Positions 1 to 64,000 of a stretch of 64,000 bases of DNA are shown in pieces. This DNA comes from Prauserella muralis (GTDB taxonomy: Bacteria > Actinomycetota > Actinomycetes > Mycobacteriales > Pseudonocardiaceae). Below the pieces are notes generated by a model. The model saw nothing but the letters and a program-made list of their open reading frames with translations, ran no database searches and had not been told where the DNA came from. Each line of letters opens with the position of its first letter. Position 1 is the first letter of the stretch. The DNA lies in contig NZ_MASW01000002.1 of the NCBI RefSeq assembly GCF_003202285.1, forward strand, positions 62,001 through 126,000, in the 5' to 3' direction. Both the position numbers and the translations under genes were made by a program.

Positions 1-138
1 TGGATCGGCCCGCGCCCGGCCGGGGCGACGAAGAACGGCGACGCCGTCGAACTGCCGGAGCCGGATCCGCGTCGTGACGGCTCCGGAGCCGCGCACCCCG
101 GACCGGACGTCATCGGGCACCTGATCGAACGCGGCTGA
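1..138 (+). CDS. C-terminal end of an unidentified protein (cut by window edge)
   Basis: An open frame enters from the left edge and ends at a TGA at 136-138. Only 45 residues are visible: a Pro/Gly/Asp-rich stretch and a last segment reading GPDVIGHLIERG. That is too little to assign a family. The frame is supported by the fact that the 21-bp tandem repeat array begins directly after the stop, and by the converging gene that ends at 208. Confidence 0.5.
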   Translation, partial: WIGPRPAGATKNGDAVELPEPDPRRDGSGAAHPGPDVIGHLIERG

Positions 139-201
139 CCCGCGAGTCCTGCGCTCAGGCCCGCGAGTTCTGCGCTCAGGCCCGCGAGTTCTGCGTTCGG
201 G
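139..201. repeat. Three tandem copies of a 21-bp repeat at a convergent gene junction
   Basis: Three contiguous 21-bp units start at 139, 160 and 181 and read approximately CCCGCGAGTTCTGCGCTCAGG. They fill the gap between the stop codons of two converging genes. The same unit, in inverted orientation, occurs five times at 4350-4454. The units lack spacers and a leader, so this is not a CRISPR array. It looks like a family of intergenic repeats, with no function visible from the sequence. Confidence 0.9.
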
Positions 202-207
202 CAGCCC

Positions 208-819
208 TCAGGCGGCGTGTTCCTCGGTGAACACCTCGTGGCAGCCGTTGCTGCAGAAGGCGTAGGTGGTGCCGCCGTGCTCGGCGACGGCGGCCGCGTG
301 CTGGTAGGGCACCCGCATGCCGCACACGGGGTCGTAGCCGGTGCCCGGCGGCAGGTCCGCGGGGACGGGCGCCCCGCGGACCGGCTCGGTGATGAGGCGG
401 ACGAGATCGTTCGCCGTCATCGCCTTGCCGAACAGGCCCACCCCGCCGTCCGGGACACCGGTCACGTGGATCATCGCGCGCGGCGCGTCGTAGATCCCGG
501 GGTCGCCGAGGACGTCGGCCAGCGTGGCGGTGAACGCTGTGACGACGTAGCCGCTCATCTCCTCACGCCAGCCCTCGGGCACGGCCACGCGGACGATGAC
601 CTGGGCGCAGCCCTGCTCGGCGCGGCGCCCGGCGACGTACCAGTCGTCGGCCTCCCGGAACACGACGTGGTACAGCGCGCGGGCGGCCTCCAGCACCTCG
701 GCGGGCGCGGCCGCGTCCTCGCCGGTGCCGGTCAGGTCGGCGACGAACCGGTGCCCGATGCGGTCCCGCTGCTCTCTGGTGAGCAGACCGCGGGGCGTGA
801 GCACTTCGGCGAACAGCAT
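208..819 (-). CDS. YHS-domain protein with a tautomerase-like N-terminal part
   Basis: The protein has 203 residues from an ATG preceded by GGGAGG; a longer open frame upstream lacks such a signal. The C-terminal 40 residues form a YHS domain (DPVCGM near residue 168, then YAFCSNGC), a small metal-associated module found in metal-handling proteins and oxygenase components. The central part, with VIVRVAVPEGW and a later MIHVTGVPDGG, resembles a fused pair of small tautomerase-like repeats, but this is weak. The gene is divergent from the two-component system to its right. A role in metal sensing or in detoxification with the tautomerase fold is possible; neither is proven. Confidence 0.6.
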   Translation of the reverse strand: MLFAEVLTPRGLLTREQRDRIGHRFVADLTGTGEDAAAPAEVLEAARALYHVVFREADDWYVAGRRAEQGCAQVIVRVAVPEGWREEMSGYVVTAFTATLADVLGDPGIYDAPRAMIHVTGVPDGGVGLFGKAMTANDLVRLITEPVRGAPVPADLPPGTGYDPVCGMRVPYQHAAAVAEHGGTTYAFCSNGCHEVFTEEHAA

Positions 820-997
820 GTGAGCCTCCCTCTCGTCGGTTGACCCCGTCCAGCGTGCTCGCCGCGCCGCCCGGCGTCGTCGCACGCGGGAAGGCGTTGC
901 CGCTGCTCCACTCGAGGCGGGTGCGGCGGGCACTACTTCGTGGGGAGTACGCCGGATGGGGAACGAAATCGGTGCGGTCCTGCTCTAGGGTGCGCTC

Positions 998-2134
998 ATG
1001 GCAACGGATCGCGGGCGTCGCGCGGCGCTGCTCGACGCCGCGCTCGCCGCAGGCGTGACCGGGCTGGCGCTCGCCGATGCCGTGCTCGGCTCCTCGGAAG
1101 CCGGTGTGCTGGGCTACGTGCTGCTGCTTGCCGGAACGCTCGCACTGGCCGCCCGCAGCCGCGCGCCGCGCGTGGTGCTCGCGGTGACGCTGCTGGCGGG
1201 ACTGGCCTACACCGCGCGGGTCGAGCCCGGTCCGATCGCGACGGTGCCGGTGCTGGTCGCCGTCTACACGGTGGTCAGCCTCGGACACCGCGCGCTCGGG
1301 CTCGGCGTGGCCGCGCCGCTGCTGGTGTTCGCCGTGGCGAGCAACCTCGCCGCCACCGAGGACGCGACGCCCGCTGGGCAGGCGATCCAGGAGGCGATCC
1401 TGCCGGTCGGCTGGTTCGTCGCGGGGTACGTCCTCGGAGAGGTGGCGCGGCACCGCAGGGCCTACGTCCGCCAGGCGGAGGAGCGGGCCGCGGAGGCCGA
1501 GCGCACGCGCGAGGAGGTCGCCCTGCGCAGGGCGAGCGAGGAGCGGCTGCGGATCGCCCGCGAACTGCACGACTCGCTCACCCACCAGATCTCGATCATC
1601 AAGGTGCAGGCGGGTGTCGCCGTGCACCTGGCCCGCAAACGCGGCGAGGACGTGTCGGAGGCACTGCTGGCCGTGCAGGAGGCCAGCCGCGAGGCCACCA
1701 GGGAGCTGCGGGCGACGCTGGAGGTGCTGCGCGACAGCGACGGGGAGGGGCCCGGCCACGGTCTCGCCCGGCTCGATGACCTGGTGGAGCGCGCGGGGGT
1801 GCCCGCGACCGTGACGGTCGACGGCCCCGAACGCACACTGCCCGCCGACGTCGACCGCGCGGCCTACCGGATCGTGCAGGAGGCACTCACCAACGTGGTC
1901 AGGCACGCGGGCGCCGCCACGGCATCGGTGCGCCTCGCCTACGGCGCCGACGCGCTGACGATCGTCGTCGAGGACGACGGCAGCGCCGCGCCGGGCAACG
2001 AGCCCGTGCCCGGGGTCGGGCTGATCGGCATGCGCGAGCGGGTCAGCGCGCTGGGCGGCAGGCTCCGCGCCGGCCCGCGCGCCGAGGGCGGGTTCCGGGT
2101 CGAGGCCAGCCTGCCCGTGGGGCGGCCCGCGTGA
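998..2134 (+). CDS. Sensor histidine kinase, NarL/DesK-type
   Basis: The protein has 378 residues. The first 150 contain about five hydrophobic segments that should form a membrane sensor domain. A short coiled-coil linker of Arg/Glu-rich heptads follows, and then a HisKA_3 dimerisation box with the phospho-accepting His near 191 in RELHDSLTHQ. The ATP-binding domain carries an N box near residue 290 (EALTNVVRHA) and a G box near 340 (GVGLIGMRERV). The gene overlaps the response regulator by 4 bases (GTGA), so the two are translationally coupled. The ligand is not evident. No extracytoplasmic loop is large, so the signal may be sensed within the membrane. Confidence 0.93.
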   Translation: MATDRGRRAALLDAALAAGVTGLALADAVLGSSEAGVLGYVLLLAGTLALAARSRAPRVVLAVTLLAGLAYTARVEPGPIATVPVLVAVYTVVSLGHRALGLGVAAPLLVFAVASNLAATEDATPAGQAIQEAILPVGWFVAGYVLGEVARHRRAYVRQAEERAAEAERTREEVALRRASEERLRIARELHDSLTHQISIIKVQAGVAVHLARKRGEDVSEALLAVQEASREATRELRATLEVLRDSDGEGPGHGLARLDDLVERAGVPATVTVDGPERTLPADVDRAAYRIVQEALTNVVRHAGAATASVRLAYGADALTIVVEDDGSAAPGNEPVPGVGLIGMRERVSALGGRLRAGPRAEGGFRVEASLPVGRPA

Positions 2135-2805
2135 TCCGGGTCCTGCTGGTCGACGACCAGGCCCTGATCCGGGGCGGATTCCGCGCGTTGCTCGACGCCG
2201 AGGACGACATCGAGGTGGTGGCCGAGGCCGCCGACGGCGCCGAGGGCGCGGCGCTGGCCGCCGAGCACGTGCCGGACGTCGCGCTCGTGGACATCCAGAT
2301 GCCGGTGGCCGACGGTATCGAGGCGACCAGGCGGATCGTGGCCGATCCGCGCCTGACCGGCGTGCATGTGGTGATCCTGACCAACTACGGCCTGGACGAG
2401 TACGTGTTCAACGCGCTGCGCGCGGGCGCCACCGGCTTCCTGGTCAAGGACATCGACCCCGCCGACCTGCTCCACGCCGTGCGCGTGGCCGCGCGTGGCG
2501 ACGCGCTGCTGGCTCCGTCGGTGACACGCAGGCTGATCGGCGAGTTCACCGCGCGCGCCCCCGACGGCGACGTCACCGGCGACCTGGCGTTGCTGACCCG
2601 GCGGGAACGCGAGGTGGTCGCGCTGGTCGCGCGCGGGCTGTCCAACGACGAGATCGCCGCGCACATGGTGATCAGCCCGCTGACCGCCAAGACCCACGTC
2701 AGCCGCGCGATGACCAAGCTGGGTGCCCGCGACCGCGCCCAGCTCGTGGTGTTCGCCTACGAGTCGGGACTGGTGTCACCGAAGCGCGGCTCGGCCGACG
2801 GATAG
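2131..2805 (+). CDS. LuxR/NarL-family response regulator
   Basis: The protein has 224 residues with an N-terminal receiver domain. The acidic pocket is at VDDQ (residues 8-9), the phospho-acceptor is Asp54 in LVDIQMP, and the conserved Lys is in FLVKD. The C-terminal LuxR helix-turn-helix begins near residue 158 (LTRREREVVALVARGLSNDEIA). The GTG start overlaps the kinase stop, which makes the kinase its cognate partner. The target genes are unknown. No clear operator is visible upstream of the kinase. Confidence 0.94.
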   Translation: MIRVLLVDDQALIRGGFRALLDAEDDIEVVAEAADGAEGAALAAEHVPDVALVDIQMPVADGIEATRRIVADPRLTGVHVVILTNYGLDEYVFNALRAGATGFLVKDIDPADLLHAVRVAARGDALLAPSVTRRLIGEFTARAPDGDVTGDLALLTRREREVVALVARGLSNDEIAAHMVISPLTAKTHVSRAMTKLGARDRAQLVVFAYESGLVSPKRGSADG

Positions 2806-2869
2806 ACCTGCCCGTCCGCGCCGACGATCAGGGGCCGGACGGTGTGCGACGGCAGTAGGCTGGCGCTCG

Positions 2870-3802
2870 ATGAAACGTCCGGCGTCTCCCCTTCCGCAGC
2901 GGCACGGCCTCGACGCCGCGCGGATCAAGCTGCCCGCCGAGGGCGAGTGGCCGACGGTGCGGGACCACCTTGTCGAGCGGCTGCCCCGGCTGGATCCGGC
3001 GCGGATCGACGCGATGCTGCGCGAGGAGCGCATCGTCGGCCTCGACGGGCCGATCACCCCCGAGACGCCGTTCACCCCGAACGCCTTCCTCTGGTTCCAC
3101 CGAGACCTGCCGGAGGAGGTGCCGGTGCCGTTCGACATCGGCATCGTGCACCGCGACGAGAACCTGCTGGTGGTGGACAAGCCGCATTTCCTGGCGACGA
3201 TCCCGCGCGGAAGGCACGTCGTGGAGACGGCGCTGGTGCGGTTGCGCCGGGATCTGGGGCTGCCCGAGCTGAGCCCGGTGCACCGGCTCGACCGCGTGAC
3301 GGCCGGGCTGCTGATGTTCGTGACGCGGCGCGAGCTGCGTGGCGCGTACCAGAACCTGTTCCGCGATCGCCGCGTGCGCAAGGTGTACGAGGCGATCGCG
3401 CCCTACGATCCGGCGCTGGAGCTGCCCCGCACGGTGCGCAGCCGGATCGTGAAGGAACGCGGCATCGTCACCGCGCGGGAGGTGCCGGGCGAGCCCAACG
3501 CCGAGACCGCGGTGGAGCTGATCGAGCACAGGGAAGGCCTCGGGCGGTACCGGCTGCTGCCCGCGACCGGGCGAACCCACCAGCTCCGCGTGCACCTGGC
3601 GTCGCTCGGCATCCCGATTCTCGGCGACACCTTCTATCCCGTGCTCACCGAGACCGCGCTCGACGACTTCCGCCGCCCGCTGCAGCTGCTCGCCGCGACA
3701 CTGGAGTTCACCGATCCGCTCACCGGCGAGCCCCGCCGGTTCGACAGCCGCGCGAGCCTGCAGGCGTGGACGGACTACCGCGCCTGGACGGCTGGGCCCT
3801 GA
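2870..3802 (+). CDS. RluA-family pseudouridine synthase
   Basis: The protein has 310 residues. It isomerises specific uridines in 23S rRNA or tRNA to pseudouridine. The catalytic Asp141 sits in HRLDRVTAG, the RluA-family motif II, and a later RTHQLRVHLASLGIPILGD segment matches motif III. The N-terminal 80 residues look like a variant S4-like RNA-binding region (VRDHLVERLPRLDPARID). An in-frame extension to 2723 lacks initiation signals. The gene stands alone and converges with vapC 8 bases downstream. RNA specificity cannot be read from the sequence. Confidence 0.9.
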   Translation: MKRPASPLPQRHGLDAARIKLPAEGEWPTVRDHLVERLPRLDPARIDAMLREERIVGLDGPITPETPFTPNAFLWFHRDLPEEVPVPFDIGIVHRDENLLVVDKPHFLATIPRGRHVVETALVRLRRDLGLPELSPVHRLDRVTAGLLMFVTRRELRGAYQNLFRDRRVRKVYEAIAPYDPALELPRTVRSRIVKERGIVTAREVPGEPNAETAVELIEHREGLGRYRLLPATGRTHQLRVHLASLGIPILGDTFYPVLTETALDDFRRPLQLLAATLEFTDPLTGEPRRFDSRASLQAWTDYRAWTAGP

Positions 3803-3809
3803 CGCGCGA

Positions 3810-4202
3810 TCAGCTCGGCGCGGCCACCGCGAGCCCGATCGCCGTCGCCGTCTCCGCAAGCCGGTTGTCGTAGGTGAGCAGTACGCTCACATCGGTTTCC
3901 AGGAGCAAGGCCGTGGCCCGATGGATGGCATCGAGCGAACGCAGCGTCGGCTCGGGAATGCGGCTGGCGGATTCGACGACCGCGGCACTGATGTCCACCA
4001 GACCGACGCGCTGGAGAGCGACGTCCACCCGGGGCAGTGCCTGCCCACCGGCGCGCAGGGCCGCGCGGCGCGCCTCGATCGCGAGCAGCGTGCTGGATAC
4101 GTGGCCCTCTCCCGGTCGAGCGGCCAGGTACTCCCTGAGCGCCGCGGATTCCGGCTCCTTCCACACCAGTTTGGCGAAGGCCGAGGTGTGGAGGTAGATC
4201 AC
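3810..4202 (-). CDS. PIN-domain VapC-like toxin with an altered catalytic residue
   Basis: The protein has 130 residues and is a VapC/PIN-domain endoribonuclease homologue. The family opens with the motif xYLDTSA, whose Asp binds the catalytic metal. Here the start reads MIYLHTSAF, with CAC (His) in place of the expected GAC (Asp). The other acidic positions survive: Glu in LAIEARRA, Asp in SLDAIHRA and Asp in LLTYDNR. The GTG start overlaps the TGA of the antitoxin remnant by 3 bases, the usual vapBC coupling. Because the antitoxin is broken (next entry), loss of toxin activity would be expected. I therefore infer an inactivated module. Confidence 0.8.
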   Translation of the reverse strand: MIYLHTSAFAKLVWKEPESAALREYLAARPGEGHVSSTLLAIEARRAALRAGGQALPRVDVALQRVGLVDISAAVVESASRIPEPTLRSLDAIHRATALLLETDVSVLLTYDNRLAETATAIGLAVAAPS

Positions 4203-4349
4203 CAGCGTTCCTCGTCCCGCATCTCGGCGATGACGTCACCCAGCGGGCGTGCCCCCTCGGGAGCCTCCGGCGGGGCCCCAGCTCCAGCAGACTGCCGTCA
4301 GCGGGCCGGTACTGACCGACTGCGGCGAGCCGCTCGCTCGGGGTCGGCG
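4199..4349 (-). pseudogene. Frameshifted VapB-like antitoxin remnant
   Basis: Directly upstream of vapC, the leftward frame ending at 4199 encodes a typical VapB tail (GARPLGDVIAEMRDEERW). This frame is closed by a TGA at 4298-4300. The matching N-terminal part (ERLAAVGQYRPADGSLLELG) is in the neighbouring frame. The two join if one base is restored in the GGGGCCCC run near 4285. The N-terminal part has no ATG or GTG before it runs into the 21-bp repeat array at 4350. Both the start and the reading frame therefore appear lost. A sequencing error could explain the shift but not the missing start. Confidence 0.65.
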
Positions 4350-4454
4350 CTGAGCGCAGAACTCGCGGGCCCGAGCGCAGGACTCGCGGGCTAGAGTGCA
4401 GAACTCGCGGGCCTGAGTGCAGGACTCGCGGGCTTGAGCGCAAGACTCGCGGCG
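4350..4454. repeat. Five tandem copies of the 21-bp repeat
   Basis: Five contiguous 21-bp units start at 4350, 4371, 4392, 4413 and 4434, each near CTGAGCGCAGAACTCGCGGGC. They differ at a few positions, mainly A/G in the middle and the first two bases. The array is inverted relative to the copies at 139-201. It fills the space between the SorC regulator stop and the vapB remnant. Its right end abuts the regulator stop codon exactly, as the other array abuts a stop codon at 138. Confidence 0.92.
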
Positions 4455-5429
4455 TTAGCCGCGGCTTTGGGCCAGGCGGAGGGTCAGCTCCGCGGTTTCG
4501 GCGTCGGTGATGAGGGTGGTGACCATGCCGGAGCGCAGGACGGCGTCGATGGCCTCGGCCTTCGGTGCGCTGTAGCCGAGCGCGACCACCTCGGGCACCT
4601 GGCGCAGCTCCTCGTGGCTGATGGCCAGCACATGGTGGGCCAGGCCGGTGGACAGGGCGTTGCCGTCGGCGTCGAACAGCCGCGCCGCCACCTCCGCCTT
4701 GGCGCCGCGCTTGCTGATCGCGTCGCGCTCGGCGGGGGTGAGGGAGTCGTACACAGTGGACTCGCCGGGCTCCCAGGCGCCGATGCTCACGACCGCCTTG
4801 GTGAGGTGGCGGAACTGGCCGAACGTCTCGGCGATGCCCGGCTGCCTGCGCAACGTCTCGGTGGTGCGCCGGTCGGGGAGCACGAGCGGCGCGAAGATCG
4901 GGTACGCCTCCCCGCCCGACACCGTCGCCAGCCTGCTGACCGTCTCCACCGAGCGGTCCCGCATGTCCATTCCGGCCTGCACGCCGCACAACTGCACGAT
5001 CGGGCAGCGCGGCAACGCCGTGATCTCCTCGGTCATCACGTTCACCGACCGTGCCCAGGACAGGCCGATCACGTCGTCCTTGGTGGCGATCTCCTCCAGC
5101 AAGCGCGCGGCGAGGGTGCCGATGCGCCTGCGCATCTCCGGCCGGGTCTCCCGCCGGTCCGCTCGTTCGAGCACCAGGGCCTGCTGCAGTCCGTAGGCGG
5201 AACGAAGGTCGGCCGACAGGCCGGGCTCGACGGCGGCCGGGAGGTCGAACTCCACTCTCACCAGCCCGGACTCCCGTGCCAGGTCGAGTATCCGGGCGAC
5301 CTTGAACCGGCTCATCCCGAACTCGTGGGCAATCTCCAGCTTGGACCGGCCCCGCACGTAGAACCGGTGGGCGATCGAGGCGGCCTGAACCGAGTCAGTG
5401 AAGCCCAGCGGGCGGCGTTTGGCGCTCAT
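4455..5429 (-). CDS. SorC/DeoR-type sugar-binding transcriptional regulator
   Basis: The protein has 324 residues. An N-terminal helix-turn-helix (residues 12-60, RSKLEIAHEFGMSRFKVARIL) precedes a large sugar-phosphate-binding domain with family landmarks such as GLSWARSV and AWEPGESTVYDSLT. The chosen ATG lies inside a perfect palindrome, GCTCATATGAGC. A TATAGT -10 element ends 6 bases upstream of it, which suggests a leaderless transcript. The gene is divergent from the dehydrogenase/ABC operon, which carries the same palindrome. Autoregulation plus control of polyol or sugar uptake is the natural reading. The inducer is unknown. Confidence 0.9.
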   Translation of the reverse strand: MSAKRRPLGFTDSVQAASIAHRFYVRGRSKLEIAHEFGMSRFKVARILDLARESGLVRVEFDLPAAVEPGLSADLRSAYGLQQALVLERADRRETRPEMRRRIGTLAARLLEEIATKDDVIGLSWARSVNVMTEEITALPRCPIVQLCGVQAGMDMRDRSVETVSRLATVSGGEAYPIFAPLVLPDRRTTETLRRQPGIAETFGQFRHLTKAVVSIGAWEPGESTVYDSLTPAERDAISKRGAKAEVAARLFDADGNALSTGLAHHVLAISHEELRQVPEVVALGYSAPKAEAIDAVLRSGMVTTLITDAETAELTLRLAQSRG

Positions 5430-5441
5430 ATGAGCACTATA
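5424..5441. promoter_or_regulatory. Operator copy 1 and -10 box of the SorC-type regulator
   Basis: A perfect 12-bp palindrome, GCTCATATGAGC, spans 5424-5435 and contains the ATG of the regulator. On the minus strand a TATAGT hexamer lies at 5441-5436, immediately upstream. A protein bound here would cover the transcription and translation start. The second copy is 106 bp away, in front of the dehydrogenase gene. Confidence 0.7.
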
Positions 5442-5529
5442 GCCCGAAATTTGAAGGAAAGGTTGACGTAACACCAGGAAGACCCTTTCAATGCCAGGCA
5501 CATGCGATCGAGTGAATGATTCGCAAAGT

Positions 5530-5541
5530 GCTCATATGAGC
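5530..5541. promoter_or_regulatory. Operator copy 2 upstream of the dehydrogenase operon
   Basis: This is the same perfect palindrome, GCTCATATGAGC. With its flanks it shares CGCTCATATGAGCACT (16 bp) with copy 1, in inverted orientation. It ends 18 bases before the ATG at 5560, and a TTGACG hexamer lies upstream at 5463-5468. The pair is a strong candidate for the binding sites of the divergent SorC-type regulator. Confidence 0.7.
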
Positions 5542-5559
5542 GGTGAAAGGTGGGATGGC

Positions 5560-6567
5560 ATGCGTGCCGCGATCGTCGACCAACCCGGCTCCGTGAGGGT
5601 CGGTGACGTGCCGGATCCCAAACCGGGGGAGCGGCAGGTCGTCGTCAAGGTGGGGGCCTGCGGCATCTGCGGCACGGACCTGCACATCGCCGACGGGCAC
5701 TTCCCGCCGACGCCGTACCCGATCGTGCCCGGCCACGAGTTCGCGGGCGAGATCGTGGAGCTCGGCGCGGGTGTGCCGGGCGAATGGCGGGTGGGCGACC
5801 GGGTCGCCGTCGACCCGTCGCTGTTCTGCGGCTACTGCACGCCGTGCCGCAGCGGCCACGGCAACCTGTGCGCCAACTGGGGGGCCACCGGGGACACGGT
5901 GGACGGCGCTTTCGCCGAGTACGTCGCCGTGCCCGCCGCCACCTGCTACCGCATGCCCGACGAGCTGACCTACCAGCAGGGCGCGCTCGTGGAGCCGGTG
6001 TCGTGTGCCGTGCACGGCGTGCGCCGCGTCGGAGTCGAGGCGGGCGAGCACTTCCTGGTGATGGGCGCGGGCACGATGGGGCTCATCATGCAGCAGCTGC
6101 TGCAGCGCTCCGGCGCGTCGGTCACCGTCGTCGACCGCAACACCGCGCGGCTGGCCAGGGCCACGGAACTGGGCGCCGCGGCCGTCGCGGGCGACGTCGC
6201 CGAACTCGACGGCCGTCGCTTCGACGCCGCGGCCGACTGCACGGGTGCGGTGCCCGCCATCGAGGCGGCGTTCGACGCGCTGCGCAGGGGCGGGCGCCTG
6301 CTCGTCTTCGGTGTCGCGCCCGAACAGGACCGGGTCGCGCTGTCGCCGTTTCGCATCTACAACGACGAGATCACCGTCGTCGGGTCGATGGCCGTGCTCA
6401 ACAGCTTCGGCGCCGCGCTGGAGCTCGTCGCCTCCGGTGCCATCGACACCGGGGCGTTGCTCACCGACACGCTTCCCCTCGAGCGGTATCCCGACGCGCT
6501 GGCCCTGATGCGCAGTGGCGCCGGTCTGAAGGTGCAGGTGGTTCCGGGAGGCGGCAACGATGCCTGA
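5560..6567 (+). CDS. Zinc-dependent medium-chain alcohol/polyol dehydrogenase
   Basis: The protein has 335 residues. Catalytic zinc ligands are Cys37 (GICGTDLH) and His59-Glu60 (PGHEFAGE). The structural zinc loop is near residues 90-105 (FCGYCTPCRSGHGNLC), and the Rossmann motif is GAGTMGLI near 175. It should oxidise an alcohol or sugar alcohol with NAD(P)+. The start at 5560 follows AAAGGTGGG; an upstream ATG at 5536 lies inside the operator and is less likely. Its end overlaps the next gene by 8 bases. Its place as first gene of a sugar-type ABC uptake operon suggests that it oxidises the imported polyol, as in sorbitol/mannitol systems. Confidence 0.88.
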   Translation: MRAAIVDQPGSVRVGDVPDPKPGERQVVVKVGACGICGTDLHIADGHFPPTPYPIVPGHEFAGEIVELGAGVPGEWRVGDRVAVDPSLFCGYCTPCRSGHGNLCANWGATGDTVDGAFAEYVAVPAATCYRMPDELTYQQGALVEPVSCAVHGVRRVGVEAGEHFLVMGAGTMGLIMQQLLQRSGASVTVVDRNTARLARATELGAAAVAGDVAELDGRRFDAAADCTGAVPAIEAAFDALRRGGRLLVFGVAPEQDRVALSPFRIYNDEITVVGSMAVLNSFGAALELVASGAIDTGALLTDTLPLERYPDALALMRSGAGLKVQVVPGGGNDA

Positions 6568-7924
6568 CGCCCCTGGCGGTCGGCGACGGCGCCGGCTGCC
6601 GCTGCTCCTGCTCGCCGTCCTGCTCCTGGCCTCCGGATGCGCCGGAGCCGGGGCGCTGGGCGCGGGCGGCAAGACGCTCGTGATCGCGATCGTCGCCAAC
6701 CCGCAGATGAACGACGCGATCGCCCTGTCCGACCGGTTCGAACGCGCGCACCCCGGCGTGAACCTGCGGTTCGTGTCGCTTCCGGAGAACCAGGCGCGCG
6801 CGAAGATCACCGCCTCGACCGCCACCCAGGGCGGCGAGTTCGACGTGGTGATGATCAGCAACTACGAGACGCCGCAGTGGGCCGAGAACGGCTGGCTGGA
6901 GAACCTCCAGCCCTACATCGACTCCAGCCCCGGCTACGACGCGGGCGACTTCATCCCCAGCATCCGGGACTCCCTGTCCTACCAGGGCGACATGTATTCC
7001 GTGCCCTTCTACGGCGAGTCGTCCTTCCTGGCCTACCGCAAGGATCTGTTCGCCAAGGCGGGCCTGACGATGCCGGCGAACCCGACGTGGCGGCAGATCG
7101 CGGAATTCGCGGCGAAGCTGGACGACAAGCGGGCCGGCATCGCCGGAATCTGCCTGCGCGGCAAGCCCGGCTGGGGCGAGAGCCTCGCACCGTTCACCAC
7201 TGTCGTGAACACCTTCGGTGGCCGCTGGTTCGACCGGAACTGGAACGCGCAGCTCACCTCGCCGGAGTTCCGCGCCGCCGCGGAGTTCTACGTCAACCTG
7301 CTGCGCGAGCACGGCGAGCCGGGCGCCGCCAGCGCGGGCTTCTCCGAGTGCGGCACGCGCTACGCCCAGGGGCAGGCCGCCATGTGGTACGACGCCACCG
7401 TCATGGCCGGGACCAATGAGGACCCTTCGAGCAGCAGGATCGTCGGCAAGTCCGGCTACGTGGCCGCGCCCGTGAACAAGACCGACTCCAGCGGCTGGCT
7501 CTACACCTGGTCGCTGGCGATGCCGAAGGCCACCGAGCACAAGCAGGCCGCCTGGGAGTTCATGCGCTGGATGACCGGCAAGGACTTCGTGCGGACGGTC
7601 GGTGAGGAGTTCGGCTGGAACCGGGTGCCGCCGGGCTGCCGCCGCTCCACCTACGAGATCCCGGAGTACCTCGAGGCCGCGAAGGCCTACGCGCGACCCA
7701 CCCTCAACGGCATCGAGAACGCCGACCAGGACAGCACCATGACCGAACCGGTGCCCTACCCCGGCATCCAGTTCGTCGGCATCCCCGAGTTCCAGGACCT
7801 GGGCACCCGGGTGAGCCAGCAGCTCTCCGCGGCGATCGCCGGCCAGAAGACGGTCGACGAGGCCTTGCGCCAGTCGCAGGAGTACGCCGAGACAGTCGGC
7901 CAGGCCTACCGGGAGACCCGATGA
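6560..7924 (+). CDS. ABC transporter substrate-binding lipoprotein (carbohydrate family)
   Basis: The protein has 454 residues. The N-terminus is a lipoprotein signal: an Arg-rich stretch, a Leu-rich core and a lipobox LLASGC, with the lipidated Cys near residue 27. The body resembles family-1 extracellular solute-binding proteins for sugars and polyols (FDVVMISNYETPQWAENGWL, then YSVPFYGESSFLAYRKDLF). It would capture the substrate outside the membrane and deliver it to the two permeases that follow with 4-base overlaps. The substrate is inferred from the adjoining polyol-type dehydrogenase. Confidence 0.9.
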   Translation: MPDAPGGRRRRRLPLLLLAVLLLASGCAGAGALGAGGKTLVIAIVANPQMNDAIALSDRFERAHPGVNLRFVSLPENQARAKITASTATQGGEFDVVMISNYETPQWAENGWLENLQPYIDSSPGYDAGDFIPSIRDSLSYQGDMYSVPFYGESSFLAYRKDLFAKAGLTMPANPTWRQIAEFAAKLDDKRAGIAGICLRGKPGWGESLAPFTTVVNTFGGRWFDRNWNAQLTSPEFRAAAEFYVNLLREHGEPGAASAGFSECGTRYAQGQAAMWYDATVMAGTNEDPSSSRIVGKSGYVAAPVNKTDSSGWLYTWSLAMPKATEHKQAAWEFMRWMTGKDFVRTVGEEFGWNRVPPGCRRSTYEIPEYLEAAKAYARPTLNGIENADQDSTMTEPVPYPGIQFVGIPEFQDLGTRVSQQLSAAIAGQKTVDEALRQSQEYAETVGQAYRETR

Positions 7925-8859
7925 CGACGACGACAGCGGCTCCTACGCCACCACCCGTCAGCGAGGCCGCGCCGGTCTCCGCGCCGCGCAGGCGCGCCAA
8001 TCCCTGGAAGCGCAGGGCTCCGCTGCTGCCCGCGCTGCTGTTCACCATCGCCGTCACGCAGGTGCCGTTCCTGGTCACGGTGTTCTACTCGTTCCAGTCG
8101 TGGAACCTCGTGCGGCCCGGATCCCAGCACTTCGTCGGTGTCCAGAACTACGTCGACGTGTTCGCCGACAGCCAGTTCCGGGGCGCGATGCTCAACACGG
8201 TCCTGCTCACCGTGGTGTGCGTGTTCGTCTCGATGCTGCTCGGGCTCGGCCTCGCGCTGCTGCTGGACCGCAAGTTCGTCGGCCGCAGCGTGGTGCGCAC
8301 GCTCATCATCACGCCGTTTCTCATCCTGCCCGCCGCGGGTGCGCTGCTGTGGAAGACGACGATGTTCGACCCGACGTACGGGCTGCTCAACGTCGGTTTC
8401 GGCGGCAACACCGACTGGCTGTCGGAGTTCCCGCTGGCCTCGGTGATGACGCAGGTGGTCTGGCAGTGGACGCCGTTCATGACGCTGCTGATCCTCGCCG
8501 GGCTGCAGGGGCAGTCGAAGGAGGTGCTGGAGGCCGCGCAGGTCGACGGCGCGGGCCGCTGGCGCACGTTCGCCTCCATCACGCTGCCGCAGCTGAGCCG
8601 CTACCTGCAGCTGGCGGCCCTGCTCGGCGCGATCTACATCGTGAACTCGTTCGACGCGATCTACCTGATGACCCAGGGCGGTCCGGGCACCGCCAGCACG
8701 AACCTGCCCTTCTACATCTACCAGCGCGCGTTCGAGGGCTTCGACGTCGGCCAGTCGTCGGCGATGGGCGTCATCGTCGTGGTGCTCACGCTCGTCGTCG
8801 CCACCTTCGCGCTGCGCCTGATGTTCCGGACCTTCGAGGTGAGCGGAGGAGTGAAATGA
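7921..8859 (+). CDS. ABC transporter permease (MalF-type)
   Basis: The protein has 312 residues with about six transmembrane segments, the first near residues 35-60. The inner-membrane coupling loop that docks the ATPase is visible as EAAQVDGAGRWRTFASITLPQL near 200. The ATG overlaps the binding-protein stop, and the ATG of the next permease overlaps its own stop. No ATP-binding subunit gene lies in the operon. In actinobacteria a shared MsiK-type ATPase encoded elsewhere often serves such importers, and that is the likely case here. Confidence 0.92.
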   Translation: MTTTTAAPTPPPVSEAAPVSAPRRRANPWKRRAPLLPALLFTIAVTQVPFLVTVFYSFQSWNLVRPGSQHFVGVQNYVDVFADSQFRGAMLNTVLLTVVCVFVSMLLGLGLALLLDRKFVGRSVVRTLIITPFLILPAAGALLWKTTMFDPTYGLLNVGFGGNTDWLSEFPLASVMTQVVWQWTPFMTLLILAGLQGQSKEVLEAAQVDGAGRWRTFASITLPQLSRYLQLAALLGAIYIVNSFDAIYLMTQGGPGTASTNLPFYIYQRAFEGFDVGQSSAMGVIVVVLTLVVATFALRLMFRTFEVSGGVK

Positions 8860-9665
8860 GGCTCGGCCGGGTCTCGCTGACCGCGTTCACGTGGCTGGTG
8901 GCGATTCTGTTCGTTTTCCCGCTGGTGTGGATGGTGCTGACGGCGTTCAAGCAGGAGGCCGACGCCTACACCGATCCGCCGAAGCTGTTCTTCTCCCCGA
9001 CGCTGGAGCAGTTCGCCGGCGTGTTCGAACGAGGGTTCCTGCCGTACCTGGCGAACTCGGGTTTCGTCACGGTCCTTTCGACCCTGGCGGTACTGGTGCT
9101 CGGCATTCCCGCCGCCTACGCACTGTCGATCGCGCCGGTCAAGGGCACGGGCAATGCGCTCGGCTTCTTCCTGTCCACCAAGATGCTGCCCATCGTCGCG
9201 GCGATCATCCCGCTCTACGTCATCTCCCAGAACGTGCAGTTGCTGGACAACGTGTGGGCACTGGTCATCCTCTACACCGCGATGAACCTGCCGCTGGCGG
9301 TGTGGATGATGCGGTCGTTCTTCCTGGAGGTGCCCAGGGAGATGATCGAGGCGGGAAGGGTGGACGGCGCGACGCTGCCCACGCTGCTGTCCCGGATCAT
9401 CCTGCCCGTCGTGGCCCCCGGGATCGCCGCGACGGCGCTGATCTGCGTGATCTTCTCGTGGACCGAGTTCTTCTACGCCATCAACCTCACCGCGGCGCGG
9501 GCCGGCACGGTGCCGGTGTTCTTGTCCGGGTTCATCACCAGCGAGGGGCTGTACTGGGCCCAGCTGTCGGCGGCGGCGCTGCTGGCGTCACTGCCCGTGA
9601 TGATCGTCGGCTGGATCGCGCAGAACCATCTCGTCCGTGGCCTGTCGATGGGCGCTGTCAAGTAG
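8856..9665 (+). CDS. ABC transporter permease (MalG-type)
   Basis: The protein has 269 residues, about six transmembrane segments and the coupling-loop motif EAGRVDGATLPTLLSRIILP near residue 165. The ATG start sits in an ATGA overlap with the preceding permease. It completes the uptake system of binding protein plus two permeases. It is the last gene of the operon; an 80-bp gap with no obvious T-rich terminator separates it from the methyltransferase gene. Confidence 0.92.
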   Translation: MRLGRVSLTAFTWLVAILFVFPLVWMVLTAFKQEADAYTDPPKLFFSPTLEQFAGVFERGFLPYLANSGFVTVLSTLAVLVLGIPAAYALSIAPVKGTGNALGFFLSTKMLPIVAAIIPLYVISQNVQLLDNVWALVILYTAMNLPLAVWMMRSFFLEVPREMIEAGRVDGATLPTLLSRIILPVVAPGIAATALICVIFSWTEFFYAINLTAARAGTVPVFLSGFITSEGLYWAQLSAAALLASLPVMIVGWIAQNHLVRGLSMGAVK

Positions 9666-9744
9666 CCCCGGGGCGGTGACGCGCAGTGCCGAAACCGCTA
9701 CGATGACGGGCAATCCGGGACGATGGTGAGGAGAGCGAATCTCG

Positions 9745-10569
9745 ATGTCCTCCGACAGCGCAGAGCAGACCGAGTCCGAGGTCGTCGTTCTCGACAACGG
9801 CGTGCCCACGGCGGCTCGGGTCTACGACGTCATGCTCGACGGCAAGGACAACTACGCGATCGACAGGCGGGTCGCGGAGGCGAGCCTGGCGGTGATGCCG
9901 GAGCTCAAGGAGATCGCCATCCACAACAGAGCGATCCTGCATCGTGTGGTGCGTCATCTCGCCGCCGACGAGGGCATCACGCAGTTCCTCGACCTCGGTT
10001 CGGGGCTGCCGACCGTGCGCAACACCCACGAGGTGGCGCAGGACGCCAACCCCGAGGCCAAGGTCGTGTACGTCGACATCGACCCGATCGTGCTCGCGCA
10101 CGGCAGGGCGTTGCTGCAGGACAACCCCAACACCCGGGTCGTCACCGCGGACATCCGCAAGCCCGCCGAGGTGCTCGCGCACCCGGACGTGCAGGAGATG
10201 ATCGACTTCAGCAAGCCGGTGTGCGTGATGCTGTGCGGCATCCTGCACCACATCCTCGACGAGGAGGACCCGGAGGGAATCGTCAAGGCCCTCCGCGAGG
10301 CCGTTCCGTCCGGTTCCTACTTCTTCATCACGAATTTCACGCGATTGAGTGATTCTCCGGAGAGCGAGGAGCTGGAGCGGGTCCTGTTGTCGCAGCTCGG
10401 CACGGGCCGGGTGCGCACGCCGGAGGAGCTGGAGCGGTTCTTCGACGGCCTGGAGATCCTGCCCCCGGGCATCGTGCCGCTGCCGTTGTGGCGCCCGGAC
10501 GAGATCGTCACCGACGCGACGACCATCGGCGTCCGGTTCATGACCGGCGGAGTCGGCATCAAGCGCTGA
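9745..10569 (+). CDS. SAM-dependent methyltransferase, Methyltransf_19 type
   Basis: The protein has 274 residues and resembles the actinobacterial Methyltransf_19 (PF04672) group. The SAM site is FLDLGSGLPT near residue 82, followed by VVYVDIDPIVLAHG, the acidic residues that hold the ribose. The N-terminus carries the family signature ARVYDVMLDGKDNY. Substrates of this family are mostly unknown. A GAGGAG lies upstream of the ATG. A second, frameshifted family member sits at 16446-17250, so this gene is the intact paralogue. Confidence 0.88.
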   Translation: MSSDSAEQTESEVVVLDNGVPTAARVYDVMLDGKDNYAIDRRVAEASLAVMPELKEIAIHNRAILHRVVRHLAADEGITQFLDLGSGLPTVRNTHEVAQDANPEAKVVYVDIDPIVLAHGRALLQDNPNTRVVTADIRKPAEVLAHPDVQEMIDFSKPVCVMLCGILHHILDEEDPEGIVKALREAVPSGSYFFITNFTRLSDSPESEELERVLLSQLGTGRVRTPEELERFFDGLEILPPGIVPLPLWRPDEIVTDATTIGVRFMTGGVGIKR

Positions 10570-10578
10570 CCGCGCCGT

Positions 10579-11415
10579 TCACCGGATGATCGCGAGCAGG
10601 CTGGTCGCTGTCTCCGCGAGGCTTCGGTCGCCGACGAGGGTCGCCTGTGCTCGCGCCTGTTCCGCCGTCCGGCCCCTGCTGGCCAGGCGCCAGAGCGTGT
10701 GCTGATCCATCGTCACGGTGGCTGCGGGGTCTGTCGACGTCGCGCCGGTGGTGACTCGCCAGCGGCCGTCGTCGTGGATGGCGGTCCACACTCCGCCGGC
10801 TGGACCAGTGACCTGGAATCGCAGGGTGGTGCCGTCCTGGCGTGGTTCGGCGGCGAGCGTGCTGGGCAAGGCCCGCAGGAACGTGTCCACCACGGGGCCG
10901 AGCAGTTCTGGCTGGTCGGCGCCGGGTCGTGTGACCGCGTCCCGGATCTGTTGCTGGTGTACCCAGAACTCGGTGTACTCGCGGGCGATGTCGAGCCACG
11001 CCGGGCTCGGTAGGTCCGTCGCCGCCCACGACACGTCGAGATCGGCGGCGTCGTGGAGGTTCCGCTCCGCCCACAGCGCGTCGAGCTGCGGGCCCAGGTG
11101 CGTGAGCAGGTCGATCAGCACCCGAGGGCTGCATTGCCGCGCGGCGCTGACGAACTCCTCGTTGATACGGGCGATGAAGGCGGGGAGCGACTCGCCAGGG
11201 TGGAACCCGGCGCCGTGGTGGCCGTCGCGGCTTCCGGAAAGCCTGCGAACGTAGTCGTTGACGAGGTGAGCCACGACGTCGTGCACGTCCCAGCCGGGAC
11301 AGATCGTCGGCTTGGCCCAGTCGGAGCGATCGAGCGAGCCGAGCAGCTCGAGCAGGGCGAAACGTTCCCGGGGGAACAGCGGCCGGACATCGACCGGGGG
11401 CCCGAAGATCGTCAT
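10579..11415 (-). CDS. Mycothiol-dependent maleylpyruvate isomerase-like (DinB-fold) protein
   Basis: The protein has 278 residues. The N-terminal half is a DinB/MDMPI metal-binding helical bundle: WDVHDVVAHLVND near residue 50 supplies one histidine pair, and EFWVHQQQIRDAV near 160 supplies another. The C-terminal part resembles the SCP2-like MDMPI C-terminal domain. Family members use mycothiol, the actinobacterial low-molecular-weight thiol, as cofactor, but the substrate is rarely known. The gene converges with the methyltransferase 10 bases away and is divergent from a small membrane protein. Confidence 0.82.
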   Translation of the reverse strand: MTIFGPPVDVRPLFPRERFALLELLGSLDRSDWAKPTICPGWDVHDVVAHLVNDYVRRLSGSRDGHHGAGFHPGESLPAFIARINEEFVSAARQCSPRVLIDLLTHLGPQLDALWAERNLHDAADLDVSWAATDLPSPAWLDIAREYTEFWVHQQQIRDAVTRPGADQPELLGPVVDTFLRALPSTLAAEPRQDGTTLRFQVTGPAGGVWTAIHDDGRWRVTTGATSTDPAATVTMDQHTLWRLASRGRTAEQARAQATLVGDRSLAETATSLLAIIR

Positions 11416-11445
11416 GTCGTCATGGTGGCGGATGCTCCGGGTGTT

Positions 11446-11466
11446 GGCGCGATCGAATTTCGCGCC
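11446..11466. promoter_or_regulatory. Inverted repeat in a divergent intergenic region
   Basis: GGCGCGA (11446-11452) and TCGCGCC (11460-11466) form a 7-bp perfect inverted repeat around a 7-base AT-richer centre. It lies 31 bp upstream of the leftward mycothiol-enzyme gene and 78 bp upstream of the rightward membrane-protein gene. It could be an operator. No regulator gene is adjacent, so the assignment is tentative. Confidence 0.35.
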
Positions 11467-11543
11467 CGGAACTTGACGCCGATTTCACATCCCGTGGGAA
11501 CCCGCCGACCCGTCCACGGGCGTCGGAAAGGCGAGGTGATCGG

Positions 11544-12005
11544 ATGCCGGGCAAGACCGCAAAGCGTGACCGGCCGAAGGGGCTCTACGTCCACGAGGTC
11601 AAGCTCTCCCTGCGTAACAACGCCGGGGCCTACGGCTACTCGGTGATGATCACCTGCTCGCTGGCGATGCTCTCGACCGTCCACAGCACGCCGGAACCAG
11701 GGCAGATCTTCCTGTTCGTGCTCGGCGGCGGCGCCAGCTTCCTGCTGGTCGAGGCCATCGCCACCAGCGGCTTCCGCCGTTCGCTGCAGTCCGGCGAGAG
11801 CACCACGGTGGTGGCACTCGGCACCGCGCTGAGCGCCCTGTCCATCTCCGTCGGCGTCGGTGCGGCGTGGCTGGTGGCCGTCCTGCTGCCGGTGACGCTG
11901 GGCTGGTTCGTCGCCTCGTTCGCCGCGTCCGTGGTGTATCTGCTGCTGTCCGCGCTGGAGATGGGCTTCGCCCGTCGCGTCGAGGAGGCGCGCAACGTCG
12001 AGTGA
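11544..12005 (+). CDS. Small integral membrane protein of unknown function
   Basis: The protein has 153 residues. A basic N-terminus (MPGKTAKRDRPKGLYVHEVKL) is followed by four predicted transmembrane segments near residues 32-48, 52-70, 85-110 and 112-135. A short charged tail (RRVEEARNVE) is probably cytoplasmic. An AGGTGATCGG stretch precedes the ATG. I do not recognise a family. It converges with the AI-2E-type transporter, whose stop lies 3 bases away. Confidence 0.75.
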   Translation: MPGKTAKRDRPKGLYVHEVKLSLRNNAGAYGYSVMITCSLAMLSTVHSTPEPGQIFLFVLGGGASFLLVEAIATSGFRRSLQSGESTTVVALGTALSALSISVGVGAAWLVAVLLPVTLGWFVASFAASVVYLLLSALEMGFARRVEEARNVE

Positions 12006-12008
12006 GCG

Positions 12009-13079
12009 TCAGGTCTGCTCGCGGGCCCGGTGCTCGGCCACCGTGAGTACCACTGCCCGGAACGCGGCGACCACGGGAACGGCGAACAGCACCCCCGCGA
12101 TGCCGCCTTCCGTGCCGCCGACGACCAGCGCCAGCAACACGATCACCGGATGCAGGCGGGAGACGTTGCCCTGCAGGATCGGCTGCAGCACCTGCCCCTC
12201 CAGTTGCTGCACGGCGAGCACGACGCCGAGAATGATGAGCGCGGAGACCCAGCCGTTGCTCACCAGGGTGACGGCGACCGCGAGGAACCCGGACACCACG
12301 GCGCCCACGTAGGGCACGAAACCGCCGAGGAACACGAGCGCGGCCAGCGGCACGGTCAGCGGTACGCCGACCACGGCCAGCCCGATGCCGATGCCGATGG
12401 CGTCGATGAGTGCCACGAGGGCGGTCACCCACACGTACTGGACGATGCCGTGGAAGGCGCGCCGGCCCGCCTGGTCGACCATCTCCCGGGCGCCGGGCCG
12501 CCACAGCCGCAGGATGCCGTGCCACATCTTCGGGCCGTCGTAGAGGAACATCAGTAGCAGCACCAGGGCCAGCAGCAGGCCGACGAGCACGGAACCGACG
12601 GTGGTGAACGCGCCCATCGCCTGTGACACGACGGCGGACTGGTTGCCCTCCAGCCACTGCCGCACCCGATCGAGCAGGTTTCCTCCAAGGTGGAACGGGC
12701 TGCCGGCGAGCCACTGCTGGATCTGGCCGATGCTCTCCGAAACCCGCTGCCGCAGCTCGTCCCAGCCCTGGATGATGGCGATGACGACGAACGTGACGAT
12801 GCCGCCCGCGACGACCAGCCCGGCCAGCAGTGCGGCGAACGCCGCCAGCGGCCGGGGCCAGCGATGCCTGCAGAGCCAGCCGACGAGAGGTTCCAGCATC
12901 GCGGTGAGCAGCAGGGCGACGAGCAGCGGGATCAGCACGTAACTGAGGTGCTGTACCACGTTGCGCAGGGCCCACAGCAGGACGAGCACCACGAGCAGCT
13001 GCACCGAGACGATCGCCGCGCGGCGCAGTGTGCCCGAGGTCAGCCGGATACGCGGTTCCGGATCGGATGCTTGGTCCAC
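12009..13079 (-). CDS. AI-2E/PerM-family membrane protein
   Basis: The protein has 356 residues with seven to eight hydrophobic segments. It contains the family's long periplasmic or cytoplasmic amphipathic stretch around residues 95-150 (WDELRQRVSESIGQIQQWL). The conserved C-terminal half includes VPLTVPLAALVFLGGFVPYVGA and the end motif GILFAVPVVAAFR-like. Members export or transport small molecules or ions; the original AI-2 role applies to few of them. The GTG start has only a distant GGGAGG, so the exact start is uncertain. A stress-type promoter for the divergent gene lies upstream. Confidence 0.85.
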   Translation of the reverse strand: MDQASDPEPRIRLTSGTLRRAAIVSVQLLVVLVLLWALRNVVQHLSYVLIPLLVALLLTAMLEPLVGWLCRHRWPRPLAAFAALLAGLVVAGGIVTFVVIAIIQGWDELRQRVSESIGQIQQWLAGSPFHLGGNLLDRVRQWLEGNQSAVVSQAMGAFTTVGSVLVGLLLALVLLLMFLYDGPKMWHGILRLWRPGAREMVDQAGRRAFHGIVQYVWVTALVALIDAIGIGIGLAVVGVPLTVPLAALVFLGGFVPYVGAVVSGFLAVAVTLVSNGWVSALIILGVVLAVQQLEGQVLQPILQGNVSRLHPVIVLLALVVGGTEGGIAGVLFAVPVVAAFRAVVLTVAEHRAREQT

Positions 13080-13132
13080 GCCACCGGTTTGCCCGGCGGC
13101 CTCCCGCGGAAACCCGGCGCTCGGGTGGTGCC

Positions 13133-13157
13133 GTTTGCCTGGGCTCGCACGGGGTAG
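13133..13157 (+). promoter_or_regulatory. SigB/SigF-like promoter for the DUF3040 gene
   Basis: GTTT at 13133-13136 and GGGTAG at 13152-13157 are separated by 15 bases. This matches the GTTT-N14-17-GGGTA pattern of actinobacterial general-stress sigma factors. The -10 element is about 54 bases upstream of the DUF3040 start. Similar elements precede several small genes near 37 kb. Confidence 0.55.
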
Positions 13158-13210
13158 TCAGTTCGCATCGACCACGTCCCGCGTGAAGTCCGGATGCCCG
13201 AGGAGCCGCG

Positions 13211-13510
13211 ATGCTGAGTCACCACGAAAGGCAGGAGCTCGAGCGTATACAGCACTGGTTCGAACTCGACGATCCCGATCTGGCGCAGGCGCTCGGCCAG
13301 GGCACCACGCCGTCGGCCGCGCGGGGGCGAGGCCGGATCTCCCGGTTCGCCATCGACGCACTGGCCGCGGTGGTCATCGTGCTGGGGATCGTGACTCTCA
13401 ACTTCGGACTGCTCTTCCTCGGCGCGCTGGTGCTCGCCGTGGCGGCCTGCCTGCACGTGTCCGGCTGGCCGTCCTCCGAGCGGGGCGAGCGCCGGGGGCT
13501 CGCCGAGTAG
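13211..13510 (+). CDS. DUF3040-type small membrane protein
   Basis: The protein has 99 residues. The N-terminal motif MLSHHERQELERIQHWFELDDPDLA is the signature of DUF3040 proteins, common in actinobacteria. Two hydrophobic segments follow (about residues 48-62 and 65-85), and the tail is charged. The function is unknown. The stress-sigma-like promoter upstream suggests induction in stationary phase or under osmotic stress. It converges with purC. Confidence 0.85.
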   Translation: MLSHHERQELERIQHWFELDDPDLAQALGQGTTPSAARGRGRISRFAIDALAAVVIVLGIVTLNFGLLFLGALVLAVAACLHVSGWPSSERGERRGLAE

Positions 13511-13519
13511 CGGCGTCGC

Positions 13520-14368
13520 CTACGCCGGCCGGCCCCACGTGTTGCCCGTGATGCGTTCGTACACCTCGGCGTAGCGGGCGCGCGTGGCCTCCACGACGTC
13601 GGGAGGCACCTCGGGTCCCGGCGGGGTCCTGTCCCAGCCGGTGCCGGTCGCCCAGTCGCGGACGAACTGCTTGTCGAAGGAGAACTGCGGGCGGCCGGGC
13701 TCCCACTGGTCGGCGGGCCAGAACCGCGACGAGTCCGAGGTCAGCACCTCGTCGCCGAGGGTCAGCACGCCGTCCTCGTCCAGGCCGAACTCCAGCTTGG
13801 TGTCGGCGACGATGATGCCCCTCGCGGCGGCGTGCTCGGCACCCGCGCGGTAGATGTCGAGCGTGAGCGCGCGCAGGCGCTCAGCGAGGTCGCCGCCGAC
13901 CTGGGCGACCACGTCGTCGAAGGTGATGAACTCGTCGTGGCCGACATCGGCCTTGGTCGTCGGCGTGAAGATCGGCTCCGGCAGGCGGCTGCCCTCCTGC
14001 AGCCCCTCGGGCAGCGCGACCCCGGACACCGTGCCGTTGGCCTGGTACTCGCGCAGGCCGAGGCCGGTGAGGTAGCCGCGCGCGATGCACTCCACCTTCA
14101 CCATGTCCAGCGGCTTGCAGCGGATGGCCCGGCCGGCGAACTCCGGCGGTACCTCGGTGGCCGAGAGCACGTGGTTGGGCACGACGTCGCGCAGGCGATC
14201 GAACCACCACAGCGAGAGCTGCGTGAGAAGAGCACCCTTGCCGGGAATCGGCGTCGGCAGTGTCACGTCGTAGACCGAAACCCGGTCGGAGGCGACGAGC
14301 AGGATGTCCCCGCCGTCTTCGTAGAGGTCCCGGACCTTGCCGGCGTGGATGTGCTTCACGCCCGACAT
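13520..14368 (-). CDS. purC: Phosphoribosylaminoimidazole-succinocarboxamide synthase
   Basis: The protein has 282 residues and is the SAICAR synthetase of de novo purine synthesis. It joins CAIR and aspartate with ATP. Family motifs are clear: HIHAGKVRDLYE at the start, LLVASDRVSVYDV near 25, the CIARGYLTGLG motif near 105, and DTKLEFG followed by SSRFWP near 190-215. The ATG at 14366-14368 matches the usual family N-terminus; a 26-residue upstream extension is probably untranslated. It stands alone, not in a pur operon, in this window. Confidence 0.96.
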   Translation of the reverse strand: MSGVKHIHAGKVRDLYEDGGDILLVASDRVSVYDVTLPTPIPGKGALLTQLSLWWFDRLRDVVPNHVLSATEVPPEFAGRAIRCKPLDMVKVECIARGYLTGLGLREYQANGTVSGVALPEGLQEGSRLPEPIFTPTTKADVGHDEFITFDDVVAQVGGDLAERLRALTLDIYRAGAEHAAARGIIVADTKLEFGLDEDGVLTLGDEVLTSDSSRFWPADQWEPGRPQFSFDKQFVRDWATGTGWDRTPPGPEVPPDVVEATRARYAEVYERITGNTWGRPA

Positions 14369-14444
14369 CGTAAGGGCCGGGGGATTGCCCGCAGCCACTT
14401 CGGGTAGCCGGTGGCCGAGCGGCGGCAGCGAGCGAGGAGGCGAC

Positions 14445-16235
14445 ATGGCCGAGACGGTGGCCGACCAGGTCGTGCGGCGGCTGGGGGAGTGGGGCGTCGA
14501 GCAGGTGTTCGGCTACCCCGGGGACGGGATCAACGGCATCCTGGCCGCCTTCGGCCGCGCCGACAACCAGCCCCGGTTCGTCCAGTCCCGGCACGAGGAG
14601 ATGTCGGCGTTCCAGGCCGTCGGCTACGCCAAGTTCAGCGGCGAGGTGGGGGTGTGCCTGGCCACCTCCGGTCCCGGAGCCATCCACCTGCTCAACGGGC
14701 TCTACGACGCCAAGCTCGACCACGTGCCGGTGGTGGCGGTCGTCGGCCAGACCGCCCGCAGCGCCATGGGCGGCAGCTACCAGCAGGAGGTGGACCTGCA
14801 GCCGCTGCTGAAGGACGTGGCCGGCGCCTACCTGGTGGAGGTCAACGTCGCCGAGCAGCTGCCCAACGCCCTCGACCGCGCGTTTCGCGCCGCCAGGGCC
14901 CGGCAGGCGCCCACCGCTGTCATCGTGCCCGCCGACCTGCAGGAGGAGGAGTACAGTCCGCCGGAGCACGAGTTCAAGCACGTACCCTCCAGCCCGCCGA
15001 GCACGCCGCATTCGGTGCTGGTGCCGCCGGAGGACGAGCTGGCACACGCCGCCGCCGTGCTCAACGCGGGGCGCAAGGTCGCGATACTCATCGGCCAGGG
15101 CGCGCGCAACGCCGCCGAGGAGGTCCGGCACGTCGCGGACGTGACCGGCGCCGGGGTGGCGAAGGCGTTGCTCGGCAAGGACGTGCTCCCCGACGACCTG
15201 CCCTACGTCACCGGCGCGATCGGCCTGCTCGGCACGCGCCCGAGCTACGAGCTGATGCGTGACTGCGACACGCTGCTGATCGTCGGCTCCAACCTGCCGT
15301 ACTCGCAGTTCCTGCCCGAGTTCGGCCAGGCGCGGGCCGTGCAGATCGACATGGACGAGAGCGTGCTCGGCATGCGCTACCCGACCGAGGTCGGGCTGGT
15401 GGGAGAGGCCAAGGCCACGCTGCGGGCTCTGCTGCCGCTGCTGGACCGGCACGAGGAGCGTTCCTGGCGGGAGACGATCGAGGGCAACGTCGCGTCGTGG
15501 TGGGAGACGATGGAGCAGCAGGCCATGCTCGACGCGAAGCCGGTGAACCCGATCCGCGTCGTGCACGAGCTGTCGCCGCGCCTCCCCGAGGACGCGATCG
15601 TCACCGCCGACTCGGGTTCGTCGACCAACTGGTACGCCCGCAACCTCCGGATGCGCGGGCGCATGCGCGGCTCCCTCTCCGGGTCGCTGGCCACGATGGG
15701 CCCGGCGGTGCCCTACGCCATCGGCGCCAAGTTCGCCTTCCCCGACAGGCCGGTGGTCGCGCTCGCGGGCGACGGTGCGATGCAGATGAACGGACTGGCG
15801 GAACTGATCACCATCGCGCGGTACCACCGGCTGTGGAGCGACCCGCGGCTGGTGGTGTGCGTCTTCCACAACAACGACCTCAACCAGGTGACGTGGGAAC
15901 TGCGGGCAATGGGCGGCGCGCCGAAGTTCGAGGAGTCACAGTCGCTGCCCGAGGTGTCCTACGCCGACTTCGCCGCGAGTCTCGGGCTGGAGGCCGTGTC
16001 CGTGGACGACCCTGCGGAGCTCGGCGCCGCGTGGGACCGGGTGCTCGCCGCTGACCGCCCGGCGGTGCTCGACGTGCGCTGTGATCCCGAGGTGCCACCG
16101 ATCCCGCCGCACGCGACGTTCGAGCAGGTGAGGTCGACGACCCAGGCCCTGCTCTCCGGCGACCCGAACGCCTGGCACGTGCTGGTGCAGGGCGCGAAGA
16201 CCAAGGCGCAGGAGCTCCTGCCCGGCGGTCGCTGA
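14445..16235 (+). CDS. Thiamine-diphosphate enzyme, pyruvate-oxidase-like
   Basis: The protein has 596 residues with the three-domain ThDP-enzyme plan. The N-terminal pyrimidine domain holds the activating Glu in QSRHEEMSAFQA (near 52). A central FAD/nucleotide-fold domain follows. The C-terminal ThDP-Mg site is GDGAMQMNG, then FHNNDLNQ about 25 residues later. The sequence resembles PoxB-type pyruvate:quinone oxidases more than acetolactate synthase, and no small-subunit gene follows. GAGGAGG precedes the ATG. A weak GATT-N15-GGGTAG element at 14383-14407 hints at stress-sigma control. A rho-independent terminator follows. Confidence 0.85.
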   Translation: MAETVADQVVRRLGEWGVEQVFGYPGDGINGILAAFGRADNQPRFVQSRHEEMSAFQAVGYAKFSGEVGVCLATSGPGAIHLLNGLYDAKLDHVPVVAVVGQTARSAMGGSYQQEVDLQPLLKDVAGAYLVEVNVAEQLPNALDRAFRAARARQAPTAVIVPADLQEEEYSPPEHEFKHVPSSPPSTPHSVLVPPEDELAHAAAVLNAGRKVAILIGQGARNAAEEVRHVADVTGAGVAKALLGKDVLPDDLPYVTGAIGLLGTRPSYELMRDCDTLLIVGSNLPYSQFLPEFGQARAVQIDMDESVLGMRYPTEVGLVGEAKATLRALLPLLDRHEERSWRETIEGNVASWWETMEQQAMLDAKPVNPIRVVHELSPRLPEDAIVTADSGSSTNWYARNLRMRGRMRGSLSGSLATMGPAVPYAIGAKFAFPDRPVVALAGDGAMQMNGLAELITIARYHRLWSDPRLVVCVFHNNDLNQVTWELRAMGGAPKFEESQSLPEVSYADFAASLGLEAVSVDDPAELGAAWDRVLAADRPAVLDVRCDPEVPPIPPHATFEQVRSTTQALLSGDPNAWHVLVQGAKTKAQELLPGGR

Positions 16236-16253
16236 CTCGCGGCACCACCGTCC

Positions 16254-16292
16254 AAAGCGGCGTAGCGCGCTACGACGCGGCGTGCCGCTTTT
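16254..16292 (+). terminator. Rho-independent terminator after the ThDP enzyme
   Basis: AAAGCGGC (16254-16261) pairs with GCCGCTTT (16284-16291), and T residues follow. The 22-base loop contains its own 12-bp palindrome, GTAGCGCGCTAC (16262-16273), so a nested hairpin can form. The element begins about 19 bases after the stop codon. Confidence 0.75.
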
Positions 16293-16445
16293 CCTTGCGT
16301 GGTACCGGAAAACGATGTCATCCGGCAGAATGGCATGGTGTGCCCGCGCCTGGATTCCGCTGCCGTTCGCAGTAGAATCTGGTGCCCTGTGTGGCGGACA
16401 TAGCCGGGACCGAAGCGGGTCGTGACCCGAGGAGGCGTACTCAGA

Positions 16446-17250
16446 GTGGCACTCCCCGTCGAGACCGAAGGCCAGAACGGCTCTGGCCAGCCGAGCATCG
16501 CGCGCATCAACGACTGCTGGCTGGAAGGAGCGCACCACTCGGAGGATGATCGGGAGTTCGCCAACCGCATCGCGTTGTGCGCTCCGCAGATTCCGTACCT
16601 CGTGCGGGAGTCACGCGAGCTGCTCCGCCGCATGACGACGCACCTGCTCGCTCAGGGAGTACGCCAGTTCCTCGACCTGGGCTCCGGCATCCCGACCCTC
16701 GGGCACGTGCACGAGGGTCGCCCAGAAACAGGGTGTGGACGCGCGGGTTCTGTATGTGGATCTGGAGCCCTCGGTTGCCGCCGACGGTGCCACGATCCTC
16801 GAAGGCGACGACAACGCCGCCTATCTCTGCGCCGACGTCCGCGACGCGGAGGCGATTCTCGGCTCCGCCGAGGCCCGCAGGCTGTTCGATCTCGACCAGC
16901 CTCTCGCCGTGCTGTTCATCGAGACGCTGCTGTACCTGTCCGACTCCGAGAATCCGGCGTACGTGGTCAGGTCCTATGTCGACCGGCTGCCCTCCGGCAG
17001 CTACGTGGGTATCGTGCATTTCAGCGAGGACGAGGAACTGGCCAACGGGCTCGGGCTGTTCAGCAGGATGTTCGGCACCCCGCCTGCCGTCACGCTGCGC
17101 GACGGTGACCGCGTGGTCGAGTTCCTCGATGGCCTCGACGTCGAGGATCCGGGTGTCGTGCCGGTGCCGCTGTGGAAGCCGGAGGCGGAAGGCCTCGTCA
17201 AGAACCCGGACCGGGTGCCGGTGCACGCCGGGCTCGGTCGCAAGCCCTGA
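16446..17250 (+). pseudogene. Frameshifted Methyltransf_19-type SAM methyltransferase
   Basis: The first 90 codons (GTG at 16446, 10 bases after GGAGG) encode the family N-terminus through FLDLGSGIPTLGHVHE. The frame then turns to unrelated sequence. The continuation (DARVLYVDLEPSVAADG through the end at 17250) is in the next frame. Removing one G from the GGG at 16715-16717 restores a continuous protein of about 267 residues that aligns end to end with the intact homologue at 9745. Everything else looks conserved, so this is either a recent inactivation or a sequencing error in a G run. Confidence 0.8.
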
Positions 17251-17269
17251 CCAGGCGCGCTCGCACGGC

Positions 17270-18199
17270 TCAGAGGTTCGCGAGCGCCACCACGAGCAGC
17301 AGTACGTCGCCCAGCGTGACCAGCGGCATGGCGCGCTTGAGCATGCGGCGGGCACTCGGCAGCGAGTGATCGGACACCTGAGTGAGGAGCCGTGCTGCGT
17401 CGCCGATGTACACGGCGTGGGCGACGATGCCGAGCAGTGCCCACAATGGTCCGTAGAGCCACCACAGCGCACCGGCGACGGCCACCGCCCCGGACAGCAG
17501 AATGCCTGCGCAGGCCACTACCGTGCGAGCAACCCCGTATCGCACGCTGGGCGTCGTGACGCCTGATGCGGTATCCACCATCCGGTCGGGCAACGACCAC
17601 CACACCGTCCGCCCGATCGAGAGCACACCGACGCCCGCGACGAGCAGCCACACCGCCGCCGGGAGAACAGCGCTGAGAGCGCCGTAGGACACGAGAAAAG
17701 GCAGCGAGACGGATGCCAGTCCGAAAGCGACCGGCCCCGCGAAGCCGCGCCGTTTCAGCCGTACCGGCTCCACGTTGTATGCCAGCTGTGCCGCGACCAG
17801 CATGGTGCCGGCGACGGCGGGCAACCACGAGCCGGTCCACACGGTGACCACAATGGACAGTACGAGTCCGGAGGCAAGCTCGGCGATGGCCCAGCGCAGC
17901 ATGCGCACCCGCCCGATCCGGGACACTGCACTCGCCAGGTAGCCCTTCTCACCGTGCCGCTCGTCGGTCGTCACGTCCACGGCGACGTTCAGCGCGAGGG
18001 GGCCGACGATCAGCAGCAGGTTGGCGAGTACGGCGACGAGCACGGGCCCGGTGGGCAGGGCACCTGCCCCGTCGGTGCCGGCTGCGGCGAAACCGGCGCC
18101 CCACGTGGCGTAGCACAGGTAGTTGACCGGCAGCGTGTACTCGAGGCGGTGCACGGCGACGAGATCACGCCACACCGAGCCACGCGCTAGTCGTGGCAC
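17270..18199 (-). CDS. UbiA-superfamily prenyltransferase (possible terpene cyclase)
   Basis: The protein has 309 residues and about eight to nine transmembrane segments. Two aspartate-rich sites typical of UbiA enzymes bind Mg-diphosphate: NVAVDVTTDE near residue 70 (an NxxxDxxxD form) and PDRMVDTASG near 195. The segment YNVEPVRLKRRG is also characteristic. It is the third gene of a leftward operon and overlaps the P450 by 13 bases. It may prenylate an acceptor with a cyclised diphosphate, or act as a UbiA-type class I terpene cyclase. The GTG start is inferred from the overlap. Confidence 0.8.
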   Translation of the reverse strand: MPRLARGSVWRDLVAVHRLEYTLPVNYLCYATWGAGFAAAGTDGAGALPTGPVLVAVLANLLLIVGPLALNVAVDVTTDERHGEKGYLASAVSRIGRVRMLRWAIAELASGLVLSIVVTVWTGSWLPAVAGTMLVAAQLAYNVEPVRLKRRGFAGPVAFGLASVSLPFLVSYGALSAVLPAAVWLLVAGVGVLSIGRTVWWSLPDRMVDTASGVTTPSVRYGVARTVVACAGILLSGAVAVAGALWWLYGPLWALLGIVAHAVYIGDAARLLTQVSDHSLPSARRMLKRAMPLVTLGDVLLLVVALANL

Positions 18200-19431
18200 G
18201 CGGTCACCTCCATCCGCAGTGCCCGTGCTGGTGCCATCGCGTGGCCACGCAGGGCCGGCACACCGGCATGCGGATCGATGCAGCGCAGGGAGCGCCGGCG
18301 CAGCAGCGCAGCGGCGATGACCCGGACCTCCAGCTGGCCGAGCTGGCTGCCGAGACAGTGCCGCGCGCCGCCGCCGAAGGGAAGGTAGTGCTGGGGCGGC
18401 TGCCGCCTGCCGAGGAAACGAGCAGGGTCGAAGCGGCGTGGGCCGGGAAAGGAATCGGGCTGGCGATGTGCCAGGTAGATGCTTGGCGCGACAACCGATC
18501 CGGCAGGCAGCCGCCTTCCGAGCAGCTCCGTGTCGCCGGGCAGCCTGCGGTTGCCCGCCGCGGGCACCGGCGGGGTGATCCGCAGGGCCTCCTGCACGCA
18601 TGCCTGAAGCAGCGGAACGGCCTTCGCGTCGGCACCGCTGTCCGACGTGGATGAAAGCTCCGCGAGCACGTCGTGCCGGACGTCATCGTGGCGATCGAGC
18701 CAGAACAGCGTCCATGCGGTGGCGGACGCGGTGGTCTCGTGGCCTGCGAACAGCAACGACACGATCTGGTCGCGGAGCTCGTCGTCGTCGATGGCTCCCA
18801 CGGGACTGTCGTCGGACAGCAGCAACGAGGCCAGCGTGGCCTGCGGCCCGGACACCCCGGCGCGAGCCTGCGTGACGAGCGCCCGGTCCAGTTCCCTGCT
18901 CGACGTGGGGAGCCCGCCGCGCAGCAGGCGGTAAGCGAACGTACGAGGCACTGAGGCGAGTGCCCGGTCGATCCAGGCTGTGAACTGCCCCAGCACGGCG
19001 GTGTCGGCGCGCCCGAGCACGATCGTGGCCGCCACCTTCAGAGTCACCTGACGGGTCCAGTCGGCCAGGGTGAACACCGTGCCCGGCGTGAGTGCGTCGA
19101 TCGCACGGCCTGCGATGCCGGTGATGAGGTCGTGGTAGTCGCCCAGCCTACGGGTACCCAGCGGGGGACCGAGTACCCGCCGGTAGGCGGCATAGCGCGG
19201 ACCGTCGGTCCACAGCAGCGACTTCGAGCCAAGGACGGGCCGCATCGCGCGGCTGCCAGGGTGGCCGAGGGAGTGATCGGAGCGAAAAATCCAGTCCACT
19301 GTGTCCGGATCCCACACCAGGAGTTTCGGCGCCGGTTCCTGGGAGAGCTCCACATAGCGGTGCGGTGAGTGCGCGTGTGCGTCGAGGAAGGCGAGTGGCC
19401 GCAGGGCCATGCGCAGCTCGGTGCGGTTCAC
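18187..19431 (-). CDS. Cytochrome P450
   Basis: The protein has 414 residues. The oxygen-binding I-helix motif is AGHETTA near residue 230, and EALR provides the ExxR pair. The heme loop is FGGGARHCLG near 365, with Cys as axial ligand. It is a soluble class I bacterial P450 without a signal peptide. Its GTG start overlaps the cyclase stop as GTGA and its end overlaps the UbiA gene, so it should tailor the terpene made by these neighbours. No ferredoxin or ferredoxin reductase is encoded nearby; redox partners must come from elsewhere. Confidence 0.94.
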   Translation of the reverse strand: MNRTELRMALRPLAFLDAHAHSPHRYVELSQEPAPKLLVWDPDTVDWIFRSDHSLGHPGSRAMRPVLGSKSLLWTDGPRYAAYRRVLGPPLGTRRLGDYHDLITGIAGRAIDALTPGTVFTLADWTRQVTLKVAATIVLGRADTAVLGQFTAWIDRALASVPRTFAYRLLRGGLPTSSRELDRALVTQARAGVSGPQATLASLLLSDDSPVGAIDDDELRDQIVSLLFAGHETTASATAWTLFWLDRHDDVRHDVLAELSSTSDSGADAKAVPLLQACVQEALRITPPVPAAGNRRLPGDTELLGRRLPAGSVVAPSIYLAHRQPDSFPGPRRFDPARFLGRRQPPQHYLPFGGGARHCLGSQLGQLEVRVIAAALLRRRSLRCIDPHAGVPALRGHAMAPARALRMEVTACHD

Positions 19432-20999
19432 GACGCCTCGATTCTCGTCTCCTCGCGGGCGACGAGCGCGGCGATCCTGGGGTCACTCAGGGCCAGGTGC
19501 TGCGCGGCGAAGATCTCCGTGTCCACGACGCGCAGCGGCGTGTACAGGTCCTTGTCGTGCCACAGCGCCGGGTGCCTGCGGCCGGGATCGACCGCGAGCA
19601 GGAACGCGCAGCCGCGCGCGGCCGCGCGCTCGATCGCGTCGTCGTCCCTGGCGACCCCGGTTCGCAGCAGGGTGCGGAGTGCGTAGGCGGTCTCCTCCCT
19701 GGTGCCCTCCCAACGACCCCAGGAGCCGTCGGCCCGCTGGCTGTCCAGCACCCACCCCACGGCCGTGCGGGCGGCCTGCGAGCCGGCCTCGCCTCCGTAG
19801 CAGGCGAGCGCGGTGGCGCAGCACACCGTCGCGTAGTACGGCGAGGCATGCCACTTGTCCTGCCATGTTCCGTCGGCGCTCTGTTGCTCCACGAGCCACC
19901 CCGTCACGGCCGTCAGCGCGCGGGCGTAACGCTCCCGCCCGGGCAGGTCCCCGCTCAGCGACGCGCCGATCGCCTGCAGCACATGCGCGTTCGTGCTCGT
20001 CGACGGTGTGCGTTCCTCGGGGAAGCAGCTGAAGTGCTCGCCCGACTGGTACGCCCAGAGGCATTCCGGAGAACGCGGGCTGCCGAGCAGCGCCAGGGCA
20101 TACAGCGCCGTGGCCGTGTCGTCGGCGTCGGGTGGCAGCCCGAGCCCACCCGCCGCGCCGTCCTCGTCGAACGCGTCGTGCAGGCTGCGCACCAGTTCGG
20201 CGGGTGCGGTGAACTCGATGCCGGAGTCCGCGAGCGTGGACAGTACCCACGACCGTTCGAACAGCGCGAGCGGCGCGGCGACGGGCACCCCGCCGCCGGC
20301 GTCCTGCACCCCGCGCAGGTAGTCGATCGACGGATGCCCGCCTTCGCGGATCTGCTCGTCGCCGAGCCAGACGGCCGTCGCAGCCGGGGAGCAGCCCACC
20401 ACGCCACCCGCCATGGGCGTGATGAACGCCGCGCCCTGGGCGGGCGCGCCGATGACCTCCAGCGAGTGCTGCAGCTTGTCCGGCACCGTGTGCCCGCGCG
20501 CCACGGCGTCGCGCAGCCCGGCCAGCAGCGCACCGTAGGTGTCCCGTGGCGTGGACAGCGGTGCGGCGCCACGCAGCCGCAGCCGCTCGTTGAGGCTGTC
20601 CACGAGGCTTGGCACCACGATCTCCACCGCGACCGTGTCGGGCAGCGACCCGGTGGGGTGCAGGCGGTTCCGGAGCGCGCGCAGCCCGCGCTCGGCCGCG
20701 GCCGCGACGGCCGGTGTCGCCGTGGGCCGCGCCGCTTCGGCGAGCAGTCCGTCGGTGGCGCTGAGCGTGGGGACGATGTCGTAGTCACCGGGCCCGCCCC
20801 AACGGCCGTCGGGTCGTTGCTCGGTGAGCAGGAACCGCACGCGCTCCGCGTGCCGCTCCAGCGACGGCGTGATCGCGACCAGCCTGCCCGTCTCGTAGAC
20901 GGAAGGCGAGAACCGTCCGGAGGGATCCGAGGACATCTCGGACAACAGCGCCGCGACCGTCTCGGTTGCCTTACCCAGCCACGAAGCGTGCGAGTGCAT
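19428..20999 (-). CDS. Class II diterpene cyclase (copalyl-diphosphate-synthase-like)
   Basis: The protein has 523 residues and is built of alpha-barrel beta/gamma domains. The class II acid motif DxDD appears as PPDADDTA near residue 290. QW-like repeats are present (QRPDGRWG near 65, QQSADGTWQDKW near 375, QRADGSWGRW near 420). It should protonate and cyclise geranylgeranyl diphosphate, leaving the diphosphate on. No class I DDxxD motif is visible. I chose the ATG at 20999 because GAGGAG lies 6 bases upstream; an open extension to 21065 has no such signal. It is first in the terpenoid operon. Confidence 0.88.
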   Translation of the reverse strand: MHSHASWLGKATETVAALLSEMSSDPSGRFSPSVYETGRLVAITPSLERHAERVRFLLTEQRPDGRWGGPGDYDIVPTLSATDGLLAEAARPTATPAVAAAAERGLRALRNRLHPTGSLPDTVAVEIVVPSLVDSLNERLRLRGAAPLSTPRDTYGALLAGLRDAVARGHTVPDKLQHSLEVIGAPAQGAAFITPMAGGVVGCSPAATAVWLGDEQIREGGHPSIDYLRGVQDAGGGVPVAAPLALFERSWVLSTLADSGIEFTAPAELVRSLHDAFDEDGAAGGLGLPPDADDTATALYALALLGSPRSPECLWAYQSGEHFSCFPEERTPSTSTNAHVLQAIGASLSGDLPGRERYARALTAVTGWLVEQQSADGTWQDKWHASPYYATVCCATALACYGGEAGSQAARTAVGWVLDSQRADGSWGRWEGTREETAYALRTLLRTGVARDDDAIERAAARGCAFLLAVDPGRRHPALWHDKDLYTPLRVVDTEIFAAQHLALSDPRIAALVAREETRIEAS

Positions 21000-21131
21000 C
21001 TGGTACTCCTCGGCCACCGCGGGCTTGAGCTGTCGTGCGCCCGCCTCCGGTAATCGGACGGACACTCAAAGTAGCACTTGCCGCGAAGATGTCACACCAG
21101 CCGTGAGCCGATCGGAGCAGCGTGACCTTGG

Positions 21132-23159
21132 TCAACCGGCCACCGTGAACTGGTTGGACGTGCCGGTGAACGCGGTGACGCGGCCCAGCAGACCCTTGGC
21201 GTCGCCGTGATAACGGACGCGATAGACGCCCTCGGCGTCCGCGGGCACGGTCCACCCGATCGTGACCTTGGACGCGGCGACTCCGTCGCGAGTCCAGCGG
21301 AAGGTCGTCGACCAGTCACCGTCATCGGCGACGGTGTGCCAGGAACTCCCTTGCCTGCGTTGAACTTCCAGGTAGGTGCCACCGCGATGCAGGTCGTTGC
21401 CCGGGTGTGCGCCCGCGAACGTGACGGACACCTGCTCGCCACGCGCGTAACGCGGTGCGGGCTGGGCGAGCACGTCACCGAAACGCCTGCCCGGCTGAGG
21501 CGAGTCCAGGACCACGCCGGGCTGCAGGGACAGCTGCCGTCCGGACAGGTCGGCGGGCGCGCTGCCCGGCGCCAGTGCGCGGCCGTCACGCAGGGCGGAG
21601 GCGAGTTCCGCCGCGGTCTGCTGCAGAGCGGGAAGCTGCCACCTGCCGAACAACGTGCTGCCGCCCTCGTACTGCTGCGCGTCGTACTCCTCCGGCGTGG
21701 TGACGTAGTGGATGTAGCCGTTGCTGTACCCGGCGACGAGCACGTCCCGTATGTCGGCGCCGACCACCTCGGCCACCGTGCGGCGCAACCGCAGGCCCGC
21801 CGCGATCGTGACCTCGCCGGGGACTCCCAGCAGGTACAGCGTTCCCACGCGCACGAGCTGCACGGGCACCCGCTCGGCGACCCACGGGTACGCAGCGTTC
21901 ATCGCGCCGATCGGCACCACGATGCCCTTGGGCGCCTGGCATTGTCTCAGCTCGGGCGACGCCGTGTAGAGCACCGATCCGGACACCGTGTCCCACAACG
22001 GGTTCTGGCCCTCGGCGAAGAGCGGAAACGCCGGACCGTCCTCGGTACTGCCCGCCGCCATCGCGGCGCCGACGGCGGGATCGCAGGTTCGATGATGCCT
22101 GCCGTCGCCGGTGAACTCGGGCCGGACCTCCACTTCGGACAGATCGACGTTGACGAGGCGCGAGTCGACGCCACCGTCCAGGCGGGTGCCCCGCGCGTTC
22201 ACCTGCGCCGCGGCGGCGTCGTACTGGCGCCTGCCGATGTCGCGGGTCCGGGCGAAGTCCTCGGGCGTCGACGGCGGCGTGAGGTCGAGGTTCGGCGACA
22301 TGTCTCCCGCGTTGGTCTGTGCGAACGCCGCGACGAAGCCCGGATCGGAGGTCCGGTAGTCCACGCCCTCCACGTCGTGTTCCCAGTGGTAGGCCGCGTA
22401 GCCCTTGTTGTCGGCGCTGATCAGCCTATTGTCGCCCGACATGCTGGTGTTGTGGGTCGCGAACCAGTTGATCGCCCCCACCGCGCGCCCGTCCCGTTCG
22501 ATGCGCAGCAGCGAGGTCTGCGGGTCGATCGCGTCGGGGAAGAAGTCCCGGTCGGCGGCCGGGTTGCGCTCGAACGCCTCCCGGGAGCGGTTGGCACTCG
22601 CGCCGGTCAGCTCACCGTGGGTGAGCGTCAGCGAGGCGGGTGCGGCGTCGGCGTGCGCGCGCATCGCCGACTCCACGATGCCCTCGGTGATCGCGTCGAA
22701 CGTCTTGCGGTGGAATCCGATGGTGGTGAGGTTGTACAGCAGATGGTGTGAGTAGCCGCCGGGGCCCGCATGGGTGTGCGTGCCGGTGATCAGCACGTTC
22801 CGTTCGGTGTAGAGATTCCCGTAGCGCTCGGCCAGCTGCCGCAGGACGGCCTGGCGCACGCTGGTGAAGATCATCGGCGAATCCACCACGACCAGCAGTA
22901 CGCGTTCGCCGGTGGCGCGGTCGGCGATGACGAACGAGCGCGCCCGCAACCGGTTGTGCAAGCCCTCGGCCCGCTGGTCGAACCGGCCGTATCCCATCAT
23001 GCCGACCTCGGCCACCTCGCCGGTGGCATCGGCGATGCCGCGTCCGACGAGATACGGTTCCGCCTGTCCGGAGGGCGCCGCGGGCGCGGTCGTGGTGACC
23101 GGTGCGGTGAGCGTTCCGAGGCCCGCGGCCACGGCGAGGGCGAGCGCGCGGATCCTCAT
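21132..23159 (-). CDS. Secreted neutral ceramidase-like enzyme
   Basis: The protein has 675 residues. A signal peptide (MRIRALALAVAAGLGTLTAP) leads into the neutral/alkaline ceramidase fold. Features include GRGIADATGEVAEVGMMGYG at the start, the zinc-site segment THTHAGPGGYSHH near 130, and SADNKGYAAYHWE near 250. The C-terminal domain is the immunoglobulin-like ceramidase tail. Such enzymes split the amide bond of ceramides, so host or environmental sphingolipids, or a related N-acyl lipid, are likely substrates. It is translated after the beta-propeller gene with an ATGA overlap, which suggests joint export. Confidence 0.88.
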   Translation of the reverse strand: MRIRALALAVAAGLGTLTAPVTTTAPAAPSGQAEPYLVGRGIADATGEVAEVGMMGYGRFDQRAEGLHNRLRARSFVIADRATGERVLLVVVDSPMIFTSVRQAVLRQLAERYGNLYTERNVLITGTHTHAGPGGYSHHLLYNLTTIGFHRKTFDAITEGIVESAMRAHADAAPASLTLTHGELTGASANRSREAFERNPAADRDFFPDAIDPQTSLLRIERDGRAVGAINWFATHNTSMSGDNRLISADNKGYAAYHWEHDVEGVDYRTSDPGFVAAFAQTNAGDMSPNLDLTPPSTPEDFARTRDIGRRQYDAAAAQVNARGTRLDGGVDSRLVNVDLSEVEVRPEFTGDGRHHRTCDPAVGAAMAAGSTEDGPAFPLFAEGQNPLWDTVSGSVLYTASPELRQCQAPKGIVVPIGAMNAAYPWVAERVPVQLVRVGTLYLLGVPGEVTIAAGLRLRRTVAEVVGADIRDVLVAGYSNGYIHYVTTPEEYDAQQYEGGSTLFGRWQLPALQQTAAELASALRDGRALAPGSAPADLSGRQLSLQPGVVLDSPQPGRRFGDVLAQPAPRYARGEQVSVTFAGAHPGNDLHRGGTYLEVQRRQGSSWHTVADDGDWSTTFRWTRDGVAASKVTIGWTVPADAEGVYRVRYHGDAKGLLGRVTAFTGTSNQFTVAG

Positions 23160-24340
23160 GACGCGAGGACGTCGGAGGGCACGGTGTAGCCGCGGACGCG
23201 CTGCGGGTGGTCACCGACGGGAATCCTGGCCACCTCGCGTGGATTGTCGTACGACACCACGGAGATGTCGTCGCTCTCGCTGTTGGACAGGAAACAATGC
23301 CTGCCGTCGGGTGAGGTCGCCGCCCAGTAGGGCTTCTTGCCCGTCGGCACGATCTCGTCGACGGTGAGTGCGGGCACCGAGAGGATCGCCGCGTAGTCGG
23401 AGATGGTGCCCGCGTCGCAGATCTTGCTGCGGTCGGCGTTCATCGCCAGCCCGTGGTGGGCCGAGTCGAGCGGATAGTCCTCACGCTTCATCCGTTTGGC
23501 TTCCTCGGACAGCGGCAGGTGCACGGTCCGCGTGATCCGCTCCTCGGCCAGGTCGTACTCCACGAAGCCGTTGTGGAACGACAGCTGGGCGTACATGGTG
23601 CGCTGGTCGGGCATGACCACGAACGGGCGGATGCCGACACCGAAGTCGATGACCTTCTTCACCTGCAGGGTGGCCGCGTCGGCGATGGTCAGCCAGCGCC
23701 TGCCCTTGGCGGCGTCCAGCAGCGGTGCGTCGGGTGCGACGACGTTGCCGATGGTGGCGTTGTAGATGGTGGAGCCATCGGCGGAGAACTGGTTCTCGTG
23801 CGGGAAGTCGCCGCTGCGGATGCGGCCGGTGATCTCGCCCGTGGCGGTGTCGACGACGTTCACGACGTTGGCGGTGGTGGCCGAGACGAGCAACGTGCGG
23901 CCGTTGGGGGAGAGGGCCATGTGGTCGGAGCGGTAGCCGTCGACGCGGGTGAACCAGCGCTGCGCGCCGGTGGCCACGTCGAAGGCGGAGACGTCGCCCA
24001 GACTCGGCCGGGACACGTACATGGTCCTGCCGTCCGGCGAGACCATGATGTCGTCCACCAGCTGGTCGTGCCCCTCGCCCGCCGTCTGCCGGATGACGAG
24101 CATCGCGACGAGCTGGTCGGGCGTCATGCCGGCCTTGCGCTCGGCGAGGTCGGGCACCACGTTGATGCGCTGGTACTTCTCGAAGGTTCTCGCGTCCACC
24201 AGGTCCACGGTGCCGTCCCAGTTGTTGCCCACGAACATGACGTCGCGGGCGGGGGGTGCGGCGTGCGCGGCGGGGGCGAGCGCCGTCGTCAGCAGGATCG
24301 TGGCGGCCAGGGCGCCCAGCCGCGCGAGGCACGTCCTCAT
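23156..24340 (-). CDS. Secreted YncE-like beta-propeller protein
   Basis: The protein has 394 residues with a signal peptide ending in AHAAPPARDV. The mature part is a repeated beta-propeller with blades such as DDIMVSPDGRTMYVS, HMALSPNGRTLLVS and WAATSPDGRHCFLS. YncE-like propellers bind ligands or partner proteins rather than catalyse. I chose the ATG at 24340 because the signal peptide begins there. It is the first gene of a two-gene secreted operon with the ceramidase. A direct link to sphingolipid binding is only inferred. Confidence 0.8.
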   Translation of the reverse strand: MRTCLARLGALAATILLTTALAPAAHAAPPARDVMFVGNNWDGTVDLVDARTFEKYQRINVVPDLAERKAGMTPDQLVAMLVIRQTAGEGHDQLVDDIMVSPDGRTMYVSRPSLGDVSAFDVATGAQRWFTRVDGYRSDHMALSPNGRTLLVSATTANVVNVVDTATGEITGRIRSGDFPHENQFSADGSTIYNATIGNVVAPDAPLLDAAKGRRWLTIADAATLQVKKVIDFGVGIRPFVVMPDQRTMYAQLSFHNGFVEYDLAEERITRTVHLPLSEEAKRMKREDYPLDSAHHGLAMNADRSKICDAGTISDYAAILSVPALTVDEIVPTGKKPYWAATSPDGRHCFLSNSESDDISVVSYDNPREVARIPVGDHPQRVRGYTVPSDVLAS

Positions 24341-24509
24341 GACTCTACCTACCCTGTAGTAGACATGAATGAGTTTCACGAGTGTGGCTGCTTCGGACGG
24401 TGAGCGCAAGGCCTGCCCGGGAGCGGCGATGATTTTCGGCAGCGGGAGCGGTCTTACCCGTCGACGAGGGGACGCCGCTCCCCGCCCACGGCAGAATCGA
24501 GGTTCCGGC

Positions 24510-25298
24510 ATGAGCACGGTCATCTCCTCCGACGGCACGGTCATCGACTACGACCGTTACGGCCAGGGCCACCCGGTGATCTTCATTGGTGGCATGACCC
24601 AGCACCGCGCGATCGACCAGGGCACCACCGAGATCGCCACGAAGCTCGCCGCCGAGGGCTTCACGGCCATCGACTACGACCGCCGCGGGCGCGGCCGGTC
24701 CGGCGACATGGCGCCCTGGGACCTGCGCCGCGAGGTCGAGGACGTGGCCGCCCTGATCGACGCCGTCGGCGGACCGGCGACCCTCTACACGAGTTCCTCG
24801 GGAGCCACGGTCGGCCTGGCGGCGGCGAGCGAGGGCGTCGGCGTCGCGGCGCTCGCGCTGTACGAGCCGCCCCTGTTCCCCGGGGCCGGGCACGCTGAGG
24901 ACCTCTCCGCCCTGCGCGCCCTGATCGCCGAGGGCAGGCACGACGAGGCCGTGCGCCACACCATGGTCCACGTCATGGGCCTGCCCGAGGAGGCCGTCGA
25001 AGGCATGGCGCAGGACCCCTCGTGGGCGGGCATGGTCTCGGTGGCGCCGACCTTCGTCTACGACCTTTCCGCCGTGCACGATGTCGGAACCGGCCCGGAC
25101 TGGCGCACCCGATGGGCAGGCGTCACCGTGCCCACGGTCGTGTTCTCCGGCGACGCCACCTTCCCCGGCATGCCGGAGGCCGCCGACGCCGTGGCGGCCG
25201 CCCTTCCGAACGCGACGCGGCGTGTGCTGCCCGGCCAGGGCCACGGCCCGGCCGCCGACGCGATCGTGCCCGCGTTGGTCGAGTTCCTGCGGCCGTGA
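24510..25298 (+). CDS. Alpha/beta hydrolase
   Basis: The protein has 262 residues. The nucleophile elbow reads YTSSSGATVG (Ser near residue 98), the oxyanion region FIGGMT near 26, and the catalytic His lies in GQGHGPA near the C-terminus. The acid is probably the Asp in FSGDATFPG. The substrate is unknown. The start follows a GAGG. It is transcribed away from the ceramidase operon, and a GNAT gene lies 25 bp downstream, possibly in the same transcript. Confidence 0.85.
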   Translation: MSTVISSDGTVIDYDRYGQGHPVIFIGGMTQHRAIDQGTTEIATKLAAEGFTAIDYDRRGRGRSGDMAPWDLRREVEDVAALIDAVGGPATLYTSSSGATVGLAAASEGVGVAALALYEPPLFPGAGHAEDLSALRALIAEGRHDEAVRHTMVHVMGLPEEAVEGMAQDPSWAGMVSVAPTFVYDLSAVHDVGTGPDWRTRWAGVTVPTVVFSGDATFPGMPEAADAVAAALPNATRRVLPGQGHGPAADAIVPALVEFLRP

Positions 25299-25322
25299 CG
25301 CCGATGCGGCCACACTGGCGGC

Positions 25323-25817
25323 ATGGCCGACATCATCGTGCGCCCGGCGGAGGACGACGACCTTCCGGGGATCGCCGACCTGCGCTGGCGATGGGTGCGA
25401 GAAAACGGTGACACCCCAGCCGCCACGCAGGAGGAGTTCACGCGCTTGTTCTCGGCCTGGGCGCGCGAGAACCGGGCCTCGCACCGGTGTGTGATCGCCC
25501 TGCGCGGCACCGCCGTCGTTGGCATGGCATGGCTGGCCGTCGTCCAGCGCGTGCCGACCCCGAACGCCCGTCGGCGCCTGTCCGGTGACGTGCAGTCCGT
25601 CTACGTCCGGCCGGAGGAGCGCGATGGCGGCATCGGCGGCCGGCTTGTCGACTCCGTGCTGCGGCTGGCGGCACAGTTGCGGTTGGAGCGGGTGACGGTG
25701 CACTCCAGCCCGCGGGCGATCCGGGCCTACGAGAGGCAGGGATTCGCCTCGTCGCCCCGGCTGTTGCAGGTCTACTCCCCTGGTAGCGGCGGCCTTGGTG
25801 ACGCCGGCGTCCGATGA
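25323..25817 (+). CDS. GNAT-family N-acetyltransferase
   Basis: The protein has 164 residues. The acetyl-CoA-binding loop is VRPEERDGGIGGRLV near residues 95-110, a variant of the R/QxxGxG/A motif. The preceding strand SVYV and the C-terminal AYERQGF are typical. The acceptor is unknown. It probably shares a transcript with the hydrolase upstream. The next 180 bases to 26000 hold no gene that I can support. Confidence 0.85.
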   Translation: MADIIVRPAEDDDLPGIADLRWRWVRENGDTPAATQEEFTRLFSAWARENRASHRCVIALRGTAVVGMAWLAVVQRVPTPNARRRLSGDVQSVYVRPEERDGGIGGRLVDSVLRLAAQLRLERVTVHSSPRAIRAYERQGFASSPRLLQVYSPGSGGLGDAGVR

Positions 25818-25999
25818 CGGCGCGGCCGTACCCTGCGGCGACAAGCGGGTGCGTCTCCATGGCGGCTCCTTCTGCGTGCTCCGGCGCGTGGCGTCCGCCC
25901 GGCCGGCTGTGGGTGACCATCTCGATGTCCGGCAATGGTAGCGCGATACTCGAACAGATGAGCGAACCCGATGGGGTGATTCGCAGGTAGCGTGGCGCT

Positions 26000-27370
26000 A
26001 TGCAGCCGGCCCTGGACCCGACCCGCGACGAGATCGCCGCGATGATGAACGCCGCCAGTTCCTTCGTCTCCGACTTCCTCGAAGGGTTGCCCACCGCCCC
26101 GGCGGCCGGGCTCGGTGACGGTCAGGCACTGGTCCCCGACCTGCTCGGCCCGCCCGGCGAGGAGCCGGGCGACTTCGGGTCACTGCTCTCCACCGTCCGC
26201 GAGGCGGCCTCCTACGCGGTGGAGACGGCGGGACCCGGGTACCTGGCCTACTTCCCGGCCGGTGGCCTGTTCGCCTCGGCGCTGGCCGACCTCCTCGCGG
26301 CAACGGTGAACCGTTACACCGGTGTCAGTTCACTGGCTCCCGCGCTCGTCGCGATGGAGCACGGCGTGATCCGGTGGTTGTGCGACGAGTTCGGCCTGCC
26401 GTCCGGCTCCGGCGGGGTCGTCACGACCGGAGCCTCGACCGCGACCCTGTCGGCCCTCGGCGCCGCCCGGCAACAGGTGCTGGGCGGTCCATCCCCGGCG
26501 GGCACGGTCTACGTCACCGAGCACACCCACCACTGCGTCGCGAAGGCCGCCCGGATCGCCGGGCTCACGGCCGATCAGGTGCGCGAAGTGCCGGTCACCG
26601 CAGAGCTCAGGATGGACCCGGACGCGGCGCGCGAAGCGATCCGGCGCGACCGGGCGGCGGGCCGCAGGCCCTTCCTGCTCGTCGGCACGGGTGGCACGAC
26701 CAGCACCGGCACCGTCGATCCGCTGCCCGAGCTCGGCGAACTGGCCCGGCAGGAGGGTCTGTGGTTCCATGTCGACGCCGCCTACGGCGGGGGGTTCCAG
26801 CTGACCGGCCGGGGCAGGGCGATCCTGTCGGGCATCGAGGCGGCGGACTCGGTGACGCTCGATCCGCACAAGTCGCTGTTTCTGCCCTACGGCACGGGTG
26901 TGCTGCTCGTGCGGGACCAGAATGCCCTGCGGGCCGCGCACGTGGCCGACGCCGACTACCTGCAGGACCTGCACCACGACGGTGTGCTGCCCGACTTCGC
27001 CGACCTCGGTGTGGAGCTGACGCGGGACTTCCGGGGCCTGCGGCTGTGGCTGCCGCTGCGGCTGCACGGTGCGGGGGCGTTCAGGGCGGCCCTCGACGAG
27101 AAGCTGGACCTCGCGGCGTTCGCCCACCGCGAGCTGCGGGAGTTCGCCGACCTTCCCGTGCCGCCGGACCTGACCGTGCTCGTGTTCCGGGTGCCCGGCG
27201 GCGACGGCGCCAACCGGCGGCTGCTCGAGGCCGCCAACGCGAGCAAGCGGATCTTCCTGTCCAGCACCGTGCTCGACGGCAGATACACGCCGCGGCTGTG
27301 CATCCTCAGTCACCGCACGCACCGCCCCCATGTCGAGGAGGCACTGGACATCCTGCGCTCGGCCGCCTAG
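26000..27370 (+). CDS. PLP-dependent group II amino-acid decarboxylase family protein
   Basis: The protein has 456 residues and belongs to the pyridoxal-5-phosphate decarboxylase group that includes aromatic-amino-acid decarboxylases. The PLP-binding Lys is in DPHKSLFLPYG near residue 295. The Asp that pairs with the ring nitrogen is in VDAAYGGG near 260, and the stacking His is in EHTHHCVAK near 178. PGYLAYFPAGG near 75 shapes the substrate pocket. The product could be an amine, but the amino acid cannot be told. No ribosome-binding site is obvious. It converges with the VOC gene, with a 4-base overlap. Confidence 0.85.
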   Translation: MQPALDPTRDEIAAMMNAASSFVSDFLEGLPTAPAAGLGDGQALVPDLLGPPGEEPGDFGSLLSTVREAASYAVETAGPGYLAYFPAGGLFASALADLLAATVNRYTGVSSLAPALVAMEHGVIRWLCDEFGLPSGSGGVVTTGASTATLSALGAARQQVLGGPSPAGTVYVTEHTHHCVAKAARIAGLTADQVREVPVTAELRMDPDAAREAIRRDRAAGRRPFLLVGTGGTTSTGTVDPLPELGELARQEGLWFHVDAAYGGGFQLTGRGRAILSGIEAADSVTLDPHKSLFLPYGTGVLLVRDQNALRAAHVADADYLQDLHHDGVLPDFADLGVELTRDFRGLRLWLPLRLHGAGAFRAALDEKLDLAAFAHRELREFADLPVPPDLTVLVFRVPGGDGANRRLLEAANASKRIFLSSTVLDGRYTPRLCILSHRTHRPHVEEALDILRSAA

Positions 27371-27774
27371 CGCAGCTGTGCCGCGATGAGGACGTTGCCG
27401 TGGAGGTCCGCGAAATGCAGGGACCTGCTGTCGGCGTCGTCCCGCTCGGCCCACACCCGCACGCCGTGCTCCCGCAGCCGCCCTGCGACGGCGTCCAGAT
27501 CGTCGGTGTAGAGCACGAGCAGCGGCTGGTCCCCGCACTGCCGCCCGACGCGCGCACGTTCCTGGTCGGTGACGGCGGGCATGAGCCACAGGCCCGCGGA
27601 CTCCTGCCCAGGCACGCCGACATGCAGGTACCGGTACCCGCCCGCCGTCTGGTCGTGCAGGACGCGGAAGCCGAGCACGTCCCGGTAGAACGCCAGCGCC
27701 GCGTCGGCGTCGTCGACGAGCACCACCAGCCGCCCGATGGCGGAGAACAGGGCCTTGCCCGAATGCGCGATCAC
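27367..27774 (-). CDS. VOC (glyoxalase/bleomycin-resistance) family protein
   Basis: The protein has 135 residues with two beta-alpha-beta-beta-beta modules typical of the vicinal-oxygen-chelate fold. It opens with IGRLVVLVDDADAALAFYRDVLGF and closes with SLHFADLHGNVLIAAQ. The metal site is only partly canonical. Members act as dioxygenases, isomerases or drug-binding proteins, and the substrate is unknown. It lies just downstream of the MarR gene in the same direction. Confidence 0.85.
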   Translation of the reverse strand: MIAHSGKALFSAIGRLVVLVDDADAALAFYRDVLGFRVLHDQTAGGYRYLHVGVPGQESAGLWLMPAVTDQERARVGRQCGDQPLLVLYTDDLDAVAGRLREHGVRVWAERDDADSRSLHFADLHGNVLIAAQLR

Positions 27775-27825
27775 GGTTGCCGACCGTAGCTCAGGAGGCC
27801 GACAGAACCCGGCAGAGAAGCGGCC

Positions 27826-28293
27826 TCACACCCACAGGGCGTCGGTCTGCTGCGAGATCGCGGGTTCCCCACCGGCCTCGGTGAACGCGGTCAGTGCGCG
27901 CACCAGCCCCTGCCGCGTCGACTGCGGCATCCGGCTGACGATGCGCGTGATCTCCGCGCGCCTGCGCCTGGTCACCTCGCTGACGACGGACTGGCCTGCC
28001 TCGGTGAGCGTCACGACGAGCTCCCGGCGGGACGCGGGGTTGGCCTCCCTGCTGATCATCCCCGCGGCGACGAGCCGGTCGACCATCCGGGTCGCCGTGG
28101 AGGGGTTGACCCCGAGATTCTCGGCCAGTGTCGCGAGCTTGCTCGGGCCCCGGCTCTCCAGAACCACGAGCAGGCGAAACTGCGGGATGGTGATCGCGTC
28201 GTCCACCTCGGCGATGGAGCGGGCCGAGACGGCGACGAGCAGCCGGGATGCGGTCAGCACGGCGTCGGTGATCGTGTCCACGTCGTCGGACAT
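27826..28293 (-). CDS. MarR-family transcriptional regulator
   Basis: The protein has 155 residues. The winged helix runs over residues 50-105, with the recognition region KLATLAENLGVNPSTATRMVDRL and the wing SREANPASRRELVVTLTEAG. MarR proteins are usually repressors released by phenolic or lipophilic ligands, or by oxidation. There is no cysteine in the DNA-binding part. It is divergent from the ClC channel gene, and a perfect 13-bp palindrome lies in the shared promoter region. The channel is therefore the likely target. Confidence 0.9.
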   Translation of the reverse strand: MSDDVDTITDAVLTASRLLVAVSARSIAEVDDAITIPQFRLLVVLESRGPSKLATLAENLGVNPSTATRMVDRLVAAGMISREANPASRRELVVTLTEAGQSVVSEVTRRRRAEITRIVSRMPQSTRQGLVRALTAFTEAGGEPAISQQTDALWV

Positions 28294-28338
28294 GGAACCG
28301 TTCTACCTCACAATCGGTACCCGTGCCCCGGACAAGTG

Positions 28339-28351
28339 TTGCACACTGCAA
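28339..28351. promoter_or_regulatory. Candidate MarR operator
   Basis: TTGCACACTGCAA is a 5+3+5 inverted repeat that ends 2 bases before the ATG of the ClC gene and lies 45 bases from the MarR start. Its position in a 60-bp divergent gap fits a repressor site. Occupancy would block ribosome binding or transcription start of the channel gene. Confidence 0.5.
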
Positions 28352-28353
28352 TC

Positions 28354-29727
28354 ATGGTTGCTCTCCGTCAGCAGGTCAGCCGCTGGATGCGGGAGAGCGT
28401 GAGCGGGCTTGCCGTGCTCGCCATCACGATCGGTGCGGGCGCCGGTGCCGGCGCCATCGTCTTCCGCTGGCTGATCGACGCCTTCACCCGCCTGTTCTCC
28501 GGGCACGAGGACTACGCGGCCGCCGACGGGGCCGCCCACCCGTGGCTGCCTGCGCTGGGGCCGTGGTTCCTCCTGCTCGTCCCCGTGCTCGCCGGGCTGG
28601 TCCACGGCCCGCTCGTCCAGCGCTTCGCCCCCGAGGCACGCGGTCACGGCGTGCCCGAGGTGATGTACGCCGTCGCCGCGCGCGGCGGCCGGATCCCGGC
28701 ACAGGTCAGCGGTGTGAAGGCGCTCGCCTCGGCGCTCTGCATCGGCTCCGGCGGCTCGGTCGGGAGGGAAGGGCCGATCGTCCAGATCGGCTCCGCGCTC
28801 GGGTCGGCCCTCGGCAGGGCGGTCCGGCTGCCCGACTCCCGGTTGCGGGTGCTCGTGGCCTGCGGTGCCGCGGGTGGCATCGCCGCCACGTTCAACGCGC
28901 CGCTCACCGGGCCGTTCTTCGCGATGGAGCTGATCCTGCGCAGCTTCGCCGCCGAGTCGTTCGGCGCGGTGGTGCTCGCCAGCGTCACGGCGACCGTCGT
29001 CGGCCGCGCCGTGCTCGGCAACGAGGCGTTCCTCGACCTGCCGCCGTTCAGCCTGCACAGCCCCGTGGAGTACGTCCTGTTCGTGGTGCTCGGCCTCGTG
29101 ATCGGAGGCGTCGGTGTGGCGTTCAGCCGCGTGCTCTACCTCGTCGAGGACGTCTGCGACCGGGTGTGGCGCGGGCCGGAATGGCTGCGCCCCGCCGCGG
29201 GCGGGCTGCTGCACGGCGCGCTGCTGCTGGCCCTTCCCGAGATGTACGGGGTGGGCTATCCCGTACTGCAGAGCGCCGTGCAGGGCGAGTACCTGTGGGG
29301 CTTTTTGCTGGTGCTGCTCGCCGGCAAGATCTTCGCCACCAGCCTCACCATCGGCATCGGCGGCTCCGGCGGGGTGTTCGCGCCGTCGTTGTTCATCGGT
29401 GCCATGGGCGGCACGGCGTTCGGCATGGTGGTGCACTCGGCGCTGCCCGCGATCACCGCGCCCGCGGGCGTCTACGGCCTCATCGGCATGGGCGCGGCGT
29501 TCGCCGGCGCGGCCCGCGCCCCGATCACGGCGGTGATCGTGCTCTTCGAGCTCACCGGCCAGTACACCGTCATCCTGCCGCTCATGACGGCCATCGTGAT
29601 CGCCACGCTCGCGGGCAGGGCGTTGTCCCGCGACACCATCTACACGGCGAAGCTGCGCCGCAGGGGCATCGACCTCGACGCCACCGGCGCCGCCGGCGGG
29701 CCGCCCCGGCGCACGCTCAGCGCGTAG
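28354..29727 (+). CDS. ClC-type chloride channel/antiporter
   Basis: The protein has 457 residues with ten or more hydrophobic helices. Signature elements are GSGGSVGREGP near residue 140, which carries the gating Glu, and GGSGGVFAPSLFIG near 350. The gating Glu is present, so proton-coupled exchange is plausible. The C-terminus lacks CBS domains. The ATG at 28354 is preferred to an upstream GTG at 28336, because the latter places the operator inside the coding region. It converges with the epoxide-hydrolase-like gene, with an 11-base overlap. Confidence 0.92.
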   Translation: MVALRQQVSRWMRESVSGLAVLAITIGAGAGAGAIVFRWLIDAFTRLFSGHEDYAAADGAAHPWLPALGPWFLLLVPVLAGLVHGPLVQRFAPEARGHGVPEVMYAVAARGGRIPAQVSGVKALASALCIGSGGSVGREGPIVQIGSALGSALGRAVRLPDSRLRVLVACGAAGGIAATFNAPLTGPFFAMELILRSFAAESFGAVVLASVTATVVGRAVLGNEAFLDLPPFSLHSPVEYVLFVVLGLVIGGVGVAFSRVLYLVEDVCDRVWRGPEWLRPAAGGLLHGALLLALPEMYGVGYPVLQSAVQGEYLWGFLLVLLAGKIFATSLTIGIGGSGGVFAPSLFIGAMGGTAFGMVVHSALPAITAPAGVYGLIGMGAAFAGAARAPITAVIVLFELTGQYTVILPLMTAIVIATLAGRALSRDTIYTAKLRRRGIDLDATGAAGGPPRRTLSA

Positions 29728-30550
29728 CCAGGAACTCCCGCAGCACGGCGGTGAACGCCTCGGGCACCTCCTCGGGCAGCCAGTGCGTGACGTCCTCGAA
29801 CATCCGGAACTCGTACGGCCCGGTGACCCAGTTCTCGGTGCCGAGCGCCGCCGTCGAGCCGAACGCCACGTCCTCGGTGCCCCACACGTACAGGGTGGGC
29901 ACCTCGATCGGGCCCGCCTCGCCGTCAGGGCGGCCTGCGCGGTACCAGTTCAGCGCGGCCGTGAGCGCGCCCGGCTCGGACAGCCGCAGCACGTAGTCCT
30001 CGACGTGGCCGCGCGGCACCTTCCACTCGAACATCCGGCGCAGCGCCTCCGCGTCGTTCGCCAGCATCCGCTTCTCGGTGGCACGGGTCTGCCGCCACTC
30101 GCTCAGATACGCCGAGCGCATCGCCTGGTCCTCGTCGGTGCGGATGGCCTGTGCCAGTGCCGCCGGATGCGGGGTGGACACCGCGGTGAGCGTGCGCAGC
30201 CGCGCGGCATGCTCCGCCGCCGTCCACCACCCGACGGCCGCGCCCCAGTCGTGGCCGACCAGGTCGAACCGGCTCCAGCCGAGTGCGTCGGCCAGCGCGA
30301 GCACGTCACCCACCAGCTCGGCGATGCCGTACTCCGCGGGGTCCTCCGGCCGCACGGCGGGGGAGTAGCCCCGCTGGTCGGGCGCCACGGCGCGGTAGCC
30401 GTCGGCGCCGAGCTCGGCCACCTGGTGCTCCCACTGCACCCCCGCCTCGGGGAAGCCGTGCAGCAACAGCACCGGCCGGCCGTCCCCGGGGCCCGCCGCG
30501 ATCGCGTCGAACGCTCCGGCCGGTGTCGGGATGGTGAGCTGCTCGATCAT
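29717..30550 (-). CDS. Alpha/beta hydrolase, epoxide-hydrolase-like
   Basis: The protein has 277 residues. The oxyanion motif LLHGFPE is near residue 30. The nucleophile elbow VGHDWGAAVGWW is near 100, with Asp in the GHDWG form typical of epoxide hydrolases and dehalogenases. The charge-relay Asp is in VWGTEDVAFG and the His in DVTHWLPEE. It should open epoxides by an ester intermediate. An upstream in-frame start at 30583 is weaker than the ATG at 30550. It stands alone on the minus strand, and its substrate is unknown. Confidence 0.87.
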   Translation of the reverse strand: MIEQLTIPTPAGAFDAIAAGPGDGRPVLLLHGFPEAGVQWEHQVAELGADGYRAVAPDQRGYSPAVRPEDPAEYGIAELVGDVLALADALGWSRFDLVGHDWGAAVGWWTAAEHAARLRTLTAVSTPHPAALAQAIRTDEDQAMRSAYLSEWRQTRATEKRMLANDAEALRRMFEWKVPRGHVEDYVLRLSEPGALTAALNWYRAGRPDGEAGPIEVPTLYVWGTEDVAFGSTAALGTENWVTGPYEFRMFEDVTHWLPEEVPEAFTAVLREFLATR

Positions 30551-30636
30551 GGCCCGAACCCTAAGGCGTCGGCTGACCAGCACCGCGGCCGGTGTCGGAG
30601 GCGGATCCGGGGGCTCGGGAAAAAATCCGGGCGACG

Positions 30637-30664
30637 TGTTGATCCGCGACGTTCCCCATTCGAC
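30637..30664 (+). promoter_or_regulatory. Candidate ECF42-type promoter
   Basis: TGTTGA (30637-30642) and CGAC (30661-30664), 18 bases apart, resemble the TGTCGA/CGA(T)C promoter pattern reported for ECF42 sigma factors. The -10 is 56 bases upstream of the DGPF gene, which is followed by its own ECF42-like sigma gene. Autoactivation would be expected. Confidence 0.5.
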
Positions 30665-30719
30665 CTAGGGATGAGAGGCTCCCGCGAGGGGGGCCACGAC
30701 ATACAGGGAGAGACCAACC

Positions 30720-31139
30720 ATGAAGTACATGCTGATCATGCGCGCCACCGACGAGGCCTTCGCGAAGATGGGGGACTTCGACTTCAACGAGATGATCGCG
30801 ACCGTCGGCAAGTTCAACGACGAGCTGATCCGGGCCGGCGTGCTCGTGGCCGCCGAGGGACTCGCGGACGCGGAGGAGGGCGTGGTCGTCGACTACTCGT
30901 CCGAGCCGCCCGTCGTGACCGACGGCCCCTACGGCGAGACCAAGGAGTTGTTCAACGGGTTCTACATCCTCAACGTGGCCTCCAAGGAGGAGGCGATCGA
31001 GTGGGCCAAGCGCTCGCCGATCAGCGGGCCGGGCTTCAAGACCGAGATCCGCCGGGTCACCACGATCGACGAGTTCCCGCAGGACAACGAGTGGATCCAG
31101 AAGGAGCGGGCGTGGCGGGAGGCCACCGGCCAGCTCTGA
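30720..31139 (+). CDS. YCII/DGPF-domain protein
   Basis: The protein has 139 residues. The DGPF motif appears as TDGPYGETKELFNGFYIL near residue 65. The N-terminus MKYMLIMRATDEAFAKMGDF matches the family. These dimeric ferredoxin-like-fold proteins have no firmly assigned reaction. They are typically encoded beside ECF42 sigma factors, as here (15-bp gap to the sigma gene). CAGGGAGAGA precedes the ATG. They may form part of the sensing route, but there is no direct evidence in this sequence. Confidence 0.92.
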   Translation: MKYMLIMRATDEAFAKMGDFDFNEMIATVGKFNDELIRAGVLVAAEGLADAEEGVVVDYSSEPPVVTDGPYGETKELFNGFYILNVASKEEAIEWAKRSPISGPGFKTEIRRVTTIDEFPQDNEWIQKERAWREATGQL

Positions 31140-31154
31140 GCGGATCGAGGGGAC

Positions 31155-32435
31155 ATGGCCGAGCACACTGGCCGGGAGGCCGTCGCCGCCGTCTGGCGGA
31201 TCGAGTCCGCGCGGATCGTCGGCGCGCTCGCCCGCTACACCGGCGACTTCGCGCTGGCCGAGGACCTCGCCCAGGAGGCGCTGGCCGAGGCCCTCGTGAA
31301 CTGGCCGCGCGACGGCATACCCCGCAGCCCCGCGGGCTGGCTGCTCGCCGTGGGCAGGCGCCGCGCGATCGACACGTTCCGCAGGCGCTCCGCCCTTGAC
31401 GAGCGGTACGCCGCCCTCGCCCACAACCTGGGCGAGGGCGGCGCCGCCACGGGCAGCGCGCCGGCGGCCCCGGCAGGGGAGGACGTGCTGTGGGATCCGG
31501 ACGAGATCGACGACGACGTTCTCGCCCTGATGTTCATCTCGTGCCATCCCGTGCTCTCGCGGGAGGCGAGGGTGGCGCTCACCCTGCGGGTCGTGGGTGG
31601 CCTCACCAGTGACGAGATCGCCAAGGCGTTTCTCGTCCCGACCGCGACGGTGCAGGCCAGGATCACCAGGGCGAAGAAGACACTCGGGGCGGCCAGGGTG
31701 CCGTTCGCGGTGCCGCCTCCCGAGGAGCGTGCCGAGCGGCTCGGCTCGGTGCTCAACGTGATCTACGTGATCTTCACCGAGGGGTCCTCCGCGAGCTCCG
31801 GTGACGACCTGATCCGGCTCGATCTCGCGAGCCAGGCACAGGGCCTTGCCAGGGTGCTCTCCCGGCTCATGCCCGGCGAGCCGGAGGTCCACGGCCTGCT
31901 GGCACTGCTGGAACTGACAGCGGCGCGGTTTCCCGCTCGCACCGGTCCTGACGGCGAGCCGGTGCTGCTGGAGCACCAGGACCGTCGCCGCTGGGACCGC
32001 GCCGCGATCCGCCGGGGCCGGGCGGCGCTGGCCCGCGCGGAGCGGGCAGGACGTGGCCTCGGTGCCTACGGCCTGCAGGCAGCGATCGCGGAATGCCACG
32101 CCGTCGCCGAGTCGGTCGAGGCGACGAACTGGGACCGCATCGTGCTGCTGTACGAGGCGCTCGGTCGCCTCGCGCCGTCTCCTGTGGTCGAGGTGAACCG
32201 GGCGGTGGCGGTGTCGATGGCGCGGGGACCCTCCGCCGCGCTGTCCATCGTGGACGAGCTGATGGCCGGGGGAGCGCTGGCGAACTCGCACCTGCTGCCC
32301 AGCGTCCGGGGGGAGCTGCTCATCCGGCTCGGCCGCGGCGACGAGGCGAGGACCGAGCTGAACCGCGCCGTCGAGCTGTGCGGCAACGAGCGCGAGCGCT
32401 CGGTGTTGCAGCGCAAGCTCGCCGACCTCGGCTGA
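31155..32435 (+). CDS. ECF42-type RNA polymerase sigma factor with long C-terminal extension
   Basis: The protein has 426 residues. Region 2 is near residues 15-75 (ALARYTGDFALAEDLAQEA, then WLLAVGRRRAIDTFRR). Region 4 is near 135-175 (ALTLRVVGGLTSDEIAKAF). The remaining 230 or so residues form a helical, TPR-like tail that is typical of ECF42. No anti-sigma gene is adjacent; in this group the C-terminal extension itself is required for activity. The operon with a DGPF protein is the family's hallmark. GAGGGGAC precedes the ATG. Confidence 0.93.
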   Translation: MAEHTGREAVAAVWRIESARIVGALARYTGDFALAEDLAQEALAEALVNWPRDGIPRSPAGWLLAVGRRRAIDTFRRRSALDERYAALAHNLGEGGAATGSAPAAPAGEDVLWDPDEIDDDVLALMFISCHPVLSREARVALTLRVVGGLTSDEIAKAFLVPTATVQARITRAKKTLGAARVPFAVPPPEERAERLGSVLNVIYVIFTEGSSASSGDDLIRLDLASQAQGLARVLSRLMPGEPEVHGLLALLELTAARFPARTGPDGEPVLLEHQDRRRWDRAAIRRGRAALARAERAGRGLGAYGLQAAIAECHAVAESVEATNWDRIVLLYEALGRLAPSPVVEVNRAVAVSMARGPSAALSIVDELMAGGALANSHLLPSVRGELLIRLGRGDEARTELNRAVELCGNERERSVLQRKLADLG

Positions 32436-32437
32436 AC

Positions 32438-32478
32438 CCGGGCGGGAGGCGGGGTCGAGGCCGCCGCCCCCCGCCCGG
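32438..32478. terminator. GC-rich bidirectional hairpin between convergent genes
   Basis: CCGGGCGGG (32438-32446) and CCCGCCCGG (32470-32478) form a 9-bp perfect stem between the ECF gene stop (32435) and the methyltransferase stop (32487). There is no T tract on either strand, so any termination would rest on the stem alone. Confidence 0.5.
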
Positions 32479-32486
32479 CTCGCGGC

Positions 32487-33746
32487 TCAGACGCCCCAGT
32501 CCGGCCGCAGCGGCACCGCGGAGTCGCCGTCCTCGCCGACCTTCACGCCGAGCACCTGGTGCAGCTCGATCTGGCGCCGTTCGAAGCCCAGCCGGGACGC
32601 GGCCATGTACAGCGCCCAGATGCGCGCCCTGCGCACCCCGGACTCGCGCACGGCCTCGTCCCAGTTGGCGTCCAGGTTGGCACACCAGGCCGCCAGCGTC
32701 CTGGCGTAGTGCTCGCGCAGGTTCTCCGAGTGGCGCACCTCGAAGCCGTTGTCCTGCATCGCCGAGACGATCATGCCGACGCCCTCCAGCTCGCCGTCCG
32801 GGAAGACGTAGCGGTCGATGAACGGACCCGTGTGCGCGGGCTCGGTGTTGCGCGGCCGCGTGATGCTGTGGTTGAGCAGCCGCCCCCGTTCGCGCAGCTT
32901 CGAGGCGAGGAACCGGAAGTACGACGGCAGGTTGCGGGCGCCGATGTGCTCGGTGAGCCCGATGGACGACACCGCGTCGAAGCCGGACTCGCGCACGTCG
33001 CGGTAGTCGAGATGCCGCACCTCGGCGCGGTCGGCGAGGCCGCGGGACACGATGTCCTTCTGCGCCCACTGTGCCTGCTCCCTGGACAGCGTCACCCCGA
33101 GCGCGCGCACGCCGTAGTGCTCGGCCGCGTGCGCCACCATGCCGCCCCAGCCGCAGCCGACGTCGAGCAGCCGCATCCCCGGTTCGAGGCCCAGCTTGCG
33201 GCACACCAGGTCGAACTTGTGGAACTGCGCCTGCTCCAGCGAGGCGTCCGCGGCGGGGTAGCACGCGCAGGTGTAGGCCATCGACGGGCCGAGCACCAAC
33301 TCGTAGAACCGGTTGGACACGTCGTAGTGCTGGGAGATCGCGGCGCTGTCGCGCGCCTTGGAATGCCGCAGCCCGCGCAGGCCGCGGCGGATGCGGCCGG
33401 GTGCCTCCTCGGCGGGCACGGGCACCGGCCGCAGGTGACGCGGGCCCAGCCTGCGCAGGATGCGCAGCCCCTCCCTCGGACCCAGCCCGTCGATCACCCT
33501 GCTCATCCCCTTGAGCAGGGTGTAGAGATCGCCGGAGACGTCGAGATGCCCGGTGACGTACGCCCGGGCGAGCCCGAGTTCCCCCGGGGCCGACAGCGCG
33601 TAGCTCAGGGCAAGCGGGGAACGCACGTCGATGCGTACCGGTGCGTCCGGGCTGCCCGCGGTGCTGCCGTCGTACGCGGTGACCGCGACGGGGGCGTCCG
33701 CATCGAGCAGCCGCGCGAACACACTCCCGAGTTCGTCCTGTGCCAT
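32487..33746 (-). CDS. tmsB: Cyclopropane-synthase-family methyltransferase (10-methyl fatty acid pathway)
   Basis: The protein has 419 residues and belongs to the CFA synthase/mycolic-acid methyltransferase superfamily. The SAM loop is LLDVGCGWGG near residue 195. FYELVLGPSMAYTCACYP near 150 and the lipid-site Glu region (SSIGLTEHIG) are typical. It resembles the actinobacterial enzyme that adds a methylene group to oleoyl chains in phospholipids. With the adjacent flavoprotein (31-bp gap) this matches the tmsB/tmsA (bfaB/bfaA) pair, which makes 10-methylstearate. A third tms gene was not seen. The symbol rests on this context. Confidence 0.82.
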   Translation of the reverse strand: MAQDELGSVFARLLDADAPVAVTAYDGSTAGSPDAPVRIDVRSPLALSYALSAPGELGLARAYVTGHLDVSGDLYTLLKGMSRVIDGLGPREGLRILRRLGPRHLRPVPVPAEEAPGRIRRGLRGLRHSKARDSAAISQHYDVSNRFYELVLGPSMAYTCACYPAADASLEQAQFHKFDLVCRKLGLEPGMRLLDVGCGWGGMVAHAAEHYGVRALGVTLSREQAQWAQKDIVSRGLADRAEVRHLDYRDVRESGFDAVSSIGLTEHIGARNLPSYFRFLASKLRERGRLLNHSITRPRNTEPAHTGPFIDRYVFPDGELEGVGMIVSAMQDNGFEVRHSENLREHYARTLAAWCANLDANWDEAVRESGVRRARIWALYMAASRLGFERRQIELHQVLGVKVGEDGDSAVPLRPDWGV

Positions 33747-33777
33747 CCGTGCCTCACCTCACCCTGTGCTGCCTGTG

Positions 33778-35187
33778 CTACTTCGCCTTGACGCACTTGT
33801 CGTACAGATCCAGCAACCTCCGCCGGGGGTCGTAGCGGTCCTTCAGCGACCGGTAGACGGGTCCGTTGTAGAGCCGCCAGAACGTGTCCTCGTCGTAGAA
33901 GCTCTCCGAGTACAGCGACTTGCGCCCGCCCAGCTCGTCCACCGTGCGCTCGATGAGCCGGTTGTGGCTTCCGTCCGGTTCCCCCTCGTCCAGCGGCACG
34001 GCGGACCAGAACCCGAAGTTGACGTACAGCGTGTCCGGGTCCAGCTCGTACAGCGGCCAGCGCCGCCGCGGGTCGCGCTGCCGCACCGGGCACACCCACA
34101 CCGGGCTGATCGGGATCTCGGCGTGGAAGAAGTCGAGGAACGTGGCGGCCTGCTCCACCGGCACCTCGATGTCCTGCACGACGGCCTCCTCCCGGGGCAG
34201 GCCGAGGCGCCGCCGCAGCCGGGCGAGCAGCTGGTGCCGGCGTTCGAACGCGACGACCTTCCAGTACACATCGGACCGCAGCAGTCTGGGCCCGACGAGC
34301 AGGCGCACGAGCCGGTTCTGCACGCCCAGCGCCCGCGAGCACCAGAACCAGTCGGTGTCCCAGCGCCACAGGTAGTCGCGCACCGGGAGGTGGTCGACCG
34401 TCCGCTCACGAATGGACTTGTAGTAGATGTCGAGCCACGTGTAGTCGCTGGTCTCCGGCGCGGTGTCGGTGAAGGTGCCCAGGGTGAGATACATCTCGTC
34501 GCGCCCGAACACGGTGCCGTCGACGAAGTCGGCGTCCCGCTGCTCGCAGGCCTCGCGCAACGCCGCGAAGTACTCCTGCGCGTCGCTGTAGCGCAGGTGC
34601 CGCAGCCGTACGTAGGGCCGCACCGGCTCCAGCTCGATGCGCAGGCGCAGCGCGTACCCGAGCGTGCCGTAGGAGTTGGGGAAGCCGAAGAACAGGTCCC
34701 GATGCTCGTTGCCGGGCGTCGCGGTGACGATCTCGCCGTCGCCGGTGAGGATGTCGGCCTCCAGCACCGACTCGTGCGGCATGCCGTTGCGAAACGACGA
34801 CGACTCGATGCCGAGCCCGGTGACCGCACCGCCGAGCGTGATGGTCTTGAGCTGCGGCACGATCAGCGGCATCAGCCCGTGCGGCAACGTCGCGTCCACA
34901 AGCTGCTCGTAGGTGACCATGCCCTCGACGTCGGCGGTGCGGGTCTCGGGATCGACGTTCAGCACGTGCGTGAACCCGGAGACGTCGAGGCCGCCGTCCG
35001 CGTCGGAGCGTGGCCGGAACAGGTTGGAGGTGCGCTTGGCCAGCCGCACGGGTGCCTCCCGGGGCAGCGCGGCCAGCTGTGAGCGCAGCGCCGCCACACG
35101 TGCCTCGTGGCCTTCGCGGGTTCCGGAGGTGGTGACCCACGCGGACGAGAGTTGCCGGTCGCCGCCACCCCGGTTCGTCAGCGCCAT
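33778..35187 (-). CDS. tmsA: FAD-binding oxidoreductase (10-methylene fatty acid reductase type)
   Basis: The protein has 469 residues with an N-terminal FAD_binding_4 domain (SNLFRPRSD near 50, then ITLGGAVTGLGIESSSFRNG near 115). The C-terminal part resembles DHCR24-like reductases (RWPLYELDPDTLYVNFGFW). In the tms pathway this partner reduces the 10-methylene group to a methyl branch. Its position directly upstream of the methyltransferase on the same strand supports this. It lacks the His-attachment motif found in the next flavoprotein, so FAD is probably non-covalent. Confidence 0.82.
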   Translation of the reverse strand: MALTNRGGGDRQLSSAWVTTSGTREGHEARVAALRSQLAALPREAPVRLAKRTSNLFRPRSDADGGLDVSGFTHVLNVDPETRTADVEGMVTYEQLVDATLPHGLMPLIVPQLKTITLGGAVTGLGIESSSFRNGMPHESVLEADILTGDGEIVTATPGNEHRDLFFGFPNSYGTLGYALRLRIELEPVRPYVRLRHLRYSDAQEYFAALREACEQRDADFVDGTVFGRDEMYLTLGTFTDTAPETSDYTWLDIYYKSIRERTVDHLPVRDYLWRWDTDWFWCSRALGVQNRLVRLLVGPRLLRSDVYWKVVAFERRHQLLARLRRRLGLPREEAVVQDIEVPVEQAATFLDFFHAEIPISPVWVCPVRQRDPRRRWPLYELDPDTLYVNFGFWSAVPLDEGEPDGSHNRLIERTVDELGGRKSLYSESFYDEDTFWRLYNGPVYRSLKDRYDPRRRLLDLYDKCVKAK

Positions 35188-35259
35188 GCCCCCATGATTG
35201 TCCCGGACGGCGCCGGTTGCCAGGTCATTTCCGGGGGTTTTCCCGCCGGGTGCGGACGA

Positions 35260-36633
35260 TCACCCTGGTGCGAAGACTCCCTGTCCGGGAGTGAGCACAC
35301 CGTGTGGGTCGTATGTCCGTTTCGCCGTCTCCAGTGCGTCCCACGCGCCGCCGAAGTGGTCCTTCCAGTCGTGGGGCGTCATCGGCATCGAGTTCACCGG
35401 GTAGACCGTGCCGCCGAGGGGCCTGACCCGCTCGGCCAGCTCGGCGTTGAGCCGGATCATCCGCGCGACCCCCTCCGGGTCGTAGGGCCTGCCGGTGCGT
35501 AGCAGCGCGAACAGCCAGACCAGCTCCGAGGAGGGCACCCGCAGCAGCGGTGTGGACAGCCGGTCGGCGCGGATCGGGTAGAGCATCACCAGCCCCGAGT
35601 CGCCGAGGTCGGCGCCCTCGGTGGCGGCCAGCGTCTCCGTCACCACGTCGGCCACCTCGTCGTCGGGCAGGAACACGTTGAGCCACGGGTGCGGGTGGAA
35701 CCAGCTGCCCTCCTCGCGCAGCACCGTCTCGCCGTCGGCCATTCGGTCGAGGAAGCCGTGGTAGGTCATCTCCTCCGACTCCGCCGCGTCCCGGTCGTCG
35801 GCAAGGTCGCCGAGCAGGGCGGCCTCGTCGAGGTCGTGCGGCAGGGAGAAGTAGCTCGTCGCCTCCAGCATGTGCCGCCAGGTGCCGGAGTCGTCGTCGA
35901 GGATGAGCTGGCCCTCGACGTAGTCGAACCGGCCGTCCTTCACCACGGTGCGGGCGTCGGCGAGGAACGTGCCGAGCGAGTCGTAGTACAGCTGCCTGCG
36001 CCGGGCGCGTTGCCGGGCGGGACGCAGGCGGACGGTCGCGCGGGTGATGATGCCGCACTGCCCCAGCCCGGCCCGCACCGCGTCGAACAGGTCGCTGTGG
36101 TGCTCGGCCGAGCAGCGGACCAGCTCGCCGGTGCCGGTGACGACCTCCAGTTCGGTGATCGTGTCCGTCTGCGCGCCGTGGTGGTGGCTCGCCCCGCCGA
36201 GACCGCCGACGGAGAGGGTGCCGCCCACCGTCAGCTCCAGGTAGTCGGTGAGCACCGGCGGGGTCAGGCCGCGGGGCAGGGTCGCGCCGAGCACCCGCTG
36301 CCAGCGCGCGCCCGCGTCGACCACCAGGGTGTCGCCCTCACCGCCGTGCACCCTGGCGAGGCCGGTGAGGTCGAGCACGATGCCGCCGTCGGCCTGGCAC
36401 TGCCCGAACGGCGAGTGCCCCGCGCCGCGCGGGGCCACCGGCACGCCTCTGGCCGCGGCGAACTCCACGACGGCGGCCACGTCGGCCGCCGAGGCCGCGC
36501 GCACCACCGCGCGCGGACGGGCCTGCACGATGTGGCCCCAGTCCCGGGCAGCGGCGGCGAGCGCCGGTTCGTCGTCGAGGACGTCGCCCTCGATGGCGGG
36601 GAGGTCGGCGAGATCGAGTGGGGAGTCCGGCAT
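35260..36633 (-). CDS. FAD-dependent oxidase, cytokinin-dehydrogenase-like
   Basis: The protein has 457 residues. The FAD_binding_4 domain contains APRGAGHSPFGQCQADGG near residue 80; the His of GHS is the covalent FAD attachment site in cytokinin dehydrogenases. TVGGTLSVGGLGGASHHHG near 140 is also typical. The C-terminal half ends with the short YDPHGVLTPGQGVF motif common to these oxidases. A secreted form is unlikely, since there is no signal peptide. It may oxidise an amine or another small molecule; the true substrate is unknown. It is co-directional with tmsA, 72 bp upstream. Confidence 0.82.
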   Translation of the reverse strand: MPDSPLDLADLPAIEGDVLDDEPALAAAARDWGHIVQARPRAVVRAASAADVAAVVEFAAARGVPVAPRGAGHSPFGQCQADGGIVLDLTGLARVHGGEGDTLVVDAGARWQRVLGATLPRGLTPPVLTDYLELTVGGTLSVGGLGGASHHHGAQTDTITELEVVTGTGELVRCSAEHHSDLFDAVRAGLGQCGIITRATVRLRPARQRARRRQLYYDSLGTFLADARTVVKDGRFDYVEGQLILDDDSGTWRHMLEATSYFSLPHDLDEAALLGDLADDRDAAESEEMTYHGFLDRMADGETVLREEGSWFHPHPWLNVFLPDDEVADVVTETLAATEGADLGDSGLVMLYPIRADRLSTPLLRVPSSELVWLFALLRTGRPYDPEGVARMIRLNAELAERVRPLGGTVYPVNSMPMTPHDWKDHFGGAWDALETAKRTYDPHGVLTPGQGVFAPG

Positions 36634-36707
36634 TCGCGGGACTCTAGCGTGGGGCCGCGCTACGGCATCCGGCTGGAAGCTTTCAGCCATTCAGGTTGGG
36701 ATCGCCC

Positions 36708-36736
36708 TGTGTTACCGGGCTCACGTTCCGGGGTAT
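36708..36736 (+). promoter_or_regulatory. SigB-like promoter upstream of a small acidic protein
   Basis: TGTGTT (36708-36713) and GGGTAT (36731-36736) are 17 bases apart, close to the actinobacterial general-stress consensus. The -10 lies 55 bases before the ATG at 36792. Confidence 0.5.
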
Positions 36737-36791
36737 ATCAAGATCGTCGGATGCGCGCAGGCGCTGCACGGACGAGTGGAAGGAGCCGGTG

Positions 36792-36950
36792 ATGCGGACG
36801 CCCGATACCGAGACACGAGTGGACGTCGTGGAACCGGTGCAGCCGGGTATGCACGGCGGGGCAGGCGACTCCGCGGGCAACATGCGGATTCCCGTCCCGC
36901 GCGACGAGGACGACGAGCTCGAGCCGACGATCGTCCGTGGCAGGGAGTGA
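36792..36950 (+). CDS. Small acidic protein of unknown function (52 aa)
   Basis: The protein has 52 residues and is rich in Glu, Asp and Pro, ending in EPTIVRGRE. The ATG is preceded by GAAGGAG at good spacing, and the upstream frame to 36696 has no competing signal. I recognise no family. The SigB-like promoter and the neighbouring small proteins suggest a stress-induced group. The region between its stop and 37036 holds an 11-bp inverted repeat. Confidence 0.55.
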   Translation: MRTPDTETRVDVVEPVQPGMHGGAGDSAGNMRIPVPRDEDDELEPTIVRGRE

Positions 36951-36980
36951 CAAGAGGTAGCCCACTACTTCACTGCCGCA

Positions 36981-37017
36981 ACGATGTGCTGTAGCGTGCT
37001 ACGCATCAGCACATCGT
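36981..37017. repeat. Long nested inverted repeat upstream of a small gene
   Basis: ACGATGTGCTG (36981-36991) and CAGCACATCGT (37007-37017) form an 11-bp perfect inverted repeat. Between them, GTAGC and GCTAC make a second, inner dyad. The element lies 30 bp after one small ORF and 18 bp before the GTG of the next. No T run follows, so an operator or a 5' UTR hairpin is more likely than a terminator. Confidence 0.7.
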
Positions 37018-37035
37018 CTCGAGGGGTGATGACCC

Positions 37036-37281
37036 GTGATCCGGAAGGACCGCGAGCTACTCGCACGCCTGTCCGCCGTCAACACGCGGCTCGGTGAGGC
37101 CGTCGTGGAGCTGATCCATCATCAGGACGGTGGTGAGCTGCCCGCCGCGGGGCTTCGTGCGCTCGGCATACACCTGCGCGGCCTCTCCACGGACCTGCTG
37201 GACCGGGCCGACGAGCTCGACGCCGTCGACGGCGGGGTCACCCCCGCCGCCCTGACGGCCGGAGCGGCCCGGCCGTCGTGA
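37036..37281 (+). CDS. Hypothetical small protein (81 aa)
   Basis: The protein has 81 residues and should be mostly helical (ELLARLSAVNTRLGEAVVEL, then LGIHLRGLSTDLLDRADEL). A heptad-like pattern of Leu suggests a short coiled coil. The GTG start follows GAGGGGTGATG. There is no signal peptide or membrane segment. I do not recognise a family. It converges with the next small gene, 13 bases away. Confidence 0.65.
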   Translation: MIRKDRELLARLSAVNTRLGEAVVELIHHQDGGELPAAGLRALGIHLRGLSTDLLDRADELDAVDGGVTPAALTAGAARPS

Positions 37282-37294
37282 CGTCTGGGTCCAC

Positions 37295-37474
37295 TCAGCG
37301 CTCGGGTTCCTCGTGCTCGTCGATCGGCGGCACGGTGTAGTCGTCGTCCGCGGGCGGCTCGGGATCCCGCCATTCCTCGGCCCGGCTCGGCCGGTTGCCC
37401 TTGAGCATGCCCTGCAGCTCGGACTTGAGCTCGTCGTCCTCACGCGGCCCGTGCCGGTCGCTCTCGCGGTGCAT
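37295..37474 (-). CDS. Small acidic protein (59 aa), stress-promoter driven
   Basis: The protein has 59 residues. The centre reads DDELKSELQGMLKGNRPSRAEEW, and the tail is acidic and Pro-rich (DDDYTVPPIDEHEEPER). GGAAGGAGG lies 8 bases before the ATG, a very strong ribosome-binding site. A GTTT-N16-GGGTAG promoter lies upstream on the same strand. Its function is unknown; I have the impression that similar short proteins are conserved in this family of bacteria. Confidence 0.75.
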   Translation of the reverse strand: MHRESDRHGPREDDELKSELQGMLKGNRPSRAEEWRDPEPPADDDYTVPPIDEHEEPER

Positions 37475-37524
37475 GTTGCGAGCCTCCTTCCCCGTTGTGC
37501 CTGGCATCCCCGGGTCAACCGGGC

Positions 37525-37550
37525 CTACCCCTGCCACGACGCCGCGAAAC
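37525..37550 (-). promoter_or_regulatory. SigB-like promoter (leftward)
   Basis: On the minus strand GTTT (37550-37547) and GGGTAG (37530-37525) are 16 bases apart. The -10 is about 50 bases upstream of the 59-aa gene. It lies back to back with the rightward element at 37555-37578, which makes a compact divergent stress promoter. Confidence 0.6.
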
Positions 37551-37554
37551 GCGG

Positions 37555-37578
37555 GTTTGCGCTGCCCGGCGTGGGTAC
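37555..37578 (+). promoter_or_regulatory. SigB-like promoter (rightward)
   Basis: GTTT (37555-37558) and GGGTAC (37573-37578) are 14 bases apart. The -10 is 42 bases upstream of the ATG of the DUF6480-like gene. Only 4 bases separate its -35 from the -35 of the leftward promoter. Confidence 0.6.
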
Positions 37579-37620
37579 CCGTCCGGGGAACGCTGTGAGA
37601 TCCCGGCACGAGAGGGAGCC

Positions 37621-37854
37621 ATGACCGCGCCACCACCGGACCCGGATCCCCGCCGGACACCCGGCCTTGAGGAGGGCGGTGGAGTCCAGCCCGGTGACAC
37701 GCCGCCGGACTCCGCGCAGACATCCGGTGTCTCCCACCGCGAACCAGAGCAGTCCAAGGGCATGGCCGTCGGCTGGCTCGTGGCGATCGTGGTGGGTGTG
37801 CTGGTGGTGGCCGGCTTCCTCATCGCGTACGTCGTGATCTTCAACGCTGGGTAG
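37621..37854 (+). CDS. DUF6480-like small membrane protein
   Basis: The protein has 77 residues. A Pro/Gly/Asp-rich N-terminus (DPDPRRTPGLEEGGGVQPGD) resembles DUF6480 proteins. One transmembrane helix follows near residues 50-73 (VGWLVAIVVGVLVVAGFLIAY). GAGGGAG precedes the ATG. The function is unknown. It sits in front of an NDH-2-like gene with a 9-base gap, so the stress promoter may serve both. Confidence 0.75.
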   Translation: MTAPPPDPDPRRTPGLEEGGGVQPGDTPPDSAQTSGVSHREPEQSKGMAVGWLVAIVVGVLVVAGFLIAYVVIFNAG

Positions 37855-37863
37855 GAGGTTCGA

Positions 37864-39165
37864 GTGCCGAGAAGGATCGTGATCGCCGGCGGTGGCTACG
37901 TGGGCCTGTACACCGCACTGCGCCTGCAGAAGCGACTGGCCCGCGGCGAGGCCGAGGTGGTCGTCGTCAATCCGGAGAACTTCATGGTCTACCGGCCGTT
38001 GTTGCCGGAGGTGGCGTCCGGAACCCTCGAACCCCGGCATGCCGTGGTGCCGCTGCGCGCAGTGCTGCGCAGGACGCGCTTCGTGGCGGGCAGCCTCACC
38101 AGCGTCGACACCGAGCGCAAGGTGGTGTCGGTCGAGCCGACCGCGGGCCCGCCGATCGACCTGGAGTACGACGAGCTGGTGCTCGGCATGGGCGCGATGG
38201 CGAAACTCGCGCCCGTGGAGGGCCTCGCCGAGTCGGGCATCGGGTTCAACTCGCTGGCCGAGGCGGCGCACCTGCGTGACCACGTGCTGCGCCAGCTGGA
38301 GATCGCCTCCGCGACCAACGATCCGGAGCTGCGGCGCTGCGCGTTGACGTTCGTCTTCGTCGGCGGCGGCTACACCGGCGTCGAGGCGATCGCCGAGCTG
38401 CAGGACATGGCTCACGACGTGCTGGCGGGCTATCCGCGGCTGGAGGCGTCGGAGATGCGCTGGGTGCTGGTGGAGGCCCTGGACCGCATCCTCACCACGG
38501 TGAGCGAGGACCTGGCCGAACGCGCGGCAACCGAGCTCACCGCACGCGGCATCGACCTGCGGCTCGGCACGCAGCTGGAGTCGGCAGAGGGTGGTCTGCT
38601 GAAGCTGTCGGACGGCAGCAAGTTCCGCGCCAGCACGCTCGTGTGGGTCGCGGGCACCCGGCCGCAGACCGTGGTCGGCAAGCTCGGGCTGGCCACCGAC
38701 GAGCGGGGCAGGCTCGTCGTCGACGAGACGCTGCGGCTCGAGGGGCAGGACCACATCTGGGCGGCGGGCGACTGCGCGGCCGTGCCCGATCTGGAGTCCG
38801 GCGGCGTGTGCCCGCCGACCGCGCAGCACGCGGTGCGGCAGGCGACGCAGCTCGGCGACAACCTGGTGGCCACGCTCCGGGGCGAGCGGCCTCAGCCGTT
38901 CCGCTACCGCAGCCGCGGCGAGTTCGTGACCCTCGGCAAGAACAAGGCCGTGGGGGAGGCGTTCGGCCGCAAGTTCGACGGTGTGCTCGCCTGGACGGCA
39001 CGCCGCGCCTACTACGCGAGCCAGATTCCCACGATCAACCGCAAGATTCGCGTACTCGGGGACTGGCTGGTCGGCATGCCGTTCGGGCACGATGTCGTGG
39101 ACTTCGGTTCCCGCGAGGAACCTCGCGGGGCGTTCGAGGAAGCGGCGGGCAAGCGCGGACCATAG
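37864..39165 (+). CDS. Type II NADH dehydrogenase-like flavoprotein
   Basis: The protein has 433 residues. The FAD motif is IAGGGYVGLYTA at the N-terminus, the NAD(P) motif is FVFVGGGYTGVEAIAEL near residue 165, and the second FAD site is IWAAGDCAAVPD near 300. The C-terminal part with an amphipathic stretch (ARRAYYASQIPTINRKIRVLGDWL) could bind the membrane surface, as in NDH-2. It should oxidise NADH and reduce quinone without pumping protons. TAGGAGG precedes the GTG. A hairpin follows the stop, before the box operon. Confidence 0.85.
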   Translation: MPRRIVIAGGGYVGLYTALRLQKRLARGEAEVVVVNPENFMVYRPLLPEVASGTLEPRHAVVPLRAVLRRTRFVAGSLTSVDTERKVVSVEPTAGPPIDLEYDELVLGMGAMAKLAPVEGLAESGIGFNSLAEAAHLRDHVLRQLEIASATNDPELRRCALTFVFVGGGYTGVEAIAELQDMAHDVLAGYPRLEASEMRWVLVEALDRILTTVSEDLAERAATELTARGIDLRLGTQLESAEGGLLKLSDGSKFRASTLVWVAGTRPQTVVGKLGLATDERGRLVVDETLRLEGQDHIWAAGDCAAVPDLESGGVCPPTAQHAVRQATQLGDNLVATLRGERPQPFRYRSRGEFVTLGKNKAVGEAFGRKFDGVLAWTARRAYYASQIPTINRKIRVLGDWLVGMPFGHDVVDFGSREEPRGAFEEAAGKRGP

Positions 39166-39198
39166 GCAGCCTGCCGATCACAGCCGGTCCGGCGGCGG

Positions 39199-39253
39199 CG
39201 AGCCGAAGGGCACCTTGGGTACCGGGCACGGACCCGAGGGCACCTTCGGCTCG
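39199..39253. terminator. Long hairpin between the NDH-2-like gene and boxC
   Basis: CGAGCCGAAGG (39199-39209) and CCTTCGGCTCG (39243-39253) form an 11-bp perfect stem, with a shorter inner stem around TTGGGT/ACCCGA. The stem halves also look like two copies of a GAAGGGCACCTT-type word. It probably separates the NDH-2 transcript from the box operon; it lacks a T tract. Confidence 0.5.
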
Positions 39254-39285
39254 GTGCCGTCGCGATCTGATTCTACACAAGGTTG

Positions 39286-39305
39286 ACGCATGGCGCCCGA
39301 TGCGT
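39286..39305. promoter_or_regulatory. Candidate operator in front of boxC
   Basis: ACGCAT (39286-39291) and ATGCGT (39300-39305) form an inverted repeat with an 8-base centre, within 14-33 bases of the boxC start. Outer bases TTCTAC and GTAGAA (39271-39276 and 39303-39308) add a second dyad. A regulator of benzoate genes, for instance the nearby PaaX-type protein, could bind here. Confidence 0.45.
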
Positions 39306-39318
39306 AGAAACTGGGGGT

Positions 39319-41022
<1,704 letters not shown>

Positions 41023-41025
41023 CGC

Positions 41026-42447
<1,422 letters not shown>

Positions 42448-42458
42448 AGGCGGAACCC

Positions 42459-44036
42459 ATGCCCGTGCCGACCGCAGTTCCCACCACGTTCAACGCGACC
42501 GGCTACCTGGTCGGCAGGCATGTCGACGCCGGTGACGGTGCCAGGACCGCCGTCGTGTCCAACACCCGCACGCTGACCTACGCCGAGCTGGACGAGGAGG
42601 TGCGGCGGGTCGCGGCGGGGCTGCGCGAGCTGGGCGTGCGGTCCGAGGAACGCGTGCTGATGTGCATGGTCGACGAGATCGAGCTGTTCACGGCCATCCT
42701 CGGCGCGATGTATCTCGGCGCCGTCGCCGTGCCGTGCTCGACCATGCTCACCGGCGGGGAGCTGGGCAAGCTCATCGCGGACTCGCGCACGCGCGTCGTG
42801 CTGGGCTCCGTGGAGTTCGCCGACACCGTGCGGGCCGCCGTCGAGCAGGCGCCGGACGTGGAGACCGTCGTGCTCACCGACGAGTGGGAACGGCTGCGGG
42901 GCGCGGGCCTCGCCGAGCGGCCCTACGCCACCTGGGAGGACTCGCCCGCGCTGTGGCTCTACACGTCGGGCACCACGGGGATGCCGAAGGCCGCGATGCA
43001 CCGGCACACCGACATCCGGTTCGTGGCCGAGAACTACGGGCAGCGGGTGCTCGGTATCGCGCCGCACGACCGGTGCCTTTCGGTGGCGAAGCTGTTCTTC
43101 GCCTACGGCATCGGCAACTCGATGTTCTTCCCGCTGTCGGTCGGTGCCGCGGCGCTGCTGGAGGCCGCACGGCCCACGCCGCAGCTGGTGGCCGCGCGCG
43201 CCATGACCGAGCACGCGACCCTGCTGTTCGGCACGCCCAGCTTCTGGGGCCCGCTGCTGGCGGCCGACGTGCCGCGCGATGCGTTCGCCACGGTCCGGCA
43301 GGGCGTGTCGGCGGGGGAAGCGCTGCCGGCGCGCATGCTGGAGGGCATGCGCGAGCAGTTCGGCGTCGAGGTGCTCGACGGCATCGGCTCCACCGAGATG
43401 CTGCACATCTTCATCTCCAACCGGCCGGGGCAGGCGCGCCCGTCGTCGTCCGGCATCCCCGTGCCCGGCTACGAGGTGGAGATCCGCGACGAGCTGGGCG
43501 CCGTCATCGACACCGACGGCACGCCCGGGGAACTGTACGTGCGGGGCGACAGCGCCGCGGTCGGCTACTGGTGCCGGGCGGAGACGTCGCGCAAGGTGTT
43601 CCTCGGCGAGTGGACGCGCACCGGCGACACCTACGTGCGCAACAGTGACGGCACGTACACGTGTCTCGGCCGGTTCAACGACATGATCAAGGCAGGCGGG
43701 ATCTGGGTGACGCCGAGCGAGGTGGAGGACCGGCTGCTGGAGCACCCGGACGTCGCCGAGGCCGTGGTGGTGGCGGTGCCCGACTCCGACGAGCTGGACA
43801 AGCCCGTGGCGTGCGTGGTGCCCATGCCGGGCAGGCACGTCGACGAGGGCGACCTGATCCAGTGGTGCCGGGAGGAACTCGCGGCGTTCAAGCGCCCGCG
43901 GGCGGTGGTGGAGCTGGCCGAGCTGCCGAAGACGGCGACGGGCAAGATCCGCCGCAACGTCCTGCGGGATCTGGTGAGATCACCCGGGGTGACGGGCGAG
44001 CCCGTGGCGGCACCGGCCGAGGCGGCAGCCCCGTGA
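42459..44036 (+). CDS. Benzoate-CoA ligase-family protein
   Basis: The protein has 525 residues and is an ANL-superfamily adenylate-forming enzyme. The phosphate-binding loop is LYTSGTTGMPKAAMH near residue 168. The core motifs GIGSTEMLHIF near 310 and TGDTYVRN near 390 (the Asp that binds AMP ribose) follow. The catalytic Lys of the C-terminal domain is in KTATGKIRR near 500. The segment following the P loop and the substrate region resemble benzoate-CoA ligases. It supplies benzoyl-CoA to BoxB. Its stop overlaps the amidohydrolase GTG. Confidence 0.88.
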   Translation: MPVPTAVPTTFNATGYLVGRHVDAGDGARTAVVSNTRTLTYAELDEEVRRVAAGLRELGVRSEERVLMCMVDEIELFTAILGAMYLGAVAVPCSTMLTGGELGKLIADSRTRVVLGSVEFADTVRAAVEQAPDVETVVLTDEWERLRGAGLAERPYATWEDSPALWLYTSGTTGMPKAAMHRHTDIRFVAENYGQRVLGIAPHDRCLSVAKLFFAYGIGNSMFFPLSVGAAALLEAARPTPQLVAARAMTEHATLLFGTPSFWGPLLAADVPRDAFATVRQGVSAGEALPARMLEGMREQFGVEVLDGIGSTEMLHIFISNRPGQARPSSSGIPVPGYEVEIRDELGAVIDTDGTPGELYVRGDSAAVGYWCRAETSRKVFLGEWTRTGDTYVRNSDGTYTCLGRFNDMIKAGGIWVTPSEVEDRLLEHPDVAEAVVVAVPDSDELDKPVACVVPMPGRHVDEGDLIQWCREELAAFKRPRAVVELAELPKTATGKIRRNVLRDLVRSPGVTGEPVAAPAEAAAP

Positions 44037-44890
44037 TCGACGGCTTCGCCGTCGTGGACGCCCATGTCCACGTGCCGCGTCTGGCCACGGTCAAACCCGC
44101 GTGGCTCGACTGGGCGGACCGCTTCTCCGGCCCGCATCCCTGGCGGGACGCCTACGACCAGGCGGGCAATCCGGTGCCCGAACGCCTCGACGCCCTGCTC
44201 GAGTCCGAGGGCGTGGACAGGGCCCTGCTGTTCTGCGAGTACAGTCCCCGCGCCACCGGCATCCAACCCATCGAGGACAACCTGCCGATCGCCGGGCACA
44301 ACCCCGAGCGGTTCCGGCTCGTGGCCAACGTCAACCCGCACCTGCACCATCCGCTGGCGTCCGAAGTGGAGCGCCAGCTGGACCTCGGTGCGGTGGCGCT
44401 GAAGCTGCATCCGGTGCACGCCGGGTTCTCGCCCGCCGACAAGGAGCTGTACGCGGCGTATCGCGTGTGCGAGGAGCGCGGCGTTCCGGTGATCCTGCAC
44501 TCGGGCACCAGCAGCTTCCCGGGCGCGCGGGCGCGGTTCGGCGACCCGGAGCTGCTGCTGGACGTGGTGGAGGACTTCGCAGGTGTGCCGTTCGTGCTCG
44601 CGCACGGTGGGCGTGGCTGGTGGTACGACGTGGCGGCGTTTCTGGCGCAGGCCAAGGAGAACGTGTGGCTCGACCTCGCGGGCCTTCCGCCGAAGAAGCT
44701 TCCGGAGTACTACGCGCGCTTCGACCTGGCGAGGCTGGCGGAGAAGTTCGTGTTCGGCACCGACTGGCCCGGCGTTCCCGGTACGGCCCGCAACGTGCGC
44801 GCGCTCATGGACCTCGGGTTCGACGACGACGTGCTGCGCGGCATCCTGTCAGGCAACGCCGCGAAACTGTTCCCCGGTGTCGCCATCTGA
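44033..44890 (+). CDS. Amidohydrolase-2-family metal-dependent hydrolase
   Basis: The protein has 285 residues with a TIM-barrel amidohydrolase fold. Metal ligands are VVDAHVHVPR (HxH near residue 10), KLHPVHAGF near 125, ILHSGT near 155, and the Asp in FGTDWPG near 240. Members include decarboxylases and lactone hydrolases of aromatic-acid breakdown. As the last gene of the box operon, it could hydrolyse a ring-fission lactone or decarboxylate a phthalate-like precursor to benzoate. The first is the role filled by other genes in known box operons. The exact role is inferred. Confidence 0.8.
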   Translation: MIDGFAVVDAHVHVPRLATVKPAWLDWADRFSGPHPWRDAYDQAGNPVPERLDALLESEGVDRALLFCEYSPRATGIQPIEDNLPIAGHNPERFRLVANVNPHLHHPLASEVERQLDLGAVALKLHPVHAGFSPADKELYAAYRVCEERGVPVILHSGTSSFPGARARFGDPELLLDVVEDFAGVPFVLAHGGRGWWYDVAAFLAQAKENVWLDLAGLPPKKLPEYYARFDLARLAEKFVFGTDWPGVPGTARNVRALMDLGFDDDVLRGILSGNAAKLFPGVAI

Positions 44891-44905
44891 CCCGGAGCCA
44901 CCCAA

Positions 44906-44990
44906 GCTCCCCAATGTGGCATTCGTGGCGTTCAACGCCACCAATGCGGCATTCGTAGCGTTGAGCGCTACAAATGTGGCATTGGGGAGC
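44906..44990. repeat. Inverted-repeat element at the left edge of the mycofactocin island
   Basis: The outer arms GCTCCCCAATG (44906-44916) and CATTGGGGAGC (44980-44990) pair over 11 bp. Inside are two smaller hairpins: TGGCGTT/AACGCCA at 44926-44940 and TAGCG/CGCTA at 44956-44970. AATGYGGCATT occurs three times. The element lies between the convergent amidohydrolase and PaaX-type genes. A relative sits at 61881-61969. Confidence 0.85.
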
Positions 44991-45003
44991 CACTGGGGCG
45001 TCG

Positions 45004-45867
45004 TCAGGCGGCTTCCTCTTCGGCGAGGCGTTCGTCCCAGCGTTGCTGGGCGGCGGGGCGCCATTCGGTGTGCTTGCCGTGGAAGACCTCCGCCGCCCTG
45101 GCTCCGCTCCAGCCCTCCGGTAACAGCGGGGCAGGCAACTGGGGGTCGAGGAAGGGGAACCGTCGCCACTCGTGCACCAGCCGGGTCTGCGCGTCGAGCG
45201 CGGCGTCCCCGCTGGCGGGTTCCAGACCGGCGAACTCGGCGACGAACTCCTCGTACCGTGTCTCCAGGTCCCGCAGGTCCCACGCCTTGGCCACCATGGT
45301 CGCCTCGTCGCCGACCGCGCCGTGAGCCCCGACGAACGACATCGCGTCGCGCAGGCCCAGCTCGGTCAGGATGTCGAGCGCCTCGGTCTCCCGGGTGGTG
45401 TGCGGGGTGATCCACACGCCGGGGTCGGGGGAGCCGAACCCTGCCCACGTGAGCTTGGTCCGCAGCTGGTGCCGCAGGTCGCGCTTCGGCTCGGGCACCG
45501 ACACCAGCACCAGCAGCCAGCGGCCGTCCCACGGGCGCTCCACGCTGCCGAAGTCGTAGATGCGCCGCGCACCCTCCGTGAGCAGCTTGCGGCCGGGCGG
45601 CGTCAGCGACCAGCGCACGCGCCTGCCCACACGCTCGGACTCGAGCCAGCCCTCGGCGGCGGTGCGGGCCAGCGCCTGCCGCGCCGACTTCTCCTCGACC
45701 CCGAACATGGCCAGCGCGTCGACGAGCACCGACGTCCACACGGGATGGTCACGCGGCAGCACGAACTCACCGAGCAGCGTCATCAGCAACGAGCGCGCAC
45801 TCTTGTGACTGACCTCCCGGCGGCGGCTGACGACCGGGCTGCCGCGTCCCTCTCGCGGTGCTGACAT
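45004..45867 (-). CDS. PaaX-family transcriptional regulator
   Basis: The protein has 287 residues. An N-terminal winged helix (SARSLLMTLLGEFVLPRDHPVWTS, then GVEEKSARQALARTAAEGWLES) is followed by the PaaX effector domain (GRWLLVLVSVPEPKRDLRHQL) and a C-terminal domain. PaaX proteins repress aromatic-acid pathways and respond to the CoA thioester. Here it is last in the mycofactocin operon (45-bp gap after mftE) and converges on the box operon, which makes benzoyl-CoA. A CoA-thioester effector is therefore plausible. The start at 45867 fits the family, but its ribosome-binding site is weak. Confidence 0.9.
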   Translation of the reverse strand: MSAPREGRGSPVVSRRREVSHKSARSLLMTLLGEFVLPRDHPVWTSVLVDALAMFGVEEKSARQALARTAAEGWLESERVGRRVRWSLTPPGRKLLTEGARRIYDFGSVERPWDGRWLLVLVSVPEPKRDLRHQLRTKLTWAGFGSPDPGVWITPHTTRETEALDILTELGLRDAMSFVGAHGAVGDEATMVAKAWDLRDLETRYEEFVAEFAGLEPASGDAALDAQTRLVHEWRRFPFLDPQLPAPLLPEGWSGARAAEVFHGKHTEWRPAAQQRWDERLAEEEAA

Positions 45868-45911
45868 CGGGTCACCACTTTCGTCGCTGATCGTGTCCGT
45901 CGAGGGTAGCG

Positions 45912-46580
45912 TCACCGCCCCAGCCAGTCGTGCACGGCGGCGGCCAGCGCGTCCGCCCACGCCGCGAGCACCGCCTCGCCCTCCTCGGCCGACGCTCCCG
46001 CCGGATCGCCGAGCACACCGTTCGGGCTCACCGCTCGGACGCCGCCTGCGACCAGCCGGTCCAGCAGGTCCGGCAGCGGCGTGGTGACGCCGGGCTCGGC
46101 GGCCTCGAGCCGGACGTCGGCCGGGCGCAGGCGCAGCAGCACCGACGTCTCGGTGCGCCCGGCGTGCGTGTCGTCGGCGCGCCCGCTGGGTGACCACGCC
46201 AGCACGCGCCGGCCTTCCTCGCGCAGTGTGCGCACCGCGCGACGCAGCACAGCCAGGTTGCCGCCGTGGCCGTTGACCAGCACGACCCCGGCGAAGTGGT
46301 CGGCGGAGCGCACGAGTTCCACCAGCACGTGCTCCAGCGCGGACCGGCCGATCGACAGCGTGCCAGGGAAACCGGCGTGCTCCCCGCTGGAGCCGTACGG
46401 CAGCGCGGGCGCCACCAGCACATCGGGCACCCGCCCGGCGAGACGGCGGCACAGCTCGGCGGCGATGGTGGTGTCGGTGTCCAGCGGCAGGTGGGGACCG
46501 TGCTGCTCGGTGGCGCCCAGCGGCACGGCGAGCACCGAGGGCCCGACGCCGGGCCAGACACGGCTGCCGAGCGCCGTCAT
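45912..46580 (-). CDS. mftE: Mycofactocin maturase peptidase (creatininase family)
   Basis: The protein has 222 residues. Creatininase-fold metal motifs are complete: GATEQHGPHLPLDTDT near residue 25, YGSSGEHAGFPGTLS near 67, NGHGGN near 100 and HAGRTETS near 137. MftE cuts the MftC-modified precursor between the core dipeptide and its neighbour to release the Val-Tyr-derived unit. The ATG overlaps the mftF stop (ATGA). The gene lies late in the operon, after the glycosyltransferase. Confidence 0.94.
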   Translation of the reverse strand: MTALGSRVWPGVGPSVLAVPLGATEQHGPHLPLDTDTTIAAELCRRLAGRVPDVLVAPALPYGSSGEHAGFPGTLSIGRSALEHVLVELVRSADHFAGVVLVNGHGGNLAVLRRAVRTLREEGRRVLAWSPSGRADDTHAGRTETSVLLRLRPADVRLEAAEPGVTTPLPDLLDRLVAGGVRAVSPNGVLGDPAGASAEEGEAVLAAWADALAAAVHDWLGR

Positions 46581-47896
46581 CGCAGGGAGCCCTCGGTGAA
46601 CTGCGGCAGCAGCGGCGCGAGCGTGCGGTGCCGGGCGCAGCCGGCCCACACCCCCGCGCCGTAGGTGAGGTCGTCGGCGACGCGCAGGGCCAGCCACGAC
46701 GGCGGTTTGCCCAGCGACTCGGCCAGGCACGGCAGCAACGCCGCCAGCAGCGTGCGCCTGCCCCGCCTGCTCAGCAACGCCACCGGCCACCACGCCCTGC
46801 GCGTGGCGTCGGCGAGCAGACGGCCCGCACCGAGGTGGCCGAGTGCGGCCAGCCGCAGCGCCTCACCGGCCGGGACGCCGCGCGGCCGGAGCTTGCGGGG
46901 CAGCAGCGCCGTGGTGCCCGCCGCGAGTGCCAGCGCCGCCCAGGGGCGGCCCGCCACCAGCAGTGCCCACGAGGCGGCGCTCCACGCCGACATCCGCGCA
47001 CACGACAACCGGCCCGGATGCCGGGCGGCCAGCGGCGCCGCCGCCGTGCCGTACTCGTAGCGCTGCCGCAGCCACGCCCTCAGGTCCGCGCGCGGGTCGT
47101 GCGTCACCACGGCCGACGGCTCGTAGCGCACCGCGCCCTGTTCCAGCAGCCGCCACACGAGGTCGACGTCCTCGCCGAACCGCAGCGCCACGTCGAACCC
47201 GCCCGCCTCGGCGAGTGCCCGCCTGCGCACCACGAGCGCCGCGCTCGGCACGTAGCTCACCCGGCTCATCGGCCGCACCGGCGCGGGCCGCCCGCCCAGG
47301 TCGAGGCTCGACCGGTCGGCCTCGTACCGCGCCACTGCGCCGTGCCCCGGCGCGCTGCGGATGCGCGGTGCCACCGCGACCACCGCCGGGTCGGTGAACT
47401 GCGGCAGCAGGGCGTCGAGCCAGCCGGGCTCCGGCACGGTGTCGGAGTCGAGGAACGCGATCAGCGGGGTGGTGGCGAGGCCGGCGCCCGCGTTGCGGGC
47501 CGCGGCGGGCCCCGCGGGCCGCTCGTGCCGCACGGGTGCGCCCGGCACGGGCTCGCGGGAGCCGTCGTCCACGACCACGTGGCAGCCCAGGTCGCGGGTC
47601 GCCGCGAGCAACCGCCGCACCCCGGCGGGGTTGTCCTTCACCGGCACCACCAGCGTGACGTCGGCGGGGGTGAGCTCCGGTGGCGGCACCGGATGCAGCA
47701 GGCCCGCGTCGACGAGCCTGCGGGCGAGCCGCGCCTCGGCGGGCGACTCGGTGAGCGGCGTCCCGGCGAGCCAGCGGTCCAGCAGCCGCGTCCCGCCCGC
47801 ACCGAGGCGGACCAGCCGCAGCGGCGAGCCGCCGATGAGCAGTGGCCCGCGCCTGCGGACGGAGCCGTCCAGCGTGAACCGGGTGCCGGGTTTCAC
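46577..47896 (-). CDS. mftF: Mycofactocin glycosyltransferase
   Basis: The protein has 439 residues. The central GT-2 domain begins at VTLVVPVKDNPAGVRRLL near residue 80, with LDSDTVPEPGWLDALL holding the DxD metal site near 150 and FGEDVDLVWRLLEQG near 220. Several C-terminal hydrophobic segments may form membrane contacts. The first 70 residues (LLIGGSPLRLVRLGAGG, then LARRLVDAGLLHP) look like a PqqD-type winged helix. MftF adds beta-1,4-glucose units to mycofactocin. The GTG overlaps the SDR stop. Confidence 0.93.
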   Translation of the reverse strand: MKPGTRFTLDGSVRRRGPLLIGGSPLRLVRLGAGGTRLLDRWLAGTPLTESPAEARLARRLVDAGLLHPVPPPELTPADVTLVVPVKDNPAGVRRLLAATRDLGCHVVVDDGSREPVPGAPVRHERPAGPAAARNAGAGLATTPLIAFLDSDTVPEPGWLDALLPQFTDPAVVAVAPRIRSAPGHGAVARYEADRSSLDLGGRPAPVRPMSRVSYVPSAALVVRRRALAEAGGFDVALRFGEDVDLVWRLLEQGAVRYEPSAVVTHDPRADLRAWLRQRYEYGTAAAPLAARHPGRLSCARMSAWSAASWALLVAGRPWAALALAAGTTALLPRKLRPRGVPAGEALRLAALGHLGAGRLLADATRRAWWPVALLSRRGRRTLLAALLPCLAESLGKPPSWLALRVADDLTYGAGVWAGCARHRTLAPLLPQFTEGSLR

Positions 47897-48672
47897 GGTG
47901 TGAAGCCGCCGTCGGCGTGCACGACGCTGCCGGTGACGGCGGAGGACTCGGCGGAGCACAGGAAGCACACGACGGCGGCGACCTCGTCCGGTTCCAGCAG
48001 CCGCCCGCTGAGCTGGTGCGCGGCGAACTCCTCGGCGTCGCCGAGGTCGTAGAGCCGCGCGGTGGCCTCCAGCATGGCGGTGCGGGTCGAGCCGGGGGAG
48101 ACGGCGGTGGCGCACACGCCGGTGCCGCGCAGGTCGGTCGCGAGTCCCTTCACCAGGCCGACGACGGCGTGCTTGGCGGCGTTGTACCCGGCGAGGTGCC
48201 ACAGGCCGTGGTGCGCGGCGGCGGAGGCGAGCGCGACGAACCGGCCGGTGCGTGGCTCGGGACGGCGCAGCAGGGCGGGCACCGCCGCGCGGGCGAGGTT
48301 GGCGACACCGGCGACGCCGACGGAGAACAGCGCGTCCCACTCGGCGTCGTCGCTGTCCCACAGGGGACGGCCTCCCGCCAGCAGTGCCGCGCAGGCGACG
48401 GCCGCGTCGAGCCCGCCGAAGCGTTCCTCGGCCACCGCGACGGCGTCGCGCAGCGCGGGCAGATCCTGCACGTCGGCCACGACGTCCACCACGCTGCCGG
48501 GATGTTCGGCGGCCAGCGCGGCCAGTTCCTCCCTGGTACCGAGCGGATACGGCACCCGCGGGTCGTCGGCGCACCGGTCCACCGCGACCACCTGCCAGCC
48601 CGTGCCCGCGAGGCGGCGCACCACCGCCGCGCCGATGCCCCGCGCCGCACCCGTCACCAGAGCCGTCCTCAT
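47893..48672 (-). CDS. Mycofactocin-coupled short-chain dehydrogenase
   Basis: The protein has 259 residues. The Rossmann motif is GAARGIGAAV near residue 8, and the catalytic SAAAHHGLWHLAGYNAAKHA segment provides Ser and YxxxK. An insertion after the second strand (DPRVPYPLGTREELAALAAE) is typical of SDRs that keep a tightly held NAD and pass electrons to mycofactocin. The substrate is an unidentified alcohol. Its ATG overlaps the etfB stop (ATGA). Being inside the operon, it is probably a main donor of electrons to the cofactor. Confidence 0.88.
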   Translation of the reverse strand: MRTALVTGAARGIGAAVVRRLAGTGWQVVAVDRCADDPRVPYPLGTREELAALAAEHPGSVVDVVADVQDLPALRDAVAVAEERFGGLDAAVACAALLAGGRPLWDSDDAEWDALFSVGVAGVANLARAAVPALLRRPEPRTGRFVALASAAAHHGLWHLAGYNAAKHAVVGLVKGLATDLRGTGVCATAVSPGSTRTAMLEATARLYDLGDAEEFAAHQLSGRLLEPDEVAAVVCFLCSAESSAVTGSVVHADGGFTP

Positions 48673-49523
48673 GCGAGGTAACCCTTGGCCTTCAGGTAGC
48701 CGAGCAGCTCGTCGGCGGCCTCGCCCGGATCGTCGGTGACCACGACCCGGGGCGGGTCGCGCTGCTCGTGGGCTCCGGTGAGCCGCAGCAGCCGCAGCCG
48801 CGGGTCGGGCTCCGGCGGCGGAGGCAGTTCCTTGGCCCTCGGCCGGTACGGGCGCGCGGCATGCACGGTGACCGGTTCCCCGGCCACGGCCCCCGGCACC
48901 GTGGGCACGTCCGCGGTGCGGGCGGCGAGCGTGGCGGGCAGGCCCGCCCTGCGCAGCCGCACCCCGGCGGGCTCCACCGAGCACACGGCGGGCAGCGGCA
49001 CCGCCAGCCGTTCGCGGCGGCCCCGGTCGAGCCTGCGCACGGCCGTCAGGGCGCCGTCGGCGTAGGCCAGCTCCACGAGGCCAAGCGCTTGCGCGTAGCC
49101 GAACCGGGCGGCGAGAAACGCCGGGGTGCTGCCGGTGCCCCGGTCGGCGGAGTGGTCCCCGGTGAGCACCAGGCCTGGCTCGCCGAACTCCGCCCGCACC
49201 GCCTGCGCAAGCGCTTGCGCCGTCCCGGAGCCGGAATCTGCCAGCCGCGGGTCCCACTCGGGCACGTCCACCCGCAGCACGGCGTCCGCGCCGCACGCGA
49301 GGGCGTCGCGCAGCATCTCCTCGGCCTGCGGCGGCGCCACGGTGACGGCGACGCAGCGGCCCCCGGCGGCCCCGGCGATCCGCAGGCCGTGCTCCAGCGC
49401 GCACCGGTCCGCCTCCCCGGCACCCGCCCCGCGCGGGTCGGTCTCCACCTCGCCGGTGAGCGGATCGACCCGCGCCCTGCCGTCCGCCCAGCGCAGCGCC
49501 ACAACGACCAGCAGCTCACCCAT
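48669..49523 (-). CDS. etfB: Electron-transfer flavoprotein beta subunit
   Basis: The protein has 284 residues. The ETF domain includes ALRWADGRARVDPLTGEV near the start, EADRCALEHGLRIAG near 38, and DHSADRGTGSTPAFLAARFG near 140, which matches the AMP or second-flavin region. The C-terminus PGEAADELLGYLKAKGYL is typical. It pairs with EtfA, which is encoded three genes upstream. It overlaps the ferredoxin-like gene by 8 bases. Whether it binds AMP or a second FAD (bifurcating type) cannot be settled by reading alone. Confidence 0.9.
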   Translation of the reverse strand: MGELLVVVALRWADGRARVDPLTGEVETDPRGAGAGEADRCALEHGLRIAGAAGGRCVAVTVAPPQAEEMLRDALACGADAVLRVDVPEWDPRLADSGSGTAQALAQAVRAEFGEPGLVLTGDHSADRGTGSTPAFLAARFGYAQALGLVELAYADGALTAVRRLDRGRRERLAVPLPAVCSVEPAGVRLRRAGLPATLAARTADVPTVPGAVAGEPVTVHAARPYRPRAKELPPPPEPDPRLRLLRLTGAHEQRDPPRVVVTDDPGEAADELLGYLKAKGYLA

Positions 49524-49812
49524 GGCGGAACACCACACCCTGGCCGCCGTCCGGATAGCTCCAGCTGATCGCGTTGCCGCCGTCGCACACCAGGTAACAC
49601 GTGCCGCACTCGAAGCACTGCTCGTAGTTGAACAGGATGCCGCCGTCGTCGGTGGGCACGAACAGGTTCGCGGGGCACGCGTGCACACACGCCTTGGTGG
49701 TGCAGGACCGGCACACGTCGGTGTCCACGACGATGTGCGCTTTCTCCGCCACCCGGAAGTCCACGTGCGACATCCGGTCCTCGAACGCCACGTCGGCGTA
49801 GCGCTGGTTCAT
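49516..49812 (-). CDS. FixX-like 4Fe-4S ferredoxin
   Basis: The protein has 98 residues. Cysteine clusters CRSCTTKACVHACP near residue 35 and CFECGTCYLVC near 66 bind iron-sulfur centres. The spacing is that of FixX and of the C-terminal domain of ETF:quinone oxidoreductase. It should form a complex with the FixC-like protein encoded 80 bp upstream and carry electrons from flavin to quinone. The short 80-bp gap has no further gene. Confidence 0.92.
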   Translation of the reverse strand: MNQRYADVAFEDRMSHVDFRVAEKAHIVVDTDVCRSCTTKACVHACPANLFVPTDDGGILFNYEQCFECGTCYLVCDGGNAISWSYPDGGQGVVFRHG

Positions 49813-49892
49813 GGACTGCTCCTACCTATCGACAACGGCGCCGAGCGCGTCGTGTGGTCGCCATCGCAGTTCGTCCACTCTCTCGCCGGTCC

Positions 49893-51242
49893 CTAACCGA
49901 ACGACCGCAGGCCGGTCAGCGCGTCACGGGCCAGCTCGCGCATCCGCACGCCGTTGCTCCTGGCCGAGCGGCGCAGCAGGCGCCGGATGCCCGGCTTCGG
50001 CTTGGGGTTGTCCACCGTGAACACGCCCTCCACGAGGTCGCACACCAGGCCGGGGTAGCGGTGCTGCACGCGCTCGGAGAGCACCAGGCCCGGGGCCTTG
50101 CGCAGCTTCTTGTGATCGGCCAGCACGAACGACGACTCCAGCAGGCTCCGGTAGTCACGCAGCCTGCGCAGGTCGCCGGCCGCAAGCGCCCGCGCCGCCG
50201 CGCGCCCGGCATACATGCCCGAGCCCAGCGCGAAGTTCACGCCCTCCAGCCAGATCCCGGCGGCGAGGCACATCGCGGCCGCGTCTCCCGCCACCAGCAG
50301 GCCGTCGCCGACCAGCCGCGGCATCGAGTGGTAGCCGCCCTCCGGAATGAGGTGCGCCGAGTACTCCACCAGTTCCGCGCCGCGCACCAGCGGCGCGATC
50401 GAAGGGTGGCGTTTGAGCTCGGCCAGGATCTCCTCCGGCCGCCGTCCCTGCCCCGCCAGTCCGGGAAGGCCCAGCACCAGCCCGACACTGAGCGTGTCGC
50501 GGTTGGTGTAGAGGAACGCCCCGCCCGGCACGCCCTGCGTGCCACCGAGGATCTCGATGTCCACCCCGTCGTCGCCGGAGACGCCGAACCGCTCGTCGAT
50601 GGTCTCCTTCGGCAGCGCCAGCGTCTCCTTCACGCCGAGCGTGGTGTGCTCGGCCTGCCCTTCGGGGTAGAGCCCCGCCTGCTTGGCCACGAACGAGTTC
50701 ACGCCGTCACACGCGATGACGACCCTGGCGGTGAGGTCGCCGTCCGGGCGGTCGGTGCGCACGCCCACCACGCGGCCCTCGGCCGTACGCAGCACAGCGG
50801 TGACCACAGTGGACGGCACGAGCAGAGCACCTTCCTTCTGCGCGTGCTCGGTGAGCCAGTTGTCGAACTCCGCCCGGTACGCCGTGGCGCCGTTGTAGGG
50901 CGCCCGTCCCCAGCTCTGGCAACGGAAGTCCACGGTCATCGACCGCTCGCCGGACAGCAGCATGGTCTGCCGCCGCGTGATCCAGCGCTGCACCGGCATC
51001 CGCTCGTACCAGCCGGGGATCAGCTCGTCGAGCACCCGCCCGTAGACCACCCCGCCGTAGACGTTCTTCGAGCCGGGGAACGGTCCGCGCTCGATCAGCG
51101 CCACCGAGCGCCCCGCCCTGGCCAGCTCCAGCGCCGCCGCCGAGCCCGCCGGGCCCGCGCCGACGACGATCGCGTCGAACGCGGGACGCTCGGGCTCGGC
51201 CACGGTGACCGCCGCGCCCGCCGGGCCTGCCCTGTCACGCAT
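49893..51242 (-). CDS. FixC-like flavoprotein (ETF:quinone oxidoreductase flavin subunit)
   Basis: The protein has 449 residues. The FAD motif is DAIVVGAGPAGSAAALELA near residue 24. The second FAD site is LVAGDAAAMCLAAGIWLEGVNFAL near 320, and PGSKNVYGGVVYG near 56 is typical of FixC/ETF-QO. There is no iron-sulfur domain in the chain, since this is supplied by the separate FixX-like protein. That split form is the FixC/FixX layout rather than the fused ETF-QO. The ATG overlaps the etfA end by 8 bases. Confidence 0.92.
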   Translation of the reverse strand: MRDRAGPAGAAVTVAEPERPAFDAIVVGAGPAGSAAALELARAGRSVALIERGPFPGSKNVYGGVVYGRVLDELIPGWYERMPVQRWITRRQTMLLSGERSMTVDFRCQSWGRAPYNGATAYRAEFDNWLTEHAQKEGALLVPSTVVTAVLRTAEGRVVGVRTDRPDGDLTARVVIACDGVNSFVAKQAGLYPEGQAEHTTLGVKETLALPKETIDERFGVSGDDGVDIEILGGTQGVPGGAFLYTNRDTLSVGLVLGLPGLAGQGRRPEEILAELKRHPSIAPLVRGAELVEYSAHLIPEGGYHSMPRLVGDGLLVAGDAAAMCLAAGIWLEGVNFALGSGMYAGRAAARALAAGDLRRLRDYRSLLESSFVLADHKKLRKAPGLVLSERVQHRYPGLVCDLVEGVFTVDNPKPKPGIRRLLRRSARSNGVRMRELARDALTGLRSFG

Positions 51243-52173
51243 CGTCGTCACTCTCCAGTCGCCGGGCCAGCTCACGCAGCAACGCCTGCGCGTCGGTGAC
51301 CAGCCCGAGGTCGGCCATGGCGGTCATCGGCGAGCTGGCGTCGGTGTTGACCGACACCACGTGCCGCGGCGTGCCGAGGCCCCCGGTGTGCTGCGTCGCT
51401 CCCGACACGCCGAAGGCCACGTACACCTCCGGGTCCACCACCACGCCGGTGGTGCCGATCTGCCGCTCGTAGGGCGCCCAGCCCGCGTCGGTGACCACGC
51501 GGGTCGCGCCGACCGACGCGCCGAGCGCCGCCGCGACCCTGCCCAGCAGCGCCACGGCGTCGGGCCCGGACAGCGGCCCCCTGGCCAGCCCCGCGCCCGC
51601 GCCGAGGATGCGCGGCGCCTCCGCGAGGTCGGCGGTGGCCGGGTCGGGCTCGAGCACCTCCAGTACCCGGGCGTCGTGCCCCGGTTCGATGGTCAGCTCC
51701 ACCGTGCCCACGTCGGGTGTGCCGTCGTAGGGCAGCGCACCCCGCACGCCGGGCACGAGCGTGGCGACGAAGGGCTGCGAGGTCTCCACGGTGACGGCGA
51801 GCCGGCCGTCACGGCGGGCCAGCTCGGCGCAGCGTTCGCCGACGCGGACGGCCCCGGCCAGCAGCGGCCTGCCCAACTCGGCGGCGAGCCTGGGCGCGAG
51901 GTCCCTTCCGTCGGCGGAGGCGGGCAGCACCAGGCGGCCCACGGGCTCCAGCAGCGGGGCGAGCGCGCGCGACCACGCCCCGGCGGCGAAGCCTCCCGCC
52001 TCGGCGCACCAGGCCCTGCGCAGCGGCGGAAGGGCGGTGACGGCGTCCGCGCACCCGGTGCCGACCAGCAGCGCGGCGCCACCGGCCTCGGCCACGGCCT
52101 CGTCGCCACCCAGCGGCGGCACCCCACCGCGCACCACCAGGACGGCCAGCGTGCCGGTGTCGAACCCGTTCAC
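51235..52173 (-). CDS. etfA: Electron-transfer flavoprotein alpha subunit
   Basis: The protein has 312 residues. The C-terminal FAD domain has the ETF-alpha signature: RVVTDAGWAPYERQIGTTG near 225, then FGVSGATQHTGGLG near 255 and VNTDASSPMTAMADLGLV near 275. It partners EtfB in the same operon. The GTG overlaps the preceding oxidoreductase stop (GTGA). Its position in the mycofactocin operon implies that it accepts electrons from a mycofactocin-linked enzyme, perhaps one of the two OYE-type flavoproteins. This is inference. Confidence 0.9.
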   Translation of the reverse strand: MNGFDTGTLAVLVVRGGVPPLGGDEAVAEAGGAALLVGTGCADAVTALPPLRRAWCAEAGGFAAGAWSRALAPLLEPVGRLVLPASADGRDLAPRLAAELGRPLLAGAVRVGERCAELARRDGRLAVTVETSQPFVATLVPGVRGALPYDGTPDVGTVELTIEPGHDARVLEVLEPDPATADLAEAPRILGAGAGLARGPLSGPDAVALLGRVAAALGASVGATRVVTDAGWAPYERQIGTTGVVVDPEVYVAFGVSGATQHTGGLGTPRHVVSVNTDASSPMTAMADLGLVTDAQALLRELARRLESDDDA

Positions 52174-54134
52174 AGCGCCACCGCCACCCGGTGTCCCTCG
52201 ACCACGGCCGCGTGTGCCCGGCGCGGCGCCACGCAGTCGCCGACGCGGTGCACCTCGAACTCCGCCGAGCCGGACAGCTCCTGCCACAGCGCGTCCTCGG
52301 GCGCCTGGTGCGTCGCGCACACCACCCAGTCGCAGCGGACCTCGCTGGTTGATCCGGTGGTGTGCGTCAGCACCTGCAGCCGCACACCACCGGCGTCCTC
52401 CTCGGCACCCAGCACCACCTCGTCCGTGGTCTGCGTGATGCCCTTCTCGGCCGCGCGCACGGTGAACGTCTCCATGTCCAGCGTCACGCCGAGGTCCTGC
52501 CCGACGACCATGCCGGAGGTGGAGATGCGCACCGAACAGCCGCGGTCGGCCAGCAGTTCCGCCACCGACGTCGCCTGGTGGAACCCGAGGTCGTCGATGA
52601 CCACCACCTCACCCTCCGGCGCGGCCCTGCCCACCAGCACGTCGCGGACGTCCACGACGCGCTCCAGCCCGCCGGCCCAGTACGGCGGCTGCGGCCGCGC
52701 GCCCGTGGCGAGCACCACGACCTCCGGGTTCAGCTCGCGGATCACCTCGGCGGTGGCGGTCACGCCCGTGCGCACGTCGACGCCGTGGCGGCCGCACTCG
52801 GCGAGCGAGTTGCGCACCACGTCCAGGAACTCCGCGCGGCTCGGCACGCTCGCCGCCACGCTCACCTGGCCGCCGGTGGCCTGCTGCCGCTCCAGCAGCG
52901 TCACCTGGTGGCCGCGCTCGGCGGCGGTGGCGGCGGCCTGCAGCCCGGCGGGCCCGCCACCCACCACGACCACGCGGCGCCCGCGCCGCGCCGGCATCGG
53001 CAGCGGGACGCTCTCCCTGCCGGTGCGCGGGTTCTCGATGCAGCCGAGCCAGCGGTTCAGCCCCATCCGGCCGACGCACTCCTGGTTGCACGACAGGCAG
53101 GTGCGGATGTCGCCCGCGTGCCCGGAGCGGGCCTTGGCGACGAAGTCGGCGTCGGCGATCTGCCCGCGCACCACGCCGATCAGGTCCGCGTGGCCCTCGG
53201 CGAGCGCGCGATCGGCCTGCAGCGGGTCCTTGAACCGGCCCACGCCCACCACCGGCAGGTCGACGGCCTTGCGCAGGGCGCTGGGGATGAACATCGCATA
53301 GCCGGGCGGCACGCTCATCGACGCCTCGATCATGTAGAGCGTGGAGGTCGCGACGCCGATCGAGGTGTTGATGTAGTCGGCCTTGCCGGTGGCCTCCACC
53401 CAGCGGGCGACCTGCACGGCCTCGTCGATGGTGGTGCCGCCCTCGATGAGCTCGTCGCCGCACAGCCGCACCCCCAGCGCCAGGTCCGGGCCGATGGCCT
53501 CGCGCACGGCCTCCACGAGCCGCAGCAGCAGCCGCGCGCGGTTGGCCAGGGAGCCGCCGTAGTCGTCGGTGCGGATGTTGGTGGCGGGGGAGAGGAACCC
53601 GCGCACGATCGAGGAGTGCGAGCACTGCAGCTCCACGCCGTCGAAGCCGCCCGCCCTGCAGTGCCCGGCCACGGTGGCGTACCCGGCGACGATCTCGTCG
53701 ATCTCGTCGGTGGTCACGGCCTTGGGCACCTCGCGGAACAGCGGATCCGGTACCGGCGACGGCGCCCACACGGGCAGCCGCGAGTACATGCTGGACGCCT
53801 GCCCGCCGTTGTGGTTGAGCTGCGCGAAGATCGGCACGCCGTGCGCGTGCACGGCCTCGGTGATCCGCCGGTAACCCGGGATCACCTCGGGGTGGAAGCC
53901 GTGGATGAGCTTCTCGTACGGCCAGTCGGTCGGATGGGTCGAGTGCTCCTCGGTGATGATGAGCCCCGCCCCGCCCGCCGCGCGGGCGGCGTAGTAGGCG
54001 GCGTGCTGCGCGCTCGGCAGGCCGTCGACGGCGTAGTTGGTGAGGTGGGCCGAGAACACCACCCGGTTGGCCAGCGTGACGGCGCCGACCTTGAGTGGCG
54101 TGAACAGGTACCGGTACCGGCCGGCCGCGCTCAT
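52170..54134 (-). CDS. Mycofactocin-system FadH/OYE-family oxidoreductase 1
   Basis: The protein has 654 residues. The N-terminal FMN barrel (LFTPLKVGAVTLANRVVFSAHLTNY-type start, then FDGVELQCSHSSIVRGFLSP near 180) is followed by a complete 4Fe-4S site (CLSCNQECVG, then GCIENP) near 335-355. A C-terminal FAD/NAD(P) domain has VVVGGGPAGLQAAATA near 385. This is the layout of 2,4-dienoyl-CoA reductase. Members of this subgroup co-occur with mycofactocin; their substrate is unknown. The ATG overlaps oxidoreductase 2 (ATGA). Confidence 0.9.
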   Translation of the reverse strand: MSAAGRYRYLFTPLKVGAVTLANRVVFSAHLTNYAVDGLPSAQHAAYYAARAAGGAGLIITEEHSTHPTDWPYEKLIHGFHPEVIPGYRRITEAVHAHGVPIFAQLNHNGGQASSMYSRLPVWAPSPVPDPLFREVPKAVTTDEIDEIVAGYATVAGHCRAGGFDGVELQCSHSSIVRGFLSPATNIRTDDYGGSLANRARLLLRLVEAVREAIGPDLALGVRLCGDELIEGGTTIDEAVQVARWVEATGKADYINTSIGVATSTLYMIEASMSVPPGYAMFIPSALRKAVDLPVVGVGRFKDPLQADRALAEGHADLIGVVRGQIADADFVAKARSGHAGDIRTCLSCNQECVGRMGLNRWLGCIENPRTGRESVPLPMPARRGRRVVVVGGGPAGLQAAATAAERGHQVTLLERQQATGGQVSVAASVPSRAEFLDVVRNSLAECGRHGVDVRTGVTATAEVIRELNPEVVVLATGARPQPPYWAGGLERVVDVRDVLVGRAAPEGEVVVIDDLGFHQATSVAELLADRGCSVRISTSGMVVGQDLGVTLDMETFTVRAAEKGITQTTDEVVLGAEEDAGGVRLQVLTHTTGSTSEVRCDWVVCATHQAPEDALWQELSGSAEFEVHRVGDCVAPRRAHAAVVEGHRVAVAL

Positions 54135-56113
54135 GATCGCACCGCCACGGGAGTTCGCGCCAGTGCCAGCGCGGCCCTGCGGCCCTCCAGCACGGCCTCG
54201 TGCACGGTCCGCGGCGCGACGCGGTCGCCCGCCTCCGCCACACCGTCCGGCACGGGGGTGGGGTCGGGCAGCCGGTGTCCACAGTGGATGAGCGTGGCGC
54301 AGTCCAGCTCCCTCGGTGCGCCGGTGAAGGAGTCGGTGACGACGACGTGGTCCGCGTGCACCTCGCGCAGCACGCTGCGCTTGGCCAGCCGGACGCCCGC
54401 CCGCTGCAGGCGCGCGTTGGCGTCGGCCAGGTCGCCGGTGAGCGCGAGCTGCGTGCCCACCACCTGGTCCTGCGTGATGATCGTGGTCGGCCTGCCCGCG
54501 GCGGCGGCGAGTTCGGCGACGCCGACGCCCACCGCGTCGCCCACCGGGTCGTGGACGGCCACCGGGCCCTCGGGCAGGGCGTCCGGCGTGCGCAGCAGGT
54601 CGGCGACGTCGAGCACCTGGCCGCCCTCGTGCACGGTGTACGGGCGGGGCCCTGGCACCGACCCGGTCGCCACGATCACGTCGCCGGCGCCGAGCCTTGC
54701 CAGGTCCGCGGCGGTGCCGGTGGCGACGTCGACGCCGAGCCTGCGCACCTCGGAGACGAGCCAGGCGCCGAGCCTGGCCAGCCGCTGCCTGCCCGGCACC
54801 CGGGCGGCGAGGGTGAGCATGCCGCCCAGCTCGTCGCTCGCCTCCACGAGGCGCACGTGGTGCCCGCGCAGGGCGAGCACCCGCGCGGCCTCCAGCCCGG
54901 CGGGGCCGCCGCCCACGACGAGCACCTCGCGCGGGGCGTCCGCGCCGTCCTCGGGCGGATCGCTCGTCTCGTGCCCGCTGCGGGGGTCGCCGAGGCAGCT
55001 GACGATCGGGTTGCGGTTGTCCCGCACCCGGCACTTCTGGTTGGTGAGCACACACGGCCGGATCCGCTCCGGCGTGGCGAGCTTGCGCACGAGACCGGCG
55101 TCGGCGATCTGCGCGCGCGTCATCTCCACCAGGTCGGCGGCGCCGTCGGCGAGCGCCTGCCCGGCCTGGTCCGGATCGACCACCGAGCCCTGCAGGATCA
55201 CCGAGGTCGCGCCGGTCGTGTCCCGGACGGCCCCGCGGATGCGGCGGCACAGGTCGAGGTTGAAGCCCGGCTCGGTGTGCGAGTCGGGACGGGTGGCCGA
55301 CGTGCCCATCGCCGAGCCGCGCACGACCACCAGGTAGTCCACCTCGCGGGCGAGATCGCGAGCCAGCTCCTCGGCCTGCTCCGGCGTGATGCCCGCCCAC
55401 GGGGCCAGCTCGTCGCACGACAGGCGCAGCCCGAGCACGCGCTCGCGGCCGATGCGGGCGCGCACGGCCGCCAGGACCTCGCGCAACAGCAGCGCCTTGT
55501 CGGTGCCGTAGGCGTCACCGCGCTGGTTGGTGAGCCCGGAGAGGAACTGGCGCAGCAGCGCGTGCTGCCCCGCGTCCACCTCCACCCCGTCCAGGTCCAC
55601 CTCGGCGGCGGACTCGGCGGCGCGGGTGAACCCGGCGACGATCGCGCGGATCTCGGCGGCCTCCATCTCCATCGGCATCTCGCGGCTGGCGACGTCCGCC
55701 ACCCGCGAGGGCGCCCACAGCGCCTGCTGCGAGAACGCCGACGAGCCCTGCGAGCCCGCGTGGCCCAGCCCGGCCAGCACGAGTGTCCCGTGTGGACGGC
55801 AGGCGGCGGCCACCGAGGCCCAGCCCGCCTGGCAGTCGGCCGCCAGCGGGGCGCGTTCGTAGGGCCAGTCGGACTCGTGCACGCTCGCCGTCTCGGTGAC
55901 GATCAGCCCGGCGCCGCCCTGGGCGCGCCGCTCGTAGTAAGCGACGTGGGCCTCCGAGATCGCCCTGCCCCTGGCCAGGTTCGTCTCGTGCGGACCGAAC
56001 AGGACCCGCGACGGTGCGCTGCGGCCGGCCAGCGAGACCGGCTCTGTGAGCATCCGTATCCCCGGCGCGTTCGCCCGCGACGCGATCCCGTCGCCGGGAC
56101 TCGACGTGGTCAC
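54131..56113 (-). CDS. Mycofactocin-system FadH/OYE-family oxidoreductase 2
   Basis: The protein has 660 residues with the same barrel plus FAD/NAD(P) layout as its neighbour; VLVVGGGPAGLEAARVLA lies near 405. The iron-sulfur loop reads CVLTNQKC, followed by SCLGDP. The second cysteine of the usual CxxC is Thr, so one cluster ligand seems missing. The N-terminus (TTSSPGDGIASRA) closely matches that of MftC at protein and DNA level. The GTG overlaps the mftC stop (GTGA). It occupies the place where mftD usually stands. Confidence 0.88.
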   Translation of the reverse strand: MTTSSPGDGIASRANAPGIRMLTEPVSLAGRSAPSRVLFGPHETNLARGRAISEAHVAYYERRAQGGAGLIVTETASVHESDWPYERAPLAADCQAGWASVAAACRPHGTLVLAGLGHAGSQGSSAFSQQALWAPSRVADVASREMPMEMEAAEIRAIVAGFTRAAESAAEVDLDGVEVDAGQHALLRQFLSGLTNQRGDAYGTDKALLLREVLAAVRARIGRERVLGLRLSCDELAPWAGITPEQAEELARDLAREVDYLVVVRGSAMGTSATRPDSHTEPGFNLDLCRRIRGAVRDTTGATSVILQGSVVDPDQAGQALADGAADLVEMTRAQIADAGLVRKLATPERIRPCVLTNQKCRVRDNRNPIVSCLGDPRSGHETSDPPEDGADAPREVLVVGGGPAGLEAARVLALRGHHVRLVEASDELGGMLTLAARVPGRQRLARLGAWLVSEVRRLGVDVATGTAADLARLGAGDVIVATGSVPGPRPYTVHEGGQVLDVADLLRTPDALPEGPVAVHDPVGDAVGVGVAELAAAAGRPTTIITQDQVVGTQLALTGDLADANARLQRAGVRLAKRSVLREVHADHVVVTDSFTGAPRELDCATLIHCGHRLPDPTPVPDGVAEAGDRVAPRTVHEAVLEGRRAALALARTPVAVRS

Positions 56114-57360
56114 GGCCGGAAGCCCGCGAGCGGGCTGGTGTCGCAGGCGCGGTCGGGCAGCCGGTCGGGCTCGGGCGGACCCCAGCCGATGGCCACCGGC
56201 ACGCGGTCGCGCTGGCGTCCCCGGCGCGAGTGGTCCTTGTCCGGCCTCGGCTTCTCGGCCCCGGCGCCCACCAGCGCCAGTGCGCGCTCGCCGTTGCCCT
56301 TGACGCACTCGGGGTCCGGGCCGTCCAGCGGCAGCCCGGTGAAGAACTTCGCCGCCATACAGCCGCCCTGGCACGAGTCGTAGGCCGAGCAGGACGTGCA
56401 CGCGCCGCCGGTCTGCGGGGTGCGCAGCCGCTCGAACAGCTCCGAGGTGCGCCACACCGACGTGAAGCCGCCCTCGTCGCGGACGTTGCCCGCCAGGAAC
56501 TCGTCGTGGATGGCGAACGGGCACGCGTAGACGTCGCCGATCGGGTCGATCAGGCACACCACGCGCCCCGCGCCGCACAGGTTCAGGCCCGGCAGTGGCG
56601 TGGAGCCGAGCGCGTTGAGGTGGAAGAACGAGTCGCCGGTGAGCACGTCCTCCCCGTTGGCGATCAGCCATTCGTACAGCTGGAGCTGCTGGTCCGCCGT
56701 GGGGTGCAGCTCGTCCCACGTGTCGGCGCCGCGGCCGGAAGGGCGCAGCCGGGTGATGCGCAGCTGGGCGCCGAAGTCGTCGGCCAGCCGCTTGAACTCG
56801 TCCAGCTGAGCCACGTTGTGCCGGGTCATCACCACGCTGATCTTGAACCCGGTGAACCCGGCGTCGCGCAGGTTCTCCATGGCGCGCAGGGCGGTGTCGA
56901 ACGAGCCCGGCCCGCGCACGTGGTCGTTGACCTCCGCGGTGGCGCCGTCCAGCGACAGCTGCACGTCCACGTAGTCGGTCGCGGCCAGCCAGCGGGCGCG
57001 TTCCGGCGTGATGCGCACCCCGTTGGTGGAGAACTTGACGCCCACCTGATGGTTCACGGCGTACTCGACGATCTCCCAGAAGTCCGAGCGGACCGTGGGT
57101 TCACCGCCGCCGATGTTGACGTAGAAGACCTGCAGGCGCTGCAGTTCGTCGACGACCGCCTTGCATTCCTCAGTGGACAGTTCGCGGGGGTCGCGGCGGC
57201 CCGAGGAGGACAGGCAGTGCACGCAGGACAGGTTGCAGGCGTAGGTCAGCTCCCAGGTCAGGCAGATGGGAGCGTCCAGTCCGGTTTGGAAGTGCTCGAC
57301 CAGCCTTTTCGGCCGGTCTGCGCGCGACGCGATCGCGTCGCCGGGACTTGCCTTGGTCAT
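56110..57360 (-). CDS. mftC: Mycofactocin radical SAM maturase
   Basis: The protein has 416 residues. The radical-SAM cluster motif is CNLSCVHC (Cys42, Cys46, Cys49). The auxiliary cluster SPASM domain follows near 290-345 (YACPFAIHDEF, then CTSCSAYDSCQGGC). The C-terminal tail ends CDTSPLAGF, typical of MftC. It oxidatively decarboxylates the C-terminal Tyr of MftA and then forms the Val-Tyr crosslink. The ATG at 57360 has AGGGAG upstream. A second possible start, GTG at 57399 with GGAGGA, would add 13 residues. Confidence 0.96.
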   Translation of the reverse strand: MTKASPGDAIASRADRPKRLVEHFQTGLDAPICLTWELTYACNLSCVHCLSSSGRRDPRELSTEECKAVVDELQRLQVFYVNIGGGEPTVRSDFWEIVEYAVNHQVGVKFSTNGVRITPERARWLAATDYVDVQLSLDGATAEVNDHVRGPGSFDTALRAMENLRDAGFTGFKISVVMTRHNVAQLDEFKRLADDFGAQLRITRLRPSGRGADTWDELHPTADQQLQLYEWLIANGEDVLTGDSFFHLNALGSTPLPGLNLCGAGRVVCLIDPIGDVYACPFAIHDEFLAGNVRDEGGFTSVWRTSELFERLRTPQTGGACTSCSAYDSCQGGCMAAKFFTGLPLDGPDPECVKGNGERALALVGAGAEKPRPDKDHSRRGRQRDRVPVAIGWGPPEPDRLPDRACDTSPLAGFRP

Positions 57361-57450
57361 GTTTCTCCCTTTGCCGCAGTGCGGGCGCCCCGCCGCCACG
57401 ATCGCGTTCCTCCGGTCAGCGCGCTCGGATCTCGGCAGTGTGCCGCCCCG

Positions 57451-57771
57451 TCAGTCGCGTGGGCCGGCACACTCGTGCTGATCCCGGCTTTCGATCGTGC
57501 CCGCGGACAGCAACCCGGCCAGCGCGTCGAGATACCGCGCGTGCTCCTGTTCGGGCACGGCGGCGGAGCCGAGCGCGGACCGTGCGTCGGGCTGGTTCTC
57601 CAGGTCGCGAACGACGTCGACGAGCAGTCGCGTCTTCAGGAAGGAGAGTTTCCTCGTGTGGAAGTCGTAGACGAGAGCGCCGAACGGTTCCGGCCGCAGA
57701 GCGACGCTGGACGAGAGCCGGTACGGCCGGTCCGGATCGAACCTCGGCGCGGCGAGCGGCTCAGTAGACAC
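57451..57771 (-). CDS. mftB: Mycofactocin precursor-binding protein (RRE)
   Basis: The protein has 106 residues with the PqqD-like RiPP recognition element fold: YRLSSSVALRPEPFGALVYD near residue 17, then KLSFLKTRLLVDVVRDL. MftB binds the leader of MftA and presents it to MftC. The GTG start lies 11 bases inside the end of mftA, so the two are translationally coupled. A 90-bp gap with possible ribosome-binding sites separates it from mftC. Confidence 0.94.
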   Translation of the reverse strand: MSTEPLAAPRFDPDRPYRLSSSVALRPEPFGALVYDFHTRKLSFLKTRLLVDVVRDLENQPDARSALGSAAVPEQEHARYLDALAGLLSAGTIESRDQHECAGPRD

Positions 57772-57850
57772 CGCACATGCCGTCGATCGAGACTTCCTCG
57801 ACCAGCAGGTCGTCCTCGACGGTAACCTCGGTGGCTTCGGACTCGTTCAT
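57761..57850 (-). CDS. mftA: Mycofactocin precursor peptide
   Basis: This is a 29-residue peptide, too short for routine gene calling. The N-terminal leader is acidic (MNESEATEVTVEDDLLVEE). The core ends IDGMCGVY, the invariant C-terminus from which the final Val-Tyr becomes mycofactocin. GAGGAG lies 9 bases before the ATG. It is the first gene of the leftward operon. The gap to mftR is 79 bp and holds the shared control region. Confidence 0.97.
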   Translation of the reverse strand: MNESEATEVTVEDDLLVEEVSIDGMCGVY

Positions 57851-57874
57851 GGCAAGCTACTCCTCACTGAGCAG

Positions 57875-57902
57875 TTGTTGTGACCGTGGACACGACGATA
57901 AT
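57875..57902 (+). promoter_or_regulatory. Promoter of mftR
   Basis: TTGTTG (57875-57880) and GATAAT (57897-57902) are 16 bases apart, a good match to the housekeeping sigma consensus. The transcription start should fall within the palindrome that begins at 57902, which would permit autorepression. Confidence 0.55.
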
Positions 57903-57916
57903 GGCACCCGGTGCCA
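57902..57916. promoter_or_regulatory. Candidate MftR operator
   Basis: TGGCACCCGGTGCCA is a perfect 7+1+7 palindrome midway between mftA and mftR, and it overlaps the predicted mftR transcription start. TetR-family repressors normally bind such dyads. It is the only strong palindrome in the 79-bp gap. Confidence 0.7.
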
Positions 57917-57929
57917 AATGGAAGGGGTC

Positions 57930-58535
57930 ATGCCCGAGAAGCCCGCAGAACTACCCGTTCGGCCAGGTCGGCGCCGTTCGACCAGCCAGCACGAGCTGGA
58001 GCGGGTGGCCTTCGAGCTGTTCGAGCGCGACGGGTTCGACGCCACCACGGTGGACGACATCGCCCGCGCGGCGGGCATCGGGCGGCGTACCTTCTTCCGT
58101 TACTTCGACTCCAAGAACGACGTGGTCTGGGGCGCGTTCACCGACCAGCTCGGCCGGATGCGCGAGCAGTTCGCCCGCCGCCCCGCCGACGAGCCGCTGA
58201 TGGCCGCCGTGCGCGCCGTCGTGGTGGAGTTCAACCGGGTCGACGAGGCCGAGGTGCCCCGGCACCGCAGGCGCCTGGAGCTGATCCTGCGGGTGCCCGC
58301 GCTCCAGGCCCACTCCACCCTCCGGTACGGCGACTGGCGGGCCGTGGTGGCCGAGTTCGCCGCCGCGCGGCTCGGCGTGGAGCCTGCCTCGCTCGTGCCG
58401 CAGTCGATCGCCTACGCGGCACTCGGGGTGGCGCTGGCCGCCTACGAGCACTGGCTCGCCCATCCGGGCGTCGAACTGTGTGACGTGCTGGACACGGCCA
58501 TGGCGGAACTGGCCCGCGGCTTCGGTGACGTTTAG
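57930..58535 (+). CDS. mftR: Mycofactocin-system TetR-family regulator
   Basis: The protein has 201 residues. The TetR helix-turn-helix is TTVDDIARAAGIGRRTFFRYF near residues 40-60. The remainder is the helical ligand domain (RRRLELILRVPALQAHSTLRY). The ATG at 57930 follows GGAAGGGG; an ATG 12 bases upstream has no such signal. It is divergent from mftA and is probably the repressor of the operon. MftR of mycobacteria responds to a fatty acyl-CoA; this could hold here but is not shown by the sequence. Confidence 0.94.
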   Translation: MPEKPAELPVRPGRRRSTSQHELERVAFELFERDGFDATTVDDIARAAGIGRRTFFRYFDSKNDVVWGAFTDQLGRMREQFARRPADEPLMAAVRAVVVEFNRVDEAEVPRHRRRLELILRVPALQAHSTLRYGDWRAVVAEFAAARLGVEPASLVPQSIAYAALGVALAAYEHWLAHPGVELCDVLDTAMAELARGFGDV

Positions 58536-58563
58536 CGTTTCGCCGATCGGAAAACCCGGCCGT

Positions 58564-59838
58564 GTGAAAAACATCTTCGTACTTGCCCTCGACGAGGAGA
58601 ACACGCGGACCCTGAACCGGATCCGCGGTGCCGAGGACTACCGGTTCCACAGCCTGCTGAGCGTCGAAGAATGCCAAGTCGGCGACATCGAGGTGGAGGA
58701 GCTGCTGCAGAAGGCCGAGGCGCAGCTGGACGCCTTCGACGGCTCGATCGACGCCATCGTCGGCTACTGGGACTTCCCGGTGTCCACCCTTCGGGCGATC
58801 CTGTGCGAGAAGTACGGCCTGCCAGGGCCTTCGCTGGAGTCGATCGTCAAATGTGAACACAAGTACTGGAGCAGGCTGGAGCAGCGCAAGGCCATCGACG
58901 CCTACCCGCACTTCGGGATCGTCGATCTGGACACCGACGACCCGCGCCCGCCCGACGGCGTCCGGTACCCGATGTGGCTCAAGCCCGTGAAGTCCTACTC
59001 GTCGGAGTTGGCCTTCCAGGTGCGCGACGACGAGGAGTTCGACGGCGCGGTGGCCGAGATCCGCGAGGGCATCGACCGGGTCGGCAAGCCCTTCGACTAC
59101 CTCATGGGCAAGCTCGACCTGCCTGCCGAGATCGCCGACGTCGGCGGCGCCGCCTGCCTGGCCGAGGAGGCGATGTCGGGGGTGCAGTGCGCGACCGAGG
59201 GCTATGTGCACAAGGGACAGGTCGTGGTCTACGGCGTGCTGGACTCCATCGACTACCCGGGCCGCTCGTCGTTCCTGCGGCACCAGTACCCTTCGCAGCT
59301 GCCCGCCGACGCGATCGAGCAGCTCGTCGACACCTCCGTGCGCACCATCAAGCAGGTGGGCATGGACGACTCGACGTTCAGCATCGAGTTCTTCTACAAC
59401 CCCGACGCCCGCAAGGTGTGCCTGCTGGAGATCAACCCGCGGCACTCGCAGTCGCACGCCGAGATGTTCGCCTACGTCGACGGTGTGCCCAACCACGAGA
59501 CGATGGTCCGCGTGGGGCTCGGCCAGGACCCCGAGCCGCTTCACCGCGAGGGCCCCTACGGCATCGCGGCCAAGTGGTACCATCGCCGGTTCTCCGACGC
59601 GCTCGTACGCCGGGTGCCCACTGCCGCCGAGATCGAGAAGGTGCAGCGCGACCTTCCCGGTGTCATCGTGGACATCGTGCCCAGCGAGGGCATGCGCCTT
59701 TCGGACCTGCCCGGCCAGGACAGCTACAGCTTCGAACTCGCCCACGTCTTCGCCGGCGCCCGGGACGAGGCGGAGCTGAAGGACAAGTACGAGCGCTGCA
59801 TCGCGGCCCTGCCGTTCGAGTTCGCCGAGGAGGGATAG
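58564..59838 (+). CDS. ATP-grasp ligase-like protein linked to the mycofactocin locus
   Basis: The protein has 424 residues. It opens as a Rossmann-like pre-ATP-grasp domain (IFVLALDEENTRTLNRI). The ATP-grasp core follows: YPMWLKPVKSYSSELAF near 140, LAEEAMSGVQCATEGYV near 200, and the Mg/ATP site FSIEFFYNPD, then LLEINPRHSQSHAEMF near 280-305. Such enzymes join a carboxylate, activated as acyl phosphate, to an amine or thiol. It is 28 bp after mftR and 3 bp before a hydrolase gene. The product is unknown, and a link to mycofactocin is inferred from synteny only. Confidence 0.85.
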   Translation: MKNIFVLALDEENTRTLNRIRGAEDYRFHSLLSVEECQVGDIEVEELLQKAEAQLDAFDGSIDAIVGYWDFPVSTLRAILCEKYGLPGPSLESIVKCEHKYWSRLEQRKAIDAYPHFGIVDLDTDDPRPPDGVRYPMWLKPVKSYSSELAFQVRDDEEFDGAVAEIREGIDRVGKPFDYLMGKLDLPAEIADVGGAACLAEEAMSGVQCATEGYVHKGQVVVYGVLDSIDYPGRSSFLRHQYPSQLPADAIEQLVDTSVRTIKQVGMDDSTFSIEFFYNPDARKVCLLEINPRHSQSHAEMFAYVDGVPNHETMVRVGLGQDPEPLHREGPYGIAAKWYHRRFSDALVRRVPTAAEIEKVQRDLPGVIVDIVPSEGMRLSDLPGQDSYSFELAHVFAGARDEAELKDKYERCIAALPFEFAEEG

Positions 59839-59841
59839 CCG

Positions 59842-61863
59842 TTGCTGCGCACGGTCGGCTCGCTGCCGTGTGAGGTCACCGAGGAAGAACACGTCTGGAT
59901 CACCGTCTCGGACGGAACCCGGCTGGCCGCCCGCATCTGGCGGCCGGCCGGGTCGGACGACGAGCCGGTGCCCGGCATCCTCGAGTACATCCCGTACCGC
60001 AAACGGGACCTCACCGCGATCCGCGACTCGATCCACCATCCGTACCTCGCCGGGCACGGTTACGCGTGCGTGCGGGTCGACCTGCGCGGCACGGGGGAGT
60101 CGGAGGGCGTGCTCACCGACGAGTACACCGAGCAGGAGCAGCGCGACGCCGAGGACGTGCTGGACTGGATCGCCAGCCAGCCGTGGTGCACCGGCCGGAC
60201 CGGCATGATGGGCATCTCCTGGGGCGGGTTCGCCGCGCTGCAGGTGGCCGTGCGGCAGCCGAAGAGCCTGCACGCCATCGCCATCTCGTCGTTCACCGAC
60301 GACCGCTACGCCGACGACTTCCACTACATGGGCGGCTGTCTGCTGTCGGACAACCTCGCCGAGGCGGGCACGATGTTCGCCTACGGCACCCTGCCCCCCG
60401 ACCCGGCGCTGGTGGGCGAGCGCTGGCGCGACATGTGGCGCGAGCGCGTCGAGGCCACCGGGCCGTGGGTGGACCAGTGGCTCGAGCACCAGCGTCGCGA
60501 CGAGTACTGGCTGCACGCCTCGGTGTCGGAGACCTACTCCGACGTGCGCTGCCCCGTGCTGGCCACCAGCGGCTGGGCCGACGGCTACTCCAACGCCGTG
60601 TCGCGGCTGCTGGCCCATCTGGACGTGCCGCGCAAGGGCCTGGTGGGGCCGTGGTCGCACAAGTACCCGCACCTGGGCGAGCCCGGGCCCGCGATCGGGT
60701 ACCTGCAGGAGCTCGTGCGCTGGTGGGACCACTGGCTCAAGGACATCGACAACGGCGTCATGGACGGCCCGATGCTGCTGACGTGGATGCAGGACAGCGT
60801 GCCGCCGTCGACGTCGTACGAGGACCGGCCCGGCCGCTGGGTGGGTGAGGCGTCGTGGCCCTCGCCGAACGTGCGTCCTGTCGAGCTTCCGCTGGCCCGG
60901 CACCGGCTCGGGGAGCAGGGCGAGGAGGTGCCCGAGGAGGCGATCACCGTGCAGTCGCCGCTGTCGGTCGGGCAGTTCTCCGGCAAGTGGGCGTCCTACA
61001 ACGCGCCGCCCGACCTGCCCTACGACCAGCGCGAGGAGGACGGCGGCTCGCTGGTGTTCGAGACGGAGCCGCTGAGCGAGCGGGTCGAGATTCTCGGCTC
61101 ACCCGTCGTGCACCTGGACGTCGAGGCGGACAAGCCCGTCGCGATGGTGGCGGTGCGGCTGTCGGACGTGCTGCCGGACGGCCGCGCGACCAGGGCCACG
61201 TACGGCCTGCTGAACCTGGCCCACCGCAACGGCCACGACGAGCCCGAGCCGCTGGAGCCCGGCAAGCGCTACCGGGTGAGCGTGCACCTCAACGTGGTGG
61301 CGCAGGCGTTCCCGCCCGGTCACCGGATCCGCCTGTCGCTGTCGTCGTCGTACTGGCCGCTGGCGTGGCCGCCGCCCGAGGCGGCGCGGCTGACCGTGCA
61401 CACCGGGGCGAGCAGCCTCACGCTGCCGGTGCGCACGCAGGGCGACGAACTGCCGTCGCCGGTGTTCGGCGAGCCCGAGGGCGCCGAGCCGATGCCGACG
61501 GTCGTGACCGAGCCCGGCGACCGCCGCTGGCAGGTGTCGCGGGACCTCGTGCAATACGAGTCGGGACTGGAGATCCTCAAGGACAGCGGCACCCTGTACT
61601 TCCCCGACATCGACCTGTCGGTGACCAGGCGGGCTCGCGAACGGTACGCGTCGCAGGCCGACGACTTCGCCTCCGCCCGCGGTGAGACGGAGTGGACGAT
61701 GACGTTCGCCCGCGGCGACTGGGAGGCCACCACCGTGACGCACACGGAACTGTCCTGCACGCGCACGGAGTTCGTGCTGCACGCGCGCCTCGACGGCTAC
61801 GAGGGCAAGCGCCGCCTCTTCTCCCGCAATTGGCAGCGCAGGATCCCGCGCGACAACGTGTAG
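59842..61863 (+). CDS. CocE/NonD-type serine hydrolase (X-Pro peptidase S15 family)
   Basis: The protein has 673 residues. The catalytic Ser is in MMGISWGGFAALQ near 122, the acid in SGWADGYSNA near 252, and the His in GPWSHKYPHLG near 272. The C-terminal half is a PepX_C jelly-roll domain. The start is a TTG preceded by GAGGAGG, so a weak start codon is offset by a strong ribosome-binding site. It hydrolyses an ester or amide. Pairing with an ATP-grasp ligase suggests a make-and-break pair for one amide bond. There is no signal peptide, so it acts in the cytoplasm. Confidence 0.9.
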   Translation: MLRTVGSLPCEVTEEEHVWITVSDGTRLAARIWRPAGSDDEPVPGILEYIPYRKRDLTAIRDSIHHPYLAGHGYACVRVDLRGTGESEGVLTDEYTEQEQRDAEDVLDWIASQPWCTGRTGMMGISWGGFAALQVAVRQPKSLHAIAISSFTDDRYADDFHYMGGCLLSDNLAEAGTMFAYGTLPPDPALVGERWRDMWRERVEATGPWVDQWLEHQRRDEYWLHASVSETYSDVRCPVLATSGWADGYSNAVSRLLAHLDVPRKGLVGPWSHKYPHLGEPGPAIGYLQELVRWWDHWLKDIDNGVMDGPMLLTWMQDSVPPSTSYEDRPGRWVGEASWPSPNVRPVELPLARHRLGEQGEEVPEEAITVQSPLSVGQFSGKWASYNAPPDLPYDQREEDGGSLVFETEPLSERVEILGSPVVHLDVEADKPVAMVAVRLSDVLPDGRATRATYGLLNLAHRNGHDEPEPLEPGKRYRVSVHLNVVAQAFPPGHRIRLSLSSSYWPLAWPPPEAARLTVHTGASSLTLPVRTQGDELPSPVFGEPEGAEPMPTVVTEPGDRRWQVSRDLVQYESGLEILKDSGTLYFPDIDLSVTRRARERYASQADDFASARGETEWTMTFARGDWEATTVTHTELSCTRTEFVLHARLDGYEGKRRLFSRNWQRRIPRDNV

Positions 61864-61880
61864 CCCTTCAGCCGGGGGAG

Positions 61881-61969
61881 AAGCTCCCCAATGCGGCATT
61901 GGGTACGTTGAGTGGAACGAATGCGGCATTCGCTCCATCCAGTGGAGCGAATGCCGCATTGGGGAGCTT
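61881..61969. repeat. Strong inverted-repeat element at the right edge of the mycofactocin island
   Basis: The outer arms are perfect over 20 bp: AAGCTCCCCAATGCGGCATT (61881-61900) and its complement at 61950-61969. A second hairpin inside has 18-bp perfect arms (61920-61937 with 61943-61960). Both use the segment 61950-61960, so only one can form at a time. It lies between the convergent hydrolase and GreA-like genes and ends with TTT on the plus strand. It belongs to the same family as 44906-44990. Confidence 0.9.
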
Positions 61970-61982
61970 TGGGGGGCGGGGG

Positions 61983-62444
61983 TCAGGCGGGGGGCTTCAG
62001 CTTCAGGATCTCGGCGGTCGCCTCGCCCGCCGGGGTGCGGTAGGTGATGGTGTCGCCCTTCTTGTGACCCGCGATGGCACGCCCGAGCGGGCTGTCGGCG
62101 GTGAGTGCGGACAACTCGTCGTCGGCCTCCTCGGCGATGCCGACGATGACCATGTCCTCCACGCTGCCGTCGCTGAACTTCAGCGTCACCTCGGTGCCCG
62201 AGGGGAGGTCGGACTCCGAGTCCGGCATCGGGCCGCCGGCGAGCAGGTCGGTGATCTCGGCGATCCGCCGGTCGAGCCGCGACGCGACCTCCGCGCGTTC
62301 GAGCAGGTCGGCCTGGTCGGCGCTGTCTCCGAGCGGGTCGTCGCCCAGCCGTGGTGCCAGTGCGTCTCGCTGCTCTCGTAGCTGTTCCAGCTCCCGCTCG
62401 AGCCGTTCGCGGGTAGCCGGGCTCAAGCCTCCGGTCGACGTCAT
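61983..62444 (-). CDS. GreA/GreB-family transcript cleavage factor
   Basis: The protein has 153 residues. The N-terminal coiled coil (RERLERELEQLREQRDALA) enters the RNA polymerase secondary channel; the acidic tip is around DPLGDSADQADLLERAE. The C-terminal FKBP-like GreA domain follows (GTEVTLKFSDGS, then SPLGRAIAGHKKGDTITY). It would help stalled polymerase restart by cleaving backtracked RNA. The ATG at 62444 is preferred to a start at 62480. It follows tex on the minus strand, 66 bp away. Confidence 0.87.
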   Translation of the reverse strand: MTSTGGLSPATRERLERELEQLREQRDALAPRLGDDPLGDSADQADLLERAEVASRLDRRIAEITDLLAGGPMPDSESDLPSGTEVTLKFSDGSVEDMVIVGIAEEADDELSALTADSPLGRAIAGHKKGDTITYRTPAGEATAEILKLKPPA

Positions 62445-62509
62445 TGGACCATTGTCAGGCCTGACGGCCCGGCTCGCCACGTCATTGCGGCCTCACCGGC
62501 GAGCGTCAC

Positions 62510-64000
62510 TCACCGGCTGTAACCCGCCTTGCGCAACGCCTCCGCCATCGCGCCACCGGCGGGCGCACGGCGGTCGTCGCGCTGCTTGCCGGACTGCTTG
62601 CCACCGTGCTTGCCGCCCTGCTGGGGCTTGCCCCTGCGCTGGCCACCGCCGCCCCGGCCGCCCTGGCCACCGGAGCCCCGCTGGTCGGCGCCGGGCTCGT
62701 CGTCGAGGCGCAGGGTGAGCGAGATGCGCTTGCGCGCGACGTCCACGTCCAGCACCTTGACCTTCACCACATCGCCGGGCTTGACCACCTCGCGCGGGTC
62801 CTTGACGAAGTTGTGCGACATCGCCGACACGTGCACGAGCCCGTCCTGGTGCACGCCGATGTCGACGAACGCGCCGAACGCCGCGACGTTGGTCACCACG
62901 CCCTCCAGCCGCATGCCCGGCTTGAGGTCCGCCATCGTCTCCACGCCCTCGGCGAACGTCGCCGTCCTGAACTCCGGGCGCGGGTCGCGGCCCGGCTTCT
63001 CCAGCTCGCTGAGGATGTCGGTGACCGTGGGCAGGCCGAACTTCTCGTCCACGAACGCCGCAGGGTCCAGGCCGCGCAGTGCCGTGGCGTTGCCGATCAG
63101 CTCCCGGATGCCGACCTTCGTCTCGTCCAGGATGCGCCGCACCACCGGGTAGGCCTCCGGGTGCACGCTGGAGGCGTCCAGCGGGTCGTCCCCGTCGGGG
63201 ATGCGCAGGAAGCCCGCGCACTGCTCGAACGCCTTCGGACCGAGCCTCGGCACCTCCTTGAGCGCCGAGCGGCTGCGGAAGCGGCCGTTGCCGTCCCGGT
63301 GGGCGACGATGTTCTCCGCCAGGCTGGTGCCGATGCCCGACACGCGGCTCAGCAGCGGCACCGACGCGGTGTTGAGGTCGACGCCGACGGCGTTCACACA
63401 GTCCTCGACGACGGCGTCCAGCGAGCGGGAGAGCTTCGACTCGGCGAGGTCGTGCTGGTACTGGCCTACGCCGATGGACTTCGGGTCGATCTTCACCAGC
63501 TCCGCCAGCGGGTCCTGCAGCCTGCGCGCGATCGACACGGCGCCCCGCAGCGACACGTCCAAGCCGGGCAGCTCCTGCGCGGCGTACGCCGACGCCGAGT
63601 ACACCGAGGCGCCCGCCTCGGAGACCACGATCTTGGTGAGCTTGAGCTCCGGCCGCAGCTTCACCAGCTCACCGGCGAGCTTGTCGGTCTCGCGCGAGGC
63701 GGTGCCGTTGCCGATGGCGATGAGCTGCACGTCGTGCTCGTGCGCCAGCTTCTCCAGCGTGACCAGTGCCTCGTTCCACTTCGACTGCGGCTTGTGCGGG
63801 TAGACGGTGTCGGTGGCGACGACCTTGCCGGTGGCGTCCACCACGGCGACCTTCACGCCGGTGCGGTAACCGGGGTCGAGGCCCATCGTGGCGCGCGTGC
63901 CCGCGGGCGCCGCCAGCAGCAGGTCGCGCAGGTTGGCGGCGAACACGCGCACCGCCTCGTCCTCGGCCGCCTGCCGCAGTCGCATGCGCAGGTCGATGCC
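62510..64000 (-). CDS. tex: Tex-type transcription accessory protein (partial, N-terminus beyond the window)
   Basis: The visible 497 residues are the C-terminal two thirds of a protein that is usually about 780 long. They include the YqgF/RNase H-like domain ([17 protein letters not shown]), the helix-hairpin-helix domains ([20 protein letters not shown], then [15 protein letters not shown]) and the S1 RNA-binding domain near the end ([21 protein letters not shown]). A Gly/Lys/Gln-rich basic tail follows. The protein binds nucleic acid and affects transcription and stress survival. The frame is open through base 64000. Confidence 0.95.

Follow-up and report, generated by a model that had tools for sequence, protein, structure and literature searches.

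A class II diterpene cyclase in Prauserella muralis is encoded beside a cytochrome P450 and a membrane protein of the UbiA family, and the locus raises the question of which enzyme takes over once the class II cyclase has acted. In the window analyzed here, a stretch of 64,000 nucleotides, we consider it likely that the three genes form a stand-alone diterpenoid set homologous to the ptmT2-P450-ptmT1 core of platensimycin/platencin biosynthesis, with the UbiA protein serving as the class I cyclase. The cassette would thus probably build an oxidized diterpene, the UbiA-type membrane enzyme closing further rings.

Gene organization of the cassette

In the open-reading-frame analysis of the window, the class II cyclase (CPS), P450 and UbiA genes form a minus-strand tandem at 17270-20999. 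The coordinates bear out the tandem described in an earlier, sequence-only reading of this DNA, including overlaps of 4 bases between CPS and P450 and of 13 bases between P450 and UbiA. The features are as follows.

19428-20999, minus strand: CPS, a PtmT2-like class II diterpene cyclase of the CPP-synthase type, 523 aa from ATG; assigned by Pfam, PDB match and alignment
18187-19431, minus strand: cytochrome P450, 414 aa; assigned by Pfam and comparison with the Streptomyces locus G1049
18187-18199, minus strand: 13-base P450/UbiA overlap, kept in 36 of 43 loci
17270-18199, minus strand: UbiA-family membrane protein, 309 aa; GTG start at 18199, within the P450 gene
16446-17250, plus strand: SAM methyltransferase gene (PF04672, DUF574); start at 16446 inferred from homologues

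A further in-frame GTG lies upstream of the CPS start, at 21065. The cassette extends past 17270, where the methyltransferase gene converges on the UbiA gene across a gap of 19 bases. The three-gene unit of the sequence-only reading stands, but not its completeness, as this conserved convergent neighbor had been missed. Flanking proteins, scanned on both sides from rough gene calls made by a simple GC3 rule, comprise a ceramidase, a beta-propeller protein, PurC and a TPP enzyme. No polyprenyl synthase was found on the window's contig, in keeping with the earlier remark that no GGPP synthase is near; the genome's three sit on contigs C2, C6 and C8.

The class II cyclase and its predicted product

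CPS matches SQHop_cyclase_C (PF13243, 47.6 bits), and its top PDB match is PtmT2 (5bp8, E 5.6e-120). The DADD acid motif recognized earlier is located at residues 291-294, and alignment to 5bp8 and 7xkx places its partner residues at H339 and K382 and a metal motif at D121-E126. A related class II cyclase, the terpentecin clerodane synthase Tpn2 (7xkx, E 6.5e-85), has Gly485 at the position that switches between labdane and clerodane products, whereas the window CPS has an aspartate there, D482, which aligns with D502 of PtmT2. Asp at this switch is the residue expected for a labdane-type product, and the catalytic and product-switch residues agree with those of PtmT2. The proposed product is copalyl diphosphate (CPP), probably with ent stereochemistry.

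The UbiA protein as a candidate class I cyclase

The UbiA protein matches PF01040 (54.5 bits; cut-off 34.2) and retains both of the Asp-rich sites reported earlier, as N71xxxD75xxxD79 and D205xxxD209. Its identification as MenA, CtaB or DPPR synthase was rejected on NCBIfam scores, phylogeny and the presence of separate paralogues: its best score against the named NCBIfam models is 42.3 bits, below the cut-off of 269, and the four other UbiA paralogues of the genome carry other names (heme o, MenA, DPPR and SCO3242). In the tree, where the sequence-only reading had proposed looking for a grouping with menaquinone or heme enzymes, the window protein lies apart from these paralogues, the outgroup branches being long, and falls in a single clade with the ptm-type UbiA (49 rows, SH-aLRT 97). 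This tree was built without L004, which occupies the same place as the window protein, and without UbiA pieces shorter than 180 aa.

The window matches the core of the platensimycin/platencin pathway (PtmT2, a P450 and PtmT1) in its three families and in their order, and PtmT1 of that pathway is a UbiA-type ent-atiserene synthase with ent-CPP as substrate (PMC10301674 and PMC10847714, in excerpt). The ptm-type UbiA is represented here by the G1049 locus, standing in for PtmT1 (ACO31274); its CPS is 97% identical to PtmT2, and it has the CPS-P450-UbiA order of the window. Identities between the two loci are 46% for CPS, 50% for the P450 (PF00067, 160 bits for the window protein), which in G1049 likewise lies between the CPS and UbiA genes, and 41% for UbiA. 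The synteny and the UbiA identity, a value insufficient to fix function or product, support the earlier suggestion that the UbiA protein is the class I partner. Since PtmT1 is a published synthase of this type, the window protein is most likely a class I cyclase acting on CPP, and probably a PtmT1-like one that ionizes it. Unlike the platensimycin/platencin core, the window cassette has overlapping genes and a DUF574 methyltransferase, and its surroundings contain no ptm tailoring gene (TauD, acyl-CoA dehydrogenase, ligase or others).

The motifs of the window protein, NxxxDxxxD and DxxxD, are nonetheless of the UbiA prenyltransferase type and differ from those of the fungal UbiA-type synthases (motif definition in PMC9835599, in excerpt). 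Its structure model resembles 4tq3/4tq4 (TM 0.70-0.73), and the best predicted fold matches are prenyltransferase-type UbiA structures. Such features would suit a true prenyltransferase that moves cyclized CPP or a linear chain to an acceptor, yielding a meroterpenoid or modified lipid, and the conserved methyltransferase could then modify an acceptor group. However, the ptm-type UbiA of G1049, the counterpart of the published cyclase PtmT1 (PMC10301674, in excerpt), has motifs of this type too. The earlier statement that no soluble class I synthase is near extends to the whole genome, in which searches with PF19086 and PF03936 revealed no further class I enzyme (the positive control covering PF19086 only). 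In addition, a neighbor survey of the loci, based on the same rough gene calls, found no acceptor-supplying gene conserved beside the cassette, and for this reason the meroterpenoid branch of the sequence-only reading is unsupported. We regard prenyl transfer as distinctly unlikely and as the weaker reading next to class I cyclization. Use of the UbiA fold for terpene cyclization, as proposed for the window, is also found in fungal Tps1A/Tps2A, Fma-TC and EriG; the substrate of Tps1A, Tps2A and Fma-TC is FPP, whereas CPP is proposed for the window protein. Among these fungal cases, methyl ester formation by a P450 together with a methyltransferase is described for Antrodia (PMC9835599, in excerpt).

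Distribution in Pseudonocardiaceae and beyond

Within the family Pseudonocardiaceae, 43 of 44 UbiA-positive genomes also carry CPS, which is one gene away from UbiA in 39 of the 44. For this survey, 34 genomes were fetched besides the window's own, with 35 loci (G017 has two), and adjacency in the remaining nine of the 44 was taken from match coordinates. The CPS-P450-UbiA order is found in 30 of the 35 fetched loci, which indicates that the arrangement is more than chance. The exact 13-base overlap is retained in 36 of 43 loci, with start codons chosen by a script close to the homologous start. Three Lentzea pairs with identical UbiA proteins (L054/L064, L055/L069 and L056/L063) are doubly counted in the totals of 43 and 48 loci. 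A gene-calling artefact was rejected, as order and overlap persist even where UbiA identity falls to about 37%, and an apparently conserved neighbor family (f4) was interpreted as the P450 gene's shadow on the opposite strand and disregarded.

These associations bear on another alternative, in which the CPS product is merely dephosphorylated and oxidized to a labdane alcohol or acid while UbiA has a separate job. Some genomes do contain CPS with no UbiA close by, and 67 of 342 ent-CPPS clusters in a published survey lack a second cyclase (PMC9814783, in excerpt). Against this stand the retained P450/UbiA overlap, the presence of CPS in nearly every UbiA-positive family genome and the case of G122, a genome with broken UbiA motifs in which no CPS was detected; a labdane-only outcome seems very improbable. 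Support for the homologous-core reading, with UbiA as the class I cyclase, comes from ptm-type synteny and identity, the CPS residues shared with PtmT2, the UbiA clade, CPS co-occurrence, the failure to detect a soluble synthase and the adjacent methyltransferase clade. Counting against it are the prenyltransferase-type motifs, the genomes in which UbiA and CPS are separated (G014, G018, G091 and G162) and the CPS tree, in which genes with and without a nearby UbiA are intermixed (9 changes).

A scan of genome contigs with PtmT2 returned 13 loci, of which one from Streptomyces jumonjinensis and eleven from Lentzea carry the cassette; the thirteenth, from a MAG, is a weak match in which the cassette is absent, and no S. 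platensis record is among the matches. In a Streptomyces set, UbiA accompanies CPS in 1 of 20 loci (20 of 22 CPS loci having been fetched). Searches with the A1 profile, own genome included, matched 2 of 394 genomes at class level and 3 of 198 at phylum level, counts that scored limited candidates per genome and give no absence beyond the family; the other three matches, at 63.8-70.9 bits, represent distant UbiAs. Within Pseudonocardiaceae, the cassette is patchily distributed and old.

A linked methyltransferase

The PF04672 gene is a convergent neighbor of UbiA in 35 of 48 loci. These cassette-linked methyltransferases form one orthologous clade in a tree that omitted pieces shorter than 200 aa, among them a split copy in the genome L050. 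A second PF04672 gene in the window (9745-10569) falls outside this clade and was rejected as a cassette member. The solved members of the family, 2qe6 and 3giw, are annotated as uncharacterized, and a literature search found no paper on a DUF574 methyltransferase in actinobacteria.

In the window, a one-base frameshift near 16714 interrupts the methyltransferase gene. This lesion, the L050 gene split at a different place and the gene losses in G122, G014 and G091 would be consistent with decay or silencing of the pathway in this organism. Yet the CPS, P450 and UbiA genes keep their full length, their catalytic residues and their overlaps, and a one-base assembly error in a G run would look identical to the frameshift; decay or silencing appears unlikely.

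Proposed pathway

Gene order, overlaps, homology, conservation and co-occurrence are directly established; from them we infer the substrates, stereochemistry, skeleton, and oxidation and methylation sites of the following scheme. GGPP would be supplied from elsewhere in the cell, and CPS, through its DADD motif, would protonate and bicyclize it to CPP, probably in the ent form. Embedded in the membrane, the UbiA protein would bind the diphosphate with Mg2+ via its two Asp motifs, ionize it and form more rings, much as PtmT1 produces ent-atiserene, with no prenyl transfer to an acceptor. The P450 would then oxidize the resulting hydrocarbon, and in most relatives the DUF574 enzyme would methylate what the P450 has made, perhaps to a methyl ester. 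With its methyltransferase gene frameshifted, the window organism may lack this final step.

Implications

The novelty claimed in the sequence-only reading is weakened, because both PtmT1 acting on ent-CPP (PMC10301674, in excerpt) and a survey assigning a likely UbiA cyclase to 14% of 342 ent-CPPS clusters (PMC9814783, in excerpt) are already published. The CPS + UbiA category of that survey would include the window locus; its section on these clusters is silent on P450 order, overlaps and the methyltransferase. No title among the literature matches listed names a CPS-P450-UbiA cassette. What is new is the distribution in Pseudonocardiaceae, the conserved 13-base overlap and the linked DUF574/PF04672 methyltransferase.

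The literature examined describes few bacterial UbiA-type diterpene cyclases. A minimal set of three naturally coupled genes, which exists in many diverged copies and shares a tailoring gene, is suited to comparative expression; it could reveal the skeletons that UbiA cyclases make from CPP and the role of the P450 between ptm-type CPS and UbiA genes, and it ties the methyltransferase family of 2qe6 and 3giw to a likely substrate class. More tentatively, and with some doubt on our part, Pseudonocardiaceae might possess a widespread, vertically kept four-gene pathway that converts ent-CPP to a methylated ent-atisane-like product, such as a methyl ester, with a housekeeping or signaling rather than antibiotic role. 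If true, this would explain what one clade of DUF574 methyltransferases does and would suggest that the platencin core arose from such a cassette.

Organization and conservation of the cassette

The genes relevant to the cassette are arranged as follows in the window:

20999-19428, minus strand: class II diterpene cyclase (CPS), first in transcription order
19431-18187, minus strand: P450, second in transcription order
18199-17270, minus strand: UbiA, third in transcription order
16446-17250, plus strand: PF04672 SAM methyltransferase (MT), directly downstream of UbiA and convergent with it across a 19-base gap; frameshifted near 16714
9745-10569, plus strand: second PF04672 methyltransferase, intact, ~7 kb away and of a different clade

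The compact three-gene operon proposed in the sequence-only reading is recovered at the same coordinates, with overlaps of 4 bases (CPS/P450) and 13 bases (P450/UbiA) and with all three families confirmed by Pfam and PDB searches. It resides on contig C3. The genome (7.47 Mb, 24 contigs) is the only one of its genus in the comparison. The flanking proteins scanned (purC, TPP enzyme, ceramidase, beta-propeller protein) are unlike biosynthetic-cluster genes.

Among 200 genomes of the family, UbiA is present in 44 (E 1e-10) and CPS in 55 (E 1e-40). The family is taken to be Pseudonocardiaceae because some of its genomes encode UbiA proteins identical to those of named Lentzea. Both occur in 43 of the 44 UbiA-positive genomes, and in 39 of these 44 the cyclase lies one gene from UbiA (29 with the locus sequence fetched, the window's own, and nine read from coordinates). 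Of 43 three-gene loci, 36 retain the 13-base overlap and 24 the 4-base one. Exceptions are G014, G018 and G091, in which UbiA is separate from CPS; G162, which has a 33% CPS in the neighborhood of UbiA but not in the usual order, with a closer CPS-P450 pair located elsewhere (L108); and G122, in which both Asp motifs of UbiA are broken and CPS has no genome match at E 1e-40. This last locus (L057, Lentzea-like), a lone UbiA where relatives carry CPS-P450-UbiA-MT, looks like decay following partner loss. A CPS locus without UbiA and a single UbiA elsewhere are found in G014 (L105, L045) and G091 (L107, L049); these lone UbiAs group as their own branch (SH-aLRT 99) and are possibly a replacement working in trans. 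Another genome, G017, holds two diverged CPS-P450-UbiA sets (L041, L047).

UbiA-near and UbiA-free cyclases are intermixed on the CPS tree (9 changes), which means that the partnership was gained or lost on more than one occasion. Of 41 compared loci, 9 to 11 share the genes that flank the cassette at 12009-14446 and 21132-24544 (membrane protein, purC, ceramidase, beta-propeller), which suggests vertical inheritance at one chromosomal site.

A methyltransferase belongs to the unit

Of 48 loci, 35 have a convergent PF04672 gene no more than 124 bases from the 3′ end of UbiA. The cassette MTs form a clade of 36 rows (SH-aLRT 99), comprising 34 sufficiently long convergent MTs (the window's two pieces included), the L041 MT upstream of CPS and the MT beside the G014 CPS; twelve further PF04672 rows, including the other copies from the window genome, fall outside it. 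The MT is thus part of the cassette unit. At the G014 locus, CPS adjoins MT with purC adjacent, as in the window, and P450 and UbiA are absent. Thirteen loci have no convergent MT (L037, L038, L039, L040, L041, L045, L048, L049, L051, L052, L057, L060, L061), among which L041 has its MT on the other side and L051 is at a contig end. The window genome contains seven PF04672 genes, one being the frameshifted MT, whose profile match is interrupted at model position 88 by either a true lesion or a G-run assembly error. A split MT, broken at a different place, also occurs in L050 (G024).

The cyclase and its GGPP supply

The closest PDB match of CPS is PtmT2, the ent-CPP synthase of the platensimycin/platencin pathway (5bp8, E 5.6e-120), followed by Tpn2 of terpentecin (7xkx, E 6.5e-85). 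Aligned to both, it retains D121-E126, H339, K382 and, as previously read, the DADD motif (291-294). Its D482 occupies the position of PtmT2 D502 and Tpn2 G485; whereas Tpn2 has Gly at this product-switch position, the window CPS has Asp, like PtmT2. PMC9814783 reports that changing G485 switched the Tpn2 product from clerodane to labdane. Because the catalytic residues are kept and Asp sits at the switch position, the product is likely of the CPP type.

Profile searches with PF19086 and PF03936 gave no soluble class I synthase match in the window genome, and its three polyprenyl synthases are all on contigs other than the window's, in agreement with the earlier view that neither enzyme is nearby. 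As a positive control, PF19086 detected class I synthases in 5 of 7 genomes, among them the weak one belonging to the ptm-type cluster, and none in G000 or G043; PF03936 was run without such a control. GGPP must be supplied in trans. One possible source is the polyprenyl synthase L076 (G000:C6:195287-195988), whose top NCBIfam match (fragment scored, under cut-off) is a cargo of family 2 encapsulin.

Comparison with the platensimycin/platencin locus

Searched with the PtmT2 chain, 22 of 392 Streptomyces-type genomes contain a CPS, one of which (G1049) is 97% identical to PtmT2. The gene order beside it is CPS-P450-UbiA, the same as in the window; upstream are genes for TauD, an acyl-CoA dehydrogenase and a class I synthase (PF19086), the content to be expected if the cluster is of the ptm type. 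The accessions of PtmT1 (ACO31274) and PtmT2 (ACO31276), as they appear in a passage of PMC4004862, leave a gap that fits one gene. Identities between window and G1049 are 46% (CPS), 50% (P450) and 41% (UbiA). Whereas the window cassette has its convergent MT beside UbiA, the ptm-type locus has no MT match.

Role of the UbiA protein

Both Asp-rich sites noted previously are found in UbiA (N71xxxD75xxxD79 and D205xxxD209). Among 21 homologues, N71, D79, Y141 and D209 are invariant and D75 and D205 almost so, L057 being the row with both motifs broken. The AlphaFold model (mean pLDDT 82.4) matches a ligand-bound Archaeoglobus UbiA homologue at TM 0.70-0.73. Taken alone, these prenyltransferase-type motifs would favor a prenyltransferase, because fungal UbiA-type synthases carry different ones (according to passages of PMC9835599). 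The same motif type is, however, shared with the ptm-type UbiA of G1049. The window UbiA passes none of the named NCBIfam prenyltransferase models (top score 42.3 bits versus a cut-off of 269), and the genome's remaining four UbiA genes represent the types heme o synthase, MenA, DPPR synthase and SCO3242, so that the usual UbiA jobs are filled. The platencin-specific synthase is termed UbiA-type in a review (PMC10301674), and genetics described in a passage of PMC10847714 has ent-CPP channeled by PtmT1 and PtmT3.

The interpretation given in the sequence-only reading is partly supported. The best supported route would have CPS turn GGPP into (ent-)CPP, UbiA ionize CPP and close rings, the P450 oxidize the product and, in organisms with an intact MT, methylation follow. 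Support for the UbiA step, in which UbiA is the class I partner as proposed earlier, comes from synteny with and homology to PtmT1, from co-occurrence, and from the searches that detected no class I enzyme. Against this reading stand the prenyltransferase-type motifs, the separation of UbiA from CPS in G014, G018, G091 and G162, the MTs broken by a frameshift in the window and split in L050, and the mixed CPS tree. By analogy with a fungal UbiA-synthase cluster in which, in passages of PMC9835599, a P450 and a methyltransferase make a methyl ester on bisabolene, a methyl ester end product might be guessed from the same pairing here. The skeleton may be other than ent-atiserene; with UbiA identity only 41%, the product cannot be called.

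No description of the stand-alone four-gene arrangement was recognized in searches of the open-license literature, covered largely at passage level. The core of the window cassette belongs to the PtmT2/P450/PtmT1 kind, and what is new is its occurrence as a stand-alone four-gene set with a DUF574 methyltransferase.
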